This document shows, piece by piece, positions 1 through 55,380 of a stretch of DNA of 55,380 nt (positions within the stretch are counted from its first letter, which is position 1; every line of letters begins with the position of its first letter). The DNA comes from a virus. Where the stretch lies: positions 1 through 55,380 of IMG/VR virus record IMGVR_UViG_3300051212_000924. One strand, given 5' to 3'. Below the pieces are notes generated by a model that searched no databases, was not told the origin of the DNA, and saw nothing but the letters and a program-made list of their open reading frames with translations. The position numbers and the translations under genes were made by a program.

Positions 1-430
1 GGTCTGGAATTGTAAAGGAAGAATCAACTACTTTCCCAGCAGGAAGAATAAGTCTTTTGTTTGAATCTTTGACTTCTGTGGTTACATAATACTTAACAGC
101 GTTCAAGTTTGCCAAACCATACTTATTTAAAGCAAAGTTGTATAAGTCTTTGTCAGATAATGGCCATTGCTCTCTGACATTAACAATACCTGCCGTAAGT
201 AGTACAACCCAATCTAAGTCAGAGGCGCCGTAAAGTTCTTCAGCAACTGTATCTGGACGAGCACCATCTTTTACAATATACTTATTGAAGATTGTAAAAA
301 CATTTTGTAAGTCGTCACGAAGTTTAACTCTTCTGAATAAATTCTTGACTCTTACGTAATCTAGAGAAGAATTCTTATCAGATAGTGGTGATTGGTAATC
401 TAGATTTGGTAGTTCTCTAAAGTAAGACAT
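1..430 (-). CDS. 53: Baseplate wedge protein gp53 (partial, 3' end outside window)
   Basis: The reverse strand reads about 143 codons from ATG at 430 and runs off the left edge without a stop. The N-terminus starts MSYFRELPNLDYQ. A later stretch has the gp53 pattern RPDTVAEELYGASDLDWVVLL, close to the 'RPE-LA--YG----WV-L' signature of T4 gp53. gp53 joins the six wedges to the hub during baseplate assembly. It lies one base downstream of gp48 on the same strand, so the two are likely cotranscribed with the unknown gene and gp4. The identification is by motif recognition; the C-terminus cannot be judged. Confidence 0.85.
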   Translation of the reverse strand, partial: MSYFRELPNLDYQSPLSDKNSSLDYVRVKNLFRRVKLRDDLQNVFTIFNKYIVKDGARPDTVAEELYGASDLDWVVLLTAGIVNVREQWPLSDKDLYNFALNKYGLANLNAVKYYVTTEVKDSNKRLILPAGKVVDSSFTIPD

Positions 431-431
431 A

Positions 432-1475
432 TCAGTAACCTACTCCATTGAGTCCTTCTGCGTCATAATCTTGAGCATAAATTGGATTAATTTCATTAAA
501 GTTCAAACCTAATTGAAGATGAACTGGTGTTCCGTCATCGTATGTCGAATAGGTGTTTGAACCAGTGTAGTTTACCGTCATATTAGTTAAAGCACAAACT
601 TTAAAACGATTCAGGAAAGGATGATCGTTTTTACCACTCATATATTTGATTTTAAATAAGTCGGGTGCTTGCAAAAAGAAACCATTTGTATCGTTTGCCT
701 TTGCTGCCATTGACTTTTTCAAAAATCGTATCATTTTCATAATTTCAAGACCTTCTTCAGAGTATCTTGGAGCAAGGTCAAAAATGAAACTAAAAGATCT
801 TAGAGATGGACCTTCAAAAAGAAGTTCTTGGTTTGGGTTTAAAACTTGACCTGTTGTTCTTGCGATAATAGATTTAATATTAACATTACCTCCTGCAAAA
901 TTTACAACAGAACCAGCAATTGCTCCCTGCAATCCTTTAATTACATCGGGGGATAACGCTGCGTTAAGACCACCTTTTGCTAAACCTCCAGCACCATTTA
1001 ATAATGACATAATAGGGGTTTTGACTCCGCCAACAACAGTTTCGGCAGCAGCCAATCCAGCAGCTTCAAGAGGATTTAAACCAGAAGAACCCCATTCAAC
1101 AGAATTGGCATCTGCGATTGATTGTGGAATGGGTAATACTACATGCCCGACTATTTCTTCATTCTGAGATTGAGCTGCCTGCTGAGATTCTGCCGTTAAA
1201 AACGGAGGTGCTGAAGATGCTTCAAATTTTGGTTGCTTAAATTTTACAACTTTCAAGTACAAGTAATCAGTACTTTCAGTCATTGCTTGTCTTGGATATC
1301 TATAATATTCTACGCCACCAGTTCTTGATGCTGTATTACTTACAGCACTGGTTAGATTAGTTTGATTGCTTGAACCTTGAGTTTGATTAGGCAGTGCGTT
1401 TGTTCCACCCAAATTTAAACTGGGAATTTGACCAGTATCAGTGCCAAATTTTGGGTTGGTAAAGAAATCCGCCAT
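432..1475 (-). CDS. 48: Baseplate tail-tube cap/initiator gp48
   Basis: 347 residues, near the 364 of T4 gp48. The N-terminal ~60 residues are Asn/Gln/Ser/Thr-rich and look unstructured. The C-terminal half (about 215-340) has the tail-tube-like pattern with a 'LLFEGPSLRSFSF' strand, 'FLKKSMAAK', and a closing 'LQLGLNFNEI' strand. The middle (~120-200) is Ala/Gly-rich. gp48 sits on the hub and, with gp54, starts tail-tube polymerisation. It lies one base upstream of gp53 and nine bases downstream of the 135-residue gene. Assigned from fold-like pattern and neighbours, so gp48 versus another tube-fold protein is not fully settled. Confidence 0.75.
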   Translation of the reverse strand: MADFFTNPKFGTDTGQIPSLNLGGTNALPNQTQGSSNQTNLTSAVSNTASRTGGVEYYRYPRQAMTESTDYLYLKVVKFKQPKFEASSAPPFLTAESQQAAQSQNEEIVGHVVLPIPQSIADANSVEWGSSGLNPLEAAGLAAAETVVGGVKTPIMSLLNGAGGLAKGGLNAALSPDVIKGLQGAIAGSVVNFAGGNVNIKSIIARTTGQVLNPNQELLFEGPSLRSFSFIFDLAPRYSEEGLEIMKMIRFLKKSMAAKANDTNGFFLQAPDLFKIKYMSGKNDHPFLNRFKVCALTNMTVNYTGSNTYSTYDDGTPVHLQLGLNFNEINPIYAQDYDAEGLNGVGY

Positions 1476-1484
1476 CTAACTTTT

Positions 1485-1892
1485 CTAACTATTTAGACGG
1501 AAATTGGCAACAGGCAGTTCTTGTAAGTCTCTGAGTTCACTAGGATAAATTTCATAAAGAGAACCAGCAACTTCACTCCAGGTATATTGCCTCATTTCTC
1601 CCCAGTGAAAGTTAATTCCTTTAAATCCCCAAGAATAAACATCTGTGACTGCAACCAAAGGATTCTGGTCATAAGTCAAACTTGTAGTTTTAGCATTATA
1701 AACAAAAAGATAAAACTTACCAACACTGGGCATCTTGCCACTTTCTTGAAGAACTTCTAAAAGTTCCAGCATAATATCATCAGCACTTTCTGTTCCAACA
1801 AGACCATCAACAACCGCACGAACTCGGTTGCGATTACTATCAGTATCTGTAATCTTTTTTTCTTGCCGTTCTTTAAGAGTCTTTCTAGGCAT
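1485..1892 (-). CDS. Conserved phage protein next to gp4, function unknown
   Basis: 135 residues. A charged N-terminus (MPRKTLKERQEKK) is followed by a compact domain with 'GKFYLFVYNAKT' and 'YSWGFKGINFHWGEMRQYTW'. Its ATG (1890-1892) shares one base with the gp4 stop codon (TAATG), so it is probably translationally coupled to gp4. No catalytic motif is seen. The position between gp4 and gp48 in a late structural operon suggests a virion or assembly role. I do not recognise a named family. Confidence 0.7.
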   Translation of the reverse strand: MPRKTLKERQEKKITDTDSNRNRVRAVVDGLVGTESADDIMLELLEVLQESGKMPSVGKFYLFVYNAKTTSLTYDQNPLVAVTDVYSWGFKGINFHWGEMRQYTWSEVAGSLYEIYPSELRDLQELPVANFRLNS

Positions 1893-2329
1893 TACTTAAT
1901 GTTAAGTTCGTTTTCTGTGAGCACTTTGAATTCATATCCACGGTCAGCACACCATTCTTTTGCTGCTTCCCACTTTGCTTGGTTTTTAGCATACTCATAT
2001 GCCTCATAAAGATATTTTTTAGTTTGTCTTTGAGGTTTTGGTGGAGGTGCAGTCTGTCTTTGGGGTTTAATCTCAATCAGATATTTTTTAATATGCCCTG
2101 TGCTTTCTTTTACTTTGATGTAAAAGTCTGGAAAATACCTATGAGGTTTGCTATCAATTGGAGAACGATACCAAATAAACAATTCTTCAGAACCCCATTC
2201 TAATATCTTTTCATTTGTATCACAATAAACCATAAACTTGCGCTCCCATAGGGAACGATAGACAATATTGGTTGGATCTCCTTTATATTTCTTCGGAAAA
2301 GACGGTTGATATTTTCCCTTATATGACAT
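1892..2329 (-). CDS. 4: Head completion protein gp4 (gp50), nuclease-like
   Basis: 145 residues, against about 150 in T4 gp4. The N-terminus MSYKGKYQPSFPKKYKGD and the following 'YRSLWERKFMVYCD' are typical. 'HRYFPDFYIKVKE' and 'YLIEIKP' resemble the D...(E/Q)xK core of PD-(D/E)XK or TnsA-like nucleases, as reported for this family. gp4 completes the filled head before tail joining. It is the first gene of the leftward operon. A TCTAAATA late box on the minus strand lies at 2363-2356, 27 bases upstream of the start. Confidence 0.88.
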   Translation of the reverse strand: MSYKGKYQPSFPKKYKGDPTNIVYRSLWERKFMVYCDTNEKILEWGSEELFIWYRSPIDSKPHRYFPDFYIKVKESTGHIKKYLIEIKPQRQTAPPPKPQRQTKKYLYEAYEYAKNQAKWEAAKEWCADRGYEFKVLTENELNIK

Positions 2330-2336
2330 CTAAATA
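2329..2336 (+). promoter_or_regulatory. Late promoter box (TCTAAATA), rightward
   Basis: TCTAAATA matches the T4-type late -10 element (TATAAATA) in 7 of 8 positions. It precedes the GTG start at 2364 by 28 bases. It overlaps the first base of the gp4 start codon on the other strand and faces the minus-strand late box at 2356-2363. Confidence 0.6.
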
Positions 2337-2355
2337 ACTAAAAGCTCATAATAGG

Positions 2356-2363
2356 TATTTAGA
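2356..2363 (-). promoter_or_regulatory. Late promoter box (TCTAAATA), leftward
   Basis: The reverse complement of TATTTAGA is TCTAAATA, identical to the rightward box at 2329-2336. It would drive gp4 and the genes after it. It sits directly against the start of the rightward gene, so the two promoters point at each other. Confidence 0.6.
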
Positions 2364-3164
2364 GTGGTCGAACCCCGCAAAATATCTGATATAAAACCGA
2401 TATTCAGTAACCTAGCTCAGACATCTCACTATCAAGTTATCTTTGGTGGACTTTCATTTCCTCTTACAACGCATCTGATTTCAAGAGGAATTGACAGTCG
2501 TTTTATTGGAGAAACTGTAGGTCTTCTGTGCAGTTCAACTTCTTTACCTGGGTCTCAGTTTGCCACCGCTGACGTTACTGGCAACTTTACTGGTATTACT
2601 GAGAAGTTTGCTCATACCAGAACTTACAATCAAATTGATATGGAGTTCTATGTTGATACTGATTATCGTACTATTAAGTTCTTTGAACATTGGATGGAGT
2701 TTATGGCAAGTGGGTCTGATGAATACTATGATAGACCTGGATATTATGTAAGAATGAAATATCCAAACGAATACAAAGTGAATAGAACAAAAATTATTAA
2801 ATTTGATAGAGACTATAGAGTTGAACTTGAGTATAATTTTTATGGGATGTTCCCTCTTATATTGAATCCAACTCCTGTAAACTATGGTGGTTCTGAACTT
2901 CTAAAGGCAAATGCTACATTCCACTTTGACCGCTATGTAACTGGTAGAGTTTCTAGTTTCGACTTCTTCCGTGGAATTGATAACAATATTACACCAATCC
3001 AACCTTCAAATTCACAAAAACCAACAACTTCTTCAGCACCAAGAAGAGTTCCAGTCAGAGGTGCAAGTGGAATTGTTTATAGGAATATTAATGTTCCATT
3101 GGGAGAGTCCATCGTCACGGGAGAACTTTACGCTCAGGCGATTGGTGAGAGAAGAACTTTCTAA
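2364..3164 (+). CDS. Tail-tube-fold baseplate protein, gp54-like
   Basis: 266 residues with a GTG start at 2364, chosen because no ATG occurs until well inside the conserved domain. Residues ~20-195 show a tail-tube-type beta fold: 'SHYQVIFGGL', 'CSSTSLPGSQFAT', 'IDMEFYVDTDYRTIKFFEHWMEFM', and 'YRVELEYNFYGMFPL'. The last ~60 residues are Ser/Pro/Arg-rich. In T4 both gp54 and gp48 have this fold and cap the hub. With gp48 assigned nearby, gp54 (tail-tube initiator) is the best guess. It could be another tube-like protein. Confidence 0.6.
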   Translation: MVEPRKISDIKPIFSNLAQTSHYQVIFGGLSFPLTTHLISRGIDSRFIGETVGLLCSSTSLPGSQFATADVTGNFTGITEKFAHTRTYNQIDMEFYVDTDYRTIKFFEHWMEFMASGSDEYYDRPGYYVRMKYPNEYKVNRTKIIKFDRDYRVELEYNFYGMFPLILNPTPVNYGGSELLKANATFHFDRYVTGRVSSFDFFRGIDNNITPIQPSNSQKPTTSSAPRRVPVRGASGIVYRNINVPLGESIVTGELYAQAIGERRTF

Positions 3165-3170
3165 TAACTC

Positions 3171-3178
3171 TCTAAATA
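3171..3178 (+). promoter_or_regulatory. Late promoter box (TCTAAATA) before gp26
   Basis: TCTAAATA ends 25 bases before the gp26 ATG at 3204, in the 39-base gap after the gp54-like gene. It is the same sequence as the paired boxes at 2329 and 2356. Confidence 0.55.
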
Positions 3179-3203
3179 TTTTTACTGAAGTCTATAGGTC
3201 ATT

Positions 3204-3923
3204 ATGCCTTTACCAACAATTGCTACGCCAACATATGAGTTGGAAATTCCTTCTACAGGAAAGAAAATTAGATATCGTCCTTTTCTAGTCAAAGAAGAAA
3301 AAATCTTAATCCTGGCACTTGAAAGTGAGGATACTAAACAGATTGCAAATGCAGTCAAAGAAGTCATCGCAAATTGTATTCAAACAAAAGGTGTTAAAGT
3401 AGAACAACTTTCCACTTTTGATATTGAATATATTTTCTTAAATGTTAGAGGAAAGTCAGTCGGTGAAGATGTCGAGGTTCTAATTACTTGCCCAGATGAT
3501 GGTAGAACTCAAGTTCCTGCGTTAATTAATCTTGACGAGATTAAAGTTCAGATTAGTCCAGAACATACTAGAGATATTAAACTGGATGACAATCTAACTC
3601 TCCGAATGAAGTATCCATCAATGAATGAGTTTGTCAAGACAAACTTTGCTGTGTCTGAAGAGTTGACTCTTGATGATACTTTTAATATGATTGCTTCTTG
3701 TATTGAACAAGTTTACAGTGAAGAAGAATCTTGGGCAGCAGCAGATTGCACTCCAAAAGAAATGTCACAGTTTCTAGAGCAATTAAGTTCAAAACAATTC
3801 AAAGAAATTGAAAAATTCTTTGAAACAATGCCTAAGTTATCTCATACAATTCAGGTGACAAATTCGAACACCGGTGTCACAAGCGAAGTTGTTTTGGAGG
3901 GTCTATCGGCTTTTTTCGGGTAA
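3204..3923 (+). CDS. 26: Baseplate hub/tail assembly protein gp26
   Basis: 239 residues; T4 gp26 is 208. The N-terminus 'MPLPTIATPTYELEIPSTGK' followed by 'YRPFLVKEEKILILALES' is typical of the T4-baseplate gp26 family. A 'VRGKSVGEDVEVLITCP' segment follows. The last codons read Ala-Phe-Phe-Gly-stop across GCT TTT TTC GGG TAA, a canonical -1 slippery site. gp26 may therefore act like lambda gpG, with a -1 product equivalent to gpGT. The next ORF lies in the -1 frame and the tape-measure gene follows at once. gp26 family assignment is firm; the chaperone role is inferred. Confidence 0.85.
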   Translation: MPLPTIATPTYELEIPSTGKKIRYRPFLVKEEKILILALESEDTKQIANAVKEVIANCIQTKGVKVEQLSTFDIEYIFLNVRGKSVGEDVEVLITCPDDGRTQVPALINLDEIKVQISPEHTRDIKLDDNLTLRMKYPSMNEFVKTNFAVSEELTLDDTFNMIASCIEQVYSEEESWAAADCTPKEMSQFLEQLSSKQFKEIEKFFETMPKLSHTIQVTNSNTGVTSEVVLEGLSAFFG

Positions 3924-3937
3924 GTATGGCTCATACT
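3911..3937 (+). promoter_or_regulatory. Programmed -1 ribosomal frameshift site (T TTT TTC plus hairpin)
   Basis: The heptamer TTTTTTC at 3911-3917 is in the correct zero-frame phase (X XXY YYZ: GCT-TTT-TTC). After a -1 slip the next codons are CGG GTA AGT ATG GCT, exactly in frame with the ORF that starts at 3926. The zero frame stops at 3921-3923. Five bases after the heptamer a hairpin can form: AGTATG (3923-3928), loop GCT, CATACT (3932-3937). This is the arrangement of tail-assembly chaperone frameshifts in many tailed phages. Confidence 0.75.
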
Positions 3938-4099
3938 AGTATTGAGTCATACTATAAAGTCAATTTTGCCTTGATGCAGCATCATAAATATTCATTGACA
4001 GAACTAGAAAATATGATACCGTGGGAGAGAGAAATTTACTTATCTCTACTTCAACAGTATATTGAAGAAGAAAACTTAAAGCAGAGAATAAATGGCTGA
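3926..4099 (+). CDS. Small tail-assembly ORF, probable -1 frameshift extension of gp26
   Basis: 57 residues if started at ATG 3926. The sequence holds 'FALMQHHKYSLTELENMIPW' and 'REIYLSLLQQYIEEE'. The Met/His start, the 'LTELENMIPWE' helix and the position directly before the tape measure recall the T half of lambda-type G/GT chaperones. It overlaps the tape-measure start by 8 bases. It may be made alone, as the C-terminal part of a gp26 fusion of about 299 residues through the slip at 3911-3917, or both. No good ribosome binding site precedes ATG 3926, which favours the fusion. Confidence 0.75.
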   Translation: MAHTSIESYYKVNFALMQHHKYSLTELENMIPWEREIYLSLLQQYIEEENLKQRING

Positions 4100-5420
4100 A
4101 ATGGCATCGCCAATTGAAGGAGGTATTCAAGCTGCCAAAGAAGTTGGCGGTGGTGATGCTGCCTTGTATCAAAGAGTTCAAGCAACTGAATCAAGTATTA
4201 TATCACTGTCTTCAAGTTTGAACGGCATCTCTCAGCAGATGTCGCAATTTAGTTTATCTTTGAATAGTATATCAGCAAATATTGTTACCGAAACAAATCT
4301 AGAAAGACAGAAAGAAAGACAAGAACAGCAGCAAGAATTTTTACTAGCGCAGCAGCAGATTCGAGAAGGCAAAGAGAGTGCTATTGAGAGAAAAATTCAA
4401 GCATCTTTATCTGCTCCTGTACAGAAAATATCAGCAAAAGCAGAGAATACATTAGGAAGACTCAGGCAAGTTTTAACTGGAGTTTTATTTGGTTGGTTAG
4501 CGGTTTCTACCGTTGGATTGATTAAAAAGTATTCGGTAGATGTTCCAAATAAACTGACTTCTGTTCGTGATACTATTTTAAAAGGACTTAATACAGCAGG
4601 TCAATTTCTATCAGGTATTAGAAGTTCTCTTACGAATGTTTTCAGTACAATATCTGCTATTTCAAGTAGAGTTGCTCAGCACGTAAACGGCAGATGGTTC
4701 ATGGGACCAATTCAAAATTTAGTTGATGCTGTTAAGAATTCTTTTAAAACATTTTTTAATATTGGAAAAGGTGCTGATAAAAAAGATGGTACTGGTGGAA
4801 GTCCATCTGCACCTACCAGCACTACCGGTACAGGTGGTTCAACTGATAATATGACTCCTGCTGGGGGTGAAACATCAGCGACAGAAGGGCAATCAACTAA
4901 CGCTGCTAGCCCTGCGATGAGTGGTCTTTCTAGTTTATTAATGTCGCAAAGTGCTATGCAAAATCTTGGTATGATGCCAACTGAAACCAGTGCATCTCAA
5001 CCAACCACTCCTATGGTTAATCCACTACAGATAAACCAAGAACCAGCGGCGGGTGGTGAAGAAGTTCATAGTGAGCAACAAGAGAGCGCACCAGCAATGT
5101 ACGGTGAGTTTTCAATCAGTCCTTTACAAGATGTTACAGGTCTTGATATGAGTTCAACTCCTGTTGGAACGCAACAAACTCCGACCACCATCGCTCAAGT
5201 TACGCCAGTTGCCCAGCAAGATGTATCTCAAAAAGTTGGTGCTTTACCTGAACCAAAAGCAAATGTTGTAGTTGCGCCAGCACCAGCACAGCAACAAACA
5301 CAACAACCTGGATATTCACAAGGAAAAGCACCTGCTTCTGATATTCCTGCCATACCTTCTAGTAATCCAAATAATTTTTATGCGATGTATTCAAAGACTG
5401 TTTATAATGTGATAGGATAG
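4092..5420 (+). CDS. Tape-measure-like tail protein (gp29-like)
   Basis: 442 residues. Residues ~25-115 are a long coiled coil rich in Gln, Ser and Glu. A hydrophobic block ~130-155 contains 'LGRLRQVLTGVLFGWLAVST'. The C-terminal half is low-complexity (Thr, Pro, Gln, Ala). This layout, plus the position right after the chaperone-like frameshift ORF, suits a tape measure/hub core protein (T4 gp29 has about 590 residues). The hydrophobic block is repeated in the next gene, which suggests shared ancestry or two proteins that pack together. Confidence 0.6.
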   Translation: MAEMASPIEGGIQAAKEVGGGDAALYQRVQATESSIISLSSSLNGISQQMSQFSLSLNSISANIVTETNLERQKERQEQQQEFLLAQQQIREGKESAIERKIQASLSAPVQKISAKAENTLGRLRQVLTGVLFGWLAVSTVGLIKKYSVDVPNKLTSVRDTILKGLNTAGQFLSGIRSSLTNVFSTISAISSRVAQHVNGRWFMGPIQNLVDAVKNSFKTFFNIGKGADKKDGTGGSPSAPTSTTGTGGSTDNMTPAGGETSATEGQSTNAASPAMSGLSSLLMSQSAMQNLGMMPTETSASQPTTPMVNPLQINQEPAAGGEEVHSEQQESAPAMYGEFSISPLQDVTGLDMSSTPVGTQQTPTTIAQVTPVAQQDVSQKVGALPEPKANVVVAPAPAQQQTQQPGYSQGKAPASDIPAIPSSNPNNFYAMYSKTVYNVIG

Positions 5421-5421
5421 T

Positions 5422-7338
5422 ATGGCAATTAAATCTTCTATTAATACTGCTAATATTAATAGGTCTGTAGGTTCTTTTAGGCAGAGTTTAAATAATGCTC
5501 AAAAGTCTGCAGGTAGAGTTAATTCATCTATTTTACAAAGAAATAAATTCAAAAAGGAATCAATTTCGAAAAAAAATTCTCTTTTTCTTCAAAGAAGGTC
5601 GGCAGTTAGAAGAAAAGAATCTCAAGATGCTTCGGAGGCAACAACAGCACTTGGCATAAGAAGAGCACCATCTAGAATTACTAGTGGAAGCACCAGAAGC
5701 TTCTTTGGAAGAATGATGGATATTAGCGGTGCATTGATGGCAGGATGGTTAGTTACAAACTTACCAAATATCATTAATCTAGCAGAAGCAACAAGTCGTA
5801 GAGCGGTTGAAGTCGCTAGAGTTTTGGGAGGAGCAATTAATAGTTTTACTCAAATTTTAAATACTTTATTCACTGGTCTAACAACTATTGGTGCAAGTTT
5901 ATTAAGGGGTGATATAGCAAGTATTCCTAATAAACTTTCTAAGTCTGTGGAAGATATGCAGACTTCTTTTACAAGAATGTTCCTTCAATTAGAAGATGCT
6001 TATAAGGTTTTAACTCAACCACTAGATTTTTCCAAAGATATTGAAGAACTAAGAGAAAGACTTGGATTGGAAGTTCCTGGTGAAGAACCTGGACCTGGTG
6101 GAGAAAGATCTCCAGGAGGTGGTGGTCAATTGCAACCTATTCATAGGCAAGCACTGGATATTATCGCAAAACCAGAAAGTGGTGGAAACTATAATTCAAT
6201 GAATCAAGGCACAGACTCTAATGGGAAAATTGTTGGATCTGGCGATTCTAATAAAATAATTGGTAAAGCACTCACAAGCATGACAATTGGTGAGGTGATG
6301 GAAAGACAAGATGAAAGGAAATATCCAAGAAATGCTAGACCAGATAGGGGAATTCATGCGGCAGGAAAATATCAAATTGTTGGTAATACTTTACCGTCAG
6401 CAATGAAAGGTGCAGGTTTAAGTCCAAGTGATATGTTTAGTCCCGAAAATCAAGACTTATTAGGTCTTGCAGTTTTACGTGATAAAGGCATAGGTGCTTG
6501 GACAGTTGGCGGTTCAAAGTATTCTGCTAAAGATAGAGCGATTATTGAGCAGGCAAGAAGAACTCCACTTGGAGCACCAACTGCAACAGTTCAACCAGGA
6601 ACAAGATTTAGAAAAGATCAAGATATTACAAGTATTGTAGGAGCAAAAGGAACTCCATCAGTTATTGTAACAAGCCTTCGTGGAAACAGAGTCAGAAATG
6701 GTAGAAGTCAATGGCATGGTGGAATTGATATTGCCACAGATAATGGAGTTTATATCGCTTTAAGAGCAAATTGTGTGGTTTTATATGCTGGTGACAGAGG
6801 TGGATATGGATTACTGGTTGATGTTTGGGTTGAATCGTATGGTATAAAATTGAGAATGGCACACTGTAGTTCTATTTTACCTAACTGTAAAGCAGGTGCT
6901 GTCATTCCTGCAGGTGTATCATTTGCTAGAGTTGGAAGCACAGGTGAATCTACAGGTCCACATATTCACTTTGAAACAGATACCAATAAAAATGGAACTA
7001 TGAATGGAGGTAGAGATTATGGCGGAAATACTGACCCTAGCCCTTATGTTTCTCTTCTTTTACTTACATCAAGGCAAAGTAATGGATTTAAAGGTGTAAC
7101 TTCTACTACTGGAAAACCACTAGCACAAACCACTCCAACTGGAACTGGAGGGAGTCCAGAAGTTCTTCAATCTTTAACACCAGAAAGAAAGGGGCAAACA
7201 GTTATCGTTACTCAACCACAAACACAAGCAGCACCACCTCCACCATCTGCTCCAGCATCGATGATGCCAATGGTTGTTGGTGATTCATTAAATAGTATTC
7301 ATAATAGCATTTTACTTAATCAATTAGCGTACACATAA
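5422..7338 (+). CDS. Tape-measure-like protein fused to lytic transglycosylase-like and M23 peptidase domains
   Basis: 638 residues, starting one base after the previous stop. Residues 1-90 are basic (Arg/Lys/Ser). Residues ~100-180 contain 'FGRMMDISGALMAGWLVTNL' and further hydrophobic stretches like those in the preceding gene. Residues ~240-385 look like a transglycosylase/lysozyme-like fold ('KPESGGNYNSMNQG', 'HAAGKYQIVGNTL'). Residues ~415-535 are an M23 zinc endopeptidase: H432-G-G-I-D436 and H514-I-H516 supply the usual HxxxD and HxH ligands. It would cut peptidoglycan glycan and peptide bonds during injection, replacing the lysozyme domain of T4 gp5. Domain limits are estimates. Confidence 0.8.
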   Translation: MAIKSSINTANINRSVGSFRQSLNNAQKSAGRVNSSILQRNKFKKESISKKNSLFLQRRSAVRRKESQDASEATTALGIRRAPSRITSGSTRSFFGRMMDISGALMAGWLVTNLPNIINLAEATSRRAVEVARVLGGAINSFTQILNTLFTGLTTIGASLLRGDIASIPNKLSKSVEDMQTSFTRMFLQLEDAYKVLTQPLDFSKDIEELRERLGLEVPGEEPGPGGERSPGGGGQLQPIHRQALDIIAKPESGGNYNSMNQGTDSNGKIVGSGDSNKIIGKALTSMTIGEVMERQDERKYPRNARPDRGIHAAGKYQIVGNTLPSAMKGAGLSPSDMFSPENQDLLGLAVLRDKGIGAWTVGGSKYSAKDRAIIEQARRTPLGAPTATVQPGTRFRKDQDITSIVGAKGTPSVIVTSLRGNRVRNGRSQWHGGIDIATDNGVYIALRANCVVLYAGDRGGYGLLVDVWVESYGIKLRMAHCSSILPNCKAGAVIPAGVSFARVGSTGESTGPHIHFETDTNKNGTMNGGRDYGGNTDPSPYVSLLLLTSRQSNGFKGVTSTTGKPLAQTTPTGTGGSPEVLQSLTPERKGQTVIVTQPQTQAAPPPPSAPASMMPMVVGDSLNSIHNSILLNQLAYT

Positions 7339-7339
7339 T

Positions 7340-8686
7340 ATGTCATCACCAGCAAGATTAAGGTCTCAATACGATGAGATTTTTATTGAAAGTAACGACC
7401 AGAAAAGAACCGTAGATATTAGAAAGGGTGTAGTCTCAATTGATTATTATGAAGATATTTTTTCACCAACAATAACTGCTACAATTACAGTTGTTAACAC
7501 TGGTGATTCAATTGCAAAAGCGGATGAAGAAGGAAATTCTGATGGTGCTCGTCAGTCAATTTACAATGGTTTGCCTTTGCGTGGTGGTGAAAGGGTGTCG
7601 ATAAAAATTGCTGGCAATACTTCTTCAAATCCTGGTCTAGACTTTTCTAAAAAACCTGTTGATTACCTTTATGTTTCAAGTATATCAAATGTCATTAGCG
7701 AAAGCAAACGAGAATCATTTACATTAAACTTAGTTTCAAGAGAATCTATCACAAACGAAACAACAAGAGTTGCTAAGAAATATCCAACAAGTTCTAGAAT
7801 TGACCAATCTGTTCAAGATATTTTAAAGAATTATCTAAAGACTGATAAAACAATTACAGTCGATGAAACTTCAAACAAATATGGATTTATTGGTAACTTA
7901 AGAAAACCATTTACTGTTTTGGTTTGGTTGGCGTCCAGAGCAGTTCCCAAAACATCTGGTGACGCCACTGCGGGGTTTGTATTCTTTCAGACAAAAGATG
8001 GATATCACTTTAGATCAATTGATAAACTGATTACTGAAAAACCAAAGGCAACCTATACTTATGTTGGTACAAGCCAAGAGGGGACGAATAAAGACTTCAA
8101 TATTTTATCTTATACCACAAATAGAAATCAAAATCTACTTGAAAAATTGAGACTTGGTGCTTATGCAAGTTATCGAGTTTTTTATAACCCTTTAACTAGT
8201 GAATTTACTCCACAAGAAAAAGCAGTCTATAAATCTTCTGACTATATCGGAAAATCTAAGAATCTTGGAAAAGCTCTGACGTTACCAAAAATATCTACCG
8301 GTACAGAACAAACTTTAGGTGATATCCCAAGTCGAATTATTACAAAAATTCTTGATATTGGGACGATGGAAAAGGATGCATCAATTGAGTCAAATTCTGA
8401 CCCATCGAAATATCAGTCACAAACTTTAATGAGATACAACGTATTGATGACCCAAACACTAAGTATGACAGTTGCGTCTAATACAAATTTAAGAGCAGGT
8501 GATATTATTGAATGTCAGTTTCCAAAAGTGTCTAAGTCTGATGGAAATCAATTTGATGATGAACAAAGCGGTCTATATATGATTAAAGAATTATGTCATC
8601 ATTTTGACACTGATGGTTCGTATACATCAATGCTCCTTGTAAGAGATACATTCGGTCGTTTTGGAACTAACAACAAAGAAGACTAA
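7340..8686 (+). CDS. 27: Baseplate hub protein, gp27-like
   Basis: 448 residues; T4 gp27 has 391. The N-terminal part begins with a strand-rich region ('DIRKGVVSIDYYEDIFSPTI', 'ESFTLNLVSRES'). The middle has 'VLVWLASRAVP' and 'GFVFFQTKDGYHFRSIDKL'. The C-terminal strand region has 'NTNLRAGDIIECQFPKV'. The barrel-plus-helix pattern and 'FFQTKDGYHFRS' are typical of gp27-type hub rings, which connect the tube to the gp5 spike. The gp5-like gene starts two bases downstream. Assigned from pattern and order. Confidence 0.7.
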   Translation: MSSPARLRSQYDEIFIESNDQKRTVDIRKGVVSIDYYEDIFSPTITATITVVNTGDSIAKADEEGNSDGARQSIYNGLPLRGGERVSIKIAGNTSSNPGLDFSKKPVDYLYVSSISNVISESKRESFTLNLVSRESITNETTRVAKKYPTSSRIDQSVQDILKNYLKTDKTITVDETSNKYGFIGNLRKPFTVLVWLASRAVPKTSGDATAGFVFFQTKDGYHFRSIDKLITEKPKATYTYVGTSQEGTNKDFNILSYTTNRNQNLLEKLRLGAYASYRVFYNPLTSEFTPQEKAVYKSSDYIGKSKNLGKALTLPKISTGTEQTLGDIPSRIITKILDIGTMEKDASIESNSDPSKYQSQTLMRYNVLMTQTLSMTVASNTNLRAGDIIECQFPKVSKSDGNQFDDEQSGLYMIKELCHHFDTDGSYTSMLLVRDTFGRFGTNNKED

Positions 8687-8688
8687 AA

Positions 8689-10722
8689 ATGATTGAAGAG
8701 TCACTAGTTAAGAGTAATTTTATTGGTAGAGATGGTTTCCGCTGGTGGATAGGGCAGATTCCCCCACTCAGTACGATGGGGAAGCAAACAACTGGTAATG
8801 GTTGGGGAAATCGTTATAAAGTTCGTATTATGGGATATCATCCCGCAAATACGACAGAACTAAAAGATGAAGATTTGCCTTGGGCAATTTGTTTATTGCC
8901 AACGACTTCCGGAACTGGTGGTGCCGAATTAACAACATCAATTAAATTAACTCAAGGTGATACTGTTTTTGGATTTTTCCTTGACGGTGACGATGCTCAG
9001 ATCCCTGTAATTATGGGATGTCTTGGGCACACCAAATACAAAGTATCTGGAGAACCTGGACCATTCAAACCTTTTACTGGATATTCTGATTATATTAAAA
9101 ACAATGGTGCTCGTATTGTTCCAAACGAAACTAACGAGAAGACATCTACATCTGCCAAATCACCAAGACTAGTATCTGAGAGAAAAGCAGACGCTATTGG
9201 TGGTGGACCCACTGGAAACGAAAGGTCTTTCTTTAGTGGAATTGGTGAAACTACTCAGGGTGCTTCTGCATCTAGATCGAAAATCTTAGATAAAATCTCA
9301 ACAGCACTTGAGAATTTTATTAATAAAATTGAAACGTTGAATAGAGATATATCATTTGGTATTGAAAGTGCAAGAAGAAAGATTGACATTGAAATTGATA
9401 AGGTCACGAAATCAATTGCGGATTCTATGACTGGTATGGTGACAGGAATCGTGAATACGATTTTTGTTAAAATGGCACCTATTTTAAACCAAGGTCTAAA
9501 ATTATTGTATAGATTGGTTTATAATCTTGTTCTTTCCGCAACAGGAAATCCTGTAGCAGCACATTTGGCAGGAGTGGCTGCCCAAAATGCGATGGTGGCA
9601 CCAATTAAGTTGTTACAAAATAAAATTCCTACAGTTGCAAATTACATTATTAACAGTATTGCAAGTGTAATTAAAGGAATGTTGAAGTCTATAGTGAATA
9701 ATATTACTAACTTTGTGACTTGTGTTGCCGATCAGTTTATTGGATCACTTGTGAACAACGTGATTGGAAAGATGGCAAATACTTTAAAAAGTGCAATCGA
9801 TGGTATTCAGAAAATTACACAGTTCTTTGGTGGGTTCAGTATCCAAAACTTGTTAAATCAAAATCCACTTGCACTTTTTGGTGGTGATCCATCTCCATTA
9901 AGTTGTGGAGAAAAGGCAGAAGGAGTTGGTGCTCAAGTTCTACAATGGGTTATTGGAAAGGGACCAAAAAATGCTCCAGGTTTCCAACCAGAAAAAATTG
10001 TTGAGTTGGCAAACACTGCTAGGTCTGCTGCTGAAACTGCAAAAGGAACAATTGGTGGAATTCAAGAAGCAGTTGGAGCATTTGACATTTACACTTCTAA
10101 CATAAAGAACGCTAACTTCAAGTCAATATTTAATAGGTGTTATGCAGGTCCACCATTGACGTGTGGAGCGCCAACAATTAGTATTTTTGGTGGAGATGGA
10201 ATTGGAGCTGCTGCTGTTCCAATTATGGGAGCACTAGTCAACGATTCAGTTCTCGGTCAAACTGCAAGTATTATAGGTGTTAAGATTCTGAATCCTGGAT
10301 CTGGATACACGTTCCCACCATTTATTGAGGTTCTTGACAATTGTAATAAGGGATATGGTGCTCAGATACGAGCAACTTTAACACCTGAGGGTTCAATTGA
10401 AGATATGTACGTGGTATCTGAAGGTGAAGGATATCCAGTTGGGGAAGTTGTTCCTTATGTTGTTGATCGAGTAAAAGTTATTGACGGTGGAAGAGGATAT
10501 ACAGAAACTGATAAGGTTATTGATAATCTTGGAAATGAATACAAACCAAAGGTATTCCAGGGAACCATCATTGGTGTGGATCCAATAAATAGAACAGAAA
10601 TTACGAACTTGCCTGTTCTTGAAGTTATATCTGATACTGGAGTAGGTGCTCTCTTAAAACCAGTTCTAGATTTCCCAACGCAAGGACCAGCACAAACTCA
10701 AGTAGATTGTATTACAAAATAA
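8689..10722 (+). CDS. 5: Baseplate hub protein, gp5-like (OB-fold N-terminus, no lysozyme domain)
   Basis: 677 residues. Residues ~1-120 resemble the gp5/VgrG OB domain: 'GNRYKVRIMGYHPANTTEL', 'DLPWAICLLPTTSG', 'QGDTVFGFFLDGDDAQIPVI'. T4 gp5 next has a lysozyme; here no such domain is seen. Residues ~245-375 are instead a long Ala/Ile/Val-rich, strongly hydrophobic region. The C-terminal ~150 residues carry two GxGY motifs ('NPGSGYTFPP', 'DGGRGYTETD') also seen in other fibres here. The needle is coded by the adjacent gene with no gap. The muralytic role has moved to the 5422-7338 protein. Confidence 0.7.
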   Translation: MIEESLVKSNFIGRDGFRWWIGQIPPLSTMGKQTTGNGWGNRYKVRIMGYHPANTTELKDEDLPWAICLLPTTSGTGGAELTTSIKLTQGDTVFGFFLDGDDAQIPVIMGCLGHTKYKVSGEPGPFKPFTGYSDYIKNNGARIVPNETNEKTSTSAKSPRLVSERKADAIGGGPTGNERSFFSGIGETTQGASASRSKILDKISTALENFINKIETLNRDISFGIESARRKIDIEIDKVTKSIADSMTGMVTGIVNTIFVKMAPILNQGLKLLYRLVYNLVLSATGNPVAAHLAGVAAQNAMVAPIKLLQNKIPTVANYIINSIASVIKGMLKSIVNNITNFVTCVADQFIGSLVNNVIGKMANTLKSAIDGIQKITQFFGGFSIQNLLNQNPLALFGGDPSPLSCGEKAEGVGAQVLQWVIGKGPKNAPGFQPEKIVELANTARSAAETAKGTIGGIQEAVGAFDIYTSNIKNANFKSIFNRCYAGPPLTCGAPTISIFGGDGIGAAAVPIMGALVNDSVLGQTASIIGVKILNPGSGYTFPPFIEVLDNCNKGYGAQIRATLTPEGSIEDMYVVSEGEGYPVGEVVPYVVDRVKVIDGGRGYTETDKVIDNLGNEYKPKVFQGTIIGVDPINRTEITNLPVLEVISDTGVGALLKPVLDFPTQGPAQTQVDCITK

Positions 10723-11418
10723 ATGGCTACTCGTCCAAATGAAAACTGGTTCCAAAGGTTCGTAGAAAGTTACGGTCCAAAGTTTCGCATAGATATCGGT
10801 AACCCACAAATGGGTGAAAGTGGCACAGAAGTTTATAATATGTACGGAGTCACCAATGAAGGAGAAGTTTCCTTAGTTGGACTTAGTGAAAATGGAATGT
10901 ATCATATCTACAATGATCAATCGATTGAAATCGTTGCTGGTCAAAAAGCAGCCTCTACAGGCGTTGATATTTACATTACTGGAAAAAACGGTGATGTTTG
11001 GATTACCGCAGAAAAAAATGGAAAAGTAAGAATTAGAGCATCCCAAATTGTTTTGGATGCTGACAAAGACCTCACACTAAATGCTGGTAACAATCTCACA
11101 ATTAATGCAGGACAAAAGATTTCTATCAAAGCAAATGAAGTTTGGACTGATGGTTTACTAGGTAACGCTGTTCCAAAAGAAACTTCTTTTGGACAACGAG
11201 TATTTAAAGGAACGTTTGTTGGTCAAGATGTTGTTGATAAGGCGTTTAGTTCTACAGAACCAAAAGGAGAATGTGAAGATACTGATCAAGGTTCTGGAAA
11301 TTCTAGCGATACTGCTGTTCAACAAAGACAAGAAACTGAAACAATTAACAGACCAGCACCATCATCCTATTATCAACCAGGTGATGGAACAATTGTATTT
11401 ACTCCAGCAGCACAATAA
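10723..11418 (+). CDS. Central spike (gp5 C-terminal beta-helix-like) protein
   Basis: 231 residues, starting directly after the hub stop (TAAATG). Residues ~75-150 form short repeats such as 'DIYITGKNGDVWITAEKNGK' and 'DKDLTLNAGNNLTINAGQKI', the pattern of triple-stranded beta-helix needles in gp5 and VgrG. The last ~60 residues are acidic/Gln/Pro-rich and look flexible. It probably forms the trimeric membrane-piercing spike under the hub. No metal-binding HxH tip motif was seen at the C-terminus. Confidence 0.7.
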   Translation: MATRPNENWFQRFVESYGPKFRIDIGNPQMGESGTEVYNMYGVTNEGEVSLVGLSENGMYHIYNDQSIEIVAGQKAASTGVDIYITGKNGDVWITAEKNGKVRIRASQIVLDADKDLTLNAGNNLTINAGQKISIKANEVWTDGLLGNAVPKETSFGQRVFKGTFVGQDVVDKAFSSTEPKGECEDTDQGSGNSSDTAVQQRQETETINRPAPSSYYQPGDGTIVFTPAAQ

Positions 11419-11423
11419 AGAAA

Positions 11424-14186
11424 ATGTCACAATATTTTGGAGAAGACGTATTTTTTAATAATAAAGTTCAAGCTTTTGATGATATAAATGCAACAAAAGT
11501 TATAGCAAGTGCTGTTCCTGGATTTGATGGTATTTCTGCTGGACTTTTAGCATCAAGTAAAAACCGAATTTATGTTTCAACTGCCGGAGATGATTCAAAC
11601 AGTGGGTTGAGTGCAGATGATCCAGTTCGTTCAATTAATAAAGCGGTAGAGATTGCTAGAACTCAATTTGACCCTGGAGATAAAAAATCAATATATGTTT
11701 CTTCTGGAGAGTATACAGAAAATATACCCATAATTTTACCTACATTTTGTGCAATAATTGGTGATAGTCTGAGAACAGTTATTCTAAGACCTGGTGTACC
11801 TGATGTTGACTTCTTTAAGGTTAGAGAAGGCACAATGGTAATGAACCTTGTTTTTAGAGATAACGAGGTTGATGATTATACTTTTAGATATGCTATTGCA
11901 TATGATACAAGTGGTGAACCACTTGTTATTAATCAATCCCCATACGCTTTAAATTGCTCTCTTATATCAACTAGAGGTAGAGGTAAAAACGCCTATTCTG
12001 TTGTAGCAGGTCAATGGACTAAAGGTGCATCTCAAACTCCAAGAGGATGTTTTGCTTATGTTGATGGAGACGCCGTAAATTCAATTTCAAGTGGAGACTC
12101 TACGGGCGGAAACCTTGAATCTATGGTTTTTGCTCTGTTGTCAATCATAACTCCAGGTATTGGAATTCATATAGACAATTCTGCGTATGCACAGATTGTT
12201 AACGTTTTTGGAATATTCAATACCGATAATATTCTATGTGAAAACGGTGGATATGCATCAATTACAAACTCAGCAACAAACTTCGGCATCAATGCCTTAA
12301 GGTCTGTAGGATTTTCGACGATTGGTAAAACATATTCTCAAGATGTAGGAATAGTAACTTTTGCTTGTGCTAGTTCTTCTGGGGCTGGAAGCACAGATAG
12401 ATTCATAATTGCTGGAGCAGCATCTACGATTTCTGCAAATTATTCTATAGTCAGTATTGCTGATGATGGTGTTGGTGATGAATTAATAAAACCAGGAATT
12501 GATAAATTACTCCGTTTTGGATATGGAACTGGTGAAACACCATTCACACATCCAAGCACAGAATTTCAAATTAAAAAAGTCTCTGATAAAAGAACAATTG
12601 TTATTAGTTCTCAAACTAGAACCGTTTATGATGTTGCAATTAGTCCTCGTTTAGACCAAAACTTCAGTAGCCCTTATACTTCATATTCAAATTTTAATAA
12701 TGTTAGTGTTCGACAATTAAGACCATCTGTTATCAACTCATCTTCTCATACCTGGGAATATGCTGGATCTGGAACTGATTATAGTGCCTTACCGAAAAAT
12801 GGTGGATTTACAAGAACAGAGAATGAACAGGTAGAAGAAAGCTACGGTCAAGTTTATACATCTGGAACAAATGAACTTGGAGATTTCAAAGTAGGTAATT
12901 TTGTTATTTTAAAAAATAATACTGGAGAAGTTCAATTTACAACTCCAATTCCAATTGCAACAATTGATAGAATTACTTTTACTCAAGGAAATACAAACTT
13001 AATTATTACTGGTGTCGAAAATGATACCACAATGGGTGGTTCTACACCATCTGATAATTTTTTACCAACTCAAAGAGCAGTTAATGTTTTTGTAAGTTCT
13101 GGTTCAACAACACTTACGAATAAAATAATTGCTGCCAGTTCAAATACAATCACTGGACTAACCAATTCAAATCTATCTGGTAGTGCTGGAATCACAAATG
13201 CAAATCTTGCAACACCAACTATTTCGGGAATATCTCTTGGAAGTAATCTTACAGATTTAACACTTGGAACACATTTAAGTTTTGCAAGTGGTTCTACTTA
13301 TAACGGAGGAACTGCAAGACAAATTGTAACTAATGCTACAAATTCTAATACTGGTTCTACTATAGTTGCTCGTGATAGTTCAGGTAACTTTAGTACTAAT
13401 TCGATTACTGCTAATTCTTTTGTGAAAGCAGGTGGAACTTCAAGTCAATTCTTAAAAGCAGATGGATCTATTGATTCTAATGTATATGCCGCAGCAAATA
13501 GTTTTAACGGAGTCCTGAGTAATATATTAACACTTAATACTTCTGGAACTGGAATATCTGGTATTGCGACATATAACAACGCTTCAGCAGTTACGTTTAC
13601 AGTTACTAGCAATGCTACAAGTTCTAACACTAGTGGCGCAATAGTTGCTCGTGATGGATCTGGTAATTTTAGTGCTGGAACTATTACCGCTTCAAGTGCA
13701 ACTATTAACGGAAACTTATCCGTTTCTATGTCTAATTCTACTGGTGGAGGAATTATTCTCTCAGATGATGGAGACATTGTAGACCTCAATGATGGTTGGG
13801 CATCGATGAGATTTTCTAGTGGAGTTAGAGTTTATTCTGCAAACAAAGGAGGTTCGACCGCAGTTTCATTAAGTTCTGGCGGTGTTGTAACTGCAACAGA
13901 CTTTAACTCGACATCCGATATCAGTCTGAAAACCAATATCAAACCAATTCTTTCGCCATTGTCTAAATTACTTCAACTTAACGGTGTAACCTTTAACTGG
14001 AAAAAAGATGATAGACCTTCTGTTGGTGTAATAGCACAAGAAGTTGAAAAAGTATTTCCAGAACTTGTAAATCAAACAGAAAACTTTAAGACAGTTAATT
14101 ATGATGGTTTGATTGGATTGCTGATAGAAGCAATTAAAGAGCAGCAACAGCAAATAGACGAGCTCAAAAAACAGGTCAATAAATAA
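11424..14186 (+). CDS. Tail fibre with beta-helix-like N-terminus and C-terminal S74 chaperone domain
   Basis: 920 residues. The N-terminus (about 40-330) holds 'NRIYVSTAGDDSNSGLSADD' and 'PVRSINKAVEIA', typical of pectate-lyase-like right-handed beta helices. Residues ~610-790 contain two copies of 'IVARDxSGNFSxxxITAxS'. The C-terminus (~830-895) is a Peptidase_S74-type intramolecular chaperone: 'TSDISLKTNIKPI', 'VGVIAQEVEKVFPELV', then a Gln-rich coiled coil. Such domains trimerise the fibre and cut themselves off at the Ser of the SD motif. It probably serves as baseplate or receptor-binding fibre. Confidence 0.85.
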   Translation: MSQYFGEDVFFNNKVQAFDDINATKVIASAVPGFDGISAGLLASSKNRIYVSTAGDDSNSGLSADDPVRSINKAVEIARTQFDPGDKKSIYVSSGEYTENIPIILPTFCAIIGDSLRTVILRPGVPDVDFFKVREGTMVMNLVFRDNEVDDYTFRYAIAYDTSGEPLVINQSPYALNCSLISTRGRGKNAYSVVAGQWTKGASQTPRGCFAYVDGDAVNSISSGDSTGGNLESMVFALLSIITPGIGIHIDNSAYAQIVNVFGIFNTDNILCENGGYASITNSATNFGINALRSVGFSTIGKTYSQDVGIVTFACASSSGAGSTDRFIIAGAASTISANYSIVSIADDGVGDELIKPGIDKLLRFGYGTGETPFTHPSTEFQIKKVSDKRTIVISSQTRTVYDVAISPRLDQNFSSPYTSYSNFNNVSVRQLRPSVINSSSHTWEYAGSGTDYSALPKNGGFTRTENEQVEESYGQVYTSGTNELGDFKVGNFVILKNNTGEVQFTTPIPIATIDRITFTQGNTNLIITGVENDTTMGGSTPSDNFLPTQRAVNVFVSSGSTTLTNKIIAASSNTITGLTNSNLSGSAGITNANLATPTISGISLGSNLTDLTLGTHLSFASGSTYNGGTARQIVTNATNSNTGSTIVARDSSGNFSTNSITANSFVKAGGTSSQFLKADGSIDSNVYAAANSFNGVLSNILTLNTSGTGISGIATYNNASAVTFTVTSNATSSNTSGAIVARDGSGNFSAGTITASSATINGNLSVSMSNSTGGGIILSDDGDIVDLNDGWASMRFSSGVRVYSANKGGSTAVSLSSGGVVTATDFNSTSDISLKTNIKPILSPLSKLLQLNGVTFNWKKDDRPSVGVIAQEVEKVFPELVNQTENFKTVNYDGLIGLLIEAIKEQQQQIDELKKQVNK

Positions 14187-14193
14187 AAATAAA

Positions 14194-14574
14194 ATGGCAT
14201 TTCAAATTTCTGGGACTACAGTAATTGATAATAATAGAGGTTTGAAGCAATATGGTGACACGCTATATTCTTTTGGTAATACTGGAACTGCTGCAAATTT
14301 AGATCTGTCTAACGGAAATTTTATAACTGCAACACTTACTGGCAGTTGCACATTTTCTTTTTCAAACCCAACATCTAATGCCTGTGCTTTCACATTAGTT
14401 CTTACAAATGATGGCACTGGTGGCAGAACAATTACTTGGCCAGCAGCAGTAATTTGGCCATCTGGATCAATTCCTAGTAGAACTACATCAGCAAACAAAA
14501 CTGATGTTTATACTTTTTTCACTGTAAACTCTGGATCAACCTGGTTTGGAAATTTAGCACAATACAACTATTGA
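14194..14574 (+). CDS. Small beta-rich fibre-associated protein
   Basis: 126 residues, rich in Thr, Ser, Gly and Asn. 'FTLVLTNDGTGGRTITWPAA' and 'DVYTFFTVNSGSTWFGNLAQ' match a short beta-sandwich segment often found at the ends of phage fibres ('W..G.....Y'). The start 'MAFQISGTTVIDNNRGLKQY' resembles fibre N-termini. It sits 7 bases after the S74 fibre, with an AATAAATA string overlapping that gene's end, and before an oxygenase. A role as fibre tip or adhesin subunit is inferred from context. Confidence 0.6.
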   Translation: MAFQISGTTVIDNNRGLKQYGDTLYSFGNTGTAANLDLSNGNFITATLTGSCTFSFSNPTSNACAFTLVLTNDGTGGRTITWPAAVIWPSGSIPSRTTSANKTDVYTFFTVNSGSTWFGNLAQYNY

Positions 14575-14578
14575 TATT

Positions 14579-15169
14579 ATGGATTCAAAATATAACAATT
14601 TTATTGGAATGTATCATGATGTATTTCCTGATGGTTTTTGTAATCACTTAATAGATGAATTTGAAAGATTGTTAGTTTCTGGTGCTTGTGGTAATAGGCA
14701 AACATATGAAAATGCACTAAAAACTGCGAAAGATGATCATCACTACTTTATGAATATTAAAGCTAATCCTATGGGTTTTTTTAATAATGAATCTGTAGTA
14801 GATGTATTTGTAAATGGACTACAAAAATGTTTTAATGACTATGTAAATGAATATGATATTCTAAGAGATTATGATTTGAGATGTACCCATCTTAAAATGC
14901 AAAAAACTGTTCCTGGTGGTGGGTATCATAGATGGCACGCAGAACAAAGTCCAGATGCTGATGCAGCAAGATGTTTAGTTTATATCGCTTATTTGAATGC
15001 TATAGAAGAAGCAGGAGAAACAGAGTTTTTATATCAAAGAATTAGAATACCTCCAAAAGAAAACACGATGGTAATTTGGCCAGCGGCATTTACACATACA
15101 CATAGAGGTAATGTAGTTCATGGTGACAAATCTAAATACATAGTGACTGGATGGTTTTACATAGAATGA
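14579..15169 (+). CDS. Fe(II)/2-oxoglutarate-dependent oxygenase, prolyl 4-hydroxylase-like
   Basis: 196 residues. The metal-binding HxE/D motif is at 'YHRWHAEQ' (H120, E122), the distal His at 'THTHRGNVVHG', and the 2OG-binding basic residue is likely Lys of 'SKYIVTGWFYIE'. 'CLVYIAYLNAIEEAGETEFL' is the usual core strand with Gly-x-Thr. The gene lies four bases after the fibre-associated gene and three before a Gly/Pro-rich fibre, so that fibre is an obvious candidate substrate. It is a paralogue of 32540-33124, with the motif at the same residue numbers. Family is clear; substrate is inferred. Confidence 0.85.
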   Translation: MDSKYNNFIGMYHDVFPDGFCNHLIDEFERLLVSGACGNRQTYENALKTAKDDHHYFMNIKANPMGFFNNESVVDVFVNGLQKCFNDYVNEYDILRDYDLRCTHLKMQKTVPGGGYHRWHAEQSPDADAARCLVYIAYLNAIEEAGETEFLYQRIRIPPKENTMVIWPAAFTHTHRGNVVHGDKSKYIVTGWFYIE

Positions 15170-15172
15170 AGT

Positions 15173-16033
15173 ATGACTGCCAACGCTAGAAGACTTTTTT
15201 CATCACAAGAAATTGCTGGAAGCGTAACTTTTAATTCTCCAGGTACTTGGACTTCTCCAAATAGATTGGTTCAGGTTACTGTTCAGGGTCAAGGTGGAAC
15301 AGGAAGTTCAGGAAATTCTGGAACAGCAGGCACCGGTGATCCAGGAAATTCTGGAACTAGTGGTGGTGGCGGAGGTGGAGGTAGCTCACCAAACCACAAT
15401 GGTGGTTCTCCAGGAAATCCAGGAACTGGTGGTGGCGGCGGCAGTGCAGGATATCGTGGAAATTCTGGAGGATCGGGCGGCGTCGGTAATCCTGGTGCTG
15501 CAAATCCTGGAATTTCTGGAAATGCAGGCAGTACTGGAACAACCTCTTCTGCTTTAGGAGTTAGTTTTCCTGGGGGCGCTGGTGGAAATGGGGGAACTGC
15601 TAATCCAGGAACAGCAGGTTCTGGAGGTGGTGGAGGAAACGGCGGCGGCGGCGGTGGCGGTGCCAACTATGGCGGTTCAAACGGGGCTGGGGGAAACCCC
15701 GGAGGTAATCCAGGAACCAACCGACCAAAAAACACAGGTAGCTCTGTTGGAGGAAATGGAGGTGCAGGAAGTGCGGCTAGCGGTGGAAACGGTGGGGCTG
15801 GAGGAAACGTAAGACCAAACCGCCCTGGAGTAGCTAATAATATGGGATCTGGCGGTGGTGGCGGCGGAGCTAATGTTGGAAATCCTGGAAGTCCTGGTTC
15901 AACAGGACCCGCAGGTAGTGGATCTGCGGCGTCTCCATCAACTTCTCCAGGAGTATCTGTAACTCCCGCAACTTCTTATCCAATTACTGTTGGATCTGGA
16001 GGATTCATAACCATTTCTTGGAACACACAATAA
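15173..16033 (+). CDS. Glycine-rich, partly collagen-like adhesin/fibre
   Basis: 286 residues. The first ~40 ('SVTFNSPGTWTSPNRLVQVT') and the last ~25 ('YPITVGSGGFITISWN') are beta-like caps; the second is common in glycine-rich phage adhesins. Between them is a Gly/Asn/Ser/Pro stretch with runs of Gly and collagen-like triplets such as GNPGSPGSTGPAG. Such regions may fold as polyglycine-II bundles, as in some T-even gp38 adhesins. The stop overlaps the next start by one base (TAATG). It likely binds a surface receptor. Confidence 0.75.
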   Translation: MTANARRLFSSQEIAGSVTFNSPGTWTSPNRLVQVTVQGQGGTGSSGNSGTAGTGDPGNSGTSGGGGGGGSSPNHNGGSPGNPGTGGGGGSAGYRGNSGGSGGVGNPGAANPGISGNAGSTGTTSSALGVSFPGGAGGNGGTANPGTAGSGGGGGNGGGGGGGANYGGSNGAGGNPGGNPGTNRPKNTGSSVGGNGGAGSAASGGNGGAGGNVRPNRPGVANNMGSGGGGGGANVGNPGSPGSTGPAGSGSAASPSTSPGVSVTPATSYPITVGSGGFITISWNTQ

Positions 16034-16389
16034 TGGACACACTTACAAAGTATGCTTTCTTAGATAAGAATAACATAGTGGTCAATTGTATAGTGACTGT
16101 TGGTATTTTAACGGAAATTGGAAGTTCTTTAGAACCTTGTGGTATCATTGAGTATGGATCAGAAAATTCTTTAACTTTAAATGAAGCGTCTATCGGATAT
16201 AGTTTAGATGAAAATTTAAATGCTTTTATTCCACCTCAACCAGATTCAACTTATCTTTTAGATCAAACATCGTGGAGTTGGAAACCAGATCCATCGTTAG
16301 AATATGATTTGAAAAATGATGGTAAAATGTATAAGTATGATGATGAAAATACTTGTTGGATTCCGACTTGGAAAAGTGACAATATATAA
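16033..16389 (+). CDS. Small protein next to fibre genes, probable fibre chaperone-like
   Basis: 118 residues from ATG 16033, chosen over an upstream in-frame ATG because it forms a TAATG overlap and gives the conserved start MDTLTKYAFLDKNNIVVN. 'AFIPPQPDSTYLLDQTSWSW' and 'YKYDDENTCWIPTW' resemble a marine-phage family found beside fibre genes. Trp-rich C-terminus. No catalytic residues. A role in fibre assembly is inferred from position only. Confidence 0.65.
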   Translation: MDTLTKYAFLDKNNIVVNCIVTVGILTEIGSSLEPCGIIEYGSENSLTLNEASIGYSLDENLNAFIPPQPDSTYLLDQTSWSWKPDPSLEYDLKNDGKMYKYDDENTCWIPTWKSDNI

Positions 16390-16415
16390 ATTAACAGAAA
16401 CAATAATTTTAGATT

Positions 16416-16856
16416 ATGGCACAGAAAAAAATTTCTAAAACGAGAAAACAAATACATGCAGAATATGAAAACAACGAGCTTGCTTGTTTAAAACAAAATC
16501 AAACTAGAGCAAGATCTCTTTCTGTTGGAACGTGTACTGGTGGATTGATTGAAGTCAACATGAGAGGAGACTTTTCCAACCTTTGGTATATTTTACATCC
16601 TGTTGAAGCAGTTGAAGTTATGGAGCAACTTGCTGCTGCGTGTGGTCTACAAATTGCTATGCGTCCTAAACAAGATTTTAGTACTTGGAGATCTTGGGAT
16701 ACTACAATCCCAGGCGCTTCTCATTGGTTAGGAGCAGCGCCCTGGCAACTTGATGACGAACAAAGAGAAAAACTAACGGAGATTAGAGAAAAGAATATAA
16801 AAGCAATAGAAGAAAGTAAAGATAAACTACTCAACGAATCAAAAGATGAATCTTGA
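16416..16856 (+). CDS. Conserved hypothetical protein
   Basis: 146 residues. Basic N-terminus (MAQKKISKTRKQIHAEYE), a central beta-like part ('GGLIEVNMRGDFSNLWYILH') and a Lys/Glu-rich helical tail. 'WRSWDTTIPGASHWLGAAPW' is a distinctive Trp-rich loop. It ends 11 bases inside the next gene. I do not recognise a family; its place in the fibre region suggests a virion or fibre-assembly role. Confidence 0.6.
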   Translation: MAQKKISKTRKQIHAEYENNELACLKQNQTRARSLSVGTCTGGLIEVNMRGDFSNLWYILHPVEAVEVMEQLAAACGLQIAMRPKQDFSTWRSWDTTIPGASHWLGAAPWQLDDEQREKLTEIREKNIKAIEESKDKLLNESKDES

Positions 16857-17385
16857 TGAACTTTATGTTTTAGTTGATACTCGTCAAAAAATAATCATTG
16901 ATAAGATACAAAAACTTCCAGAAAATTGGAAAAATATTGCTGGTCTTTCTGGTTTAACTGACGAACAACTTAGTGACTTCAAGTGGGCAGGATATGAACA
17001 TTATGGGTGGATAAAACTGAATTCACCTTTTCTAAATGATTATCAATCTAGTCCAGAAAATTTAGAGTTAAATAAAAATACTTTTAAGAAGTTAGTTTCT
17101 AATTTCAAAAAAGAAAAAATATTAGATGGAATTGAGTATCAAGGAATAAAATTTACTGCTGATGAAAAAACTAGATATTCACTTTTTATTAAAAAATTGA
17201 GCAATCTAGATACAGTCAACTATAAATCTTTTAACAAATACTATACCTTTACTAAAGAACAAATTATTGAAATCTGTGATATAATTGAGTTATATGTGCA
17301 GAAATGCTTTGACTGGGAAATGGAAGTTTATATGCAAATAGAAAATTGTAACAGTTTAAGTGATTTTTTAAACGTTAATTTATGA
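16846..17385 (+). CDS. Tail fibre assembly-like protein (DUF4376-type C-terminus)
   Basis: 179 residues. The start 'MNLDELYVLVDTRQKIIIDK' and 'LSDFKWAGYEHYGW' match the opening of many phage fibre-assembly proteins. The C-terminal half 'GIEYQGIKFTADEKTRYSLF' followed by 'YYTFTKEQIIEICDIIELYV' fits the DUF4376 pattern. It overlaps the sulfotransferase start by four bases. Probably helps fold or attach a fibre; inferred from family resemblance. Confidence 0.6.
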   Translation: MNLDELYVLVDTRQKIIIDKIQKLPENWKNIAGLSGLTDEQLSDFKWAGYEHYGWIKLNSPFLNDYQSSPENLELNKNTFKKLVSNFKKEKILDGIEYQGIKFTADEKTRYSLFIKKLSNLDTVNYKSFNKYYTFTKEQIIEICDIIELYVQKCFDWEMEVYMQIENCNSLSDFLNVNL

Positions 17386-18221
17386 AGACATTAATTCCTC
17401 TGACTGGCACACCAAGGTCAGGGTCTACTTTATTGATGCACATCTTAAATCAAAATCCAAATTTTACAATTGGAGCAGATTCTTCCTTATCACCAGTTTT
17501 GAATCATGTTCGTTCTTATGTTCAAGATAACATTAATAATGAACAACTTCCTCATCAAATTTTTAATCAGTGTATTTTAAAATTTTGTTCCTCTGGAGCA
17601 GAATCTTGGTTAAACGAAATTTGCCCAACTGATTATTTTATTGATAAATCCAGACACTGGATATATCAATATCACTTTATGTTTAAAGTATTTCCAAATA
17701 TGAAGATGATACTAAATCTTCGTGATTTGAGAGGAATAGTTAATTCAATTGAAAAAATTCATGATACTTCGTTGTGCATGAATTTTCAAAATTACTATGA
17801 AGGATTTGAAAAAGATTTTCTACATCAAAGAATTGATAATATTTTAAATCTTTGGTTTATTAAAGAATCTCTTGTAAGCCTCAAGGAATTGATTGATGTT
17901 GCTCCAAAGTGTAGAGAAAATATACTCATCTTTAGATATGAAAATCTACTTCAGGATCCTCAAGAGTCTATGAATAAAATCTATGACTTTTTAGATATTC
18001 CCAGATTTGAACATGATTTTGACAATATTGATGGCACAATCAGTCACTTTGATAATATGTACCAACCTTATGGAAATCATCAAATTAGAAATAAACTAGA
18101 AAACTATAATGGTGGATTTTCACATCTTCCTCAAAATATTTGTGACTATATTGTCGAAAGTCATAAATGGTATTATGATCATTTCTATCCCGAATTTTTG
18201 GAAGGGACTGAAAACGCTTGA
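17382..18221 (+). CDS. PAPS-dependent sulfotransferase family protein
   Basis: 279 residues. 'PLTGTPRSGSTLLMHIL' (G9-T16) is the 5'-phosphosulfate-binding loop. 'MILNLRDLRGIVNSIEK' (around 110-124) is the 3'-phosphate-binding segment with the usual R...S. 'IFRYENLLQDP' and 'IYDFLDIP' are typical later motifs. It would transfer sulfate from PAPS to a hydroxyl or amine acceptor. Acceptor unknown; surface glycan or a virion protein are possible, as it lies among fibre genes. Its TGA stop lies inside the -35 box of the next promoter. Confidence 0.82.
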   Translation: MKTLIPLTGTPRSGSTLLMHILNQNPNFTIGADSSLSPVLNHVRSYVQDNINNEQLPHQIFNQCILKFCSSGAESWLNEICPTDYFIDKSRHWIYQYHFMFKVFPNMKMILNLRDLRGIVNSIEKIHDTSLCMNFQNYYEGFEKDFLHQRIDNILNLWFIKESLVSLKELIDVAPKCRENILIFRYENLLQDPQESMNKIYDFLDIPRFEHDFDNIDGTISHFDNMYQPYGNHQIRNKLENYNGGFSHLPQNICDYIVESHKWYYDHFYPEFLEGTENA

Positions 18222-18246
18222 CACCCGTTCCGACCTGCCCTATAAT
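18218..18246 (+). promoter_or_regulatory. Consensus sigma70 promoter (TTGACA-17-TATAAT)
   Basis: TTGACA at 18218-18223 and TATAAT at 18241-18246 are exact consensus boxes 17 bp apart. Five bases after the -10 comes GGTAATC, shared with other early-type promoters here. It drives the small genes at 18274 and 18497. No 22-bp dyad is present, as expected when the -35 is perfect. Confidence 0.9.
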
Positions 18247-18273
18247 ATGGGGGTAATCAACGGACCACCTTTT

Positions 18274-18483
18274 ATGAGTACCGCACAAGAAACCGTTCTT
18301 GGTATTGTTATCGATGTTTGCACTCGTTCTTTCCTTTTGATTAGTGATCAGGGTAGCGAGCGCCTGATTGAGTGTGATACCGTCGAAGAGTTTATGAACG
18401 TGCTGGAAGTTATCACTGCACAACTTGACCCAGAGCAAATTGAGTATGCCGATCTGGCAATCTATGGTCAGGACAGCAACTAA
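18274..18483 (+). CDS. Small conserved hypothetical protein
   Basis: 69 residues from ATG 18274, the first ATG after the consensus promoter; an upstream extension would begin inside the sulfotransferase gene. 'ETVLGIVIDVCTRSFLLISD' forms two beta strands, and the acidic C-terminal part ('TVEEFMNVLEVITAQLDPEQ') is helical. Expected to be expressed early. I recognise no family. Confidence 0.75.
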   Translation: MSTAQETVLGIVIDVCTRSFLLISDQGSERLIECDTVEEFMNVLEVITAQLDPEQIEYADLAIYGQDSN

Positions 18484-18486
18484 ATA
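18479..18486 (+). promoter_or_regulatory. Possible late-type box (ACTAAATA)
   Basis: ACTAAATA overlaps the stop codon of the 18274 gene and lies 10 bases before the Phd-like ATG. It is short of the usual ~20-25 base distance to the start, so it may be chance. Confidence 0.3.
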
Positions 18487-18496
18487 AAACACAAAA

Positions 18497-18667
18497 ATGG
18501 AAGTTTTCACTGTGGTAGAGTTTCAAGAACGTTTTGACGAACTGATTGAAAGAGTGGGAAACGGAGAGCGATTAGGCATAATTGATGAAGATGAACGAGC
18601 AGCAGTTATGATGCCTGCGGATGATGACCTCATACGAATACACACCGACCATGATGAAGCTTCTTAA
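18497..18667 (+). CDS. Phd/YefM-like small protein (prevent-host-death type)
   Basis: 56 residues. 'MEVFTVVEFQERFDELIERV' followed by 'GNGERLGIIDEDERAAVMMP' matches the N-terminal DNA-binding fold of Phd/YefM antitoxins ('tvsefr...lLerv..Ge.v.I...g.pvAvlvp'). The C-terminal toxin-binding tail is short and acidic. No toxin gene is adjacent; an oxygenase gene overlaps its end by 17 bases. It may bind DNA as a regulator or act against a host toxin. Family resemblance is good; function is inferred. Confidence 0.7.
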   Translation: MEVFTVVEFQERFDELIERVGNGERLGIIDEDERAAVMMPADDDLIRIHTDHDEAS

Positions 18668-19178
18668 TTCAAGGAAAATTATTACCAAAGAAGAACAACA
18701 AGAATTTCTGAATTGGATTTTTTCAAACGAGAATAAATTTTTACCCAATTATGCAGGTCCTCATAGAAAATTTATGAGTCTTGATAAAATAAACGAATCA
18801 GAAAAACCAAAGTTGTTCTTTGAGGTAAAGAACAGAATCTTGAAAAAAGAAAATATTTTAGAGTGGGAACAAGATCCACTTTTTGGAGATATAGTTACTT
18901 GGAATACAACCAAAGGATTCATACACGAACATTTGGATGAAAGTCTTCCAGGAAGAGAACACTTTAGATTTAATTTGTTTTTGTCTAAACCAGAAAAAGG
19001 AGGAGACCCAATTTTAATGGGTAAAAAACTGAATTTTGAGGAAAGGCAATACATCAAATATCATGTTAATAAGCAAAAACATAAGTCTCTTCCAGTAGAG
19101 GGAGATAAACCAAGAATAGCAATATCTTATGGAATATCCATCACTACCGAATACTTAAATCATTTAATGGGAGCATAG
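18651..19178 (+). CDS. Fe(II)/2-oxoglutarate-dependent oxygenase-like protein
   Basis: 175 residues from ATG 18651; ATG 18654 is equally possible. The metal motif is 'IHEHLDES' with H94-x-D96. The distal part 'KHKSLPVEGDKPRIAISYGI' supplies a His and the Arg that binds the 2OG carboxylate. 'REHFRFNLFLSKPEKGGDP' is the core strand. It overlaps the Phd-like gene at its start and runs 10 bases into tRNA-Ile at its end, so its stop codon TAG lies in the tRNA acceptor/D junction. Substrate unknown. Confidence 0.75.
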   Translation: MMKLLNSRKIITKEEQQEFLNWIFSNENKFLPNYAGPHRKFMSLDKINESEKPKLFFEVKNRILKKENILEWEQDPLFGDIVTWNTTKGFIHEHLDESLPGREHFRFNLFLSKPEKGGDPILMGKKLNFEERQYIKYHVNKQKHKSLPVEGDKPRIAISYGISITTEYLNHLMGA

Positions 19179-19240
19179 CTTAATGGTTAGAGCGGGCTCC
19201 TTATAAGGGCTTAGTCTGGGTTCAACTCCCAGTGTTCCTA
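19169..19240 (+). tRNA. tRNA-Ile (anticodon UAU)
   Basis: 72 bases fold as a cloverleaf: acceptor GGGAGCA/TGTTCCT, D-stem GCTT/GAGC, anticodon stem GGCTC/GGGCT with loop CTTATAA, T-arm CTGGG-TTCAACT-CCCAG, discriminator A. The anticodon TAT reads AUA, a codon suited to AT-rich phage genes. No CCA is encoded. The first 10 bases are shared with the end of the oxygenase gene. Confidence 0.85.
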
Positions 19241-19246
19241 CCTAAT

Positions 19247-19319
19247 GCTGGTTTAGCAATCTGGCGAATGCAATCGACTCATAATCGATGGGAGGCGAGT
19301 TCGATCCTCGCAACCAGCA
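19247..19319 (+). tRNA. tRNA-Met (anticodon CAU)
   Basis: 73 bases: acceptor GCTGGTT/AACCAGC, anticodon stem ATCGA/TCGAT with loop CTCATAA, T-arm GCGAG-TTCGATC-CTCGC, discriminator A. The CAT anticodon means elongator Met, or Ile2 if the C is lysidinylated; the sequence alone does not settle which. It starts 6 bases after tRNA-Ile. Confidence 0.88.
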
Positions 19320-19320
19320 C

Positions 19321-19349
19321 TTGACCACTACAACTCTAAGAGTTATAAT
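19321..19349 (+). promoter_or_regulatory. Sigma70-type promoter between tRNA genes
   Basis: TTGACC (19321-19326) and TATAAT (19344-19349) are 17 bp apart. Predicted start near 19356, just before the third tRNA at 19362. It would let that tRNA, and perhaps the gene at 19467, be made separately from the other two tRNAs. Confidence 0.75.
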
Positions 19350-19361
19350 GGTCTCATACAC

Positions 19362-19434
19362 GGGCGTGTAGTCCAGCGGAAGAGACAGGGACCTTAAAAG
19401 TCCTCCAGCGGTGGTTCGAATCCACTCACGCCTA
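19362..19434 (+). tRNA. tRNA with Leu anticodon UAA but short variable loop
   Basis: 73 bases: acceptor GGGCGTG/CACGCCT, anticodon stem GGGAC/GTCCT with loop CTTAAAA (anticodon TAA), variable loop of about 5 bases (CCAGC), T-arm GGTGG-TTCGAAT-CCACT, discriminator A. Bacterial tRNA-Leu normally has a long variable arm; none can be drawn here. The D-arm is also short. By anticodon it reads UUA. Confidence 0.8.
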
Positions 19435-19439
19435 TCAAA

Positions 19440-19447
19440 AATAAATA
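19440..19447 (+). promoter_or_regulatory. Late promoter box (AATAAATA)
   Basis: AATAAATA ends 19 bases before the ATG at 19467 and directly follows the tRNA cluster. Confidence 0.5.
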
Positions 19448-19466
19448 TAAGATATGGGAAAACCCA

Positions 19467-19769
19467 ATGTCTTATCGTATCGACACCGCATACTGCTGGT
19501 ATCTTGATGGCAGTATGATTGTGAAGATGTATTTTATCAATCACGTTCCCTTCACATTTGATGAACTTCCAGAAGGGCACTTATACGACCAAGACCTTTG
19601 TAGAGAGGCGGATAAAAATCGTACATTTGAACCAGAAGACTTATACAGAAATTCATTTTATCTAATAGATGAAGAGGTGCATCCTTGCTTCTTTCCAGTT
19701 GAGTTAGAGAATCCTGAAGATATGCCAGACGACATTATTGAGTATGACGAGGAAGATTTAATGGGTTGA
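19467..19769 (+). CDS. Acidic conserved hypothetical protein
   Basis: 100 residues, very acidic at the C-terminus ('PEDMPDDIIEYDEEDLMG'). Aromatic-rich N-terminal half ('YRIDTAYCWYLDGSMIVKMY'). It lies between the tRNAs and the largest fibre gene, with late-type boxes before and after. No known motif; acidic character could mimic DNA or bind a basic partner, but this is not shown. Confidence 0.65.
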   Translation: MSYRIDTAYCWYLDGSMIVKMYFINHVPFTFDELPEGHLYDQDLCREADKNRTFEPEDLYRNSFYLIDEEVHPCFFPVELENPEDMPDDIIEYDEEDLMG

Positions 19770-19775
19770 TAAATA
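19768..19775 (+). promoter_or_regulatory. Late promoter box (GATAAATA)
   Basis: GATAAATA overlaps the stop of the preceding gene and ends 32 bases before the ATG of the 1821-residue fibre gene. Confidence 0.6.
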
Positions 19776-19807
19776 AAACATAGAAATATTTTGGCGAATA
19801 TAATCCG

Positions 19808-22800
19808 ATGCCTCTCAACAAGTTAGAGAATTTTATTAAGAATACTGAAGGGCGTATTCTTTATGTTAATCCAAATGATCTGGATTCAACCGATAGCATT
19901 GAAAACCAAGGTAATTCCTTAACAAAACCTTTTAAAACAATTCAAAGAGCTCTTTTAGAGTCTGCGAGATTCTCATATTTGAGAGGAAGTGACAACGATA
20001 TTGTTGAGAAGACTACGATTCTTCTTTTCCCTGGTGAGCATATTATTGATAACAGACCTGGTTTTGGTATTAAATCAGTAGCAAACGTTGCAACTGCAGT
20101 TTCTCCAGCGGGAACGACAAGCAATGCTTCAGAAACTTTAACCTTAAATTTAACATCAAACTTTGATTTAACGCAAAACGATAATATTCTCTATAAGTTT
20201 AATAGTGTCTACGGTGGTGTAGTTGTACCTCGTGGAACTTCGATCGTTGGTCTAGATCTAAGAAAGACCAAAATCCGCCCAAAGTATGTTCCAAACCCCA
20301 CTGACTCTAACTTAGGCACTAGTGCCATATTTAAAATTACTGGTGCTTGTTATTTTTGGCAGTTTTCAATTTTTGATGGCGATGAGACTGGTGTTGTTTA
20401 TACTGATAATGCTAACTTTTCGACTACAAACCAATCAAAACCCACCTTCTCTCACCACAAACTGACTTGTTTTGAATATGCTGACGGTGTGAATACTGTA
20501 TCAGGATACAGTCTCACTGATCTTGATATGTATTATAGTAAACTATCAAATGCTTTTAATGAAGCATCTGGTAGAAACATCGATCAGAAGTATCCAGCAA
20601 ACCCACTAGGTTTTGCTAAGCAAAGACCAGAATGGGAAATTGTTGGTGCTTTCTTATCTGACCCTGTTAATATTTCAAGTATTATTTCTGGAGATGGTTC
20701 AACTCCAGGACCAGTTGTTACTGTAACTACAGCAACTGCTCACGGTTTAACAGCAGATACACCAATCAAAATCAGAGGTGTAAATGTTGACGACTATAAT
20801 ATTTCAACAAAAGTACAAACAGTTACAAGTGATACAACTTTTACTTATGTGCTTCCATATGTAAGAGATAATCTTCCTGCTGGATCTTCTGCTGGATTAA
20901 GTGGATCTTCGGCAACGGTCACAATTGAAACTGATACAGTTTCTGGTGCTTCCCCTTATATCTTCAACGTATCTTTACGTTCTGTATGGGGTATGAACGG
21001 TATGCATGCCGATGGTGCAAAAGCATCAGGTTTCCGTTCAATGGTCGTTGCACAGTTCACTGCTGTGTCTCTACAAAAAGATGACCGTGCATTTGTAAAA
21101 TATAACAAATCAAGTAGAACTTATGACAGCATTGCAATTACAAAAGTTACTGGTGCTGCGTTATCATCTGGATCTTCTTCCACTAATGCTAACACTGTCT
21201 ATCACTTAGACCCAGAAGCAATTTATAGGCACGGTTGGCAACCAGTTCACATTAAAGGAAGTAACGATTCGTTCATTCAAATTGTTTCGGTCTTTGCAAT
21301 TGGATTCAATAAGCACTTTGCTGCATTCTCTGGTTCAGATCACTCAATTACAAACTCGAACTCTAACTTTGGTCAATTCTCTCTGTCTGCGGACGGATTT
21401 AAAGCAGAAGCATTTGATAAAGATGACAAGGCATACATCACTTCAGTTGTTACTCCAAGATCGATTGAACTGACAGAAGCAAATATTGACTGGATTTCGA
21501 TTGATGTAGGTCTTACTACTCAAGTTGGTGTATCGAGTCACTTATATCTTTATGGATTTAATAATATTGATATTGAACCACCAATCATTACTCAAGGTTA
21601 TCGAGTCGGTGCAAGAAAAGGTGATGCCCTTTATGTTGAAATAGGTGGCACTACAAAAGAAGCATCTATTTACATGCTTGATAATAAAATTGGAACTGGT
21701 GTTACTATTGCACAAGGAACGACAAGTTCTGAAAAAGTCTTTAACGTTTCAAGTGTAAGTTCTAGTACAATCAATTTGGCAAGCAACGCTGGAATTTCAA
21801 CTGGCGAAAAGATTAGAATTATTAGTGAAACTGGTGATCTTCCAGAAAATCTTTATTCAAATACAGTTTATTATGCTGTTCCCCAAACAAGTTCTTCGCT
21901 GAAAGTTGCTTCTTCACTTACTAACGCAGAAGCAGCAACTCCTGTTACCATCGACATTTATGGTGGAGATCAACTTAAAGTTGTAAGTAGAGTATCAGAT
22001 AAAGAACCAGCACAAGTTGGATCTCCAGTTCAATGGGATTCTGTAAATTCTGGATGGTATATTCACGTAAACACTGGTAATAATATCTTCAGCACTTTAC
22101 AAACTCAAGGTGTTGCTGGAATTGGTAATCCCAATACTGCAGTTTCTTTCATCAAGAGATATGAAGATGAGAGAAGTTTGGATGAAAAACTTTACAAAAT
22201 TCGTGTTGTAATTCCAAAAGAAACAACCAACGCTAGAGATTTAACTGAAGGATTTATTCTTCAGGATTCTAGCACAACTGCAGCAAGATCTAATTCTGAT
22301 TTCACTCTTTCATCTTTAACATCTGCAGATTATGGTTATAATAGAAATCCAAGATTTATTAGCACCTGTTCGTTCAACTCTGTAAGTGATATTATTACGG
22401 TAAGAGCAGAACAACCACATAATTTAAGAGCAGGTGATACAGTTGTCGTTAAAAATGTTAAGAGTACCGCAAACACTTCTGGAACAATAAATCAGGGATA
22501 CAACGGAACATTTACTGTTGTAAGTGTAACCGATGATAAAACATTTACTTATAGTTCAACCGATATCAACGGAAATATTCATGACGAACCAGGAGTATTT
22601 ACGAACAATACTTCAGTAAGAGATACTAGCCTACCAAGATTTGAAAAGAACGACAACCAGGGTAACTTCTATATTTACAGACACGAAGTTATTACTCCAT
22701 ATCATTACAACACTCAAGATGGTGTTTATTATGTTTATATGTTGAACGCATCAAATGCGATTCCAACAGAATTTACAAACGTAAAATATAGTCAAAACGT

Positions 22801-25273
22801 TGTCGATCTTTATCCACAACTTGATAAAGATAATGTTGATGATAACCCCGTATCTTCTAAAACCTTTGCTAAGAGAAATCCTCTTGGTGAAGTTGTAACT
22901 AACGAACTCAAGAGAAGCGTCACTAGAGAAAGTGTTGATAAATTCTATCCATACTTTGGTGTTGGTCCTATTATTTCTGGAGTTACAACTTCACAATCTG
23001 GCATCACAACACTCACGTTCTCGACAGAACACAATTTAAACGGTATTGTAACATATAGTTCACTTTCTGGTGGCAGTGGGCACACCAATGGAACTTATTA
23101 TAATATTAAATTGTTCAATAGCAATGCTGCTCCAGCAGTTGCTGTATGGGACGGTGCTACAGCAAAAGTAATCGTATCTGGAGGTTCTGTAGTTGCTGCC
23201 GATATTATGGCAGGTGGATCTGGTTATACAACTGGAGAAACACTTTATTTCGATAGTAGTGTAATTGGCGGAACACCAAGTGGAAATATTACGCTTGCAA
23301 CCTCTGGTATTTCCACTGTTATTGGCAATTCAATTCAATTGACAGGTATTGGCACAACCGCTGATGGTCATTATCAAATCAGTGGAGTTCCTGCTAAAAA
23401 TCAAGTATCATTTGCGGTAACTGCATCAGATCCACTACCAGTTGTTGGACAATATTTAATTAATGTACATCCAAGAATAACAGTAACTTCAGTCACAAAT
23501 GATACTACAACTGGAATTACAACCTTTACATCAACTTATGGTCATGGACTAGTTGCAGGTGTTAAATTTAGGGTATTAGATTCAAGTAATAATAATCGTG
23601 GAGACTATAGAGTAAGAGCGGTTCTTTCTCCAACTCAATTTACTTCTACAACAAATACAACAATTCCTTCTGGAACTCTTCAAATTGTTAAGCATGCGTT
23701 AGCAGCAACTAACGCTACTGCTGATTCATCTGGAGAAAACCTTGGCACAAGATCGATTGGATTCTATGACAACGAGTGTCTAACTTTAGGTCAATCAATT
23801 ACAAACGATACGAGTTTCCAAGTAACAACTATTAATTCTGGAATTTCTACAACAAATAGATTTAAACTTGGATCTTATATTCAAATTGGAAGTGAAATTA
23901 TGAGAATTATTTCCAGCACCTTATCTGGTGCAGGAAATAATGAAATTACAGTAATTCGTGGTGTTCTTGGAACCCTCAAAGATAATCATACAAGCGGATC
24001 TCTGATTAAGAAAATTAAACCATTAGCAGTTGAATTCCGCAGACCTTCAACAATTCGTGGTTCGGGTCATACATTTGAATATCTTGGTTTTGGTCCTGGT
24101 AACTATTCTACTGGTTTACCACAAGTTCAACTTAGAACTTTATCTGAAAGAGAAGAATTCCTTGCTCAGGCACAAGAGAGTGCTTGTGGTAGTGTAGCAT
24201 ACACTGGTATGAATAACGATGGAGATTTCTTCATCGGCAATACAAAATATTCCGCCACTTCAGGGCAACAAACTACCTTTGAAATTCCTGTTCCAACAGT
24301 AACAGGTCAAGATCCTTCTAGACTGTCTGTTGTCTTTGACGAAGTTATTGTTAAGGAAAGACTTCTGGTTGAAGGTGGTAACTCTGGTGCTGTTCTGTCA
24401 CAGTTTGACGGACCAGTCACATTTACTAAAAATGTTACCTTCAAAGATGAATCTAAATTTACAAATACTGTAAGACTTACTCAAGGAACAGAATCTACTA
24501 GTTGCGGCACTGGAGATTTAATTGTTGCTGGTGGAGTTGGAATTGGTAAAAACTTAAATGTTTGTGGAAGACTATCATTTGTAGGTGGACTCAATATTTC
24601 TGGTGTTACTACAATTACAGACACTACTCAATCAACAAGCAAAGACAATGGTTGTTTAATTCTTGAGGGTGGTTTAGGTGTAGAAAAGAATGTCAACATC
24701 GGAGGAAATGTTGGAATTACAGGAACACTTAGTGTAACTAGCACAGTATCACTTTCATCGAGTCTGACTGTCAACGGAAACACCACATTTGGTAATGATG
24801 CCAGTGACGTTACAACTATTACCGGTAGATTGGATGTTGATAACTTAAGATTTGATGGAAATACATTCAGTTCTACAAGTGGCAATATCACAATTGATTC
24901 TTCTGGTGGAACAGTCAGCATCAGTGACAATACTGCAATAACTGGCGAACTTACAGTTACTGGAGATATTACAGCATTCTATAGTTCTGATGAAAGACTG
25001 AAAGACAATATTAAACCAATTGAAGATCCTCTTGCAAAGGTCCTTTCGATTAGTGGTAACACTTTTGAGTGGAACGATAAGTCTTCACACACTGGTAAGG
25101 ATGTTGGTGTTATTGCTCAAGAAATTGAAAAAGTTCTCCCCGAAATTGTTACAACCAGAGATAATGGTTACAAGGCAGTTCAATATGAAAAACTCACGGC
25201 TCTTCTAATTGAAGCGGTCAAGGAATTATCTGCCAAGGTTGAAAAATTGGAACAAAAATTATCCGATAAATAA
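19808..25273 (+). CDS. Giant tail fibre/baseplate structural protein with C-terminal S74 domain
   Basis: 1821 residues, the largest gene here. The start 'NTEGRILYVNPNDLDSTDSI' and 'TKPFKTIQRALLESARFSYL' match a cyanophage structural family with a right-handed beta-helix (pectate-lyase-like) N-terminus. Residues ~280-1500 are beta-rich modules with many 'VTTATAHGLT.DTPIKI'-type units and one GGSGYTTGE motif like those of the gp5-like hub. About 1530-1710 are fibre-type 'LIVAGGVGIGKNLNVCG' repeats. The end (~1720-1800) is an S74 chaperone ('YSSDERLKDNIKPI', 'VGVIAQEIEKVLPEIV') plus coiled coil, probably cut at the Ser of SD. Confidence 0.85.
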   Translation: MPLNKLENFIKNTEGRILYVNPNDLDSTDSIENQGNSLTKPFKTIQRALLESARFSYLRGSDNDIVEKTTILLFPGEHIIDNRPGFGIKSVANVATAVSPAGTTSNASETLTLNLTSNFDLTQNDNILYKFNSVYGGVVVPRGTSIVGLDLRKTKIRPKYVPNPTDSNLGTSAIFKITGACYFWQFSIFDGDETGVVYTDNANFSTTNQSKPTFSHHKLTCFEYADGVNTVSGYSLTDLDMYYSKLSNAFNEASGRNIDQKYPANPLGFAKQRPEWEIVGAFLSDPVNISSIISGDGSTPGPVVTVTTATAHGLTADTPIKIRGVNVDDYNISTKVQTVTSDTTFTYVLPYVRDNLPAGSSAGLSGSSATVTIETDTVSGASPYIFNVSLRSVWGMNGMHADGAKASGFRSMVVAQFTAVSLQKDDRAFVKYNKSSRTYDSIAITKVTGAALSSGSSSTNANTVYHLDPEAIYRHGWQPVHIKGSNDSFIQIVSVFAIGFNKHFAAFSGSDHSITNSNSNFGQFSLSADGFKAEAFDKDDKAYITSVVTPRSIELTEANIDWISIDVGLTTQVGVSSHLYLYGFNNIDIEPPIITQGYRVGARKGDALYVEIGGTTKEASIYMLDNKIGTGVTIAQGTTSSEKVFNVSSVSSSTINLASNAGISTGEKIRIISETGDLPENLYSNTVYYAVPQTSSSLKVASSLTNAEAATPVTIDIYGGDQLKVVSRVSDKEPAQVGSPVQWDSVNSGWYIHVNTGNNIFSTLQTQGVAGIGNPNTAVSFIKRYEDERSLDEKLYKIRVVIPKETTNARDLTEGFILQDSSTTAARSNSDFTLSSLTSADYGYNRNPRFISTCSFNSVSDIITVRAEQPHNLRAGDTVVVKNVKSTANTSGTINQGYNGTFTVVSVTDDKTFTYSSTDINGNIHDEPGVFTNNTSVRDTSLPRFEKNDNQGNFYIYRHEVITPYHYNTQDGVYYVYMLNASNAIPTEFTNVKYSQNVVDLYPQLDKDNVDDNPVSSKTFAKRNPLGEVVTNELKRSVTRESVDKFYPYFGVGPIISGVTTSQSGITTLTFSTEHNLNGIVTYSSLSGGSGHTNGTYYNIKLFNSNAAPAVAVWDGATAKVIVSGGSVVAADIMAGGSGYTTGETLYFDSSVIGGTPSGNITLATSGISTVIGNSIQLTGIGTTADGHYQISGVPAKNQVSFAVTASDPLPVVGQYLINVHPRITVTSVTNDTTTGITTFTSTYGHGLVAGVKFRVLDSSNNNRGDYRVRAVLSPTQFTSTTNTTIPSGTLQIVKHALAATNATADSSGENLGTRSIGFYDNECLTLGQSITNDTSFQVTTINSGISTTNRFKLGSYIQIGSEIMRIISSTLSGAGNNEITVIRGVLGTLKDNHTSGSLIKKIKPLAVEFRRPSTIRGSGHTFEYLGFGPGNYSTGLPQVQLRTLSEREEFLAQAQESACGSVAYTGMNNDGDFFIGNTKYSATSGQQTTFEIPVPTVTGQDPSRLSVVFDEVIVKERLLVEGGNSGAVLSQFDGPVTFTKNVTFKDESKFTNTVRLTQGTESTSCGTGDLIVAGGVGIGKNLNVCGRLSFVGGLNISGVTTITDTTQSTSKDNGCLILEGGLGVEKNVNIGGNVGITGTLSVTSTVSLSSSLTVNGNTTFGNDASDVTTITGRLDVDNLRFDGNTFSSTSGNITIDSSGGTVSISDNTAITGELTVTGDITAFYSSDERLKDNIKPIEDPLAKVLSISGNTFEWNDKSSHTGKDVGVIAQEIEKVLPEIVTTRDNGYKAVQYEKLTALLIEAVKELSAKVEKLEQKLSDK
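25265..25272 (+). promoter_or_regulatory. Late promoter box (GATAAATA)
   Basis: GATAAATA overlaps the end of the giant fibre gene and ends 17 bases before the next ATG (25290). It is followed by ACTAAAAAG, a run also seen after the boxes at 2329 and 29189. Confidence 0.55.
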
Positions 25274-25289
25274 CTAAAAAGTCTACGAA

Positions 25290-27467
25290 ATGGCAAATTA
25301 TAATAAGTCATTTAATTTTAGGAACGGTGTTCAGGTTGATGATGATAATCTAGTTGTAGATACACTTGGAAAAGTTGGTATCGGAACAACTGTTCCAACT
25401 GAATTTTTGGATGTTCGTGGAAACGCAACGGTAAGTGGATTTACTACAGCATCGGATATTTACAGTAAGAATATCAAAGTAAGTGGAATTATTACCGCAT
25501 CAACACTTACTGACGGTAAGATAACAATAAGTTCTGGTATTATTACGGCATCTTCAGGTGTTGTAACTTTTTATGGTGATGGTAGAGGAATTGTTAATAT
25601 TCCAACATCTCAATGGATTGATACTGATGTTGGATTAGGATTTACAAGTATTTACAATACAGGATTCGTTGGAGTCAATACCAACGATCCAAGATATGCT
25701 TTCCAAGTTGCTGGAACTAATGATTTAAGCAACTTTGTTGGTGGAGTTGGAATCAATTCTCGTGGTGATATTGTAGCAACTGGGGTAATCACAGCAACGA
25801 CTGTAAGAGCGTCTATTGCTGCCACTTTCTTAACAGGTACAATTGATAACGCAAGAATACCATCAAACATTAGTGTTTCTGGAATTATTACGGCATCTAG
25901 TGGATTTGTAGGAAATCTTGTTGGAATTGCTTCTACAGCGCAATCTTTGACTGGATCTCCAAGTATTACAGTTACTAATATCACTGCTGGAATTATTACA
26001 GCGAGTAGCATTAATTCTGCTGGTCTAGTCACAGCGACTGGAGTTAATTTAAGCGGCAATGTTATAGTAGAGGGATTTGTATCAGCAGCAAGCACGATTA
26101 CTAGTGGAAGTATTACTGTAACAGGAGATTCTAGTGTTAGTGGTATTCTAACTGCTGCTAGTATCAATAGTGGAGTATCTACAGTTGGTATTTCAACGGT
26201 TCATCAACAATTTCATGTTGGAACATCAGGAACTTTCTTTGCTGTAACTTCTGCTGGTGCAATTGGAATTGGTAGTGCTTCTCCAACTTCCGACTTTTTA
26301 GTAAGAAGAACGGGAACTAACCTTGTCGAAGTTATTTCTGATACAAGCGAGGCAAGAATTAGTATTGGTCAATCAGTTGGAGTTGGAAATAGTTCTGCTA
26401 TCTTAAGATTTGGAAATACTCAAAGCACTCTTGAAATTCTAAACAGATCCACGGGTGGATTTAACAATTACATTCATGCTGGTGGTTCTGGTATTGGAAC
26501 AGGTAATTTTAACTGGGTTTATGGTCAGACAAACGCAGAGTTAATGACTCTGACTTATGGAGGTCGTCTTGGACTAGGTAAAACAAATCCAGATAATACT
26601 TTACACGTCGTTGGAACTTCCACTGTAACTAGTAGTGCTTGGTTTGGTGGTAACGTTACTATTAATGGAACTTTAAGTGCTTCAACTATAACTTTACCAA
26701 GTGTCCTAACTAATATCAATTTAGATAATTCTATTGGAGTTAGCACCGTTGCAAATCTTCTTGTTGCTCCAGTTGGTGTTGGTTCAATTGGTATTAACAC
26801 CACAAATGCAATTGCTGGTCTAGACGCAAGAGCAGTAGATGGTTTATTCAGTAGAATTGGAATTAATACAATTTCTTTTGGCACTGAATTACTTAATGTA
26901 GAAGGCGCATCTAGATTTGGAAGTATTGGTATTGGAACTAGTGCTTCAACTACTGGTATTGGTTTAATTATTACGAATGAAATTCAACAATTTAATTCAA
27001 CTACGACTCTTACTAATTCAATTCTTTATGTTGCAGGAACTTCTGGAGTAGGTGTTGGAACAACTTCTTTACGCTCTGCAATAGACTTTGCTGATGCAGG
27101 TAAAATTAATCCAGGTTTATTACCGGGTGAAGGAACTGGATCTAGAGCATATTTCTTACCTCCAAGACTAACATCTACACAAAGAACTGGTCTCACAACA
27201 GAGGCTGGAGGATTAATTTACAATTCCACCACTAACGAATTCCAAGGATACTCTGGTACGGCTTGGACAAATCTTGGTATAACAACTGCGAACATAGTTT
27301 CAGACCAAGTTAAAGTTGGAACAGGTGTTACAGTGAATTCTGGTGTAGTAACAGCAGTAAACGGATTTACTAGTGGAATTGGAACGGAAGTAAGAATTAC
27401 AACCGTTGGTAATCGTGTAGTATTTACTGTTCCTGGAGTGGGAACAACTTCATTACAATTATTCTAA
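25290..27467 (+). CDS. Repetitive tail fibre protein
   Basis: 725 residues with no S74 domain. The N-terminus 'MANYNKSFNFRNGVQVDDDN' is a fibre-type start. Throughout runs a repeat built on 'SGIITAS' and 'VGIGTTxPxxxLxVxG', typical of long phage fibre shafts. The C-terminus has 'AYFLPPRLTSTQRTGL' and 'GLIYNSTTNEFQGYSGTAWT', a common phage-fibre head motif ('Y.g..W..'). Likely a distal or side fibre. Repeats make this gene prone to recombination with the neighbouring fibres. Confidence 0.8.
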   Translation: MANYNKSFNFRNGVQVDDDNLVVDTLGKVGIGTTVPTEFLDVRGNATVSGFTTASDIYSKNIKVSGIITASTLTDGKITISSGIITASSGVVTFYGDGRGIVNIPTSQWIDTDVGLGFTSIYNTGFVGVNTNDPRYAFQVAGTNDLSNFVGGVGINSRGDIVATGVITATTVRASIAATFLTGTIDNARIPSNISVSGIITASSGFVGNLVGIASTAQSLTGSPSITVTNITAGIITASSINSAGLVTATGVNLSGNVIVEGFVSAASTITSGSITVTGDSSVSGILTAASINSGVSTVGISTVHQQFHVGTSGTFFAVTSAGAIGIGSASPTSDFLVRRTGTNLVEVISDTSEARISIGQSVGVGNSSAILRFGNTQSTLEILNRSTGGFNNYIHAGGSGIGTGNFNWVYGQTNAELMTLTYGGRLGLGKTNPDNTLHVVGTSTVTSSAWFGGNVTINGTLSASTITLPSVLTNINLDNSIGVSTVANLLVAPVGVGSIGINTTNAIAGLDARAVDGLFSRIGINTISFGTELLNVEGASRFGSIGIGTSASTTGIGLIITNEIQQFNSTTTLTNSILYVAGTSGVGVGTTSLRSAIDFADAGKINPGLLPGEGTGSRAYFLPPRLTSTQRTGLTTEAGGLIYNSTTNEFQGYSGTAWTNLGITTANIVSDQVKVGTGVTVNSGVVTAVNGFTSGIGTEVRITTVGNRVVFTVPGVGTTSLQLF

Positions 27468-27473
27468 TTTTTT

Positions 27474-28946
27474 ATGAAAAAATTCATTGTTCTCGGTTCT
27501 GGAACCGCTGGATTGATTGCTGCTGGTATGATAAAAAGATATTGGGGAGATAAAGTCCAAGTCTCTTTATATTATGACGCATCTAGAAAAAATATAGCAG
27601 TTGGTGAAAGCACAACACCCATCGTTCATTTGTTTTTGAATGCTATGGGTCTGACCACTGCCGATTTAATTCGAGATTTGAATGTAACTGTAAAACTAGG
27701 AATTAACTTTAAAGACTGGATTCCTGGTACAGAATACTTTCACGGATTTCAAGAAGTTGCTTTCTACGGAGAACCTGATAACTCTACTGCAATCTATTCA
27801 ATACCAAATGATTGTTATGATGGTGGGTTATTATACAACGAAGCGACTACTACCCTGCCGCAGAAACAATTTGAGTATATTCACGCTTTGCACATAGACA
27901 CTCAAGATTTTTCAAATTATATGTTTGAAAAACTAAGTGATGAAATTGATTTTATAGATGATGTTGCCGAAAAAATTAACGTCAAAGATAATAAGATTGA
28001 AAGTATAGATTTTAAAAATACTGGTAATGTAAGCGCCGACTTTTATATTGATTGTTCTGGTTTTAGTTCTCTTCTTATCAAAAATCTAGAACCAAAGTGG
28101 GTTGATATTCTAGAATATTTGCCTATTGATAGAGCAATTCCTCAACAAGTTCCTTATGATTTTGAAGAGGTTCCTTCTTATACCTTGGCAGAAGCAACAG
28201 ATAATGGATGGATATGGCAGATACCAATTGGTAATCGATATGGAACTGGGTATCTTTATTCCTCTAAATTTACAACTGACGAAGAAGCAAGAGAAAAATA
28301 TAATGCTTGGTTGCTAGAACGATTTGGTGTAGAACTTAAAACTGATAGAATTATTCACTACAAACCTGGTTATTATGACCAAGCGTGGGTGGGTAATTGT
28401 CTATCTGTTGGGTTATCTAGTGGATTTGTCGAGCCACTAGAATCAACAGGTATTCATATTATTGTGAAGCAATTGCACGATTTCATTGAATTAAACTCCA
28501 ATCTCACATTTTTAGAGCATAACCGAAAAAGATTCAATGAAAATAACTTAAAGACTTATGAAACCATAGTTGATTTTATTTGTCTTCACTACAATACTAA
28601 TAGAACTGACTCCGACTTTTGGAGATACATGACTGAGAATAAAAAGAAGTGGGTAAAAGACTTTGACGAGAAATGTAGGAATGAATTTCTAGATAGATTT
28701 GGATTGGGAGATAATCCATCTAATTTCTTTTGGCCACTTGATAGTTTTATTCAGGTTGCTAACGGATTACAAATGTTTGATAAAGAATCAATCAATCAAT
28801 ATTTAAATTCAAAGCACAATAAAGATCAAATTTTAGATATGGTAAAAGAAAATTTTTCTTACAATAAATTAAAAAAGTCAGAACACCTAAAAATATCACA
28901 TAAAAAAGTCATAAATTATCTTAGAACTAATTACCACGATGCCTAA
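27474..28946 (+). CDS. FAD-dependent tryptophan halogenase-like protein
   Basis: 490 residues. 'VLGSGTAGLIAAGMI' is the FAD-binding GxGxxG. K74 in 'VTVKLGINFKDW' matches the catalytic Lys. 'GWIWQIP' (~244-250) is the WxWxIP family motif. E323 in 'FVEPLESTGI' matches the catalytic Glu. All key residues of PrnA/RebH-type enzymes are thus present, although usual lengths are slightly greater (~530). The enzyme needs reduced flavin and adds Cl or Br to Trp or another indole/aromatic. No flavin reductase gene is visible. Six bases follow the fibre gene; a protein substrate is possible but unproven. Confidence 0.88.
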   Translation: MKKFIVLGSGTAGLIAAGMIKRYWGDKVQVSLYYDASRKNIAVGESTTPIVHLFLNAMGLTTADLIRDLNVTVKLGINFKDWIPGTEYFHGFQEVAFYGEPDNSTAIYSIPNDCYDGGLLYNEATTTLPQKQFEYIHALHIDTQDFSNYMFEKLSDEIDFIDDVAEKINVKDNKIESIDFKNTGNVSADFYIDCSGFSSLLIKNLEPKWVDILEYLPIDRAIPQQVPYDFEEVPSYTLAEATDNGWIWQIPIGNRYGTGYLYSSKFTTDEEAREKYNAWLLERFGVELKTDRIIHYKPGYYDQAWVGNCLSVGLSSGFVEPLESTGIHIIVKQLHDFIELNSNLTFLEHNRKRFNENNLKTYETIVDFICLHYNTNRTDSDFWRYMTENKKKWVKDFDEKCRNEFLDRFGLGDNPSNFFWPLDSFIQVANGLQMFDKESINQYLNSKHNKDQILDMVKENFSYNKLKKSEHLKISHKKVINYLRTNYHDA

Positions 28947-29193
28947 TTACTACATTCAGCATACGCAACAACTTAACGGTATTTCAAAAATAGTATATTA
29001 TCAGGGAGATAACTGCTGGACCACAGAACATGAACATCGTAAGATTTATAGTAAGAAAAAAGACGCAACTGCAGAATTATATGATTTTGGAGGTAACGTA
29101 GTTAAAGATATAGTTTTTGACTCAAATGCAATTGATGGAGATGGAGACGGAATTGTTCAAGAAGGAACTGAATTTGAGAGAACCATAGAATAA
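28939..29193 (+). CDS. Small protein with calcium-loop-like motif
   Basis: 84 residues, overlapping the halogenase end by 8 bases. 'DSNAIDGDGDGIVQEGTEFE' contains a DxDGDGxVxEGTE loop like EF-hand or dockerin calcium-binding loops. The N-terminal part ('YYIQHTQQLNGISKIVYYQG') is Tyr/Gln-rich. It may bind Ca2+ and stabilise or link a fibre, or assist the halogenase. Calcium binding is read from the motif only. Confidence 0.65.
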   Translation: MPNYYIQHTQQLNGISKIVYYQGDNCWTTEHEHRKIYSKKKDATAELYDFGGNVVKDIVFDSNAIDGDGDGIVQEGTEFERTIE

Positions 29194-29196
29194 ATA
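29189..29196 (+). promoter_or_regulatory. Late promoter box (AATAAATA)
   Basis: AATAAATA overlaps the preceding stop codon and ends 17 bases before ATG 29214. The flank ACTAAAAACTG repeats that seen at 25273. Confidence 0.55.
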
Positions 29197-29213
29197 ACTA
29201 AAAACTGAGTGAA

Positions 29214-30326
29214 ATGTCCGCATCAGTAACTAAAGCAGGTCCTTATTACTCTTCTGGAGAAATTAAATTTAGTTCTTTAAGGACTAATTTTAAAGAAGCG
29301 TCTTCTGGATCAATTAAAGCATCTGAGTTAAGAAGGAATACAACCACAACTGACACTAACCCTATCGTACCAGATTGTACAGAGAATAGAACTTCTGGAC
29401 CTCTAACGAATGGAATTGCTACTGGAACTGATTTAAAATTATCTCAGTTTAGAAATTCAATTAAGTATTATTATATCACACAAACTGGAACTGATACTAA
29501 TTTTGATATTGATGCTCAAACTTGGAATAGCAATCTAGGTAGAAATATTCGTAAATGGATGTATTTGAACGGAACTTGTGGTACTAATTCTATTTCATCA
29601 GCAGCAGCAGACTTTAACGCCACAACATATAATTTAACGATTGATGTTTCTGGTGGAATTTACGGATGTGGTGGTAGAGGTGGTGGAACTGGTGGTCCAG
29701 ATCCCTCTGGGGAAAGTGGTGGACCAGCTTTAAGTGTTGCTTCTTCTGGTGGAAATAATATTGTTGTATTTGTAAGGTCTGGCGCTAATATTTACGGTGG
29801 AGGTGGAGGTGGAGAAAGAGGTGCTCAAGGTGCAACAGGTTCATCGGGAACTTGTGTAAACACAACTGAAACTGCAGGTTGTGGTGGCGCTCCAGGATGC
29901 CCTTCTGGATATTATCAAACTGGATATAATGGCAACTGTGGTGGATGTTGCCAAACGTATTCTTGTGGATGGGGTGGTACTTGCTGCTCTCAGAACAGAC
30001 AATGTAGATATTGTCGTCAAGAATATACTGTTTCAGGAGGAACTGGAGGCACTGGTGGTACAGGTGGACCTGGAAGAGGATATAACAATCTTTCTGGTTC
30101 TTTAGATGGTTCTGCTGGGTCTGCAGGTGGTGCTGGAAACGGTTGTGGATCCACAGCAGGTGCAACTGGTGGAACTGGTGGTTCTGGTGGAGAATGGGCA
30201 TCTAGTGGAAATGATACATCAAATAGTGGGTCTGGTGGTGCTCCCGGTAGAGCAATTGCTGGATCAAATTATTCTGTAAGTGGAACAATTAATTCAAGCA
30301 CAGTAAAGGGTGCATATAACCCATAA
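29214..30326 (+). CDS. Glycine- and cysteine-rich fibre/adhesin
   Basis: 370 residues. The first ~90 residues have 'GEIKFSSLRTNFKE' and 'SGSIKASELRRNT', a repeat common in cyanophage structural proteins. Residues ~150-360 are Gly/Ser/Thr-rich. A segment at about 205-270 holds at least eleven Cys, with patterns such as CGGCC and TCC, unlike the other fibres. The end 'AGSNYSVSGTINSSTVKGAY' is a fibre-tip-like cap. Likely an adhesin; the Cys could form disulfides or bind metal. Confidence 0.75.
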   Translation: MSASVTKAGPYYSSGEIKFSSLRTNFKEASSGSIKASELRRNTTTTDTNPIVPDCTENRTSGPLTNGIATGTDLKLSQFRNSIKYYYITQTGTDTNFDIDAQTWNSNLGRNIRKWMYLNGTCGTNSISSAAADFNATTYNLTIDVSGGIYGCGGRGGGTGGPDPSGESGGPALSVASSGGNNIVVFVRSGANIYGGGGGGERGAQGATGSSGTCVNTTETAGCGGAPGCPSGYYQTGYNGNCGGCCQTYSCGWGGTCCSQNRQCRYCRQEYTVSGGTGGTGGTGGPGRGYNNLSGSLDGSAGSAGGAGNGCGSTAGATGGTGGSGGEWASSGNDTSNSGSGGAPGRAIAGSNYSVSGTINSSTVKGAYNP

Positions 30327-30332
30327 TAAATA
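30325..30332 (+). promoter_or_regulatory. Late promoter box (AATAAATA)
   Basis: AATAAATA lies right at the stop of the Cys-rich fibre gene and ends 22 bases before ATG 30355. Confidence 0.55.
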
Positions 30333-30354
30333 ATTTTAACTGAAGAATATCAAA

Positions 30355-30690
30355 ATGTCTGAAGAAAAACAGTATCCTTCTCTTGGAGAACAAGCAAAAA
30401 ATCTTGCTAATTTTTCCTGGGATCTTATTAAATATATTCACGAAAATCACAGTGCTGTGTTATTCACATCTGATGATGTTTATAAGCAGAGAACACAAAT
30501 CTGTAAGTCTTGTGACAGATTTGATGATATGGAAAACAAGTGTATGGAGTGTGGTTGTTACATTCCTGGAAAAGCAAGGATTATATTGGATTCTTGCCCA
30601 CTAAACAAATGGACTGCTGATGAAAATTCTTGGCAAGAAAAGTTCGAACAGATAACCGAAAAACTTGACAAGAAAGAAGAAGACCTGTAG
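30355..30690 (+). CDS. Small zinc-ribbon-like conserved protein
   Basis: 111 residues. 'CKSCDRFDDMENKCMECGCY' and a later 'SCPLNKW' give CxxC, CxxCxC and a further Cys, a likely zinc site at about 43-83. The N-terminal 'LGEQAKNLANFSWDLIKYI' and the C-terminal Lys/Glu helix flank it. The type is common in T4-like phages of marine bacteria; function is not known to me. It closes the late fibre block. Confidence 0.7.
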   Translation: MSEEKQYPSLGEQAKNLANFSWDLIKYIHENHSAVLFTSDDVYKQRTQICKSCDRFDDMENKCMECGCYIPGKARIILDSCPLNKWTADENSWQEKFEQITEKLDKKEEDL

Positions 30691-30723
30691 ACTACCTTTG
30701 TCCCGGTTGGAGATGGGACACTA

Positions 30724-30778
30724 GGACACTTTAAGAACCGTCCACTGGGTCGCACCAGGGGCGGTTTTCTGCTATAAT
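30724..30778 (+). promoter_or_regulatory. Divergent dyad element, hairpin and extended -10 promoter
   Basis: A diverged copy of the 22-bp element starts with GGACACTT at 30724. It is followed by a hairpin (AACCGTCC... to ...GGCGGTT, about 30736-30766, one bulge) and TTTT. The -10 TATAAT (30773-30778) follows with TGC in front, an extended -10. No -35 is visible. It looks like a terminator for the late block joined to a promoter for the next unit. Confidence 0.65.
30736..30768 (+). terminator. Rho-independent terminator-like hairpin
   Basis: AACCGTCC, then CTGG, loop, CCAGG, GGCGGTT: about 12 pairs with one bulged A, followed by TTTT (30765-30768). Well placed to end transcription of the fibre block. 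Confidence 0.7.
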
Positions 30779-30793
30779 AAAAGGGCAGATTAT

Positions 30794-30801
30794 CATAAAT
30801 A
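30794..30801 (+). promoter_or_regulatory. Late promoter box (CATAAATA) before HNH gene
   Basis: CATAAATA ends 21 bases before the HNH ATG at 30823, as expected for late expression of a homing endonuclease. Confidence 0.55.
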
Positions 30802-30822
30802 ATAATAGTAATTGCCCCTATT

Positions 30823-31278
30823 ATGCCATATAAAGATTACGAAATTAAAAAACAAAAAGAAAAAGAAAGGTATTGGAATAACAAAGAAGAACATAATGCT
30901 TATCATAGAGAGTATGCTAAAAATAATAGAGAAAAAATTAATCAGTCTGTAAGGTTATTAAAAGAAAAAAAGAAAGAAACTCTTATAAAACATCTTGGTG
31001 GTAAGTGTGTTGGATGTGGAGTAGTTGAAAATTTACAATTTGATCATATTGATAGAAAACAAAAAAGTTTTACAATAGGAAAATGTTGGGGATATACTCT
31101 TGAAAAGTTAATCGAAGAAGCAGAGAAGTGCCAATTATTATGTAAAGAATGTCATCAATATAAAACTACAATAAATCACGATACAAATATGATTGCTGAT
31201 GGATATAAAATAAAAGAAGTAAAAAAAGTTGGTGAAGAGATAGTTGTGACACTTCATAAGGTGGCACAGTCCTTTTGA
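30823..31278 (+). CDS. HNH homing-type endonuclease
   Basis: 151 residues. Residues 1-55 are very basic with repeated 'KxxREYxKNNxEK' units, typical of phage HNH proteins. The nuclease core has 'GGKCVGCG', 'LQFDHIDRKQKS' and 'CQLLCKECHQYKTT', giving the two CxxC zinc pairs and the His residues. It lies between two copies of the dyad promoter module. Its last ~10 codons read through the downstream module (TGACACTT ... GTGGCACA). Probably a mobile gene that entered an intergenic promoter. Confidence 0.82.
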   Translation: MPYKDYEIKKQKEKERYWNNKEEHNAYHREYAKNNREKINQSVRLLKEKKKETLIKHLGGKCVGCGVVENLQFDHIDRKQKSFTIGKCWGYTLEKLIEEAEKCQLLCKECHQYKTTINHDTNMIADGYKIKEVKKVGEEIVVTLHKVAQSF

Positions 31279-31303
31279 TTTTGCTCCGTTTTTGCCTTAT
31301 AAT
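31247..31303 (+). promoter_or_regulatory. Dyad-type promoter (element plus TATAAT)
   Basis: TGACACTT-N6-GTGGCACA at 31247-31268; GGCACA starts 35 bp before TATAAT (31298-31303). A TTGATT sits 17 bp before the -10, a partial -35. Drives the SF2 helicase starting at 31323. The dyad lies inside the end of the HNH gene. Confidence 0.7.
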
Positions 31304-31322
31304 ATGTTTATTGAATTGATTG

Positions 31323-32537
31323 ATGATGATTCAACTTCGCCCCCATCAGCAGCGTGGTCTTGATGCTATGAAAAAGCATCTGCGTGGTCAACTGATTATG
31401 CCGACTGGTGCTGGCAAGACCAACGTTGCTATCTTTGATGCTCTGCGTGAGTTTCAATCTGATGCTCCTAAGACTATTGTCGTGACGGCACCTAGAATCC
31501 TCCTGGCAGAGCAGTTGTCCAGTGAGTTCTTGGAGTTTATCACCAATGCTTCTGTACTGCACGTGCATTCGGGTGAGACGCATCATCAAAGCACAACTCG
31601 TCCTAATGAGATTCGTAACTGGGTGGAGCAAACTGCTGGTCATAAACTGATCTTCACGACCTACAACTCTCTGCAACGTCTTCAGCAAGCAGATATTCAC
31701 GTTGATACCATTTACTTTGATGAGGCACATAACAGTGTTCAGCGTCACTTTTTCCCTGCTACGGAGCACTTTGCTGCTAATGCTGACCGCTGCTATTTCT
31801 TTACTGCTACTCCTAAGCATTCTGCTACTGTTTCCAAACCTGGGATGAATGACGCTGCCGTTTATGGTAACGTAATTTGCACTGTTCCTGCACCTGAACT
31901 GGTGGATCAAGGTTATATCTTGCCCCCTAAAGTTGTTGTGAAGCAACTTGGAATGGTCCAAGACAAGCAGATGATTGCACAACGTGATGCTGGATTCCTG
32001 TTGGAAACTATTGACAATCCTAAGGTTGTTACGGTTACTGATGGTATTGTTGGTAGTGATACTCCCAGCAAAATTTTGATTTGTGCTCGTTCTACCAGGC
32101 AGATTGTCAATTTGATTGGTGAGTCTGATTTCTGTCAGCAATTGGAGGATCGTGGTTTCTCTTGGATGTATATCACGTCCAAGACTGGTGCCGTGATTGA
32201 TGGTCAGAAGGTCAACCGTGAGGTGTTCTTTGACACTCTAAATGCTTGGGGTAAGGATGACAGCAAGAAGTTCGTGGTTCTGCATCACAGCATTCTGTCT
32301 GAAGGCATCAATGTGTCTGGTCTGGAAGCGGTTCTGTTTATGCGGTCTATGGATTACATCGGTATCAGTCAGTCAATTGGGCGTGTAATCCGTCTAGGAA
32401 GCGCCCAGAAGACCTTTGGACTGGTCTGTGTGCCCGTCTATGACAAAGTGGGCATCAGCACTGCTAAAAGCGTTCAAGCGGTGGTAGACACCGTTTTCAA
32501 TCAGGGTCAACCCGCTATCAGCGTTGTAAAGAGGTAA
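31323..32537 (+). CDS. SF2 DNA helicase (UvsW/Res-like)
   Basis: 404 residues from ATG 31323; ATG 31326 or TTG 31320 are alternatives. 'LIMPTGAGKT' is Walker A, 'IYFDEAHNS' motif II (DEAH), 'YFFTATP' motif III and 'QSIGRVIRLG' motif VI. The N-terminal 'LRPHQQRGLDAM' is the Q-like motif of the UvsW/Res group. ATP-dependent translocase, likely for recombination or replication-fork remodelling as T4 UvsW, although it is shorter (UvsW has about 590). Expressed from the dyad promoter at 31247. Confidence 0.85.
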   Translation: MMIQLRPHQQRGLDAMKKHLRGQLIMPTGAGKTNVAIFDALREFQSDAPKTIVVTAPRILLAEQLSSEFLEFITNASVLHVHSGETHHQSTTRPNEIRNWVEQTAGHKLIFTTYNSLQRLQQADIHVDTIYFDEAHNSVQRHFFPATEHFAANADRCYFFTATPKHSATVSKPGMNDAAVYGNVICTVPAPELVDQGYILPPKVVVKQLGMVQDKQMIAQRDAGFLLETIDNPKVVTVTDGIVGSDTPSKILICARSTRQIVNLIGESDFCQQLEDRGFSWMYITSKTGAVIDGQKVNREVFFDTLNAWGKDDSKKFVVLHHSILSEGINVSGLEAVLFMRSMDYIGISQSIGRVIRLGSAQKTFGLVCVPVYDKVGISTAKSVQAVVDTVFNQGQPAISVVKR

Positions 32538-32539
32538 TT

Positions 32540-33124
32540 ATGAGTAATAAACAAAATCCAGACTTTATTGGGTCTTATAAAAATGCTCTGTCGGAAGATG
32601 AGTGTAAAACAATTATTCAATATTTTGAGGACTCTAAAGAAAAATCTCCTGGAGAAGTATTTGATCTTAAATCTATGAAACCTGCTGTTGATAAGAGCAG
32701 GAAAGATTCTATGGACTTGATTGTACCTTGGTGGAAGGAGGATATTTACTCAACTTACCTACTTGAAAAAGCACTTCTCAAGTATTCTCAGAAATATCGG
32801 GAAGAATATACAGGTTGTGATAAGATATCGCCTTGGGGTCCAGATAATTATTATCACATTCAAAAGTATCTACCAAATCAAGGATATCATGAGGTCCATT
32901 GTGAATCTGGAGAGAAAGGAACTCCTACAGTTCTTGCTTGGATGTTTTATTTGAATACCGTTACTGATGGAGGAGGGACTCGTTTTCCATCCTATGATTT
33001 GGATGTGAATGCAGAAGAAGGTAAACTTCTAATTTGGCCTGCTTATTTTACTCATATTCACCATGGAATTGTGAGTAAGACACAAACAAAATACATTGCC
33101 ACTGGATGGTTTACCTACGCCTGA
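32540..33124 (+). CDS. Fe(II)/2-oxoglutarate-dependent oxygenase, prolyl 4-hydroxylase-like
   Basis: 194 residues, 2 bases after the helicase. 'GYHEVHCESG' holds H120-x-E122; 'YFTHIHHGIVS' holds the distal His; 'TKYIATGWFTYA' the basic residue. Same layout and motif positions as 14579-15169 (also H120/E122), so the two are paralogues. 'VLAWMFYLNTVTDGGGTRFP' is the core. Substrate unknown. Confidence 0.82.
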   Translation: MSNKQNPDFIGSYKNALSEDECKTIIQYFEDSKEKSPGEVFDLKSMKPAVDKSRKDSMDLIVPWWKEDIYSTYLLEKALLKYSQKYREEYTGCDKISPWGPDNYYHIQKYLPNQGYHEVHCESGEKGTPTVLAWMFYLNTVTDGGGTRFPSYDLDVNAEEGKLLIWPAYFTHIHHGIVSKTQTKYIATGWFTYA

Positions 33125-33125
33125 C

Positions 33126-33182
33126 GGACAGTTTTAAAACTGTCACACCAGGAACAAAAATTTCAATTCAATCCAGTATAAT
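33126..33182 (+). promoter_or_regulatory. Dyad-type promoter, near-perfect palindrome
   Basis: The element here reads GACAGTTTT-AAAACTGTC (33127-33144), a perfect 18-bp palindrome, ending in CACA. GTCACA starts 35 bp before TATAAT (33177-33182). TGTAATC follows the -10 by 5 bp. No -35 box. Drives 33210 onward. Confidence 0.75.
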
Positions 33183-33209
33183 ACATCTGTAATCAGGAGG
33201 AATCCCCCA

Positions 33210-33353
33210 ATGCGCTGCAAAGTTCAACTTTATGTTGCTGGTAAGGTCTTCTATGAAGAAGTCTATGCCCGTGACTACAAAGAAGCAAAAGAAGTTGCAC
33301 TTGCTCGCAATCCTAACGCTAAAGTTATCAGTGTGAATACGGTGTTCGGATGA
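33210..33353 (+). CDS. Tiny conserved protein
   Basis: 47 residues, preceded by AGGAGG at 33195-33200. 'CKVQLYVAGKVFYEEVYARD' and 'AKEVALARNPNAKVISVNTV' form a small alpha/beta unit. It overlaps the next gene by ATGA. Common type in cyanophages; function unknown. Confidence 0.75.
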   Translation: MRCKVQLYVAGKVFYEEVYARDYKEAKEVALARNPNAKVISVNTVFG

Positions 33354-33598
33354 GCGAAAAGTTTCAGAAACCTTTTATTCCTCGCCCTGGAGTTCTTAGT
33401 CCAACTCCAGGAGACCCTGAAGGATATGTGACTAAGGATGGAATGTGGGCAGCAGTTCCGTTTGGTAAGAAGTTTGTGATTATACATAATGGACAGCAGG
33501 TTCACGTATCTAACAATTACAAAACTGCAAAGTCCTTTATCCTGAAGCAGGTGAAAGCTTCTAAAAAAACAACTTCAACACTGGAGCAGTTTCTATGA
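33350..33598 (+). CDS. Conserved hypothetical protein
   Basis: 82 residues. 'FIPRPGVLSPTPGDPEGYVT' then 'WAAVPFGKKFVIIHNGQQVH' and a Lys/Thr-rich end. Joined by 4-base overlaps on both sides. No recognised family. Confidence 0.7.
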   Translation: MSEKFQKPFIPRPGVLSPTPGDPEGYVTKDGMWAAVPFGKKFVIIHNGQQVHVSNNYKTAKSFILKQVKASKKTTSTLEQFL

Positions 33599-33843
33599 AA
33601 CTTCTGCCTATTCTTTTATTAACACTTCTTCCAATACCAGCCCAAGCAATTACTTGGGAGGAATTTTGGTCACCATTTACGTATGATCGTGGATACATTC
33701 GACAATATCCTACATATCGACGTTATGTTCCAATGTGTGATCGACGTGTTTATCATGAAGAATATGTACCAGGAAATCGTTGGAGACCAGGATATGTGAG
33801 AACTTGGTCTGAAATTGTCACAGTCCCCTGTGATTCCTATTAA
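33595..33843 (+). CDS. Secreted or periplasmic small protein
   Basis: 82 residues with a clear signal peptide (MKLLPILLLTLLPIPAQA, cleavage after AQA). The mature part is Tyr/Arg-rich ('YIRQYPTYRRYVPMCDRRVY') with two Cys. Exported in the host; role unknown. Confidence 0.75.
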   Translation: MKLLPILLLTLLPIPAQAITWEEFWSPFTYDRGYIRQYPTYRRYVPMCDRRVYHEEYVPGNRWRPGYVRTWSEIVTVPCDSY

Positions 33844-33846
33844 ATA
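33839..33846 (+). promoter_or_regulatory. Late-type box (ATTAAATA)
   Basis: ATTAAATA overlaps the preceding stop and ends 20 bases before ATG 33867. Confidence 0.45.
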
Positions 33847-33866
33847 GTATAACTATAAGACACATT

Positions 33867-34037
33867 ATGGAAGAATCTTCTGAAGTCAAATGGAATCGCG
33901 GTCTTGACCTGTTTATTGAGAGTGTTCATAAACCAGACCACGAACTTCGTCAATGTGCTCACAATCAGAAATGTTACAACGAACTCATGTCAGTTCGTGA
34001 GCACGTGTTAGACTATCTAAAAACAATCAGACGATGA
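33867..34037 (+). CDS. Tiny conserved protein
   Basis: 56 residues: 'MEESSEVKWNRGLDLFIESV', then 'CAHNQKCYNELMSVREHVLD'. Helical, two Cys. Ends in ATGA overlap with the next gene. Function unknown. Confidence 0.65.
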   Translation: MEESSEVKWNRGLDLFIESVHKPDHELRQCAHNQKCYNELMSVREHVLDYLKTIRR

Positions 34038-34267
34038 CTTATTACGCTTGGTTTATCGTATTCGCAGTAGTGGCATACTTCATCGCAACGGATGAAAGTG
34101 TCGCTGCTGCTTTTTATTATGTACTTAGGTTAGCAAAATCTAACTATGAGAAACAAAAGTGGTGGTTATTGAACAATCCACGCAATCCTGTGGTAAAATA
34201 TCTAATGTGGCGTCGTTCTATGAAACTCGCAAAAGAGTTAATGGACGAAATGAAATCTAAAAAATGA
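34034..34267 (+). CDS. Small membrane protein
   Basis: 77 residues. One N-terminal transmembrane helix (YYAWFIVFAVVAYFIA), then a basic amphipathic region ('YVLRLAKSNYEKQKWWLLNN', 'YLMWRRSMKLAKELMDEM'). Overlaps both neighbours by 4 bases. Confidence 0.7.
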   Translation: MTYYAWFIVFAVVAYFIATDESVAAAFYYVLRLAKSNYEKQKWWLLNNPRNPVVKYLMWRRSMKLAKELMDEMKSKK

Positions 34268-34839
34268 ATCATACAACTAATCCATATCCAACTATTTTTT
34301 CTATACCGCTATTTTGCCAAAAGTTTTCATTGAATAATGAAAATATGGTAGCATTTTGTCTTTCTAGAAAAAATGGAGATAGTGGAAGAACAATTAGCAA
34401 TGTTGGTGGATGGCAATCAAATAATTTTAATATGAGTAAACCTCCAAAAGAATTGAAGGAGGTTGTTAAGTGTATTTTTGATTTTTCTTTAGAAATTTGT
34501 AATTTTATGAACATTGAACCAACTTCATCTGGAAATGGTTGGATTAATGTTAATCAATATGGTAACTTTAATTGGTGCCATACTCATCCTGAATCCACTT
34601 TAAGTGGAGTTTATTATGTAAAAACTTCAACTAATTGTGGAAATATTGAGTTTGAAAATCCTTCGATGAATTTGATGACCAGCATGAAAGTTAGGAAGTA
34701 TAATGTATTCAACTCTTCCTCTCTTATGGTCCCAAGTGAAGAAGGAACTTTGTACATTTTTCCTAGTTGGTTGCCTCATAAAGTACATCCAAATTTAAGT
34801 AATGAAGAAAGAATTTCTATTTCTTTTAACTTAAAATAA
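34264..34839 (+). CDS. Putative 2OG-Fe(II) oxygenase (TIGR02466/PF13759 type)
   Basis: 191 residues. 'FNWCHTHPESTLSGVYYVKT' has H106-x-H108 of this group; 'FPSWLPHKVHPNLSNEERIS' supplies the distal His and Arg; 'ISISFNLK' closes the barrel. It differs from the prolyl-hydroxylase-like pair and is the fourth such oxygenase in the window. Substrate unknown. Confidence 0.8.
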   Translation: MNHTTNPYPTIFSIPLFCQKFSLNNENMVAFCLSRKNGDSGRTISNVGGWQSNNFNMSKPPKELKEVVKCIFDFSLEICNFMNIEPTSSGNGWINVNQYGNFNWCHTHPESTLSGVYYVKTSTNCGNIEFENPSMNLMTSMKVRKYNVFNSSSLMVPSEEGTLYIFPSWLPHKVHPNLSNEERISISFNLK

Positions 34840-34842
34840 ATA
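34835..34842 (+). promoter_or_regulatory. Late promoter box (AATAAATA)
   Basis: AATAAATA overlaps the preceding stop codon and ends 21 bases before ATG 34864; GGAGAAAG follows as a ribosome binding site. Confidence 0.5.
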
Positions 34843-34863
34843 ACCCTATATCTGGAGAAAGAT

Positions 34864-35187
34864 ATGTTGTCTACACAATATCGTCTTCGTCTGGAAGCAA
34901 TCTGTGAAAAGATTGTTCTTCACGAAGAGGTGAGTTTGGAAGATATGATTTGGGCAGAGAAGTTGGCAAAAGCCAATCGTTCTGCTGGAACAATGCTCCG
35001 TCAGGCAAGAAGGAGAGCAGAAAACCCCGATATGGTTGAGGGTGGTTTAGATGATTTTATGAACCAATTAGATATTGGTGGTTTAGGACACGAACGTTTT
35101 GGTCGTCGTGGTTTTGATAATCCTGATGAACTTCTTGACTGGTTTAAGCGTGATGAAGACGAAACCGATTGGAGGACTCGGGATTGA
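34864..35187 (+). CDS. Conserved hypothetical protein
   Basis: 107 residues. N-terminal helical part ('YRLRLEAICEKIVLHEEVSL'), an Arg-rich middle and a Gly/Arg/Asp-rich end ('GGLGHERFGRRGFDNPDELL'). Strong ribosome binding site. A widespread cyanophage type; function unknown. Confidence 0.7.
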   Translation: MLSTQYRLRLEAICEKIVLHEEVSLEDMIWAEKLAKANRSAGTMLRQARRRAENPDMVEGGLDDFMNQLDIGGLGHERFGRRGFDNPDELLDWFKRDEDETDWRTRD

Positions 35188-35381
35188 CCTACGAAGAGTT
35201 TATTCACAAAGGCACTGAGTTCTACATGGAAATGGTGCGTCTTGTTGATGCTAAACTCAAATATCGTATGGAGTTCACTGAAGAAGAGAAAGAGATAAAA
35301 GACCATATTATGGAGTTTCAACATCAAGTTAAACTCAATGAGTTGAGAGATAAGTTTGAAAAGTGCTTGGAGCAAGAATGA
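35184..35381 (+). CDS. Small helical protein, TTG start
   Basis: 65 residues if started at TTG 35184, which overlaps the previous stop (TTGA) and is preceded by GGAGG at 35171-35175 with an 8-base gap; no suitable ATG exists. 'YEEFIHKGTEFYMEMVRLVD' and 'EEEKEIKDHIMEFQHQVKLN' are amphipathic helices. Function unknown. Confidence 0.6.
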   Translation: MTYEEFIHKGTEFYMEMVRLVDAKLKYRMEFTEEEKEIKDHIMEFQHQVKLNELRDKFEKCLEQE

Positions 35382-35569
35382 AACACGCTGTCATACTCTC
35401 CCTATGTTTTCTCCCACTGGCAGTTATATATCTTATAATGAAAGTATCCGTCTGGTTGTCCTCTAGCGTATCAGAAGTCAATTATGTCCGAGAAGATTCC
35501 AAACGAGAGCACGGACCCTACGTGGAAAATGCATATGGAGACGTTGATGAAGAGGCAGAGAAGGATTGA
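35378..35569 (+). CDS. Small membrane protein
   Basis: 63 residues from ATG 35378 (ATGA overlap). One hydrophobic helix ('HAVILSLCFLPLAVIYLIMK') and an acidic tail. Its last 86 bases overlap the next gene in another frame. Confidence 0.6.
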   Translation: MKHAVILSLCFLPLAVIYLIMKVSVWLSSSVSEVNYVREDSKREHGPYVENAYGDVDEEAEKD

Positions 35570-35699
35570 GATTGCTGAAGTGATTGACGAAGCAATCTGG
35601 AGATGGTATTTTGAGCACGGAAAAGAAATTCCAAACTGGAAGTATGAGAAAGACCCCCAGTGGTGGACAGATTACCTAGCAGAACTTGAAGAAGAATAG
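35484..35699 (+). CDS. Small conserved protein
   Basis: 71 residues. 'RRIEIAEVIDEAIWRWYFEH' and 'WKYEKDPQWWTDYLAELEEE' are typical of small Trp-rich cyanophage proteins. Begins well inside the previous gene in a different frame. Confidence 0.6.
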   Translation: MSEKIPNESTDPTWKMHMETLMKRQRRIEIAEVIDEAIWRWYFEHGKEIPNWKYEKDPQWWTDYLAELEEE

Positions 35700-35736
35700 G
35701 TATAAACTCGTAGGCATAAATTATTGTTAAGATATC

Positions 35737-35765
35737 CTGACAAAACATATAGATAATAGTATACT
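35737..35765 (+). promoter_or_regulatory. Sigma70-type promoter (CTGACA-17-TATACT)
   Basis: CTGACA (35737-35742) and TATACT (35760-35765) lie 17 bp apart in an AT-rich non-coding stretch. A 30-codon ORF from ATG 35782 overlaps the next gene and is not supported further. Confidence 0.6.
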
Positions 35766-35830
35766 GTATGGGGTGATACAAATGAGCGAAAACTCCTTTA
35801 TTATGATGTTCTTTGTGCATGGAGGTTATT

Positions 35831-36007
35831 ATGCACAACTTAATTTCTTACAATCAGCTGGCTGCTTGGAATAGTTTAGAAAAGACCATAGATGAGTTCA
35901 TTGACGAACATGAATTGATGAACGCATACTTTGAATGTTTGACCGAATGTGATGAGAACACCCAATCTTGTAAGCGACTATGTAGATCAATGTTGTCCAA
36001 CTATTAA
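35831..36007 (+). CDS. Small Cys-containing hypothetical protein
   Basis: 58 residues from ATG 35831, preceded by GGAGG with a 5-base gap; an ATG 18 bases upstream lacks this. Cys pattern CLTECDENTQSCKRLC (Cx4Cx6Cx3C) resembles a small disulfide or metal hairpin. Function unknown. Confidence 0.65.
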   Translation: MHNLISYNQLAAWNSLEKTIDEFIDEHELMNAYFECLTECDENTQSCKRLCRSMLSNY

Positions 36008-36019
36008 ATAAACCTTATG

Positions 36020-36038
36020 CCCCCGCAAGGGGGTTTTT
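36020..36038 (+). terminator. Rho-independent terminator
   Basis: CCCCC-GCAA-GGGGG followed by TTTTT: a five-pair GC stem closed by a GNRA tetraloop. It ends the 35831 gene and is followed 5 bases later by a promoter. An ATTAAATA at 36003-36010 overlaps the preceding stop. Confidence 0.85.
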
Positions 36039-36043
36039 AATAC

Positions 36044-36072
36044 TTGACAAGACTCAAAAAACCCTTTATAAT
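36044..36072 (+). promoter_or_regulatory. Consensus sigma70 promoter (TTGACA-17-TATAAT)
   Basis: TTGACA at 36044-36049 and TATAAT at 36067-36072, both exact, spaced 17 bp. Starts the small-gene operon at 36094. No dyad element. Confidence 0.92.
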
Positions 36073-36093
36073 ACCCGCATATACACTCTGATT

Positions 36094-36297
36094 ATGGACT
36101 ACAAACCCTATAGTATGGAATGGAGTCGGCGGCGGTATCTTGCCGAAGCAATCCAACAATACTTTGATACTGATGCGTCTTTGGATGTTGTCCTGGATGA
36201 TATTGTGAGTGTTCTTGAGGAGAATGTAGAACACCACAAGAGTCGTGCTGAACGCTTTCAAGAAGTTCTGACTGGTCTGAAATCTCTTCCTTATTGA
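36094..36297 (+). CDS. Small conserved helical protein
   Basis: 67 residues. 'YKPYSMEWSRRRYLAEAIQQ' and 'VLDDIVSVLEENVEHHKSRA'. First gene after the consensus promoter, hence early. Function unknown. Confidence 0.72.
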   Translation: MDYKPYSMEWSRRRYLAEAIQQYFDTDASLDVVLDDIVSVLEENVEHHKSRAERFQEVLTGLKSLPY

Positions 36298-36298
36298 T

Positions 36299-36484
36299 AT
36301 GAAACCCAACTTTCGTAAGGTATTAGAAATGGCACTGGAAGAAGGTGTCCGTTATGGTTATTCCCGTGCCCATAAACACGTAGAGAATCCACACCAAGAT
36401 GCTGTGGTTGATTGTGTTGTTGATGCTGCGATGAACTCTCTGTATGAATGGTTTGATTTTGAGGAAAACAATGAATCTAATTAA
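36299..36484 (+). CDS. Small conserved protein
   Basis: 61 residues. 'FRKVLEMALEEGVRYGYSRA', a single helix pair with His/Asp ('HKHVENPHQDAVVDCVVDAA'). One base after the previous stop. Function unknown. Confidence 0.7.
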   Translation: MKPNFRKVLEMALEEGVRYGYSRAHKHVENPHQDAVVDCVVDAAMNSLYEWFDFEENNESN

Positions 36485-36746
36485 ATTTAAGCATCGCTAT
36501 GACTTTGGGCACGAATACTATGTCCAAATTTTAAACATCAAGCGTAGAAGTTTACTTCAAGTTTCTGTAAGTTGGAATGACTACCCATCTTCGCCTTATA
36601 TTCAGATTACAATGGGAAGTAATGGTCTTTTAGGTATTCTGTTCTGGGCATATAAGTTTGGATTTGATGTTGATTTTATTTCCCGCACTTGGAGATGGGA
36701 TTATATGGAGGAAGAAGATGTTCAGCAAAGCACTGAAAGGAACTGA
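36471..36746 (+). CDS. Small conserved protein
   Basis: 91 residues from ATG 36471 with GAGGAAAA before it. 'KFKHRYDFGHEYYVQILNIK' and 'SSPYIQITMGSNGLLGILFW' form a compact beta/alpha domain seen in several T4-like cyanophages. Function unknown. Confidence 0.68.
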   Translation: MNLIKFKHRYDFGHEYYVQILNIKRRSLLQVSVSWNDYPSSPYIQITMGSNGLLGILFWAYKFGFDVDFISRTWRWDYMEEEDVQQSTERN

Positions 36747-37095
36747 TAAAAAGAAAACCACCCTGAACTGGTGGGAGTATTGGATTGGTCATTGTTGGAT
36801 GACAGGATGGCAGAGTATTGCTATGACTTTCCGCATCTGGTCAGACTTGATGACATCTAACTATGATAACTATGCCCTGATGAAAGAAGATGACCCCGAA
36901 ACAGAATGTGTAGAATGGTTCTGGGCATCATTGACGGAAGATGATGTATACCCGAAAGAGTTTCTTGAGCACCTGATGCAGATGGTAGAAGATATTGAGC
37001 TTGGTAAAGTAGAAACATATTCTATGGATGAAGTGATATCTAACTTAAAAGACACTTTAGAAACTGGCACACCAGAAGACACCGAAGAGTCTTGA
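36718..37095 (+). CDS. Hypothetical Trp-rich acidic protein
   Basis: 125 residues from ATG 36718 (GGAGG at 36707-36711). 'LNWWEYWIGHCWMTGWQSIA' is Trp-rich, like the proteins at 41152 and 41457. The end is acidic. Its last codons carry the dyad element used by the next promoter. Confidence 0.65.
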   Translation: MFSKALKGTDKKKTTLNWWEYWIGHCWMTGWQSIAMTFRIWSDLMTSNYDNYALMKEDDPETECVEWFWASLTEDDVYPKEFLEHLMQMVEDIELGKVETYSMDEVISNLKDTLETGTPEDTEES

Positions 37096-37106
37096 GGACC
37101 TATAAT
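37050..37106 (+). promoter_or_regulatory. Dyad-type promoter inside a gene end
   Basis: AGACACTT-N6-CTGGCACA at 37050-37071 lies in the end of the 36718 gene; GGCACA starts 35 bp before TATAAT (37101-37106). An AAGAC/GTCTT hairpin (37076-37093) sits between. ATG 37128 is 27 bases after the -10. Confidence 0.68.
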
Positions 37107-37127
37107 ACTCTTATACGAAACAGACCT

Positions 37128-37400
37128 ATGACTCTCAAAGAGAAGAAAGCACTTCTGAAAAAACTTGAGCAGGCAGGCACCAGTTGTAAGGACTGCGGCA
37201 GCACTTATGGCGTCTATTCAGTCGGTTGTTCGTCCAGTTGGATGGGCAAGTGTGGTGTGTGTGGCGAAGAAAAGATCGTGACAGAAAGCCGCGATTATGC
37301 TTACTTTATTACTGGTATTCGCAAACTGAAACTGGAGATCCAAAATGAGAAGAGTAACCGTAAAACCCAAAAGCAGCAAAGCCAAGAACCGTCTGTGTAA
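37128..37400 (+). CDS. Small zinc-ribbon-like protein
   Basis: 90 residues from ATG 37128. 'AGTSCKDCGSTYGVYSVGCS' and 'KCGVCGEEK' give two CxxC pairs, a probable zinc ribbon. The end is Lys/Gln-rich and overlaps the next gene by 56 bases. May bind nucleic acid. Confidence 0.7.
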   Translation: MTLKEKKALLKKLEQAGTSCKDCGSTYGVYSVGCSSSWMGKCGVCGEEKIVTESRDYAYFITGIRKLKLEIQNEKSNRKTQKQQSQEPSV

Positions 37401-37545
37401 TACGATGGGCAACAATCCTATCTGTATTGTGGAACAGGACAAGGGTGATGGTATGCTGTTTCTCGCATCAGAGAACCAGAAATACTTCTTCTGGGTGAAT
37501 GTAAGCAACGATTGTCATTGGGAATGTGATTGGGAGGTGCTCTAA
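37345..37545 (+). CDS. Small conserved protein
   Basis: 66 residues. 'NRLCNTMGNNPICIVEQDKG' and 'MLFLASENQKYFFWVNVSND' look conserved across cyanophages. Starts inside the previous gene in another frame. Function unknown. Confidence 0.65.
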   Translation: MRRVTVKPKSSKAKNRLCNTMGNNPICIVEQDKGDGMLFLASENQKYFFWVNVSNDCHWECDWEVL

Positions 37546-37718
37546 TGAACTACCTATGCCTTGTTGATGGTGTCGTAGAATACGGCAGCACTTCTGAAAG
37601 TGATTTTGCCCACTATCAGTTGGTGTATGCCGAAGAACACCAAGATGCTGATGTCCAGTATCTCACTCTAACTGATGAAGAGTATGCTACAATGTTCCCT
37701 GTGGAGGAAGAAGAATGA
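37545..37718 (+). CDS. Small acidic protein
   Basis: 57 residues from ATG 37545 (TAATG overlap, GGGAGG upstream). 'MNYLCLVDGVVEYGSTSESD' and an acidic end. Function unknown. Confidence 0.68.
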   Translation: MNYLCLVDGVVEYGSTSESDFAHYQLVYAEEHQDADVQYLTLTDEEYATMFPVEEEE

Positions 37719-37975
37719 GATTTCGTAACATAGAGTTTCGTTGGTGCGAACTCAACAACAAATATGAACTCGTCAGGTGGCATCGTGATAATGGTTCTCA
37801 AAAAGAATATTGTTATGTGATTGCCTTCTTTGATAAAGACAAAGAGGGTTATGATATGAGAACTATATCTTCAAGATTTTTTGAAGATAAAGATGCCTGG
37901 GTCGTGGGTAAGTATGCTCTGGAATTTCTAAATGCTATCTTTCAGATTGAACAACAAGAAGAGGAACTGAAATAG
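37715..37975 (+). CDS. Small conserved protein
   Basis: 86 residues, ATGA overlap. 'FRWCELNNKYELVRWHRDNG' and 'YVIAFFDKDKEGYDMRTISS' form a small beta domain. Its stop codon lies beside the next dyad promoter. Confidence 0.68.
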   Translation: MRFRNIEFRWCELNNKYELVRWHRDNGSQKEYCYVIAFFDKDKEGYDMRTISSRFFEDKDAWVVGKYALEFLNAIFQIEQQEEELK

Positions 37976-38032
37976 GACACTTGAAGAACTGGCACAGGGC
38001 ATCTTCACAGGTGCTCTTTTTCGTTGTATAAT
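37975..38032 (+). promoter_or_regulatory. Dyad-type promoter with intervening hairpin
   Basis: GGACACTT-N6-CTGGCACA (37975-37996); GGCACA starts 36 bp before TATAAT (38027-38032). TTCACA, 17 bp before the -10, overlaps the hairpin loop and could act as -35. ATG 38054 follows 27 bases after the -10. Confidence 0.72.
37997..38021 (+). terminator. Terminator-like hairpin inside the promoter region
   Basis: GGGCATCT-TCAC-AGGTGCTC (8 pairs with two G-T) followed by TTTTT. Would end the upstream transcript just before the new start. Confidence 0.68.
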
Positions 38033-38053
38033 GACTTCATACACAACAAACCG

Positions 38054-38251
38054 ATGAACTACCAAGACCAGTTGCTTCTTGAAATCAATCAAATCTGGCA
38101 GCAACTTACTGATGCTGGATGGAAAAATGCTGCTGATAGTGTAGATGCTTCTGCGTCTTCTGCTGGTAATGATGTAACTAAACTTATGGCAGCACACGAT
38201 TATGCTTGCTGGCATCTTCAAGAACTGGAAAAAGAAGAGGAACTGAAATGA
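38054..38251 (+). CDS. Small conserved helical protein
   Basis: 65 residues from ATG 38054. 'QDQLLLEINQIWQQLTDAGW' and 'AGNDVTKLMAAHDYACWHLQ'. First gene of the unit. Function unknown. Confidence 0.68.
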   Translation: MNYQDQLLLEINQIWQQLTDAGWKNAADSVDASASSAGNDVTKLMAAHDYACWHLQELEKEEELK

Positions 38252-38436
38252 CTGAATTCTATGTGATTATGTTGAAGAGGCAGGATGGTAAGGTCTATGC
38301 TGATTTACACAAGACCAATCAAGTCATTTACCTTACAATAGAAGATGCCTATGAGGAATTGAATAACACAGAGCATTTCAAAGAAAACTATCACATCGTA
38401 AAACTTATTGCTTGTTTGGATGACTTAAAAAAATGA
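38248..38436 (+). CDS. Small conserved protein
   Basis: 62 residues. Starts ATGACTGA, overlapping the previous stop. 'FYVIMLKRQDGKVYADLHKT' is a beta hairpin; the end is helical. Function unknown. Confidence 0.65.
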   Translation: MTEFYVIMLKRQDGKVYADLHKTNQVIYLTIEDAYEELNNTEHFKENYHIVKLIACLDDLKK

Positions 38437-38612
38437 GATACAATAGAACCTATGAACACCAGTGCGACTTTGATGAAAAAAACCGAGCACAAAAGTATCT
38501 CACAGAATACCGAGACAAGTATCTTCATCTTCGTAAAGAAGTTCGTAATCTTGTAAAAGAACAAAACCTTACTATCACTCCTGATTTTGCTAAACTGATT
38601 GGAATGAAATGA
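38433..38612 (+). CDS. Small basic helical protein
   Basis: 59 residues. 'DEKNRAQKYLTEYRDKYLHL' then 'RKEVRNLVKEQNLTITPDFA'. ATGA overlaps on both sides. Function unknown. Confidence 0.65.
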   Translation: MRYNRTYEHQCDFDEKNRAQKYLTEYRDKYLHLRKEVRNLVKEQNLTITPDFAKLIGMK

Positions 38613-38812
38613 CTTACGATAAACGTTTTGATTGGGATCGTTTAAGTGAAATGAACATTCAACCAATCGTAAAATACATTTGTACCTGTGATTTCTTTGG
38701 TGGAGGACAATTTTGTATTCACTTTACAGAGAAAAATATAATTCCTAATCGTTGGATTCGATTTTGGACACGAGTATTCTTCAATAGTAAATGGGAGTTT
38801 CTAAATGACTGA
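38609..38812 (+). CDS. Small conserved protein
   Basis: 67 residues. 'VKYICTCDFFGGGQFCIHFT' has three Cys in a short loop, possibly metal-binding. 'NRWIRFWTRVFFNSKWEF' is Trp/Phe-rich. Function unknown. Confidence 0.65.
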   Translation: MTYDKRFDWDRLSEMNIQPIVKYICTCDFFGGGQFCIHFTEKNIIPNRWIRFWTRVFFNSKWEFLND

Positions 38813-38957
38813 CGAACAAATTGACCAACTTCGGGCACTCATTCAGTGTGAGATTGATTATGCCCTACAAGAAGAAAATGGGTATAGGTTCTCATATGAA
38901 ACCAAAGCATTCAACAATGGTGCTTGGGAAACTTTCAAGGAGACATTCAAAAAATGA
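38805..38957 (+). CDS. Tiny protein
   Basis: 50 residues. Starts ATGACTGA, with the upstream stop at the second TGA. 'EQIDQLRALIQCEIDYALQE' is a helix. Function unknown. Confidence 0.6.
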   Translation: MTDEQIDQLRALIQCEIDYALQEENGYRFSYETKAFNNGAWETFKETFKK

Positions 38958-39139
38958 CTGAACGAGTAAAATTCACACAAGTATCCAGAGTTATCTGCCC
39001 CAAGACAGGTATTCATTATCTTGATGCGATTGATGTAAATGGTATTCACTGGTTAGCACAGATGGAAACTGATGTGGAAAAGTGGATTACATATAAAGAG
39101 TTCTGGTATCAAGACCCGCAACAACCATTAGACCTATGA
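38954..39139 (+). CDS. Small conserved protein
   Basis: 61 residues from ATG 38954 (ATGA overlap). 'KFTQVSRVICPKTGIHYLDA' and 'VNGIHWLAQMETDVEKWITY' suggest a short beta sheet. Function unknown. Confidence 0.65.
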   Translation: MTERVKFTQVSRVICPKTGIHYLDAIDVNGIHWLAQMETDVEKWITYKEFWYQDPQQPLDL

Positions 39140-39378
39140 CGCATCCTACATCAGAATGGGAGTGGGAAGACACTGCCGAAGTCGCATTTCAGGAATGGTT
39201 CAACGGAGAGTATGGTAATTTTACATTCCGTTGTGAATGGTTCTTTGGCGATTGTGAAGTAGAAGATGTGAAGACCCGTAAGGATTTGATGACCAAGTGG
39301 TTGCATTCTGCCTTCTTGACAGGTTATAATACTGGGAGATGTTCTCCAAAACTTGACGATACTGGGTGTTATGACTAG
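39136..39378 (+). CDS. Small acidic Trp-rich protein
   Basis: 80 residues. 'WEWEDTAEVAFQEWFNGEYG' and two Cys in 'CEWFFGDCEVED'. ATGA overlap upstream. Function unknown. Confidence 0.65.
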   Translation: MTHPTSEWEWEDTAEVAFQEWFNGEYGNFTFRCEWFFGDCEVEDVKTRKDLMTKWLHSAFLTGYNTGRCSPKLDDTGCYD

Positions 39379-39535
39379 AAAACTCTGGGATATTATACGG
39401 GATGACTTGGGGTATTCTATTGACTGCACCGATGAGATCGTAGATGCTGTTGAGAACTGGTTGCCGAAAGAACACGACACTAACTCTTACAAATGGAATG
39501 AGTGCCTGAAACTTATGCGGGAGAAACTGCGATGA
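39371..39535 (+). CDS. Tiny conserved protein
   Basis: 54 residues from ATG 39371; the upstream stop TAG lies in ATGACTAG. 'RKLWDIIRDDLGYSIDCTDE' and 'IVDAVENWLPKEHDTNSYKW'. Function unknown. Confidence 0.62.
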   Translation: MTRKLWDIIRDDLGYSIDCTDEIVDAVENWLPKEHDTNSYKWNECLKLMREKLR

Positions 39536-39714
39536 CTGAAGACATCCAAATGCCTAATGGAGACTTTCTAAAAAACTATCCAGAGGTGACCCGTGTTGAA
39601 GTAATCAATGGATCTGAAAGAGAACTTGTTCGTTATGAATGTTCTAATGTTCAGGTAAGTCTTCAGGATGACGGACAAACACTCAAAGTATTTCTTTTTA
39701 CGACTTATGACTGA
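39532..39714 (+). CDS. Small conserved protein
   Basis: 60 residues. Starts ATGACTGA over the previous stop. 'EVTRVEVINGSERELVRYEC' and 'QVSLQDDGQTLKVFLFTT' are beta strands. Function unknown. Confidence 0.65.
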   Translation: MTEDIQMPNGDFLKNYPEVTRVEVINGSERELVRYECSNVQVSLQDDGQTLKVFLFTTYD

Positions 39715-40165
39715 CTGGGACACACGATTTCAATCTCTTCCTGATATGGAGAAAGATAAGATTGCTCTGTTGCGTGTGATTGAATGTACCAATGGTATCA
39801 TTCAGTATCGGTTTCGTGATGGAGATAAAAATGCTCTGTCAGTAGAAGAAACTAGAAACGCAATGAAGTTCTCAATGGGATGTATGAAGACGATGAGTAT
39901 TCCGTTGGGTGAGAATGTGGTTACATTTGCTCCAGAAGCCGCAGAATTGTTTCAAGAAGTTCGTCGGTTGTATATCAGTGGAGCAAAGAATAATAATATG
40001 GAAGATTACGACGAGTTTATGAAAGCATCTGTGGCAAATCTAAATGCTGTGGGTAAAGAACGCATTCTATTGGCAAGACAAACTGCTTTTAATCATATTG
40101 ACGAATTGCCACCTCATACATTAGAATGGGGACTTGGATACATCTTCGGACTTATGGGATGGTAA
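39707..40165 (+). CDS. Hypothetical protein
   Basis: 152 residues from ATG 39707 (ATGACTGA, upstream stop at second TGA). 'IALLRVIECTNGIIQYRFRD', 'GENVVTFAPEAAELFQEVRR', and the end 'EWGLGYIFGLMGW'. Mixed alpha/beta; no family recognised. Confidence 0.65.
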   Translation: MTDWDTRFQSLPDMEKDKIALLRVIECTNGIIQYRFRDGDKNALSVEETRNAMKFSMGCMKTMSIPLGENVVTFAPEAAELFQEVRRLYISGAKNNNMEDYDEFMKASVANLNAVGKERILLARQTAFNHIDELPPHTLEWGLGYIFGLMGW

Positions 40166-40168
40166 ATT

Positions 40169-40603
40169 ATGATGTTTGACGAACCACTACTCAATTCATT
40201 ACAAGGAACGATGGCAACGATTGACCCGTATTCAGTTAAAAAAGAAGTTACGGAACATAATCTTCCAGTGCCCGATGATATGCCGTGGGTCAATCTCACC
40301 CAAGAAGAAGTAGAAGAACTCCGCAACAAAAAACACGAACTCACTGAATACGGCAAACAGAGGTTGAGAGAACTTAAAATGAAACAACTCGCACAAAAAT
40401 GTGTAGCAGCAGCACGAAATGTTGCCGAAGGTTCTCCTACTCTTGGAAAACTCATTAGTGAGGGTAGAGACCCTATGATTACTAAAACTTATTATGAATA
40501 TGCTGCTGTTCTTCGTGTGGTTATGAATGAACTTCAACAAAGCCCTGGTGTGATTATGTGCCCTGATGTGTTAGAATTGTGTGAGGAATTGGAGAAACTG
40601 TAA
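40169..40603 (+). CDS. Hypothetical helical protein
   Basis: 144 residues. 'LPVPDDMPWVNLTQEEVEEL' then basic helices ('HELTEYGKQRLRELKMKQLA') and an acidic end. Three bases after the previous stop. Function unknown. Confidence 0.65.
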   Translation: MMFDEPLLNSLQGTMATIDPYSVKKEVTEHNLPVPDDMPWVNLTQEEVEELRNKKHELTEYGKQRLRELKMKQLAQKCVAAARNVAEGSPTLGKLISEGRDPMITKTYYEYAAVLRVVMNELQQSPGVIMCPDVLELCEELEKL

Positions 40604-40978
40604 ATGGATAAGGACCTAATCTTCTATACAAAAGGTAAAGAAACTTCCCGTATTCCCTCCCCAACTCTTGAAACTGCTACTCTTGGAACCAAAGCACCTG
40701 AAACTAAACTTGAAATAGAAAAAACAATGGACTGCGAACCATACCCGGATGAGATGTTTGAGGAAGCTGAGCGTCGTGAGAAACTGAATGCTGGTTTCAA
40801 ACAAGATGCTGATGGTAATTGGTATCGTCCCACACTACAAGAACTCACCAGAAATGAGCGTATTGAACTTGCCGAAAAAGAGATTGCTTACATTGTAATG
40901 GGTGGGCAAGATGGACGAGAGTATGCGAACTCTATTGCTTTTCTTCTTCAAGTATTGGATAGTTTGAGAGATGACTAA
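40604..40978 (+). CDS. Hypothetical protein
   Basis: 124 residues, directly after the previous stop. Low-complexity first third (Thr, Glu, Pro), then 'QDADGNWYRPTLQELTRNER' and 'IAYIVMGGQDGREYANSIAF'. Ends in ATGACTAA, shared with the next start. Function unknown. Confidence 0.63.
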   Translation: MDKDLIFYTKGKETSRIPSPTLETATLGTKAPETKLEIEKTMDCEPYPDEMFEEAERREKLNAGFKQDADGNWYRPTLQELTRNERIELAEKEIAYIVMGGQDGREYANSIAFLLQVLDSLRDD

Positions 40979-41183
40979 ACTTGTAAAGTGGGAAGAAAAC
41001 CCAGACGAAATCGTGCTGGAAGAGGTGGAAATGTTTCACCTGGAAAGTATGAATGAACGCAGCCTATGGGTGGGCATTTACACACAAGACGGTAAAATCT
41101 ACCACTTGAATATTCACGCAGATGGTGATAGACTGAGATACTACTGGAGCGATGAAACCTGTGAACCTCCTACAGCGGTATAA
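40971..41183 (+). CDS. Small acidic protein
   Basis: 70 residues. 'EIVLEEVEMFHLESMNERSL' and 'WVGIYTQDGKIYHLNIHADG'. The upstream stop TAA lies in ATGACTAA. Overlaps the next gene by 32 bases. Confidence 0.62.
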   Translation: MTKLVKWEENPDEIVLEEVEMFHLESMNERSLWVGIYTQDGKIYHLNIHADGDRLRYYWSDETCEPPTAV

Positions 41184-41460
41184 AAACTGGACTCGTAAGC
41201 AGTACAACAAACACTACTTTGAGTATGACTTCAAACCTCATTTCAAGTGGAACCCATTTGATACTGATAACGACTGGGTGTATGATAATGAGAAGTGGAG
41301 AAACTTCATCTGGGGATGGCAGAGTGTAGGATATGCCTTTGAGGCGTGGTCTTATTGGATGAGAGATAGGAAGTATTCTTATAAACTTCCTCACGCAATG
41401 TGGGCGGAGTTGAATGATGGTTGGATGCATATGTATTCTTATTCTTGGGCGAAGAAATGA
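41152..41460 (+). CDS. Trp-rich small protein
   Basis: 102 residues with ~11 Trp. 'KWRNFIWGWQSVGYAFEAWS' and 'WAELNDGWMHMYSYSW'. Similar in style to the 36718 and 41457 proteins. Function unknown. Confidence 0.62.
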   Translation: MKPVNLLQRYKNWTRKQYNKHYFEYDFKPHFKWNPFDTDNDWVYDNEKWRNFIWGWQSVGYAFEAWSYWMRDRKYSYKLPHAMWAELNDGWMHMYSYSWAKK

Positions 41461-41795
41461 ACTTCCATAAACTTATTATAGGTAATAGGTTTCTTCGTTA
41501 TACACCATTCTGGTGGTGGTATCGTCTTATGAGTCATCAAGGTTTTCGCTTTGATGATTATCACGTTTGGGGAGAGTTTTGGCACTCTCTGAATGGTGGA
41601 TGGTTGGATATGAATTATCAGTGGGAGTTTGAGAAGTTCTGGGGTAAGGGTACAAAACCTGAACGCATTGTACTACCCGCAGAGGATTATGATGCCCTTG
41701 TAGAACGCTTGAATGAACCACCAGATCCTGTTATAGTGGAGAGGGTTAGAGAAATTATGAATCGTAAAGCACCTTGGGAGAATAACAATGACTGA
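41457..41795 (+). CDS. Trp-rich protein with antitoxin-like C-terminal tail
   Basis: 112 residues from ATG 41457. N-terminal Trp/Phe-rich part ('YTPFWWWYRLMSHQGFRFDD'). C-terminal 'ERIVLPAEDYDALVERLNEP' and 'VREIMNRKAPWE' resembles the C-terminal tail of DUF1778 (TacA-type) antitoxins, but no ribbon-helix-helix domain precedes it. Could dock on a host acetyltransferase toxin; this is inference. Confidence 0.6.
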   Translation: MNFHKLIIGNRFLRYTPFWWWYRLMSHQGFRFDDYHVWGEFWHSLNGGWLDMNYQWEFEKFWGKGTKPERIVLPAEDYDALVERLNEPPDPVIVERVREIMNRKAPWENNND

Positions 41796-42024
41796 AGAAG
41801 ATAAATATGCACTCAAAGAGTTACTTCGTGGTTTCGGTGTATTTGCTGGTGCCTGCGGCGTTTTTATTATTATTCTGATTGTGCTTAGTTATTTTGCCTC
41901 TGGTGGTAAACCATTGGAACCATCATTTGAAGTGGTTGATCAATACAAAGGATGTGATGTGGTAAGATATGCTCCACATCAAGCAGCAGAATACAAATAC
42001 TTTTTGCACTGCCCAAATGACTGA
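41788..42024 (+). CDS. Small membrane protein
   Basis: 78 residues. One transmembrane helix ('GVFAGACGVFIIILIVLSYF'), then a soluble tail with two Cys. Starts ATGACTGA. Function unknown. Confidence 0.65.
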   Translation: MTEEDKYALKELLRGFGVFAGACGVFIIILIVLSYFASGGKPLEPSFEVVDQYKGCDVVRYAPHQAAEYKYFLHCPND

Positions 42025-42196
42025 AAAGGACAAGATATTCTACAATGTCTGGTGTTGTGCCTATCGTCGTAGATATGCTGCGAAACAAACACAAAACTGG
42101 GCATTGTATCAGCGTGAACATCAAACTTTGCTGATGTGTCTTAAAATAGCAAAGTGGTCAAAATTTGATACCGAAAAACGCCACTATTTAAAATGA
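42017..42196 (+). CDS. Small basic protein
   Basis: 59 residues. 'KIFYNVWCCAYRRRYAAKQT' and 'YQREHQTLLMCLKIAKWSKF'. Starts ATGACTGA with the upstream stop at the second TGA. Function unknown. Confidence 0.62.
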   Translation: MTEKDKIFYNVWCCAYRRRYAAKQTQNWALYQREHQTLLMCLKIAKWSKFDTEKRHYLK

Positions 42197-42384
42197 CTCA
42201 ATCCTTTAAACTACATTGTGAAAAACCTTATGATCGCCACGATTACAAGGTTGTTTTTGAAGATGGAAGAGAAGTTGTCTTTGATAACTACGAAGATGTT
42301 CAGCTCACTTGGTTTCAGCGTGGTGGGAACTTTTTGAGTCATATTGAAGTATTGGACAAGAAAAAAAGCAAGGGGTTCAAATGA
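42193..42384 (+). CDS. Small conserved protein
   Basis: 63 residues. 'YDRHDYKVVFEDGREVVFDN' and 'VQLTWFQRGGNFLSHIEVLD' form a beta-rich domain. ATGA overlap. Function unknown. Confidence 0.68.
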   Translation: MTQSFKLHCEKPYDRHDYKVVFEDGREVVFDNYEDVQLTWFQRGGNFLSHIEVLDKKKSKGFK

Positions 42385-42569
42385 TGTTTAAGTTGTTATG
42401 CGAGGACCATCACTATGGATGGGTGGTGAATAGTCACTACGATTGGATGAATATGCTAATTAAGATGGAAAAGAAAAAACCACAACGATTTGAAGAGTTT
42501 CAATACTCAAGAGCAACTATCTATCACTACCTAGATAGAATACAACAGGAGCAAAATCTTTACGACTAA
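42381..42569 (+). CDS. Small conserved protein
   Basis: 62 residues. 'FKLLCEDHHYGWVVNSHYDW' and 'RATIYHYLDRIQQEQN'. ATGA overlap. Function unknown. Confidence 0.63.
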   Translation: MMFKLLCEDHHYGWVVNSHYDWMNMLIKMEKKKPQRFEEFQYSRATIYHYLDRIQQEQNLYD

Positions 42570-42730
42570 TGAACTTTACCACCGAACAATATAAACTCAT
42601 CTACACTGCCGTGCGTCGTTATCAATATGATAAGACTGTGCTGAACAGTAAGGAGTATAATACCTGCAGTGAGATACTTGACGAACTGTTTGATTCCGTG
42701 TATACTCAACGTGTTGAACAACCTACCTGA
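42569..42730 (+). CDS. Small helical protein
   Basis: 53 residues, start shares one base with the upstream stop (TAATG). 'NFTTEQYKLIYTAVRRYQYD' then 'YNTCSEILDELFDSVYTQ'. Function unknown. Confidence 0.6.
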   Translation: MNFTTEQYKLIYTAVRRYQYDKTVLNSKEYNTCSEILDELFDSVYTQRVEQPT

Positions 42731-42903
42731 TGGACTACACCGAAGAATTTCCCTTTGACCAGTTTCCGTGGAAGTTGGTTTATAAAGATGGAAATGAAAC
42801 TCGCAAGTGCTATTTTCAATCTGAAGACCACCGTAAAAAGCACATTGAACGTTATCAACTAAAAAAGAAAGAAATCAAACTGAGTTACAAATTTGAAGAG
42901 TGA
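42730..42903 (+). CDS. Small conserved protein
   Basis: 57 residues. 'YTEEFPFDQFPWKLVYKDGN', basic end 'HRKKHIERYQLKKKEIKLSY'. Shares one base with the upstream stop (TGATG). Function unknown. Confidence 0.63.
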   Translation: MDYTEEFPFDQFPWKLVYKDGNETRKCYFQSEDHRKKHIERYQLKKKEIKLSYKFEE

Positions 42904-42905
42904 AT

Positions 42906-43931
42906 ATGACTAAACGAGTTCTTATTACTGGTGGTGCAGGATTTATCGCTCACCATATGATTGGACAAATTTTAAAAACGACAGACTGGGAAATTATCAC
43001 TCTTGATAGACTTGATTATAGTGGTAATCTAAATCGTCTTCATGATTTGATGCTTTCTTTTGATATTGAAACCCGCAAACGTGTAAAAGTTGTTCATCAC
43101 GACCTAAAAGCAGAACTAAACCCTCTTGTTCGTAGTGAAATTGACTCTGCTGATTATATTCTCCATCTTGCTGCTGGTTCTCACGTTGACCGCAGTATCG
43201 AGTATCCTATGGAGTTTGTTCTTGATAATGTAGTTGGAACTTGTAATATTCTAGAATTTGCTCGCAATCAAACCAATCTTGAAAGATTTATTTACTTTAG
43301 TACTGATGAAGTATTTGGACCTGCTCCAAACGGAATTAAGTATAAAGAAAATGATCGATATAATTCTACTAATCCCTATAGTGCAACCAAAGCAGGTGGT
43401 GAAGAACTTGCCGTAGCATATGAGAATACTTATGGTCTTCCCATTTATGTTACGCATACGATGAATGTGTTTGGAGAGCGTCAACATCCAGAAAAATACA
43501 TTCCAATGTGCATCAAGAGAATTCGTGATGGAGAAACTGTAACAATTCATAGCGATTCGACAAGAACTATTCCTGGGTCAAGACATTATATCCACGCTGA
43601 AGATGTTTCATCTGCTGTTCTTTTCTTGTTAAATTATGAGGGTAAGTTCGAACCTACTTGGGGTGGTGCTAAATGCCCTAAGTTTAACATTGTTGGTGCG
43701 GAAGAACTCAACAACTTGGAGTTGGCACAAATCATTGCCGAATCCCAAGGAAGAGAATTAAAATACGAACTTGTTGACTTTCACTCTTCACGTCCTGGCC
43801 ACGACTTGCGGTATGCACTTGATGGTGATAAAATGAAAGAATTGGGATGGGTTCCTGCAAAATCTGTGAGAGAACGTATCTCTGAAGTTACAAATTGGAC
43901 TCTTAAAAACGAACGTTGGATTACTCTATGA
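42906..43931 (+). CDS. dTDP-glucose 4,6-dehydratase-like (extended SDR)
   Basis: 341 residues from ATG 42906; a GTG at 42900 is less likely. 'LITGGAGFI' (G9-I14) binds NAD; 'FSTDEVFG' (132-138) supplies the catalytic Thr/Asp/Glu set; 'NPYSATKAGG' has Y158 and K162. Usual family length is about 340-360. It removes water from a nucleotide sugar to give a 4-keto-6-deoxy sugar. In phages this can remodel host surface glycans or decorate virion/DNA. It stands alone among tiny genes; no other sugar enzyme is near. Confidence 0.85.
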   Translation: MTKRVLITGGAGFIAHHMIGQILKTTDWEIITLDRLDYSGNLNRLHDLMLSFDIETRKRVKVVHHDLKAELNPLVRSEIDSADYILHLAAGSHVDRSIEYPMEFVLDNVVGTCNILEFARNQTNLERFIYFSTDEVFGPAPNGIKYKENDRYNSTNPYSATKAGGEELAVAYENTYGLPIYVTHTMNVFGERQHPEKYIPMCIKRIRDGETVTIHSDSTRTIPGSRHYIHAEDVSSAVLFLLNYEGKFEPTWGGAKCPKFNIVGAEELNNLELAQIIAESQGRELKYELVDFHSSRPGHDLRYALDGDKMKELGWVPAKSVRERISEVTNWTLKNERWITL

Positions 43932-44083
43932 CAACACGCACTTTTACTGACAAGAACGGAAATGAGTGGAGTTGGGAAGAAACTCCAGAAGTGATTCAAG
44001 CACTCAAAGAAGTTCATAAAGATTATACTGGACCCCTGTATGCCCCTCATCCTGACTTAAAGAATGGAAAAGAAACTAATTGA
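43928..44083 (+). CDS. Tiny conserved protein
   Basis: 51 residues. 'TDKNGNEWSWEETPEVIQAL' and 'VHKDYTGPLYAPHPDLKN'. ATGA overlap. Function unknown. Confidence 0.6.
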   Translation: MTTRTFTDKNGNEWSWEETPEVIQALKEVHKDYTGPLYAPHPDLKNGKETN

Positions 44084-44270
44084 TGATATCTTCTACGTTG
44101 AGCAAAAAAAGTATGGACTCTGGTATTCCACTGATAAGGATGGTAACGGACTTATCACGTCTCTCACTGAGCAGCAGTGTATCTCAGCGACACATTTTTA
44201 TCTTAAAGGACGGCAGGAAGGTTTCGCTGAATCCAGAACTTATGAAGGTCAAGTAGGTGGAAAACTCTGA
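44064..44270 (+). CDS. Small conserved protein
   Basis: 68 residues. 'YVEQKKYGLWYSTDKDGNGL' and 'QCISATHFYLKGRQEGFA'. Overlaps neighbours by 20 and 14 bases. Function unknown. Confidence 0.6.
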   Translation: MEKKLIDDIFYVEQKKYGLWYSTDKDGNGLITSLTEQQCISATHFYLKGRQEGFAESRTYEGQVGGKL

Positions 44271-44421
44271 TTATCCATATCACGTTTTAGACCCCACAAC
44301 TCCTTGGTATGAGTGGTTGTGTTATTGTGAAATATGTCATCAGTTAGAAGTTCCAGGTCAACCAAACTGGAATCGTTTTATGAGGTATAGAAACTATTTA
44401 AAAGAGGTCGGTGTATTATGA
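44257..44421 (+). CDS. Tiny CxxC protein, GTG start
   Basis: 54 residues from GTG 44257; there is no early ATG. 'WLCYCEICHQLEVPGQPNWN' has closely spaced Cys (CxCxxC) and a Trp-rich turn, then 'RFMRYRNYLKEVG'. Ends with ATGA shared with the next gene. Confidence 0.55.
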   Translation: MENSDYPYHVLDPTTPWYEWLCYCEICHQLEVPGQPNWNRFMRYRNYLKEVGVL

Positions 44422-44654
44422 GCGAACAGCATTGGTTTTATAAAAAATGGGGGCTTAAACCAGAAGTTCCTATTGATGAAGTATACGAAAGACTTGCTGC
44501 TCTTGAAGAAAAGTATAATGCTCTTCTTCTTGATGTAAAGCGTCTGGAAGAAGAAAATGTAGAAACAACAAATGAACTCTATCGTGTGGAAAATTCTTTG
44601 GATGCTCGTATAGATATTCTTGCCGAACGTTTTTGGACTGAACAAGATGTATGA
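44418..44654 (+). CDS. Small coiled-coil protein
   Basis: 78 residues. 'HWFYKKWGLKPE' then a long coiled coil ('YERLAALEEKYNALLLDVKR'). Function unknown. Confidence 0.65.
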   Translation: MSEQHWFYKKWGLKPEVPIDEVYERLAALEEKYNALLLDVKRLEEENVETTNELYRVENSLDARIDILAERFWTEQDV

Positions 44655-44832
44655 CTTAGACTGTTTTGAAAAAGCACTCGCACATTTTGGAACCCGAGTA
44701 GATATTATTGTTGCTCTTGAAATGGGTGATAAAATTGATGCCGATGAAGCATATAAAATGATCAAGGAAGAACTCAAACAACTTAAAAAGATTCGTAAGA
44801 AACACAAGGACACTGACTGCGATGACTGCTGA
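44647..44832 (+). CDS. Small helical conserved protein
   Basis: 61 residues from ATG 44647. 'CFEKALAHFGTRVDIIVALE' and 'IDADEAYKMIKEELKQLKKI', ending in CDDC. Conserved cyanophage type; function unknown. Confidence 0.65.
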   Translation: MYDLDCFEKALAHFGTRVDIIVALEMGDKIDADEAYKMIKEELKQLKKIRKKHKDTDCDDC

Positions 44833-44983
44833 TAGTCTTAAGATAACACAAAATGAAGATGGGTCTTTTTCAATGGATTGGAGTAAAGATGACCCTCAGT
44901 GGTCTTGGTTAAATAATCTTACGAGTGCTGAAATACAAATTATTGTAGAACAAGCAATAGCAGATTATCTTGCCGATAAATAA
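44822..44983 (+). CDS. Small acidic protein
   Basis: 53 residues from ATG 44822. 'ITQNEDGSFSMDWSKDDPQW' and 'LTSAEIQIIVEQAIADYL'. Overlaps the previous gene by 11 bases. Function unknown. Confidence 0.65.
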   Translation: MTADSLKITQNEDGSFSMDWSKDDPQWSWLNNLTSAEIQIIVEQAIADYLADK

Positions 44984-45021
44984 TAATGCTTTTGTTTGTG
45001 GTTATTCAGAAGCAAAGAGTG

Positions 45022-45041
45022 GGAGCAGAAATGCTCCTTTT
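45022..45041 (+). terminator. Rho-independent terminator
   Basis: GGAGCA-GAAA-TGCTCC followed by TTTT: six pairs closed by a GNRA tetraloop. Ends the small-gene run before the GIY-YIG gene. Confidence 0.82.
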
Positions 45042-45045
45042 CTTG

Positions 45046-45053
45046 TATAAATA
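45046..45053 (+). promoter_or_regulatory. Exact late promoter box (TATAAATA)
   Basis: A perfect T4-type TATAAATA, 4 bases after the terminator and 23 before the GIY-YIG ATG at 45077. The only exact match in the window that precedes a gene. Confidence 0.75.
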
Positions 45054-45076
45054 GTATTACCACAAACAAAAAGCAG

Positions 45077-45664
45077 ATGGAATACTACACTTACGCATAC
45101 TTGCGTGAAGATGGTACACCTTACTATATTGGTAAGGGTAAAAACTATCGTGCTTATAATAATGGCGGAAAACCCTGTTGTCGTCCTCCAACAAAAGATA
45201 GAATAATCATTCTTAAAAATAATCTAACAGAAGAGGATGCTCATAGACACGAAATTTATATGATAAATGTTTTTGGTAGAAAAGATATTGGAACAGGTAT
45301 TTTAAGAAATAAAACTAATGGTGGAGAAGGAAAATCTGGTTGGGTTCCTTCACAAGAAACAAAAATTAAATTGAAAGAAGCAAATTTAGGTAGAAAACAT
45401 AGCAAGAAAACTTGTGAGAAAATGTCCAAAACTAGAATGGGACATCTTGTAAATAAAGAAACCAGAGAAAAAATATCTTCTTCCTTATCTAAAAATACTT
45501 ATTTGTTGAGGCACGTATCTGGTAAAGAACATATAATTGAAAATCTTTCCAAGTTTTGTAGGAAAAATAAATTACATCAAGGAAGAATGATGGACAGGAT
45601 AAACGGGAAAGTTAAAAAACCTTATAAGGGATGGACTGGACAGATCTTGAAAACTGTGATATGA
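45077..45664 (+). CDS. GIY-YIG homing-type endonuclease (Seg-like)
   Basis: 195 residues from ATG 45077; an upstream in-frame extension would start before the late promoter. 'YYTYAYLREDGTPYYIGKGK' is the GIY-YIG pair, then Arg in 'NYRAYNN' and a Glu in 'EEDAHRHEIYMI'. 'LGRKHSKKTCEKMSKTRMG' is NUMOD3-like DNA-binding. T4 SegA-E are comparable. A mobile gene, preceded by its own terminator and late promoter. Confidence 0.85.
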   Translation: MEYYTYAYLREDGTPYYIGKGKNYRAYNNGGKPCCRPPTKDRIIILKNNLTEEDAHRHEIYMINVFGRKDIGTGILRNKTNGGEGKSGWVPSQETKIKLKEANLGRKHSKKTCEKMSKTRMGHLVNKETREKISSSLSKNTYLLRHVSGKEHIIENLSKFCRKNKLHQGRMMDRINGKVKKPYKGWTGQILKTVI

Positions 45665-45692
45665 TAAAAACAAGCAATCAAAGACTATCTCA

Positions 45693-46466
45693 ATGACCTC
45701 TGATTACAAAAAGTATTCTCTTGAAAAACTTCAAGAGTGGGTTCACGATGCGATGAATAGTGATGCTTCACCGCATGAAATCTATTCTGCGATTCGTGAA
45801 GCAGTTCGTGAAGATTACTATTACCATAAAGATTGTATTAGTCGTGCTTCTGGACTTCTGGAATTGTTGAGTGGTCATCGTCCTGTAAAAAGTGATGACG
45901 CAGAAGAATGGGATGCGTGGGAAGAACATTATTATCCAGAAGAACATAAAGGTTCAACCGTGGATAATATTGATCTTAAAGAAGAGATAGACAAAATTCG
46001 TGAAGAAGGTGGATATGATTGGACTCCTTCAACTAAATCTGAAAAATCAGATCATTATTATGACTACACTAGGAATGATTTAACTAGAAATAATCCATTT
46101 GAAACTAAAAACGGTGTAACTCATTCTGAGTATACAAAAGCAAAGATTGAAACAAACTCTGCTTATAATGATGGTTGGACTCAAGAACACTATCAAAAGA
46201 TAGTTGATAAGTATGAAGGAAAGCAACCAAAAAAGTGGGTTCTTCCTGTTGAAGAAGTCAAAGATGAAGATACTGATGAAAATATTTACTGCGTATCATT
46301 CCCCGATGATTTGTTAGAAGCAGCAAATCTGAAAGAAGGTGATCAAGTAGAATGGGTGGATCAGGGTGATGGTTCTTATCTTATTAAGAAAGCACCAATG
46401 ACTTATGACGAAATGATTGCTGCTGGATGGACTATGACTGCTGATGGTTTCTGGATTAAAGAATGA
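45693..46466 (+). CDS. Protein with AbrB/SpoVT-like C-terminal domain
   Basis: 257 residues. N-terminal helical part ('LEKLQEWVHDAMNSDASPHE'), acidic and Tyr-rich middle. Residues ~190-245 ('VSFPDDLLEAANLKEGDQVE', 'DGSYLIKKA') match the swapped-hairpin AbrB/MazE DNA-binding fold ('iPkeileal.lkeGD.ve...dg..i...'). No toxin partner is visible. May regulate phage or host genes. Confidence 0.68.
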   Translation: MTSDYKKYSLEKLQEWVHDAMNSDASPHEIYSAIREAVREDYYYHKDCISRASGLLELLSGHRPVKSDDAEEWDAWEEHYYPEEHKGSTVDNIDLKEEIDKIREEGGYDWTPSTKSEKSDHYYDYTRNDLTRNNPFETKNGVTHSEYTKAKIETNSAYNDGWTQEHYQKIVDKYEGKQPKKWVLPVEEVKDEDTDENIYCVSFPDDLLEAANLKEGDQVEWVDQGDGSYLIKKAPMTYDEMIAAGWTMTADGFWIKE

Positions 46467-46711
46467 TGGCAGACCTCTGGTTATTGCAATTATCTGCGAT
46501 TGCTCCAGTCTTGGGTGGTTTGTGTGTTGATAACTTTATGAAAATGCAGGGAGAACTCTGTAATGTTAGACAACCACCTGATGTTGTGGTAAAATATGAT
46601 AAGCAAGACCCCAAAGATGCTTGTTATAAAGATGGCATCTATTATCCCCGTTGTAAAGATTTAGAGAACCCTGAAGTATGGCACTATCACAATCTGTTGA
46701 AGAATCGCTGA
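46463..46711 (+). CDS. Small protein with hydrophobic N-terminus
   Basis: 82 residues. 'DLWLLQLSAIAPVLGGLCVD' could be a membrane helix or signal peptide. Several Cys in the mature part ('DACYKDGIYYPRCKDLE'). ATGA overlap. Function unknown. Confidence 0.65.
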   Translation: MMADLWLLQLSAIAPVLGGLCVDNFMKMQGELCNVRQPPDVVVKYDKQDPKDACYKDGIYYPRCKDLENPEVWHYHNLLKNR

Positions 46712-46908
46712 AAGAAGCAGAACAATCTTTGCGTAATGCACTAGCATACGCTGCCCGTCAAGAACGCCCGATGGTTTGTAGTGTAATTGCAGATCTTATT
46801 AGTCGTATTGAATCGATGCAAAGCACTGATGCAATTCTAGATAAACTGGAAAACCGTAAACCAGGTGACTCTGGTTTCTTTGGAACTATTTTTGGAAAAG
46901 ATGACTGA
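46678..46908 (+). CDS. Small helical conserved protein
   Basis: 76 residues. 'SVEESLKEAEQSLRNALAYA' and 'CSVIADLISRIESMQSTDAI'. Overlaps both neighbours (34 and 8 bases). Function unknown. Confidence 0.62.
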   Translation: MALSQSVEESLKEAEQSLRNALAYAARQERPMVCSVIADLISRIESMQSTDAILDKLENRKPGDSGFFGTIFGKDD

Positions 46909-47293
46909 AGAAAACCCAATGGTAAGTTCGGAAGAACTACAAAAATCAAATAATCTTGGTAAAGCACTACAAGAATGGTGGGATTCTGATGCTTGTAAAG
47001 AACTGCAGAAAGATCTTGAGGAAGGAAAACAACGTGCTGTAGGAAAGTATTTTATGCTTTCCGAAGAAGACAAACTTGATATGGTTCAAGCAATCTGCCA
47101 TATTATGTGTAAAGCAGAATCAGAAGGTACTAGTCATCGTGGACTCCAAGATGCTCTAGGAATTTATCCTTCTGGTTTCTGGGTAGACCAACTTATGGAT
47201 GTTCATAATGCTCTCTGGTCCTATTATCACGACAAGAAAAGAGAAAAAGAACTTCAAGATGATCTTGATGCCCTAGATAACTTTATAAAGTAA
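46901..47293 (+). CDS. Hypothetical protein
   Basis: 130 residues from ATG 46901 (ATGACTGA). 'LGKALQEWWDSDACKELQKD' and 'LGIYPSGFWVDQLMDVHNAL', mostly helical. Followed by an AT-rich 84-base gap (47294-47377) with no clear promoter. Confidence 0.65.
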   Translation: MTEENPMVSSEELQKSNNLGKALQEWWDSDACKELQKDLEEGKQRAVGKYFMLSEEDKLDMVQAICHIMCKAESEGTSHRGLQDALGIYPSGFWVDQLMDVHNALWSYYHDKKREKELQDDLDALDNFIK

Positions 47294-47377
47294 TGTAACT
47301 TGATCCCAAAGAAAATATTAAGTTTCTAGATATTATTATATTGTAATGCTAACATTGGGACACATCGCAAAAAATCT

Positions 47378-47584
47378 ATGACTCTTGCAAAAACTGGCAC
47401 TGAAGTTCTTACAAAAGAAGAATGGGATGAACTTATTGCACTCAAAGACGCAATTAGTTACTCTCCACAGACAGTTTCTGCCGAAAAAATGGAAAAGTTT
47501 GCTGAACTTATGGTTCGTTCACTTGAAGGCAAATGTGATCCTCCTGCTCCTAAGAACTGGAGAGGTTCTGCTTTGAGTGAATAA
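47378..47584 (+). CDS. Small conserved protein
   Basis: 68 residues. 'VLTKEEWDELIALKDAISYS' and 'CDPPAPKNWRGSALSE'. A GGGACACA at 47356 upstream recalls the dyad left half, but no -10 follows. Function unknown. Confidence 0.65.
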   Translation: MTLAKTGTEVLTKEEWDELIALKDAISYSPQTVSAEKMEKFAELMVRSLEGKCDPPAPKNWRGSALSE

Positions 47585-47586
47585 AA

Positions 47587-47594
47587 AATAAATA
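47587..47594 (+). promoter_or_regulatory. Late promoter box (AATAAATA) before cp12
   Basis: AATAAATA ends 20 bases before ATG 47615. No early-type -10 is seen upstream of this gene. Confidence 0.55.
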
Positions 47595-47614
47595 TATCAT
47601 CACGCTACAAAACA

Positions 47615-47827
47615 ATGAACAACATCGACCAACACATTCAGAAGGATGTGGATATTTTGAATGACCCAACAATTTCTCCACAATCTAGAAGACACACTGA
47701 AGAAGAACTAGAAGCTTTAAAAGCATATAAGGAGCATCATCCTGGTGAAGATCACGACCCAACACCATTAGAACTTTATTGTGATGCTCATCCTGATGCC
47801 GCTGAATGCAAAATTTATGAAGATTGA
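47615..47827 (+). CDS. cp12: CP12 (Calvin cycle inhibitor), cyanophage form
   Basis: 70 residues. The C-terminal half 'YKEHHPGEDHDPTPLELYCD' then 'AHPDAAECKIYED' is the signature of CP12, with the disulfide pair C56 and C65 and the final acidic tail that enters the GAPDH active site. The N-terminal Cys pair that contacts PRK is absent, as in other short phage forms. CP12 inactivates GAPDH/PRK so that NADPH goes to the pentose phosphate pathway and phage nucleotides instead of CO2 fixation. Strong identification by motif. Confidence 0.92.
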   Translation: MNNIDQHIQKDVDILNDPTISPQSRRHTEEELEALKAYKEHHPGEDHDPTPLELYCDAHPDAAECKIYED

Positions 47828-47830
47828 AAA

Positions 47831-47838
47831 AATAAATA
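47831..47838 (+). promoter_or_regulatory. Late promoter box (AATAAATA)
   Basis: AATAAATA lies 3 bases after the cp12 stop and ends 24 bases before ATG 47863. GTTAATC downstream resembles the leader motif of early-type promoters. Confidence 0.55.
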
Positions 47839-47862
47839 ATTACAAGTTAATCAGTAATAAAA

Positions 47863-48000
47863 ATGTCTAGATTTACAGATCTTTTTCAAGAACCAGCTCC
47901 AGCCCCTGATCCAACTCCAGAACCAGAAAAAGTTGAAGAAGTCGTTGTAAAACCAGTTGTTGAGCATAAAGCATCCAAGAAAAAGTTTAAAATGAATTGA
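47863..48000 (+). CDS. Small Pro/Lys/Val-rich protein
   Basis: 45 residues: 'MSRFTDLFQEPAPAPDPTPE', then 'EKVEEVVVKPVVEHKASKKK'. Disordered, with an acidic/Pro middle and a basic end. The late promoter suggests a virion-related or late role. Function unknown. Confidence 0.65.
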   Translation: MSRFTDLFQEPAPAPDPTPEPEKVEEVVVKPVVEHKASKKKFKMN

Positions 48001-48058
48001 GGACAGTTAGAAAACTGGCACAAGGGGTCTCCTGGTTCGCTGGGAGACCCATTATAAT
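48001..48058 (+). promoter_or_regulatory. Dyad-type promoter with hairpin
   Basis: GGACAGTT-N6-CTGGCACA (48001-48022); GGCACA starts 36 bp before TATAAT (48053-48058). An eight-pair hairpin GGGTCTCC...GGGAGACCC (48025-48050) sits in between. GGTAATC follows 5 bp after the -10. No -35 visible. Drives 48084. Confidence 0.78.
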
Positions 48059-48083
48059 ATGTGGGTAATCAACAAACGCTCCA

Positions 48084-48476
48084 ATGGCAACCCGTTCCCG
48101 CATCGGTCTTGAACTTGCTGACGGTTCTGTGCTCTCTGCCTACCACCACTGGGATGGTTATCCTGAATGGTTGGGTCGTATCCTGAAGACGCACTACAAT
48201 AGCAAAGAATCTGTTGCTGAACTGATTGATGGTGGTGATATGTCTTCCTGCTGGACTGATTCTCGTTTCGATGATAGTGCTGTGAAGGGAGTTTATGGTC
48301 CCGAATACTACTCTCAACGTGGTGAAGATTGCCCTCCTCGCCTTGATAAGAATCTGGGCGAGTATCTTCAGAACAGCGAAGAGTATTCGTATGTTTATAC
48401 TCAAGAAGAAGGTTGGTTGTGCTACAATTCTGACCTTGAAGGTGTAGAGATTCCCTCTGGGGCACTGGCGGTGTGA
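48084..48476 (+). CDS. Conserved early-type phage protein
   Basis: 130 residues. 'MATRSRIGLELADGSVLSAY' followed by 'HHWDGYPEWLGRIL' is a well conserved marine-phage start, but its function is unknown to me. 'CPPRLDKNLGEYLQNSEEYS' later. Expressed from the dyad promoter at 48001. Confidence 0.75.
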   Translation: MATRSRIGLELADGSVLSAYHHWDGYPEWLGRILKTHYNSKESVAELIDGGDMSSCWTDSRFDDSAVKGVYGPEYYSQRGEDCPPRLDKNLGEYLQNSEEYSYVYTQEEGWLCYNSDLEGVEIPSGALAV

Positions 48477-48539
48477 AAATATGAATTTGTATAGATACCT
48501 TTGGTATCGTTGAACTGGAAGGTATAAGGATTTCTTAAG

Positions 48540-48571
48540 ACCCGCCCACAAGGCGGGTTTTCTGCTATAAT
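48540..48571 (+). promoter_or_regulatory. Terminator-promoter: hairpin plus extended -10
   Basis: ACCCGCC-CACAA-GGCGGGT followed by TTTT (48540-48561), then TGCTATAAT with -10 at 48566-48571 and TGC before it. The same TTTTCTGCTATAAT string occurs at 30765-30778. A smaller hairpin GATACC-TTT-GGTATC lies at 48494-48508. Drives 48595. Confidence 0.75.
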
Positions 48572-48594
48572 ATCGAGGTAGTTGAAGGATCACC

Positions 48595-48720
48595 ATGGAC
48601 CTGTCTGAACTGATTGACGAACTGCGGGAAATTGCAATGTATGAGTCTGATCCCCAAGATTGGATGGGTTATCTTGAATCTGATGATTCTATTGATGTTA
48701 CCTCTGAATTTGTTTATTGA
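48595..48720 (+). CDS. Tiny acidic protein
   Basis: 41 residues from ATG 48595: 'MDLSELIDELREIAMYESDP', then 'QDWMGYLESDDSIDVTSE'. Ends 3 bases before the large helicase gene. Function unknown. Confidence 0.62.
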   Translation: MDLSELIDELREIAMYESDPQDWMGYLESDDSIDVTSEFVY

Positions 48721-48723
48721 GTC

Positions 48724-50859
48724 ATGATTAACCGTCAGAAAAAAATTTACTTCTACTCAACTCAAGCACATTACGAAGATCAAATTCAACTTAGTCGTAT
48801 CCCAATGCTTAAGATTGGTGATACGCAACAGGAAGAAGCGGAAGATCGTATCAATCAACAAGATACAACTTCTAACCCTCAACAACTTTTGCCCAAAGGT
48901 GTATTTGAAACCACCTTTGGCGATAAAGAGTTTCACAAATATCTTCTGCAACGTGGGTACAAGAAAACCCGTGATGATAAAGATCGTGAGTGGTTTTTTA
49001 TCACTGTCGAAGATGCTACCTATGAACTGGAACAGTATCGGGGTGCTCAATCTGTAAGTAAGGTTGCAGAAACCCGTGAACTCTATAAGCATCAACAAGA
49101 GTTTGTGAGTAAAATTCTCTCAAACTGGGAGCAGTGGAAGGAATTTCTGCTGTTTGCAAAGTGCCGTGCTGGCAAATCTACGATGGTTCTTACTGCTATT
49201 GTAAAGAGTGGTGTCAAGGTAACTCTTGTTGTCTCCCGATACAAGTCACCAGAACAATCTTGGCGTGATGACTCTAACCTCAAGAACTTTGAGAACCTGG
49301 TGTACATTGACCTAAACAAGAAAGGTTATGAGCAGGAGATTGAGAAGTATCTGAAAACTGATAAACAACTGATTCTCTGGGGTTGTATTCAGAGTCGTAA
49401 ACTTACAAATCTTCCCTGCAATGTTGACCTGATTGTTTATGATGAGGCACACGTTGGATATGGTTCAAAGCAGTGGACTGAACTTCAAGATTCTCATGAT
49501 TGTAAGGTTCTTTATGTAACTGGAACTGCTTACAAACTGCAGTTTGATTTTGATAAAAATAATTCGTATACTTATTCTTATTTTGAGGAACAACTTGATG
49601 CCAAACTTGGTCTGAGTCAGGGTAGGACTATTCCTAAACTGAAGTTGTTTGTTGCTCAGTATCAGTCGGAGGAGTATCAAAAACTATTTGGTGACGATCC
49701 TGCTGCAATGAAGAACATTTTCAATACTCTTCTTGATGGAGAATTTGTTAATCCTTTTCTTGTGAAAGAGTTTGTTGATATGTACTTCTCAAGTCAACGT
49801 ACTCTTCGTCCACAAGATAGGATTTTCAAAGATTCTACACACATCTATGCAACTCTTCCTAGTGTTGCTGCTTGTCACGCTTTCTCTAAGTTTGTAACTG
49901 GAACTCGTTTTGCTCCTTTGGTTGTAACTGGAGAAACTGACGAAGATGCAGAAACTATCAACGCACATATTGAAAAGAATCCTTGCGGTACGATTATTCT
50001 CACACGTTCTGCCAATGTTCTTGGTGTAACTGCCCCTAAGATTGATACAGTCGTGAATATGACTGAAGGAAAGTCTTTGGAGTTTTATGTTCAGTTTGCT
50101 TTCCGTGGTGGTAGTGGAGATAAGGATTGGAATCTGTTTGATTTCTGTCCAGAACGTGCAGTTCGTGCGTTTTCTAATATCTTCACTGAAGCGTGTGATG
50201 CAAACCAAAATCTTGCAGAATATGTGTTTGGGGATTTTATTGATGTCTTCTCTTGGTCCAACGGATTCAAACAACTCAGTAGCGAAGAAATCAACGACAT
50301 TCTTGCCATCAATATTGAAGAAACTATTTCTCTTTCTTCCAACTTTGTTGACCGTATGAACGATGATATTCTGAATACTATTGAATGTTCCACCGATCTT
50401 CAGAGTGCAGATTATCCACATCTCACTCTGCACGTAATCAACTCCAACGATACAAATAGTAAGACTAACAAACAACGTATTGGAGAAAAGTCCGAACGTG
50501 AGTTTGAAATCAATCAAACGAAAGAACAGGTACGTGAGTATCTGAAACGTGTCCCTCTTGCGGTGTTTCACTGTGTCCGTAAAGGTATCCCAACCACAAA
50601 CATCGATTCGTTCTTGAATTCTGAACATTATGTTTACAACACTTATGACGTTGATGGTGTACTCAAAAAGTATTTTGAACTTACATCTGGTGAAGAAACT
50701 CGTCGCTTTGCCTATCGCCTGAATCAAATTACCACTAACATCAAATCGTCCATCCATCAAGACGAACTTGGGACACTTGAGAAACTGTCACACTCTGGTC
50801 AACAACACCAGGTTCTTGATGTAGAATTTGTTGAAAACCTTTTGTCAAACATTTCCTAA
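48724..50859 (+). CDS. GIY-YIG-like (T5orf172/MUG113-type) domain fused to SF2 helicase
   Basis: 711 residues. N-terminal ~100: 'IPMLKIGDTQQEEAEDRINQ', 'FHKYLLQRGYKKTRDDKDRE', 'WFFI' fit the T5orf172/MUG113 GIY-YIG-like nuclease pattern. Helicase core: Walker A 'AKCRAGKST' (145-153), DEAH at 240-243 ('VYDEAHVGYG'), motif III 'VTGTAYK' (~266). A later 'LTRSANVLGVTAPKIDTVVN' and 'VQFAFRGGSG' are motifs V/VI. The nuclease-helicase layout followed by a methyltransferase gene resembles a restriction-type cassette. Nuclease activity is not certain. Confidence 0.78.
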   Translation: MINRQKKIYFYSTQAHYEDQIQLSRIPMLKIGDTQQEEAEDRINQQDTTSNPQQLLPKGVFETTFGDKEFHKYLLQRGYKKTRDDKDREWFFITVEDATYELEQYRGAQSVSKVAETRELYKHQQEFVSKILSNWEQWKEFLLFAKCRAGKSTMVLTAIVKSGVKVTLVVSRYKSPEQSWRDDSNLKNFENLVYIDLNKKGYEQEIEKYLKTDKQLILWGCIQSRKLTNLPCNVDLIVYDEAHVGYGSKQWTELQDSHDCKVLYVTGTAYKLQFDFDKNNSYTYSYFEEQLDAKLGLSQGRTIPKLKLFVAQYQSEEYQKLFGDDPAAMKNIFNTLLDGEFVNPFLVKEFVDMYFSSQRTLRPQDRIFKDSTHIYATLPSVAACHAFSKFVTGTRFAPLVVTGETDEDAETINAHIEKNPCGTIILTRSANVLGVTAPKIDTVVNMTEGKSLEFYVQFAFRGGSGDKDWNLFDFCPERAVRAFSNIFTEACDANQNLAEYVFGDFIDVFSWSNGFKQLSSEEINDILAINIEETISLSSNFVDRMNDDILNTIECSTDLQSADYPHLTLHVINSNDTNSKTNKQRIGEKSEREFEINQTKEQVREYLKRVPLAVFHCVRKGIPTTNIDSFLNSEHYVYNTYDVDGVLKKYFELTSGEETRRFAYRLNQITTNIKSSIHQDELGTLEKLSHSGQQHQVLDVEFVENLLSNIS
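50771..50827 (+). promoter_or_regulatory. Dyad-type promoter inside the helicase gene end
   Basis: GGACACTT-N6-CTGTCACA (50771-50792); GTCACA starts 35 bp before TAGAAT (50822-50827), a one-mismatch -10. A CTGGT...ACCAG hairpin lies between (50795-50811). ATG 50864 follows. The whole element is coding for the helicase C-terminus. Confidence 0.55.
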
Positions 50860-50863
50860 AACG

Positions 50864-51898
50864 ATGAATCTGTTGATTTTTGGTGATCCGTGCGGCATCA
50901 CTTCCAGTGTTGCAGTCAAAAACGGTTACAAACCAGAAAATATTGTTGTTTGGGAAAATGATGTTCGACATCATTATGCAATTCAACAAGTTAGTGATAA
51001 AATAACTATTACGACCGACGCAAACTTTGAGAAATTAAACATGCGATTCCATTCGAATATTGGTAATCCTCCCTATTTGAAAAACTTACATCTTGAGTTT
51101 CTTCTTAAAGGTCTGGAACTGTCTGATAACGTTTCTCTTGTTCATCCTTCTGGGTGGTTGTTTCGCTCAACCCGAAAGATTGAGATGCAGGTCCGTGCTG
51201 CTCTGAAGAATCGTGTTCGCAAACTGGAACTGTTTAACGGAAACGCTAAGTTTCCTGATGCACGATTTGGTTGTCCTCTTGTAGTCACAACAGCGGTGAA
51301 GCATCATACTGGTCCGATTGAATTGGTCTATGGAACTACTGGGAATCGTTACTTTATTGATTCTCTTGATGATATGCCCACTGGTTTCTGGGAACCAAGT
51401 GCTATTCATCTTGAAACAGTCGCAAAGTATAAGCAACTGACACAAACAGATTCAGTTAACGATCTTCTTAAGAAGTATTCTGGCACTGGTTCTTCTATCT
51501 CTACACCACGGGTGTGTGGTCACGCTAATTTTGTCTCCACCCCTAGGGTTTGTGGTAATCAGACTAAAAAAGCAGAGGACTTTGTTTCCTATGACTTTTT
51601 CACGTTCTTTTATCGTAACAGTGAGATCTTTGATATCAACCCGAAGAACAAGGTGTTTACCACATCTTCTGAGGCAGAACGTGACAGTTTGATTTCATAC
51701 TTGAAGACCAAAGTTGCACGGTTCGGTCTTTCTATCAATAAGATTTCTCAGGACGCCCATATTTCCCGTTATCTTGAGGATGTTCCTCTTCCTCCTCTTG
51801 ATCGTGAGTGGACTGAAGAATCGATTATGGAATATTATAAGTTTACTGAGGAACAACGTAACCTGATTAACACCTTTATTGCCGACTATTATGTTTGA
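50864..51898 (+). CDS. N6-adenine DNA methyltransferase-like protein (NPPY motif)
   Basis: 344 residues from ATG 50864. 'IGNPPYLKNL' has N68-P-P-Y71, the motif IV of N6-adenine enzymes. The upstream 'LIFGDPCGITSSVAVKNGYK' and 'VVWENDVRHHY' look like a degenerate motif I/II. A target-recognition-like C-terminal part follows ('ARFGCPLVVTTAVKHH', 'EDFVSYDFFTFFYRNSEIFD'). It overlaps the next ORF by 8 bases. It may pair with that ORF, with the helicase fusion upstream, or both. Confidence 0.7.
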   Translation: MNLLIFGDPCGITSSVAVKNGYKPENIVVWENDVRHHYAIQQVSDKITITTDANFEKLNMRFHSNIGNPPYLKNLHLEFLLKGLELSDNVSLVHPSGWLFRSTRKIEMQVRAALKNRVRKLELFNGNAKFPDARFGCPLVVTTAVKHHTGPIELVYGTTGNRYFIDSLDDMPTGFWEPSAIHLETVAKYKQLTQTDSVNDLLKKYSGTGSSISTPRVCGHANFVSTPRVCGNQTKKAEDFVSYDFFTFFYRNSEIFDINPKNKVFTTSSEAERDSLISYLKTKVARFGLSINKISQDAHISRYLEDVPLPPLDREWTEESIMEYYKFTEEQRNLINTFIADYYV

Positions 51899-52313
51899 GC
51901 GCAAGAACGCTGCGAATAAGAACGCAGCAAATAAGGAGTTTGGTTCTGATATTGAACGCTCTGACGAAAGAATTGACGAAACTGGTGAGGTCTTCACTCC
52001 AATTGAGTTTTGTCAATATATGATTCAAGAGATTCCCGAAGAAGTTCTAAAGAATCCTGAGTCAAGATTCTTAGACAATTCTGCTGGAAGTGGAAACTAT
52101 TTGATTGCTCTTCGTGATACGCTGCTACAGTACCACAAACTTGATCATATTCTGAATGATATGCTCTACGCTGTGGAACTTATGGAAGATAATCATAAAG
52201 AATTGTGCAATCGACTGGGTGTTCCTGTGACACATCAACACTATGTTAATCACGACGCCCTCACCTACGATTATAGTTTCGGTGAAGCGGTGGGATTGGA
52301 AGCGTTTATGTGA
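51891..52313 (+). CDS. Methyltransferase motif-I half (SAM-binding), split gene
   Basis: 140 residues from ATG 51891. 'TGEVFTPIEFCQYMI' and 'FLDNSAGSGNYLIALRDTLL' (D62-N-S-A-G-S-G-N-Y70) are the entry and motif I of N6-adenine methyltransferases; 'YAVELMEDNH' is motif II and 'NHDALTYD' motif III. The protein stops just where NPPY would follow, which is encoded in the preceding ORF. A short internal repeat KNAANKNAANK lies near the start. Probably one half of a two-subunit enzyme, or a remnant. Confidence 0.65.
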   Translation: MFERKNAANKNAANKEFGSDIERSDERIDETGEVFTPIEFCQYMIQEIPEEVLKNPESRFLDNSAGSGNYLIALRDTLLQYHKLDHILNDMLYAVELMEDNHKELCNRLGVPVTHQHYVNHDALTYDYSFGEAVGLEAFM

Positions 52314-52367
52314 CAGTTCAACAGGTGGCACAGGGTGCGCTGAGACGCCTCCATATGCCCCTATAAT
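52311..52367 (+). promoter_or_regulatory. Dyad-type promoter
   Basis: TGACAGTT-N6-GTGGCACA (52311-52332), overlapping the end of the preceding gene; GGCACA starts 35 bp before TATAAT (52362-52367). Drives ATG 52389. Confidence 0.75.
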
Positions 52368-52388
52368 ACGTTCATACGCAATCAAGCA

Positions 52389-52835
52389 ATGACCACCACC
52401 TTCGCTGACTATGCCGCTGCTGCAGAGGCACGGAAAGACATCGCTGCTGCTGTTCTGGGGCACACCTATGCCCTCTGTGAGGCACTGCGCCAGAACTACA
52501 TTGATTACAGTATCAAAATGCACGAACGTTCACTCTTTCGTGATTTTGATGACTCTTCGGTTTCTTATCATGAAGAGTGTATTGCTAAACTGAAAGAAGG
52601 CACTTGTGATTATGAGTTCTACCCCGAAACGGGTCGCAAGTATCACAAAATTGTGATGAATGCTGCTGGTTCCCGTTCGGTCCACGCTTTTGTGGATAAA
52701 AAAACTGGTCAAGTCTACAAGTCTGCTTCTTGGAAATCTCCTGCCAAAGGTGTTCGCTATGATCTCCGCATTATTGAACAGCGTGAATGGTTACTTCAAC
52801 ACGCTGACTGGGCAGGTAGTTACCTCTACCGCTGA
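52389..52835 (+). CDS. Conserved phage protein
   Basis: 148 residues. Ala-rich N-terminus ('FADYAAAAEARKDIAAAVLG'). C-terminal 'VHAFVDKKTGQVYKSASWKS' and 'PAKGVRYDL' is a motif shared by diverse phages. Function unknown. GC content looks higher than in the fibre region. Confidence 0.72.
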   Translation: MTTTFADYAAAAEARKDIAAAVLGHTYALCEALRQNYIDYSIKMHERSLFRDFDDSSVSYHEECIAKLKEGTCDYEFYPETGRKYHKIVMNAAGSRSVHAFVDKKTGQVYKSASWKSPAKGVRYDLRIIEQREWLLQHADWAGSYLYR

Positions 52836-52890
52836 CACTTCAACAACTGGCACACAGGGCACTCCAGACCCCTCTGGGGTGCCGTATAAT
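52833..52890 (+). promoter_or_regulatory. Dyad-type promoter with strong hairpin
   Basis: TGACACTT-N6-CTGGCACA (52833-52854); GGCACA starts 36 bp before TATAAT (52885-52890). Between them an 11-pair hairpin (GGCACTCCAGA/TCTGGGGTGCC, loop CCCC, 52858-52883) sits 1 bp from the -10. Drives ATG 52915. Confidence 0.78.
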
Positions 52891-52914
52891 AACCTTATGT
52901 TCAACACACCCGCA

Positions 52915-53142
52915 ATGAACGACACCATCAACAACGTGACCGTCACCAAGTCTCTGCGCCTTCTGTGCAACGGTTTCAAGTCTGAGTTTGCTACCTTTGC
53001 ACACGCTGATGAGAGAATGTGTGAGTTGCTTCACGAACTGGCAAGTGAGTTTGTGGATGCCAACATTCCTGTGGTTGATGAGGACAACCAGGTAGAACTT
53101 GCTATGATGCTGCTGGAGTCTTTGGATGTGATTGCACGATGA
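52915..53142 (+). CDS. Small helical protein
   Basis: 75 residues from ATG 52915, chosen because the start at 52897 would lie at the predicted transcription start; other genes here start 27-33 bases after the -10. 'RLLCNGFKSEFATFAHADER' and 'ELAMMLLESLDVIAR'. A 44-codon overlapping ORF from 53139 is not supported. Confidence 0.62.
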   Translation: MNDTINNVTVTKSLRLLCNGFKSEFATFAHADERMCELLHELASEFVDANIPVVDEDNQVELAMMLLESLDVIAR

Positions 53143-53200
53143 CTGGTAAGGAAAAACTTCTTTTTGTTTCATCTTTCGTTTGGTTTCTACACTGGGGGCA

Positions 53201-53677
53201 ATGTCTTACATCACTCTTTCTGGATACGGTTATTCTAAACTCCTCTGTGAGGATGTTACCACTTGGTTTCTGAATCGTTTCCTGCCCCGTCACAAGATTG
53301 ATGTGGAGATTCTTCATCGTGGTCTGAAACGTGAGGCAGTTTATGGTTACTGTGACTATGTGGGTGAATACTATCGCCCCCGTGAGTTTCTGATTGAGTT
53401 GGATACCCATATGGAGGAGGAGTTGTATATAAAAACTCTTTTACACGAACTGGTCCACCTGCGGCAGTGGGTAGTCGGTTCACTGCGGATGAAACGTGGA
53501 AAAATGCATTATGGTAAAGAACCTGTCGAAAATTATGAGTATTGGTATCAACCACACGAAATAGAGGCACGAGAGCAAGAAGAAACGCTATATCTGGAGT
53601 ACCTATTTGAGAAGAACGGGTGGACGGATCAACAAGTGGCACAGTTCTTCCCGAACCGCCTGATGCAGGCAGTATAA
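53201..53677 (+). CDS. HExxH zinc metalloprotease-like protein
   Basis: 158 residues from ATG 53201. 'KTLLHELVHLRQW' is the zinc HExxH helix; 'HEIEAREQEETLYL' may supply the third ligand. 'EFLIELDTHMEEELYI' precedes it. Resembles small SprT/WSS1-type or phage HExxH proteins. Substrate unknown; the last codons hold the dyad of the next promoter. Confidence 0.75.
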   Translation: MSYITLSGYGYSKLLCEDVTTWFLNRFLPRHKIDVEILHRGLKREAVYGYCDYVGEYYRPREFLIELDTHMEEELYIKTLLHELVHLRQWVVGSLRMKRGKMHYGKEPVENYEYWYQPHEIEAREQEETLYLEYLFEKNGWTDQQVAQFFPNRLMQAV

Positions 53678-53678
53678 T
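53622..53678 (+). promoter_or_regulatory. Dyad-type promoter with hairpin
   Basis: GGACGGAT-N6-GTGGCACA (53622-53643), a weaker left half; GGCACA starts 35 bp before TATAAT (53673-53678). GCCTG-ATG-CAGGC hairpin at 53658-53670. GGTAATC follows 5 bp after the -10. Drives ATG 53703. Confidence 0.68.
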
Positions 53679-53702
53679 TACAAGGTAATCAAGGGAACCG
53701 CA

Positions 53703-53864
53703 ATGGTCACCGACACTACCACCGACGCCCAGTTGCGCCGCACGATTCAGAAGACGATTGAGCAGGAAATGCCTCTGCGCCTGCTGGAGCGCATTGTTTA
53801 TGAGGTGCGCTGTGAAGAGATGGGCATCTGCCCTGATGGTTGGAAACTCTATCCTGAGGACTGA
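53703..53864 (+). CDS. Small conserved protein
   Basis: 53 residues: 'QLRRTIQKTIEQEMPLRLLE' then 'CEEMGICPDGWKLYPED'. First gene after its promoter. GC-rich codons. Function unknown. Confidence 0.65.
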   Translation: MVTDTTTDAQLRRTIQKTIEQEMPLRLLERIVYEVRCEEMGICPDGWKLYPED

Positions 53865-53865
53865 A

Positions 53866-54075
53866 ATGACTGAATTCTACGATTACGTTCTTTCTTTCTA
53901 CGGCAAAAATGGCATCTATCCGATGGGTGCCACACTTGAACTGATTCAGAAAGCAACTCAAGACCTGATTCAAATTCTGAATATCAAAGGGCAAGAGTTC
54001 TGTGGTGATAGTGTTGACCGAGAACTTGTCCGTGATCTTCTGATCGATAAGTACAAACTTCAATTCCCAAACTGA
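53866..54075 (+). CDS. Small conserved protein
   Basis: 69 residues from ATG 53866 (ATGACTGA). 'FYDYVLSFYGKNGIYPMGAT' and 'IKGQEFCGDSVDRELVRDLL'. Function unknown. Confidence 0.66.
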   Translation: MTEFYDYVLSFYGKNGIYPMGATLELIQKATQDLIQILNIKGQEFCGDSVDRELVRDLLIDKYKLQFPN

Positions 54076-54236
54076 TGAAAAACTACCGCATTCAAGTCAC
54101 CACTTTTGATGGACTTCGCACCGTTTGGTATGAGAAGTCCAAAGCAAAAAAAGCAACTGACATTATCTGTCGTCGTGTGTATGATCAACTGTGTGGTCTG
54201 AATATCAAAGAAATCGACGTTACTCTTTCTGTATGA
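54075..54236 (+). CDS. Small basic protein
   Basis: 53 residues: 'YRIQVTTFDGLRTVWYEKSK' then 'DIICRRVYDQLCGLNIKEID'. Shares one base with the upstream stop (TGATG). Function unknown. Confidence 0.62.
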   Translation: MKNYRIQVTTFDGLRTVWYEKSKAKKATDIICRRVYDQLCGLNIKEIDVTLSV

Positions 54237-54385
54237 ATCACATTTACGTCAAGCAGTTTGCAAAGCGATGGTATCTTGTGTGGTCTGATACAGGACAAAC
54301 CATTGCATCATTTCCATCTGAGTTTGAGGCTTACGCAGCACGACGATCTATGATAGAATACAACAAGAACGGAGGAAAACTGTGA
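54233..54385 (+). CDS. Tiny conserved protein
   Basis: 50 residues from ATG 54233. 'HIYVKQFAKRWYLVWSDTGQ' and 'FEAYAARRSMIEYNKNG'. ATGA overlap. Function unknown. Confidence 0.62.
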   Translation: MNHIYVKQFAKRWYLVWSDTGQTIASFPSEFEAYAARRSMIEYNKNGGKL

Positions 54386-54762
54386 AAAAACTTTTATTGC
54401 TTGCAACCCTGTTGCTGACTTCTCCAGCACTGGCACAGACTGCACCAAAACCGAAAGTTTATCGTCCCTTTGTGTATGAAACTCCTTGTGCTCTGGATGC
54501 AGGTCTGCAAACTCAATTTGACACCTGCAAAGTGGTTGAAACCCGTGAGACTGGTGGAGCACTGCGAACCCGTAACATTTTCTCCAATCGGTTTGGTCTG
54601 ACGATCAAATCCTGGTTTGATAAGGAGAAAGGTTTTATGACTTGGGATAGTCATAATAAGTTTGCCTACAAGTGGGAGTATAAAGTTGCTGGAACTGGTG
54701 AGCAGGGTGCCTGGTCAATGGTGATGCCTGGTTTCTTACTTCAAAACGTATCTTGGGACTGA
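54382..54762 (+). CDS. Secreted or periplasmic protein, GTG start
   Basis: 126 residues from GTG 54382, which overlaps the upstream stop. Signal peptide 'KKLLLLATLLLTSPALA'. Mature part 'YETPCALDAGLQTQFDTCKV' has two Cys, then 'WFDKEKGFMTWDSHNKFAYK'. Exported in the host; role unknown. Confidence 0.7.
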   Translation: MKKLLLLATLLLTSPALAQTAPKPKVYRPFVYETPCALDAGLQTQFDTCKVVETRETGGALRTRNIFSNRFGLTIKSWFDKEKGFMTWDSHNKFAYKWEYKVAGTGEQGAWSMVMPGFLLQNVSWD

Positions 54763-54767
54763 TAACA

Positions 54768-54971
54768 ATGACTGAAACAACTGTACAACTGAATGTTCAC
54801 GAAATTGGTGTGATTCTATCTGCACTGCAAGAACTCAACCTGCGTGAGGAAAATAGAATCGCACGGGAATACGGAAGTGCTGCGGCACTCTATAACAAAC
54901 TCTATTCGCTCTGGGAGCGAATGGACACTTCGCAAACTGGACTACGCAACGACGTGGTGCCGTCCTTCTGA
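54768..54971 (+). CDS. Small helical protein
   Basis: 67 residues from ATG 54768 (ATGACTGA). 'HEIGVILSALQELNLREENR' and 'AALYNKLYSLWERMDTSQTG'. Contains the dyad of the next promoter in its end. Function unknown. Confidence 0.65.
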   Translation: MTETTVQLNVHEIGVILSALQELNLREENRIAREYGSAAALYNKLYSLWERMDTSQTGLRNDVVPSF

Positions 54972-54979
54972 CCTATAAT
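54922..54979 (+). promoter_or_regulatory. Dyad-type promoter (divergent right half)
   Basis: GGACACTT-N6-CTGGACTA (54922-54943), 36 bp before TATAAT (54974-54979). GGTAATC follows 5 bp after the -10. Drives ATG 55004. Confidence 0.65.
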
Positions 54980-55003
54980 TACAAGGTAATCGGGAGACAC
55001 TCC

Positions 55004-55267
55004 ATGACCACCTTCCCCACTCTCCAGTCCGCAGACGGCACGATGCTGGTTGGTTACTATCCTGTTCAGACGCCCTATGGTGACATCAGTCAGGAATGGT
55101 GCTTGCAGGTTCTGTCTTGGAAAGGTGTGGATCAAATCTCCAAGAAGTTTCTGAATCGTGTTGAGAAGACTCTTGCGATTCGTGAGCGTCTGGCACTGGG
55201 TTATGTTGAAACTGGTGACAACTCTGATCTGCCTCAACTTGGTAATCCTTTTTACGGTGCTTGCTGA
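55004..55267 (+). CDS. Small conserved protein
   Basis: 87 residues. 'LQSADGTMLVGYYPVQTPYG' and 'VDQISKKFLNRVEKTLAIRE'. Function unknown. Confidence 0.66.
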   Translation: MTTFPTLQSADGTMLVGYYPVQTPYGDISQEWCLQVLSWKGVDQISKKFLNRVEKTLAIRERLALGYVETGDNSDLPQLGNPFYGAC

Positions 55268-55380
55268 TGAACATCCCTCCTCGTTACATTCTCACTGGTG
55301 TTGTGTTTCTGATTGCTTTCTTCGGATACAATGCCTTTCTCATACAACGTGACCAGAAGTTGTATGATGCTTATTATGGC
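55267..55380 (+). CDS. Small membrane protein (partial, 3' end outside window)
   Basis: 38 codons from ATG 55267 (one base shared with the upstream stop) to the window edge. 'RYILTGVVFLIAFFGYNAFL' is a transmembrane helix. Function unknown. Confidence 0.62.
   Translation, partial: MNIPPRYILTGVVFLIAFFGYNAFLIQRDQKLYDAYYG

Follow-up and report, generated by a model that had tools for sequence, protein, structure and literature searches.

Does translation of gp26 in a T4-like cyanophage always end at the gp26 stop codon, or do some ribosomes shift frame and continue into the short ORF that follows? We addressed this question in a 55,380-nt cyanophage fragment (IMG/VR record IMGVR_UViG_3300051212_000924, positions 1 to 55,380; hereafter the window), where the initial annotation had proposed a −1 frameshift joining the two in the manner of phage lambda G/GT. 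Comparative sequence evidence strongly supports that proposal, and we consider it very likely that programmed −1 ribosomal slippage yields a short gp26 form and a long gp26-gp51 form of a tail assembly chaperone, as with lambda G/GT.

The gp26 locus and its slippery heptamer

The following features were assigned in the region.

3204..3923, plus strand: gp26 homologue, 239 aa, short form of the predicted tail assembly chaperone (PF12322, E 8.7e-77; phrog_150, E 3e-83)
3911..3917, plus strand: slippery heptamer T_TTT_TTC, 0-frame codons TTT TTC, in phase
3921..3923, plus strand: TAA stop codon of gp26 in the 0-frame, one codon past the heptamer, read from the sequence
3926..4099, plus strand: gp51 homologue in the −1 frame, 57 aa from its ATG, C-terminal domain of the predicted fusion (phrog_634, E 9.7e-27)
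4092..5420, plus strand: next ORF, 442 aa, candidate tape measure of the initial annotation
5422..7338, plus strand: second downstream ORF, 638 aa, with an M23 peptidase domain (Peptidase_M23, E 2.5e-13), alternative tape-measure candidate

The window contains both the PF12322 domain and the phrog_634 C-terminal domain of the T4 gp26/gp51 family, and the short ORF also matches the C-terminal end of the gp26 family phrog_150 (E 1.9e-7). Upstream, gp26 is preceded by a tail tube-type protein (PF23849, phrog_45). When gp26 was modelled with AlphaFold (pLDDT 86), the higher-probability hits of the model included the HK97 tail assembly chaperone 2ob9 (probability 0.51, E 1.5), a hint of an HK97-type chaperone fold that is only suggestive; a search of solved structures by sequence gave nothing useful. 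The ORF at 4092-5420, which the initial annotation took for the tape measure, had no tape-measure match in PHROG and did not resemble T4-type gp29 in profile comparison; it was rejected as a tape measure of the gp29 type. No clear tape-measure match was obtained for the ORF at 5422-7338 either. These two ORFs share N-terminal similarity (BLASTP E 2e-6, with weak profile support) and may be tandem relatives.

The 3′ end of gp26 reads GAG GGT CTA TCG GCT TTT TTC GGG TAA in the 0-frame, with GGG as the sole codon between the heptamer and the stop, so that the heptamer lies in the phase and position originally described. Reading after a −1 slip would proceed as TTT TTT CGG GTA AGT ATG GCT CAT.., and the −1 frame stays open over a stretch that begins 85 nt ahead of the gp26 stop, runs across it and ends at 4099; a slip thus enters the ORF with its first ATG at 3926, again as annotated. 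The predicted fusion comprises 238 gp26 residues, an R-V-S linker and the 57 residues from ATG 3926, giving 298 aa; the fusion ORF of the initial annotation is therefore present, and its length of about 299 residues is corrected by one. As a check on chance, all 80 window ORFs with 100 aa or more were scanned for in-phase X_XXY_YYZ heptamers within their last 30 nt. Such heptamers were found in five; T_TTT_TTC occurred there in gp26 only, and in phase anywhere just twice across all 80 ORFs. The remaining in-phase heptamers near ORF ends look like chance overlaps. One such site, at 17363-17375, carries in-phase TTTTTTA and TTTAAAC close to the 3′ end of ORF 16846-17385. A 279-aa ORF in the −1 frame overlaps this ORF, and the arrangement is probably a chance overlap of two separate genes.

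Conservation was analysed in a close set of 81 loci, namely the window and 80 IMG/VR relatives with 67-78% identical gp26, representing 77 distinct gp26 genes. T TTT TTC was in phase in all 81, and, among 98 conserved degenerate codon columns in the 77 distinct genes, the two heptamer Phe columns were the only codon-invariant ones: TTT TTC was used in 77/77 genes, compared with a mixture of TTT and TTC at each of the ten other conserved Phe columns. The 77 genes share ancestry and are not 77 independent trials, and the argument lies in the contrast with the other columns. Retention of the heptamer with suppressed synonymous change, which the initial annotation had suggested looking for in relatives, was thereby observed. 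Among more distant IMG/VR loci, TTTTTTC or TTTTTTT was in phase in 42/42. One or other of these heptamers was also in phase, 0-2 codons before the stop, in P-SSM2, S-WAM1, MA01, S-RIM12, Milchi, Aeh1, XZ1 (Schizotequatrovirus), Atu_ph04, Phosso, Marzo, a Variovorax phage, OLIVR5, phiM12, syn9 and Aeromonas phage 65; in phiM9 the heptamer is TTTTTTG. In most of the distant phages carrying the heptamer the −1 frame encodes a gp51-type domain, and in a few (e.g. Phosso and Marzo) it encodes a short domain without a PHROG match to gp51.

The TTTTTTC/TTTTTTT pattern was absent from T4-type phages, which have two genes, from Ackermannviridae and from Vibrio phage K364. In the two Ackermannviridae loci (L090, 3718-3910; L147, 2220-2440), a gp51-like −1 ORF follows gp26 with no canonical heptamer; they share the motif [AG]TT TTC AT[TC] stop, and have no ATG, GTG or TTG near the beginning of the −1 ORF. 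In K364 (L086, 3700-3905), which has no slippery heptamer, the ATG of the downstream ORF overlaps the gp26 stop, an arrangement that suggests translational coupling in place of frameshifting.

Candidate stimulatory elements

Two elements flanking the heptamer were identified as probable stimulators.

3896..3901, plus strand: GGAGGG, internal Shine-Dalgarno-like element, probable upstream stimulator, from anti-SD pairing and Glu codon bias
3923..3953, plus strand: 11-pair hairpin with arms 3923-3933 and 3943-3953, probable downstream stimulator, from the window fold and pair counts over loci

The upstream element had been missed by the initial annotation. Its GAGG core ends 10 nt upstream of the heptamer, and the octamer ending 9 nt before the heptamer has a mean anti-SD pairing energy of −8.2 kcal/mol (background 0.1, sd 2.1). 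The Glu codon at the element is GAG in 67/77 genes, whereas GAA predominates at 9/9 other conserved Glu columns. Judging by this position and codon bias, the GAGG element probably stimulates slippage.

Downstream, the 11-pair hairpin starts 5 nt past the heptamer and is the minimum-energy structure from that start in the window; its 5′ arm covers the short-ORF ATG. The 60 nt from this point have more stable folds than shuffled sequences (mean z −2.4, 68 loci). In the alignment, 92.5% of cells were paired, compared with 25-46% for slid controls, and 0/500 shuffles matched either the observed pairing percentage or the covariation score. Compensatory changes affected two pairs, one of them in 29 sequences and the second in a single sequence. 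The pair at alignment columns 41/55 is U-A in 36 sequences, G-C in 24 and A-U in 4, with the synonymous third base of an Ala codon tracking the opposite Glu/Ala/Val codon. On the tree, this pair requires at least 14 state changes, unpaired states counted; the independent comparisons all point in the same direction, and at 2 on well-supported branches and 9 on all branches they are too few for significance. RNAalifold alone, applied to the 80-nt alignment, returned five central pairs only, weakly (−1.7 kcal/mol), and the support for the 11-pair hairpin consists of the single-sequence folds and the pair counts. L028-type sequences retain 5/11 pairs; farther afield, a hairpin of comparable strength is present in P-SSM2 and several MA01 relatives and absent from many other groups. 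From the folds and pairing pattern, the hairpin probably stimulates slippage. The six-pair hairpin originally described (AGTATG/CATACT, 3923-3928 / 3932-3937) does exist 5 nt past the heptamer, but its full set of pairs is present in just 8/81 loci, the window included; we regard it as a weaker alternative to the conserved, better supported 11-pair structure.

Initiation at the short ORF and other alternatives

The short ORF could instead be expressed by termination-reinitiation, with ribosomes restarting just past the gp26 stop to make a separate 57-aa gp51 and no fusion. An ATG does stand 2 nt past the stop in 76/81 close loci, with TTG in one, and gp51 is annotated as its own gene in many records. 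In L028, L029, L039 and L058, however, CTC stands in place of the ATG. The short ORF likewise begins without ATG, GTG or TTG in L101, L112, L113, the Aeh1 relatives and Aeromonas phage 65, lineages that keep the heptamer and in which the −1 frame is still open. No anti-SD pairing was found before the short-ORF ATG in the close loci that have one, and the 11-pair hairpin pairs over it. Reinitiation would also leave the codon-level invariance of TTT TTC unexplained. Among the close relatives, none had lost the heptamer while the short ORF kept its start and a ribosome binding site, a pattern that the initial annotation had named as evidence against its proposal. We therefore rejected independent initiation as the sole route to the short ORF, given the missing Shine-Dalgarno sequence and the loss of the start in several lineages, and consider reinitiation without a fusion improbable; separate initiation in addition to frameshifting is possible.

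In public records L082, L092, L143, L085 and L144, gp51 is unannotated or annotated from an internal start, because it apparently lacks a start codon of its own. Annotation from an internal ATG in some cyanophage records drops conserved residues.

A second alternative is transcriptional slippage, in which RNA polymerase would gain or lose bases while copying the T6 run, and the edited mRNA would then encode the fusion. The conserved core is indeed a run of T, extended to TTTTTTT in some groups, but six T's are short for polymerase slippage. The codon phase, the Shine-Dalgarno-like element some 10 nt away and the hairpin downstream are in keeping with slippage by the ribosome, and we consider transcriptional slippage very improbable. 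Practically negligible is the chance that the heptamer merely reflects a Phe-Phe conserved at the protein level at the gp26 C-terminus (encoded as TTC TTT, which is not slippery, in gp26 of the T4-type phage FP43) beside an unrelated short ORF, given the uniform TTT TTC against mixed codons at ten other Phe columns and the fact that the short ORF is homologous to the C-terminal part of T4 gp51, a protein that is otherwise gp26-like.

Programmed −1 slippage is the reading that we retain, the locus having an in-phase, conserved heptamer under synonymous constraint, an open −1 frame with a conserved product, and candidate stimulators. From the sequence we infer that slippage occurs, at some rate, and that the products serve as chaperones in the window's phage. 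The majority of ribosomes would terminate at 3921 to give gp26, the short form, and a fraction would slip from TTT TTC to TTT TTT and continue to the 298-residue gp26-gp51 fusion, the long form, with probable help from GAGG pairing to 16S rRNA and from the downstream hairpin. If the products act as lambda gpG and gpGT do, the tape-measure protein would be coated by the short form, and tail-tube subunits would be recruited through the C-terminal domain of the long form.

Relation to T4 gp26 and gp51 and to known frameshifts

Almost all of T4 gp51 (249 aa) matches phrog_150, and its C-terminal part matches phrog_634; in the Mosigvirus counterpart, residues 1-201 match PF12322. T4-type gp26 has PF12322 only, and is paralogous to gp51 (BLASTP E 2e-10 in a single comparison). 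T4-type gp51 thus consists of a gp26-like domain and a C-terminal domain, and in T4-type phages the short form and the long form therefore have a gene each, the long one being equivalent, in a single frame, to the predicted fusion. In T4 (L145, 1501-2924), Aeromonas phage 25 (L146, 850-2253) and FP43 (L089, 2192-3618), gp26 and gp51 are adjacent and divergent. The pair looks like a duplication on sequence comparison. Its domains are homologous to gp26 and the −1 ORF of the window; the difference is that T4-type phages have two divergently transcribed genes and no slippery site, whereas the window has one gene and a −1 ORF. T4 gp26 and gp51 are listed as hub assembly chaperones, gp51 being required yet absent from the final particle (review PMC3004832).

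The sequence evidence indicates lambda-type production of two chaperone forms in most T4-superfamily groups sampled, with the T4-type, having two genes, as the exception. On this evidence gp26 and gp51, for which the usual annotation is baseplate hub protein, belong to a single expression unit, which accounts for the missing or truncated gp51 in some cyanophage annotations. One close counterpart is the G/GT frameshift of phage lambda, reportedly described by Levin et al. 1993 and Xu et al. 2004. As predicted for the window, ribosomes slip by −1 late in the short-form gene and yield a minor fused form, and in both cases the gene stands just before further tail genes. The lambda heptamer is G_GGA_AAG and differs from that of the window; the likeness drawn here is one of arrangement, and the window has only candidates for the tape measure.

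In the E. coli dnaX −1 frameshift, an internal Shine-Dalgarno sequence lies about 10 nt upstream of an A_AAA_AAG heptamer that is followed by a hairpin. The same three-part layout of Shine-Dalgarno-like element, heptamer and hairpin is found in the window, although dnaX is a cellular gene with A_AAA_AAG and a shortened product, whereas the fusion in the window is an extended product. With somewhat less than even confidence, we propose that a dnaX-like cassette of internal Shine-Dalgarno, T6C heptamer and covarying hairpin drives the chaperone frameshift in this cyanophage clade, that the hairpin also buries the short-ORF ATG so that gp51 would be made mainly as the fusion, and that T4 proper uses two separate paralogous genes instead.

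A −1 frameshift in a tail assembly chaperone gene has also been reported for phage Adele (Vandenendeviridae and Andersonviridae), with the motif given as GTTTTT (PMC12846349). The Adele-type site likewise is T-rich and terminal in the short-form gene, with the tape measure downstream in those phages, but it belongs to other phage families, and its motif differs from T_TTT_TTC. For T4-like phages themselves, the initial annotation held that such a frameshift is not normally described; however, PMC12846349 and PMC10885494 cite Vladimirov, Gautam & Davidson 2022 (Virology 566:9-15) for it. As represented in these two papers, that work covers short and long forms of the tail assembly chaperones of T4-like phages, poly-T slip sites in the short-form genes, and the two-gene alternative of the T4-type, with one short and one long fused gene. 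No description of the GAGG-heptamer-hairpin cassette was found in the literature searched, in which Vladimirov et al. 2022 is represented through the two citing papers. The short and long forms and the poly-T slip site credited to that study are as in the window; what may be added to it are the Shine-Dalgarno-like element, the covarying hairpin and a heptamer that does not vary among environmental cyanophages. Since the general idea was, according to the citing papers, published for T4-like phages in 2022, the window adds one more case to a known kind, and some of its anatomical detail may be new.
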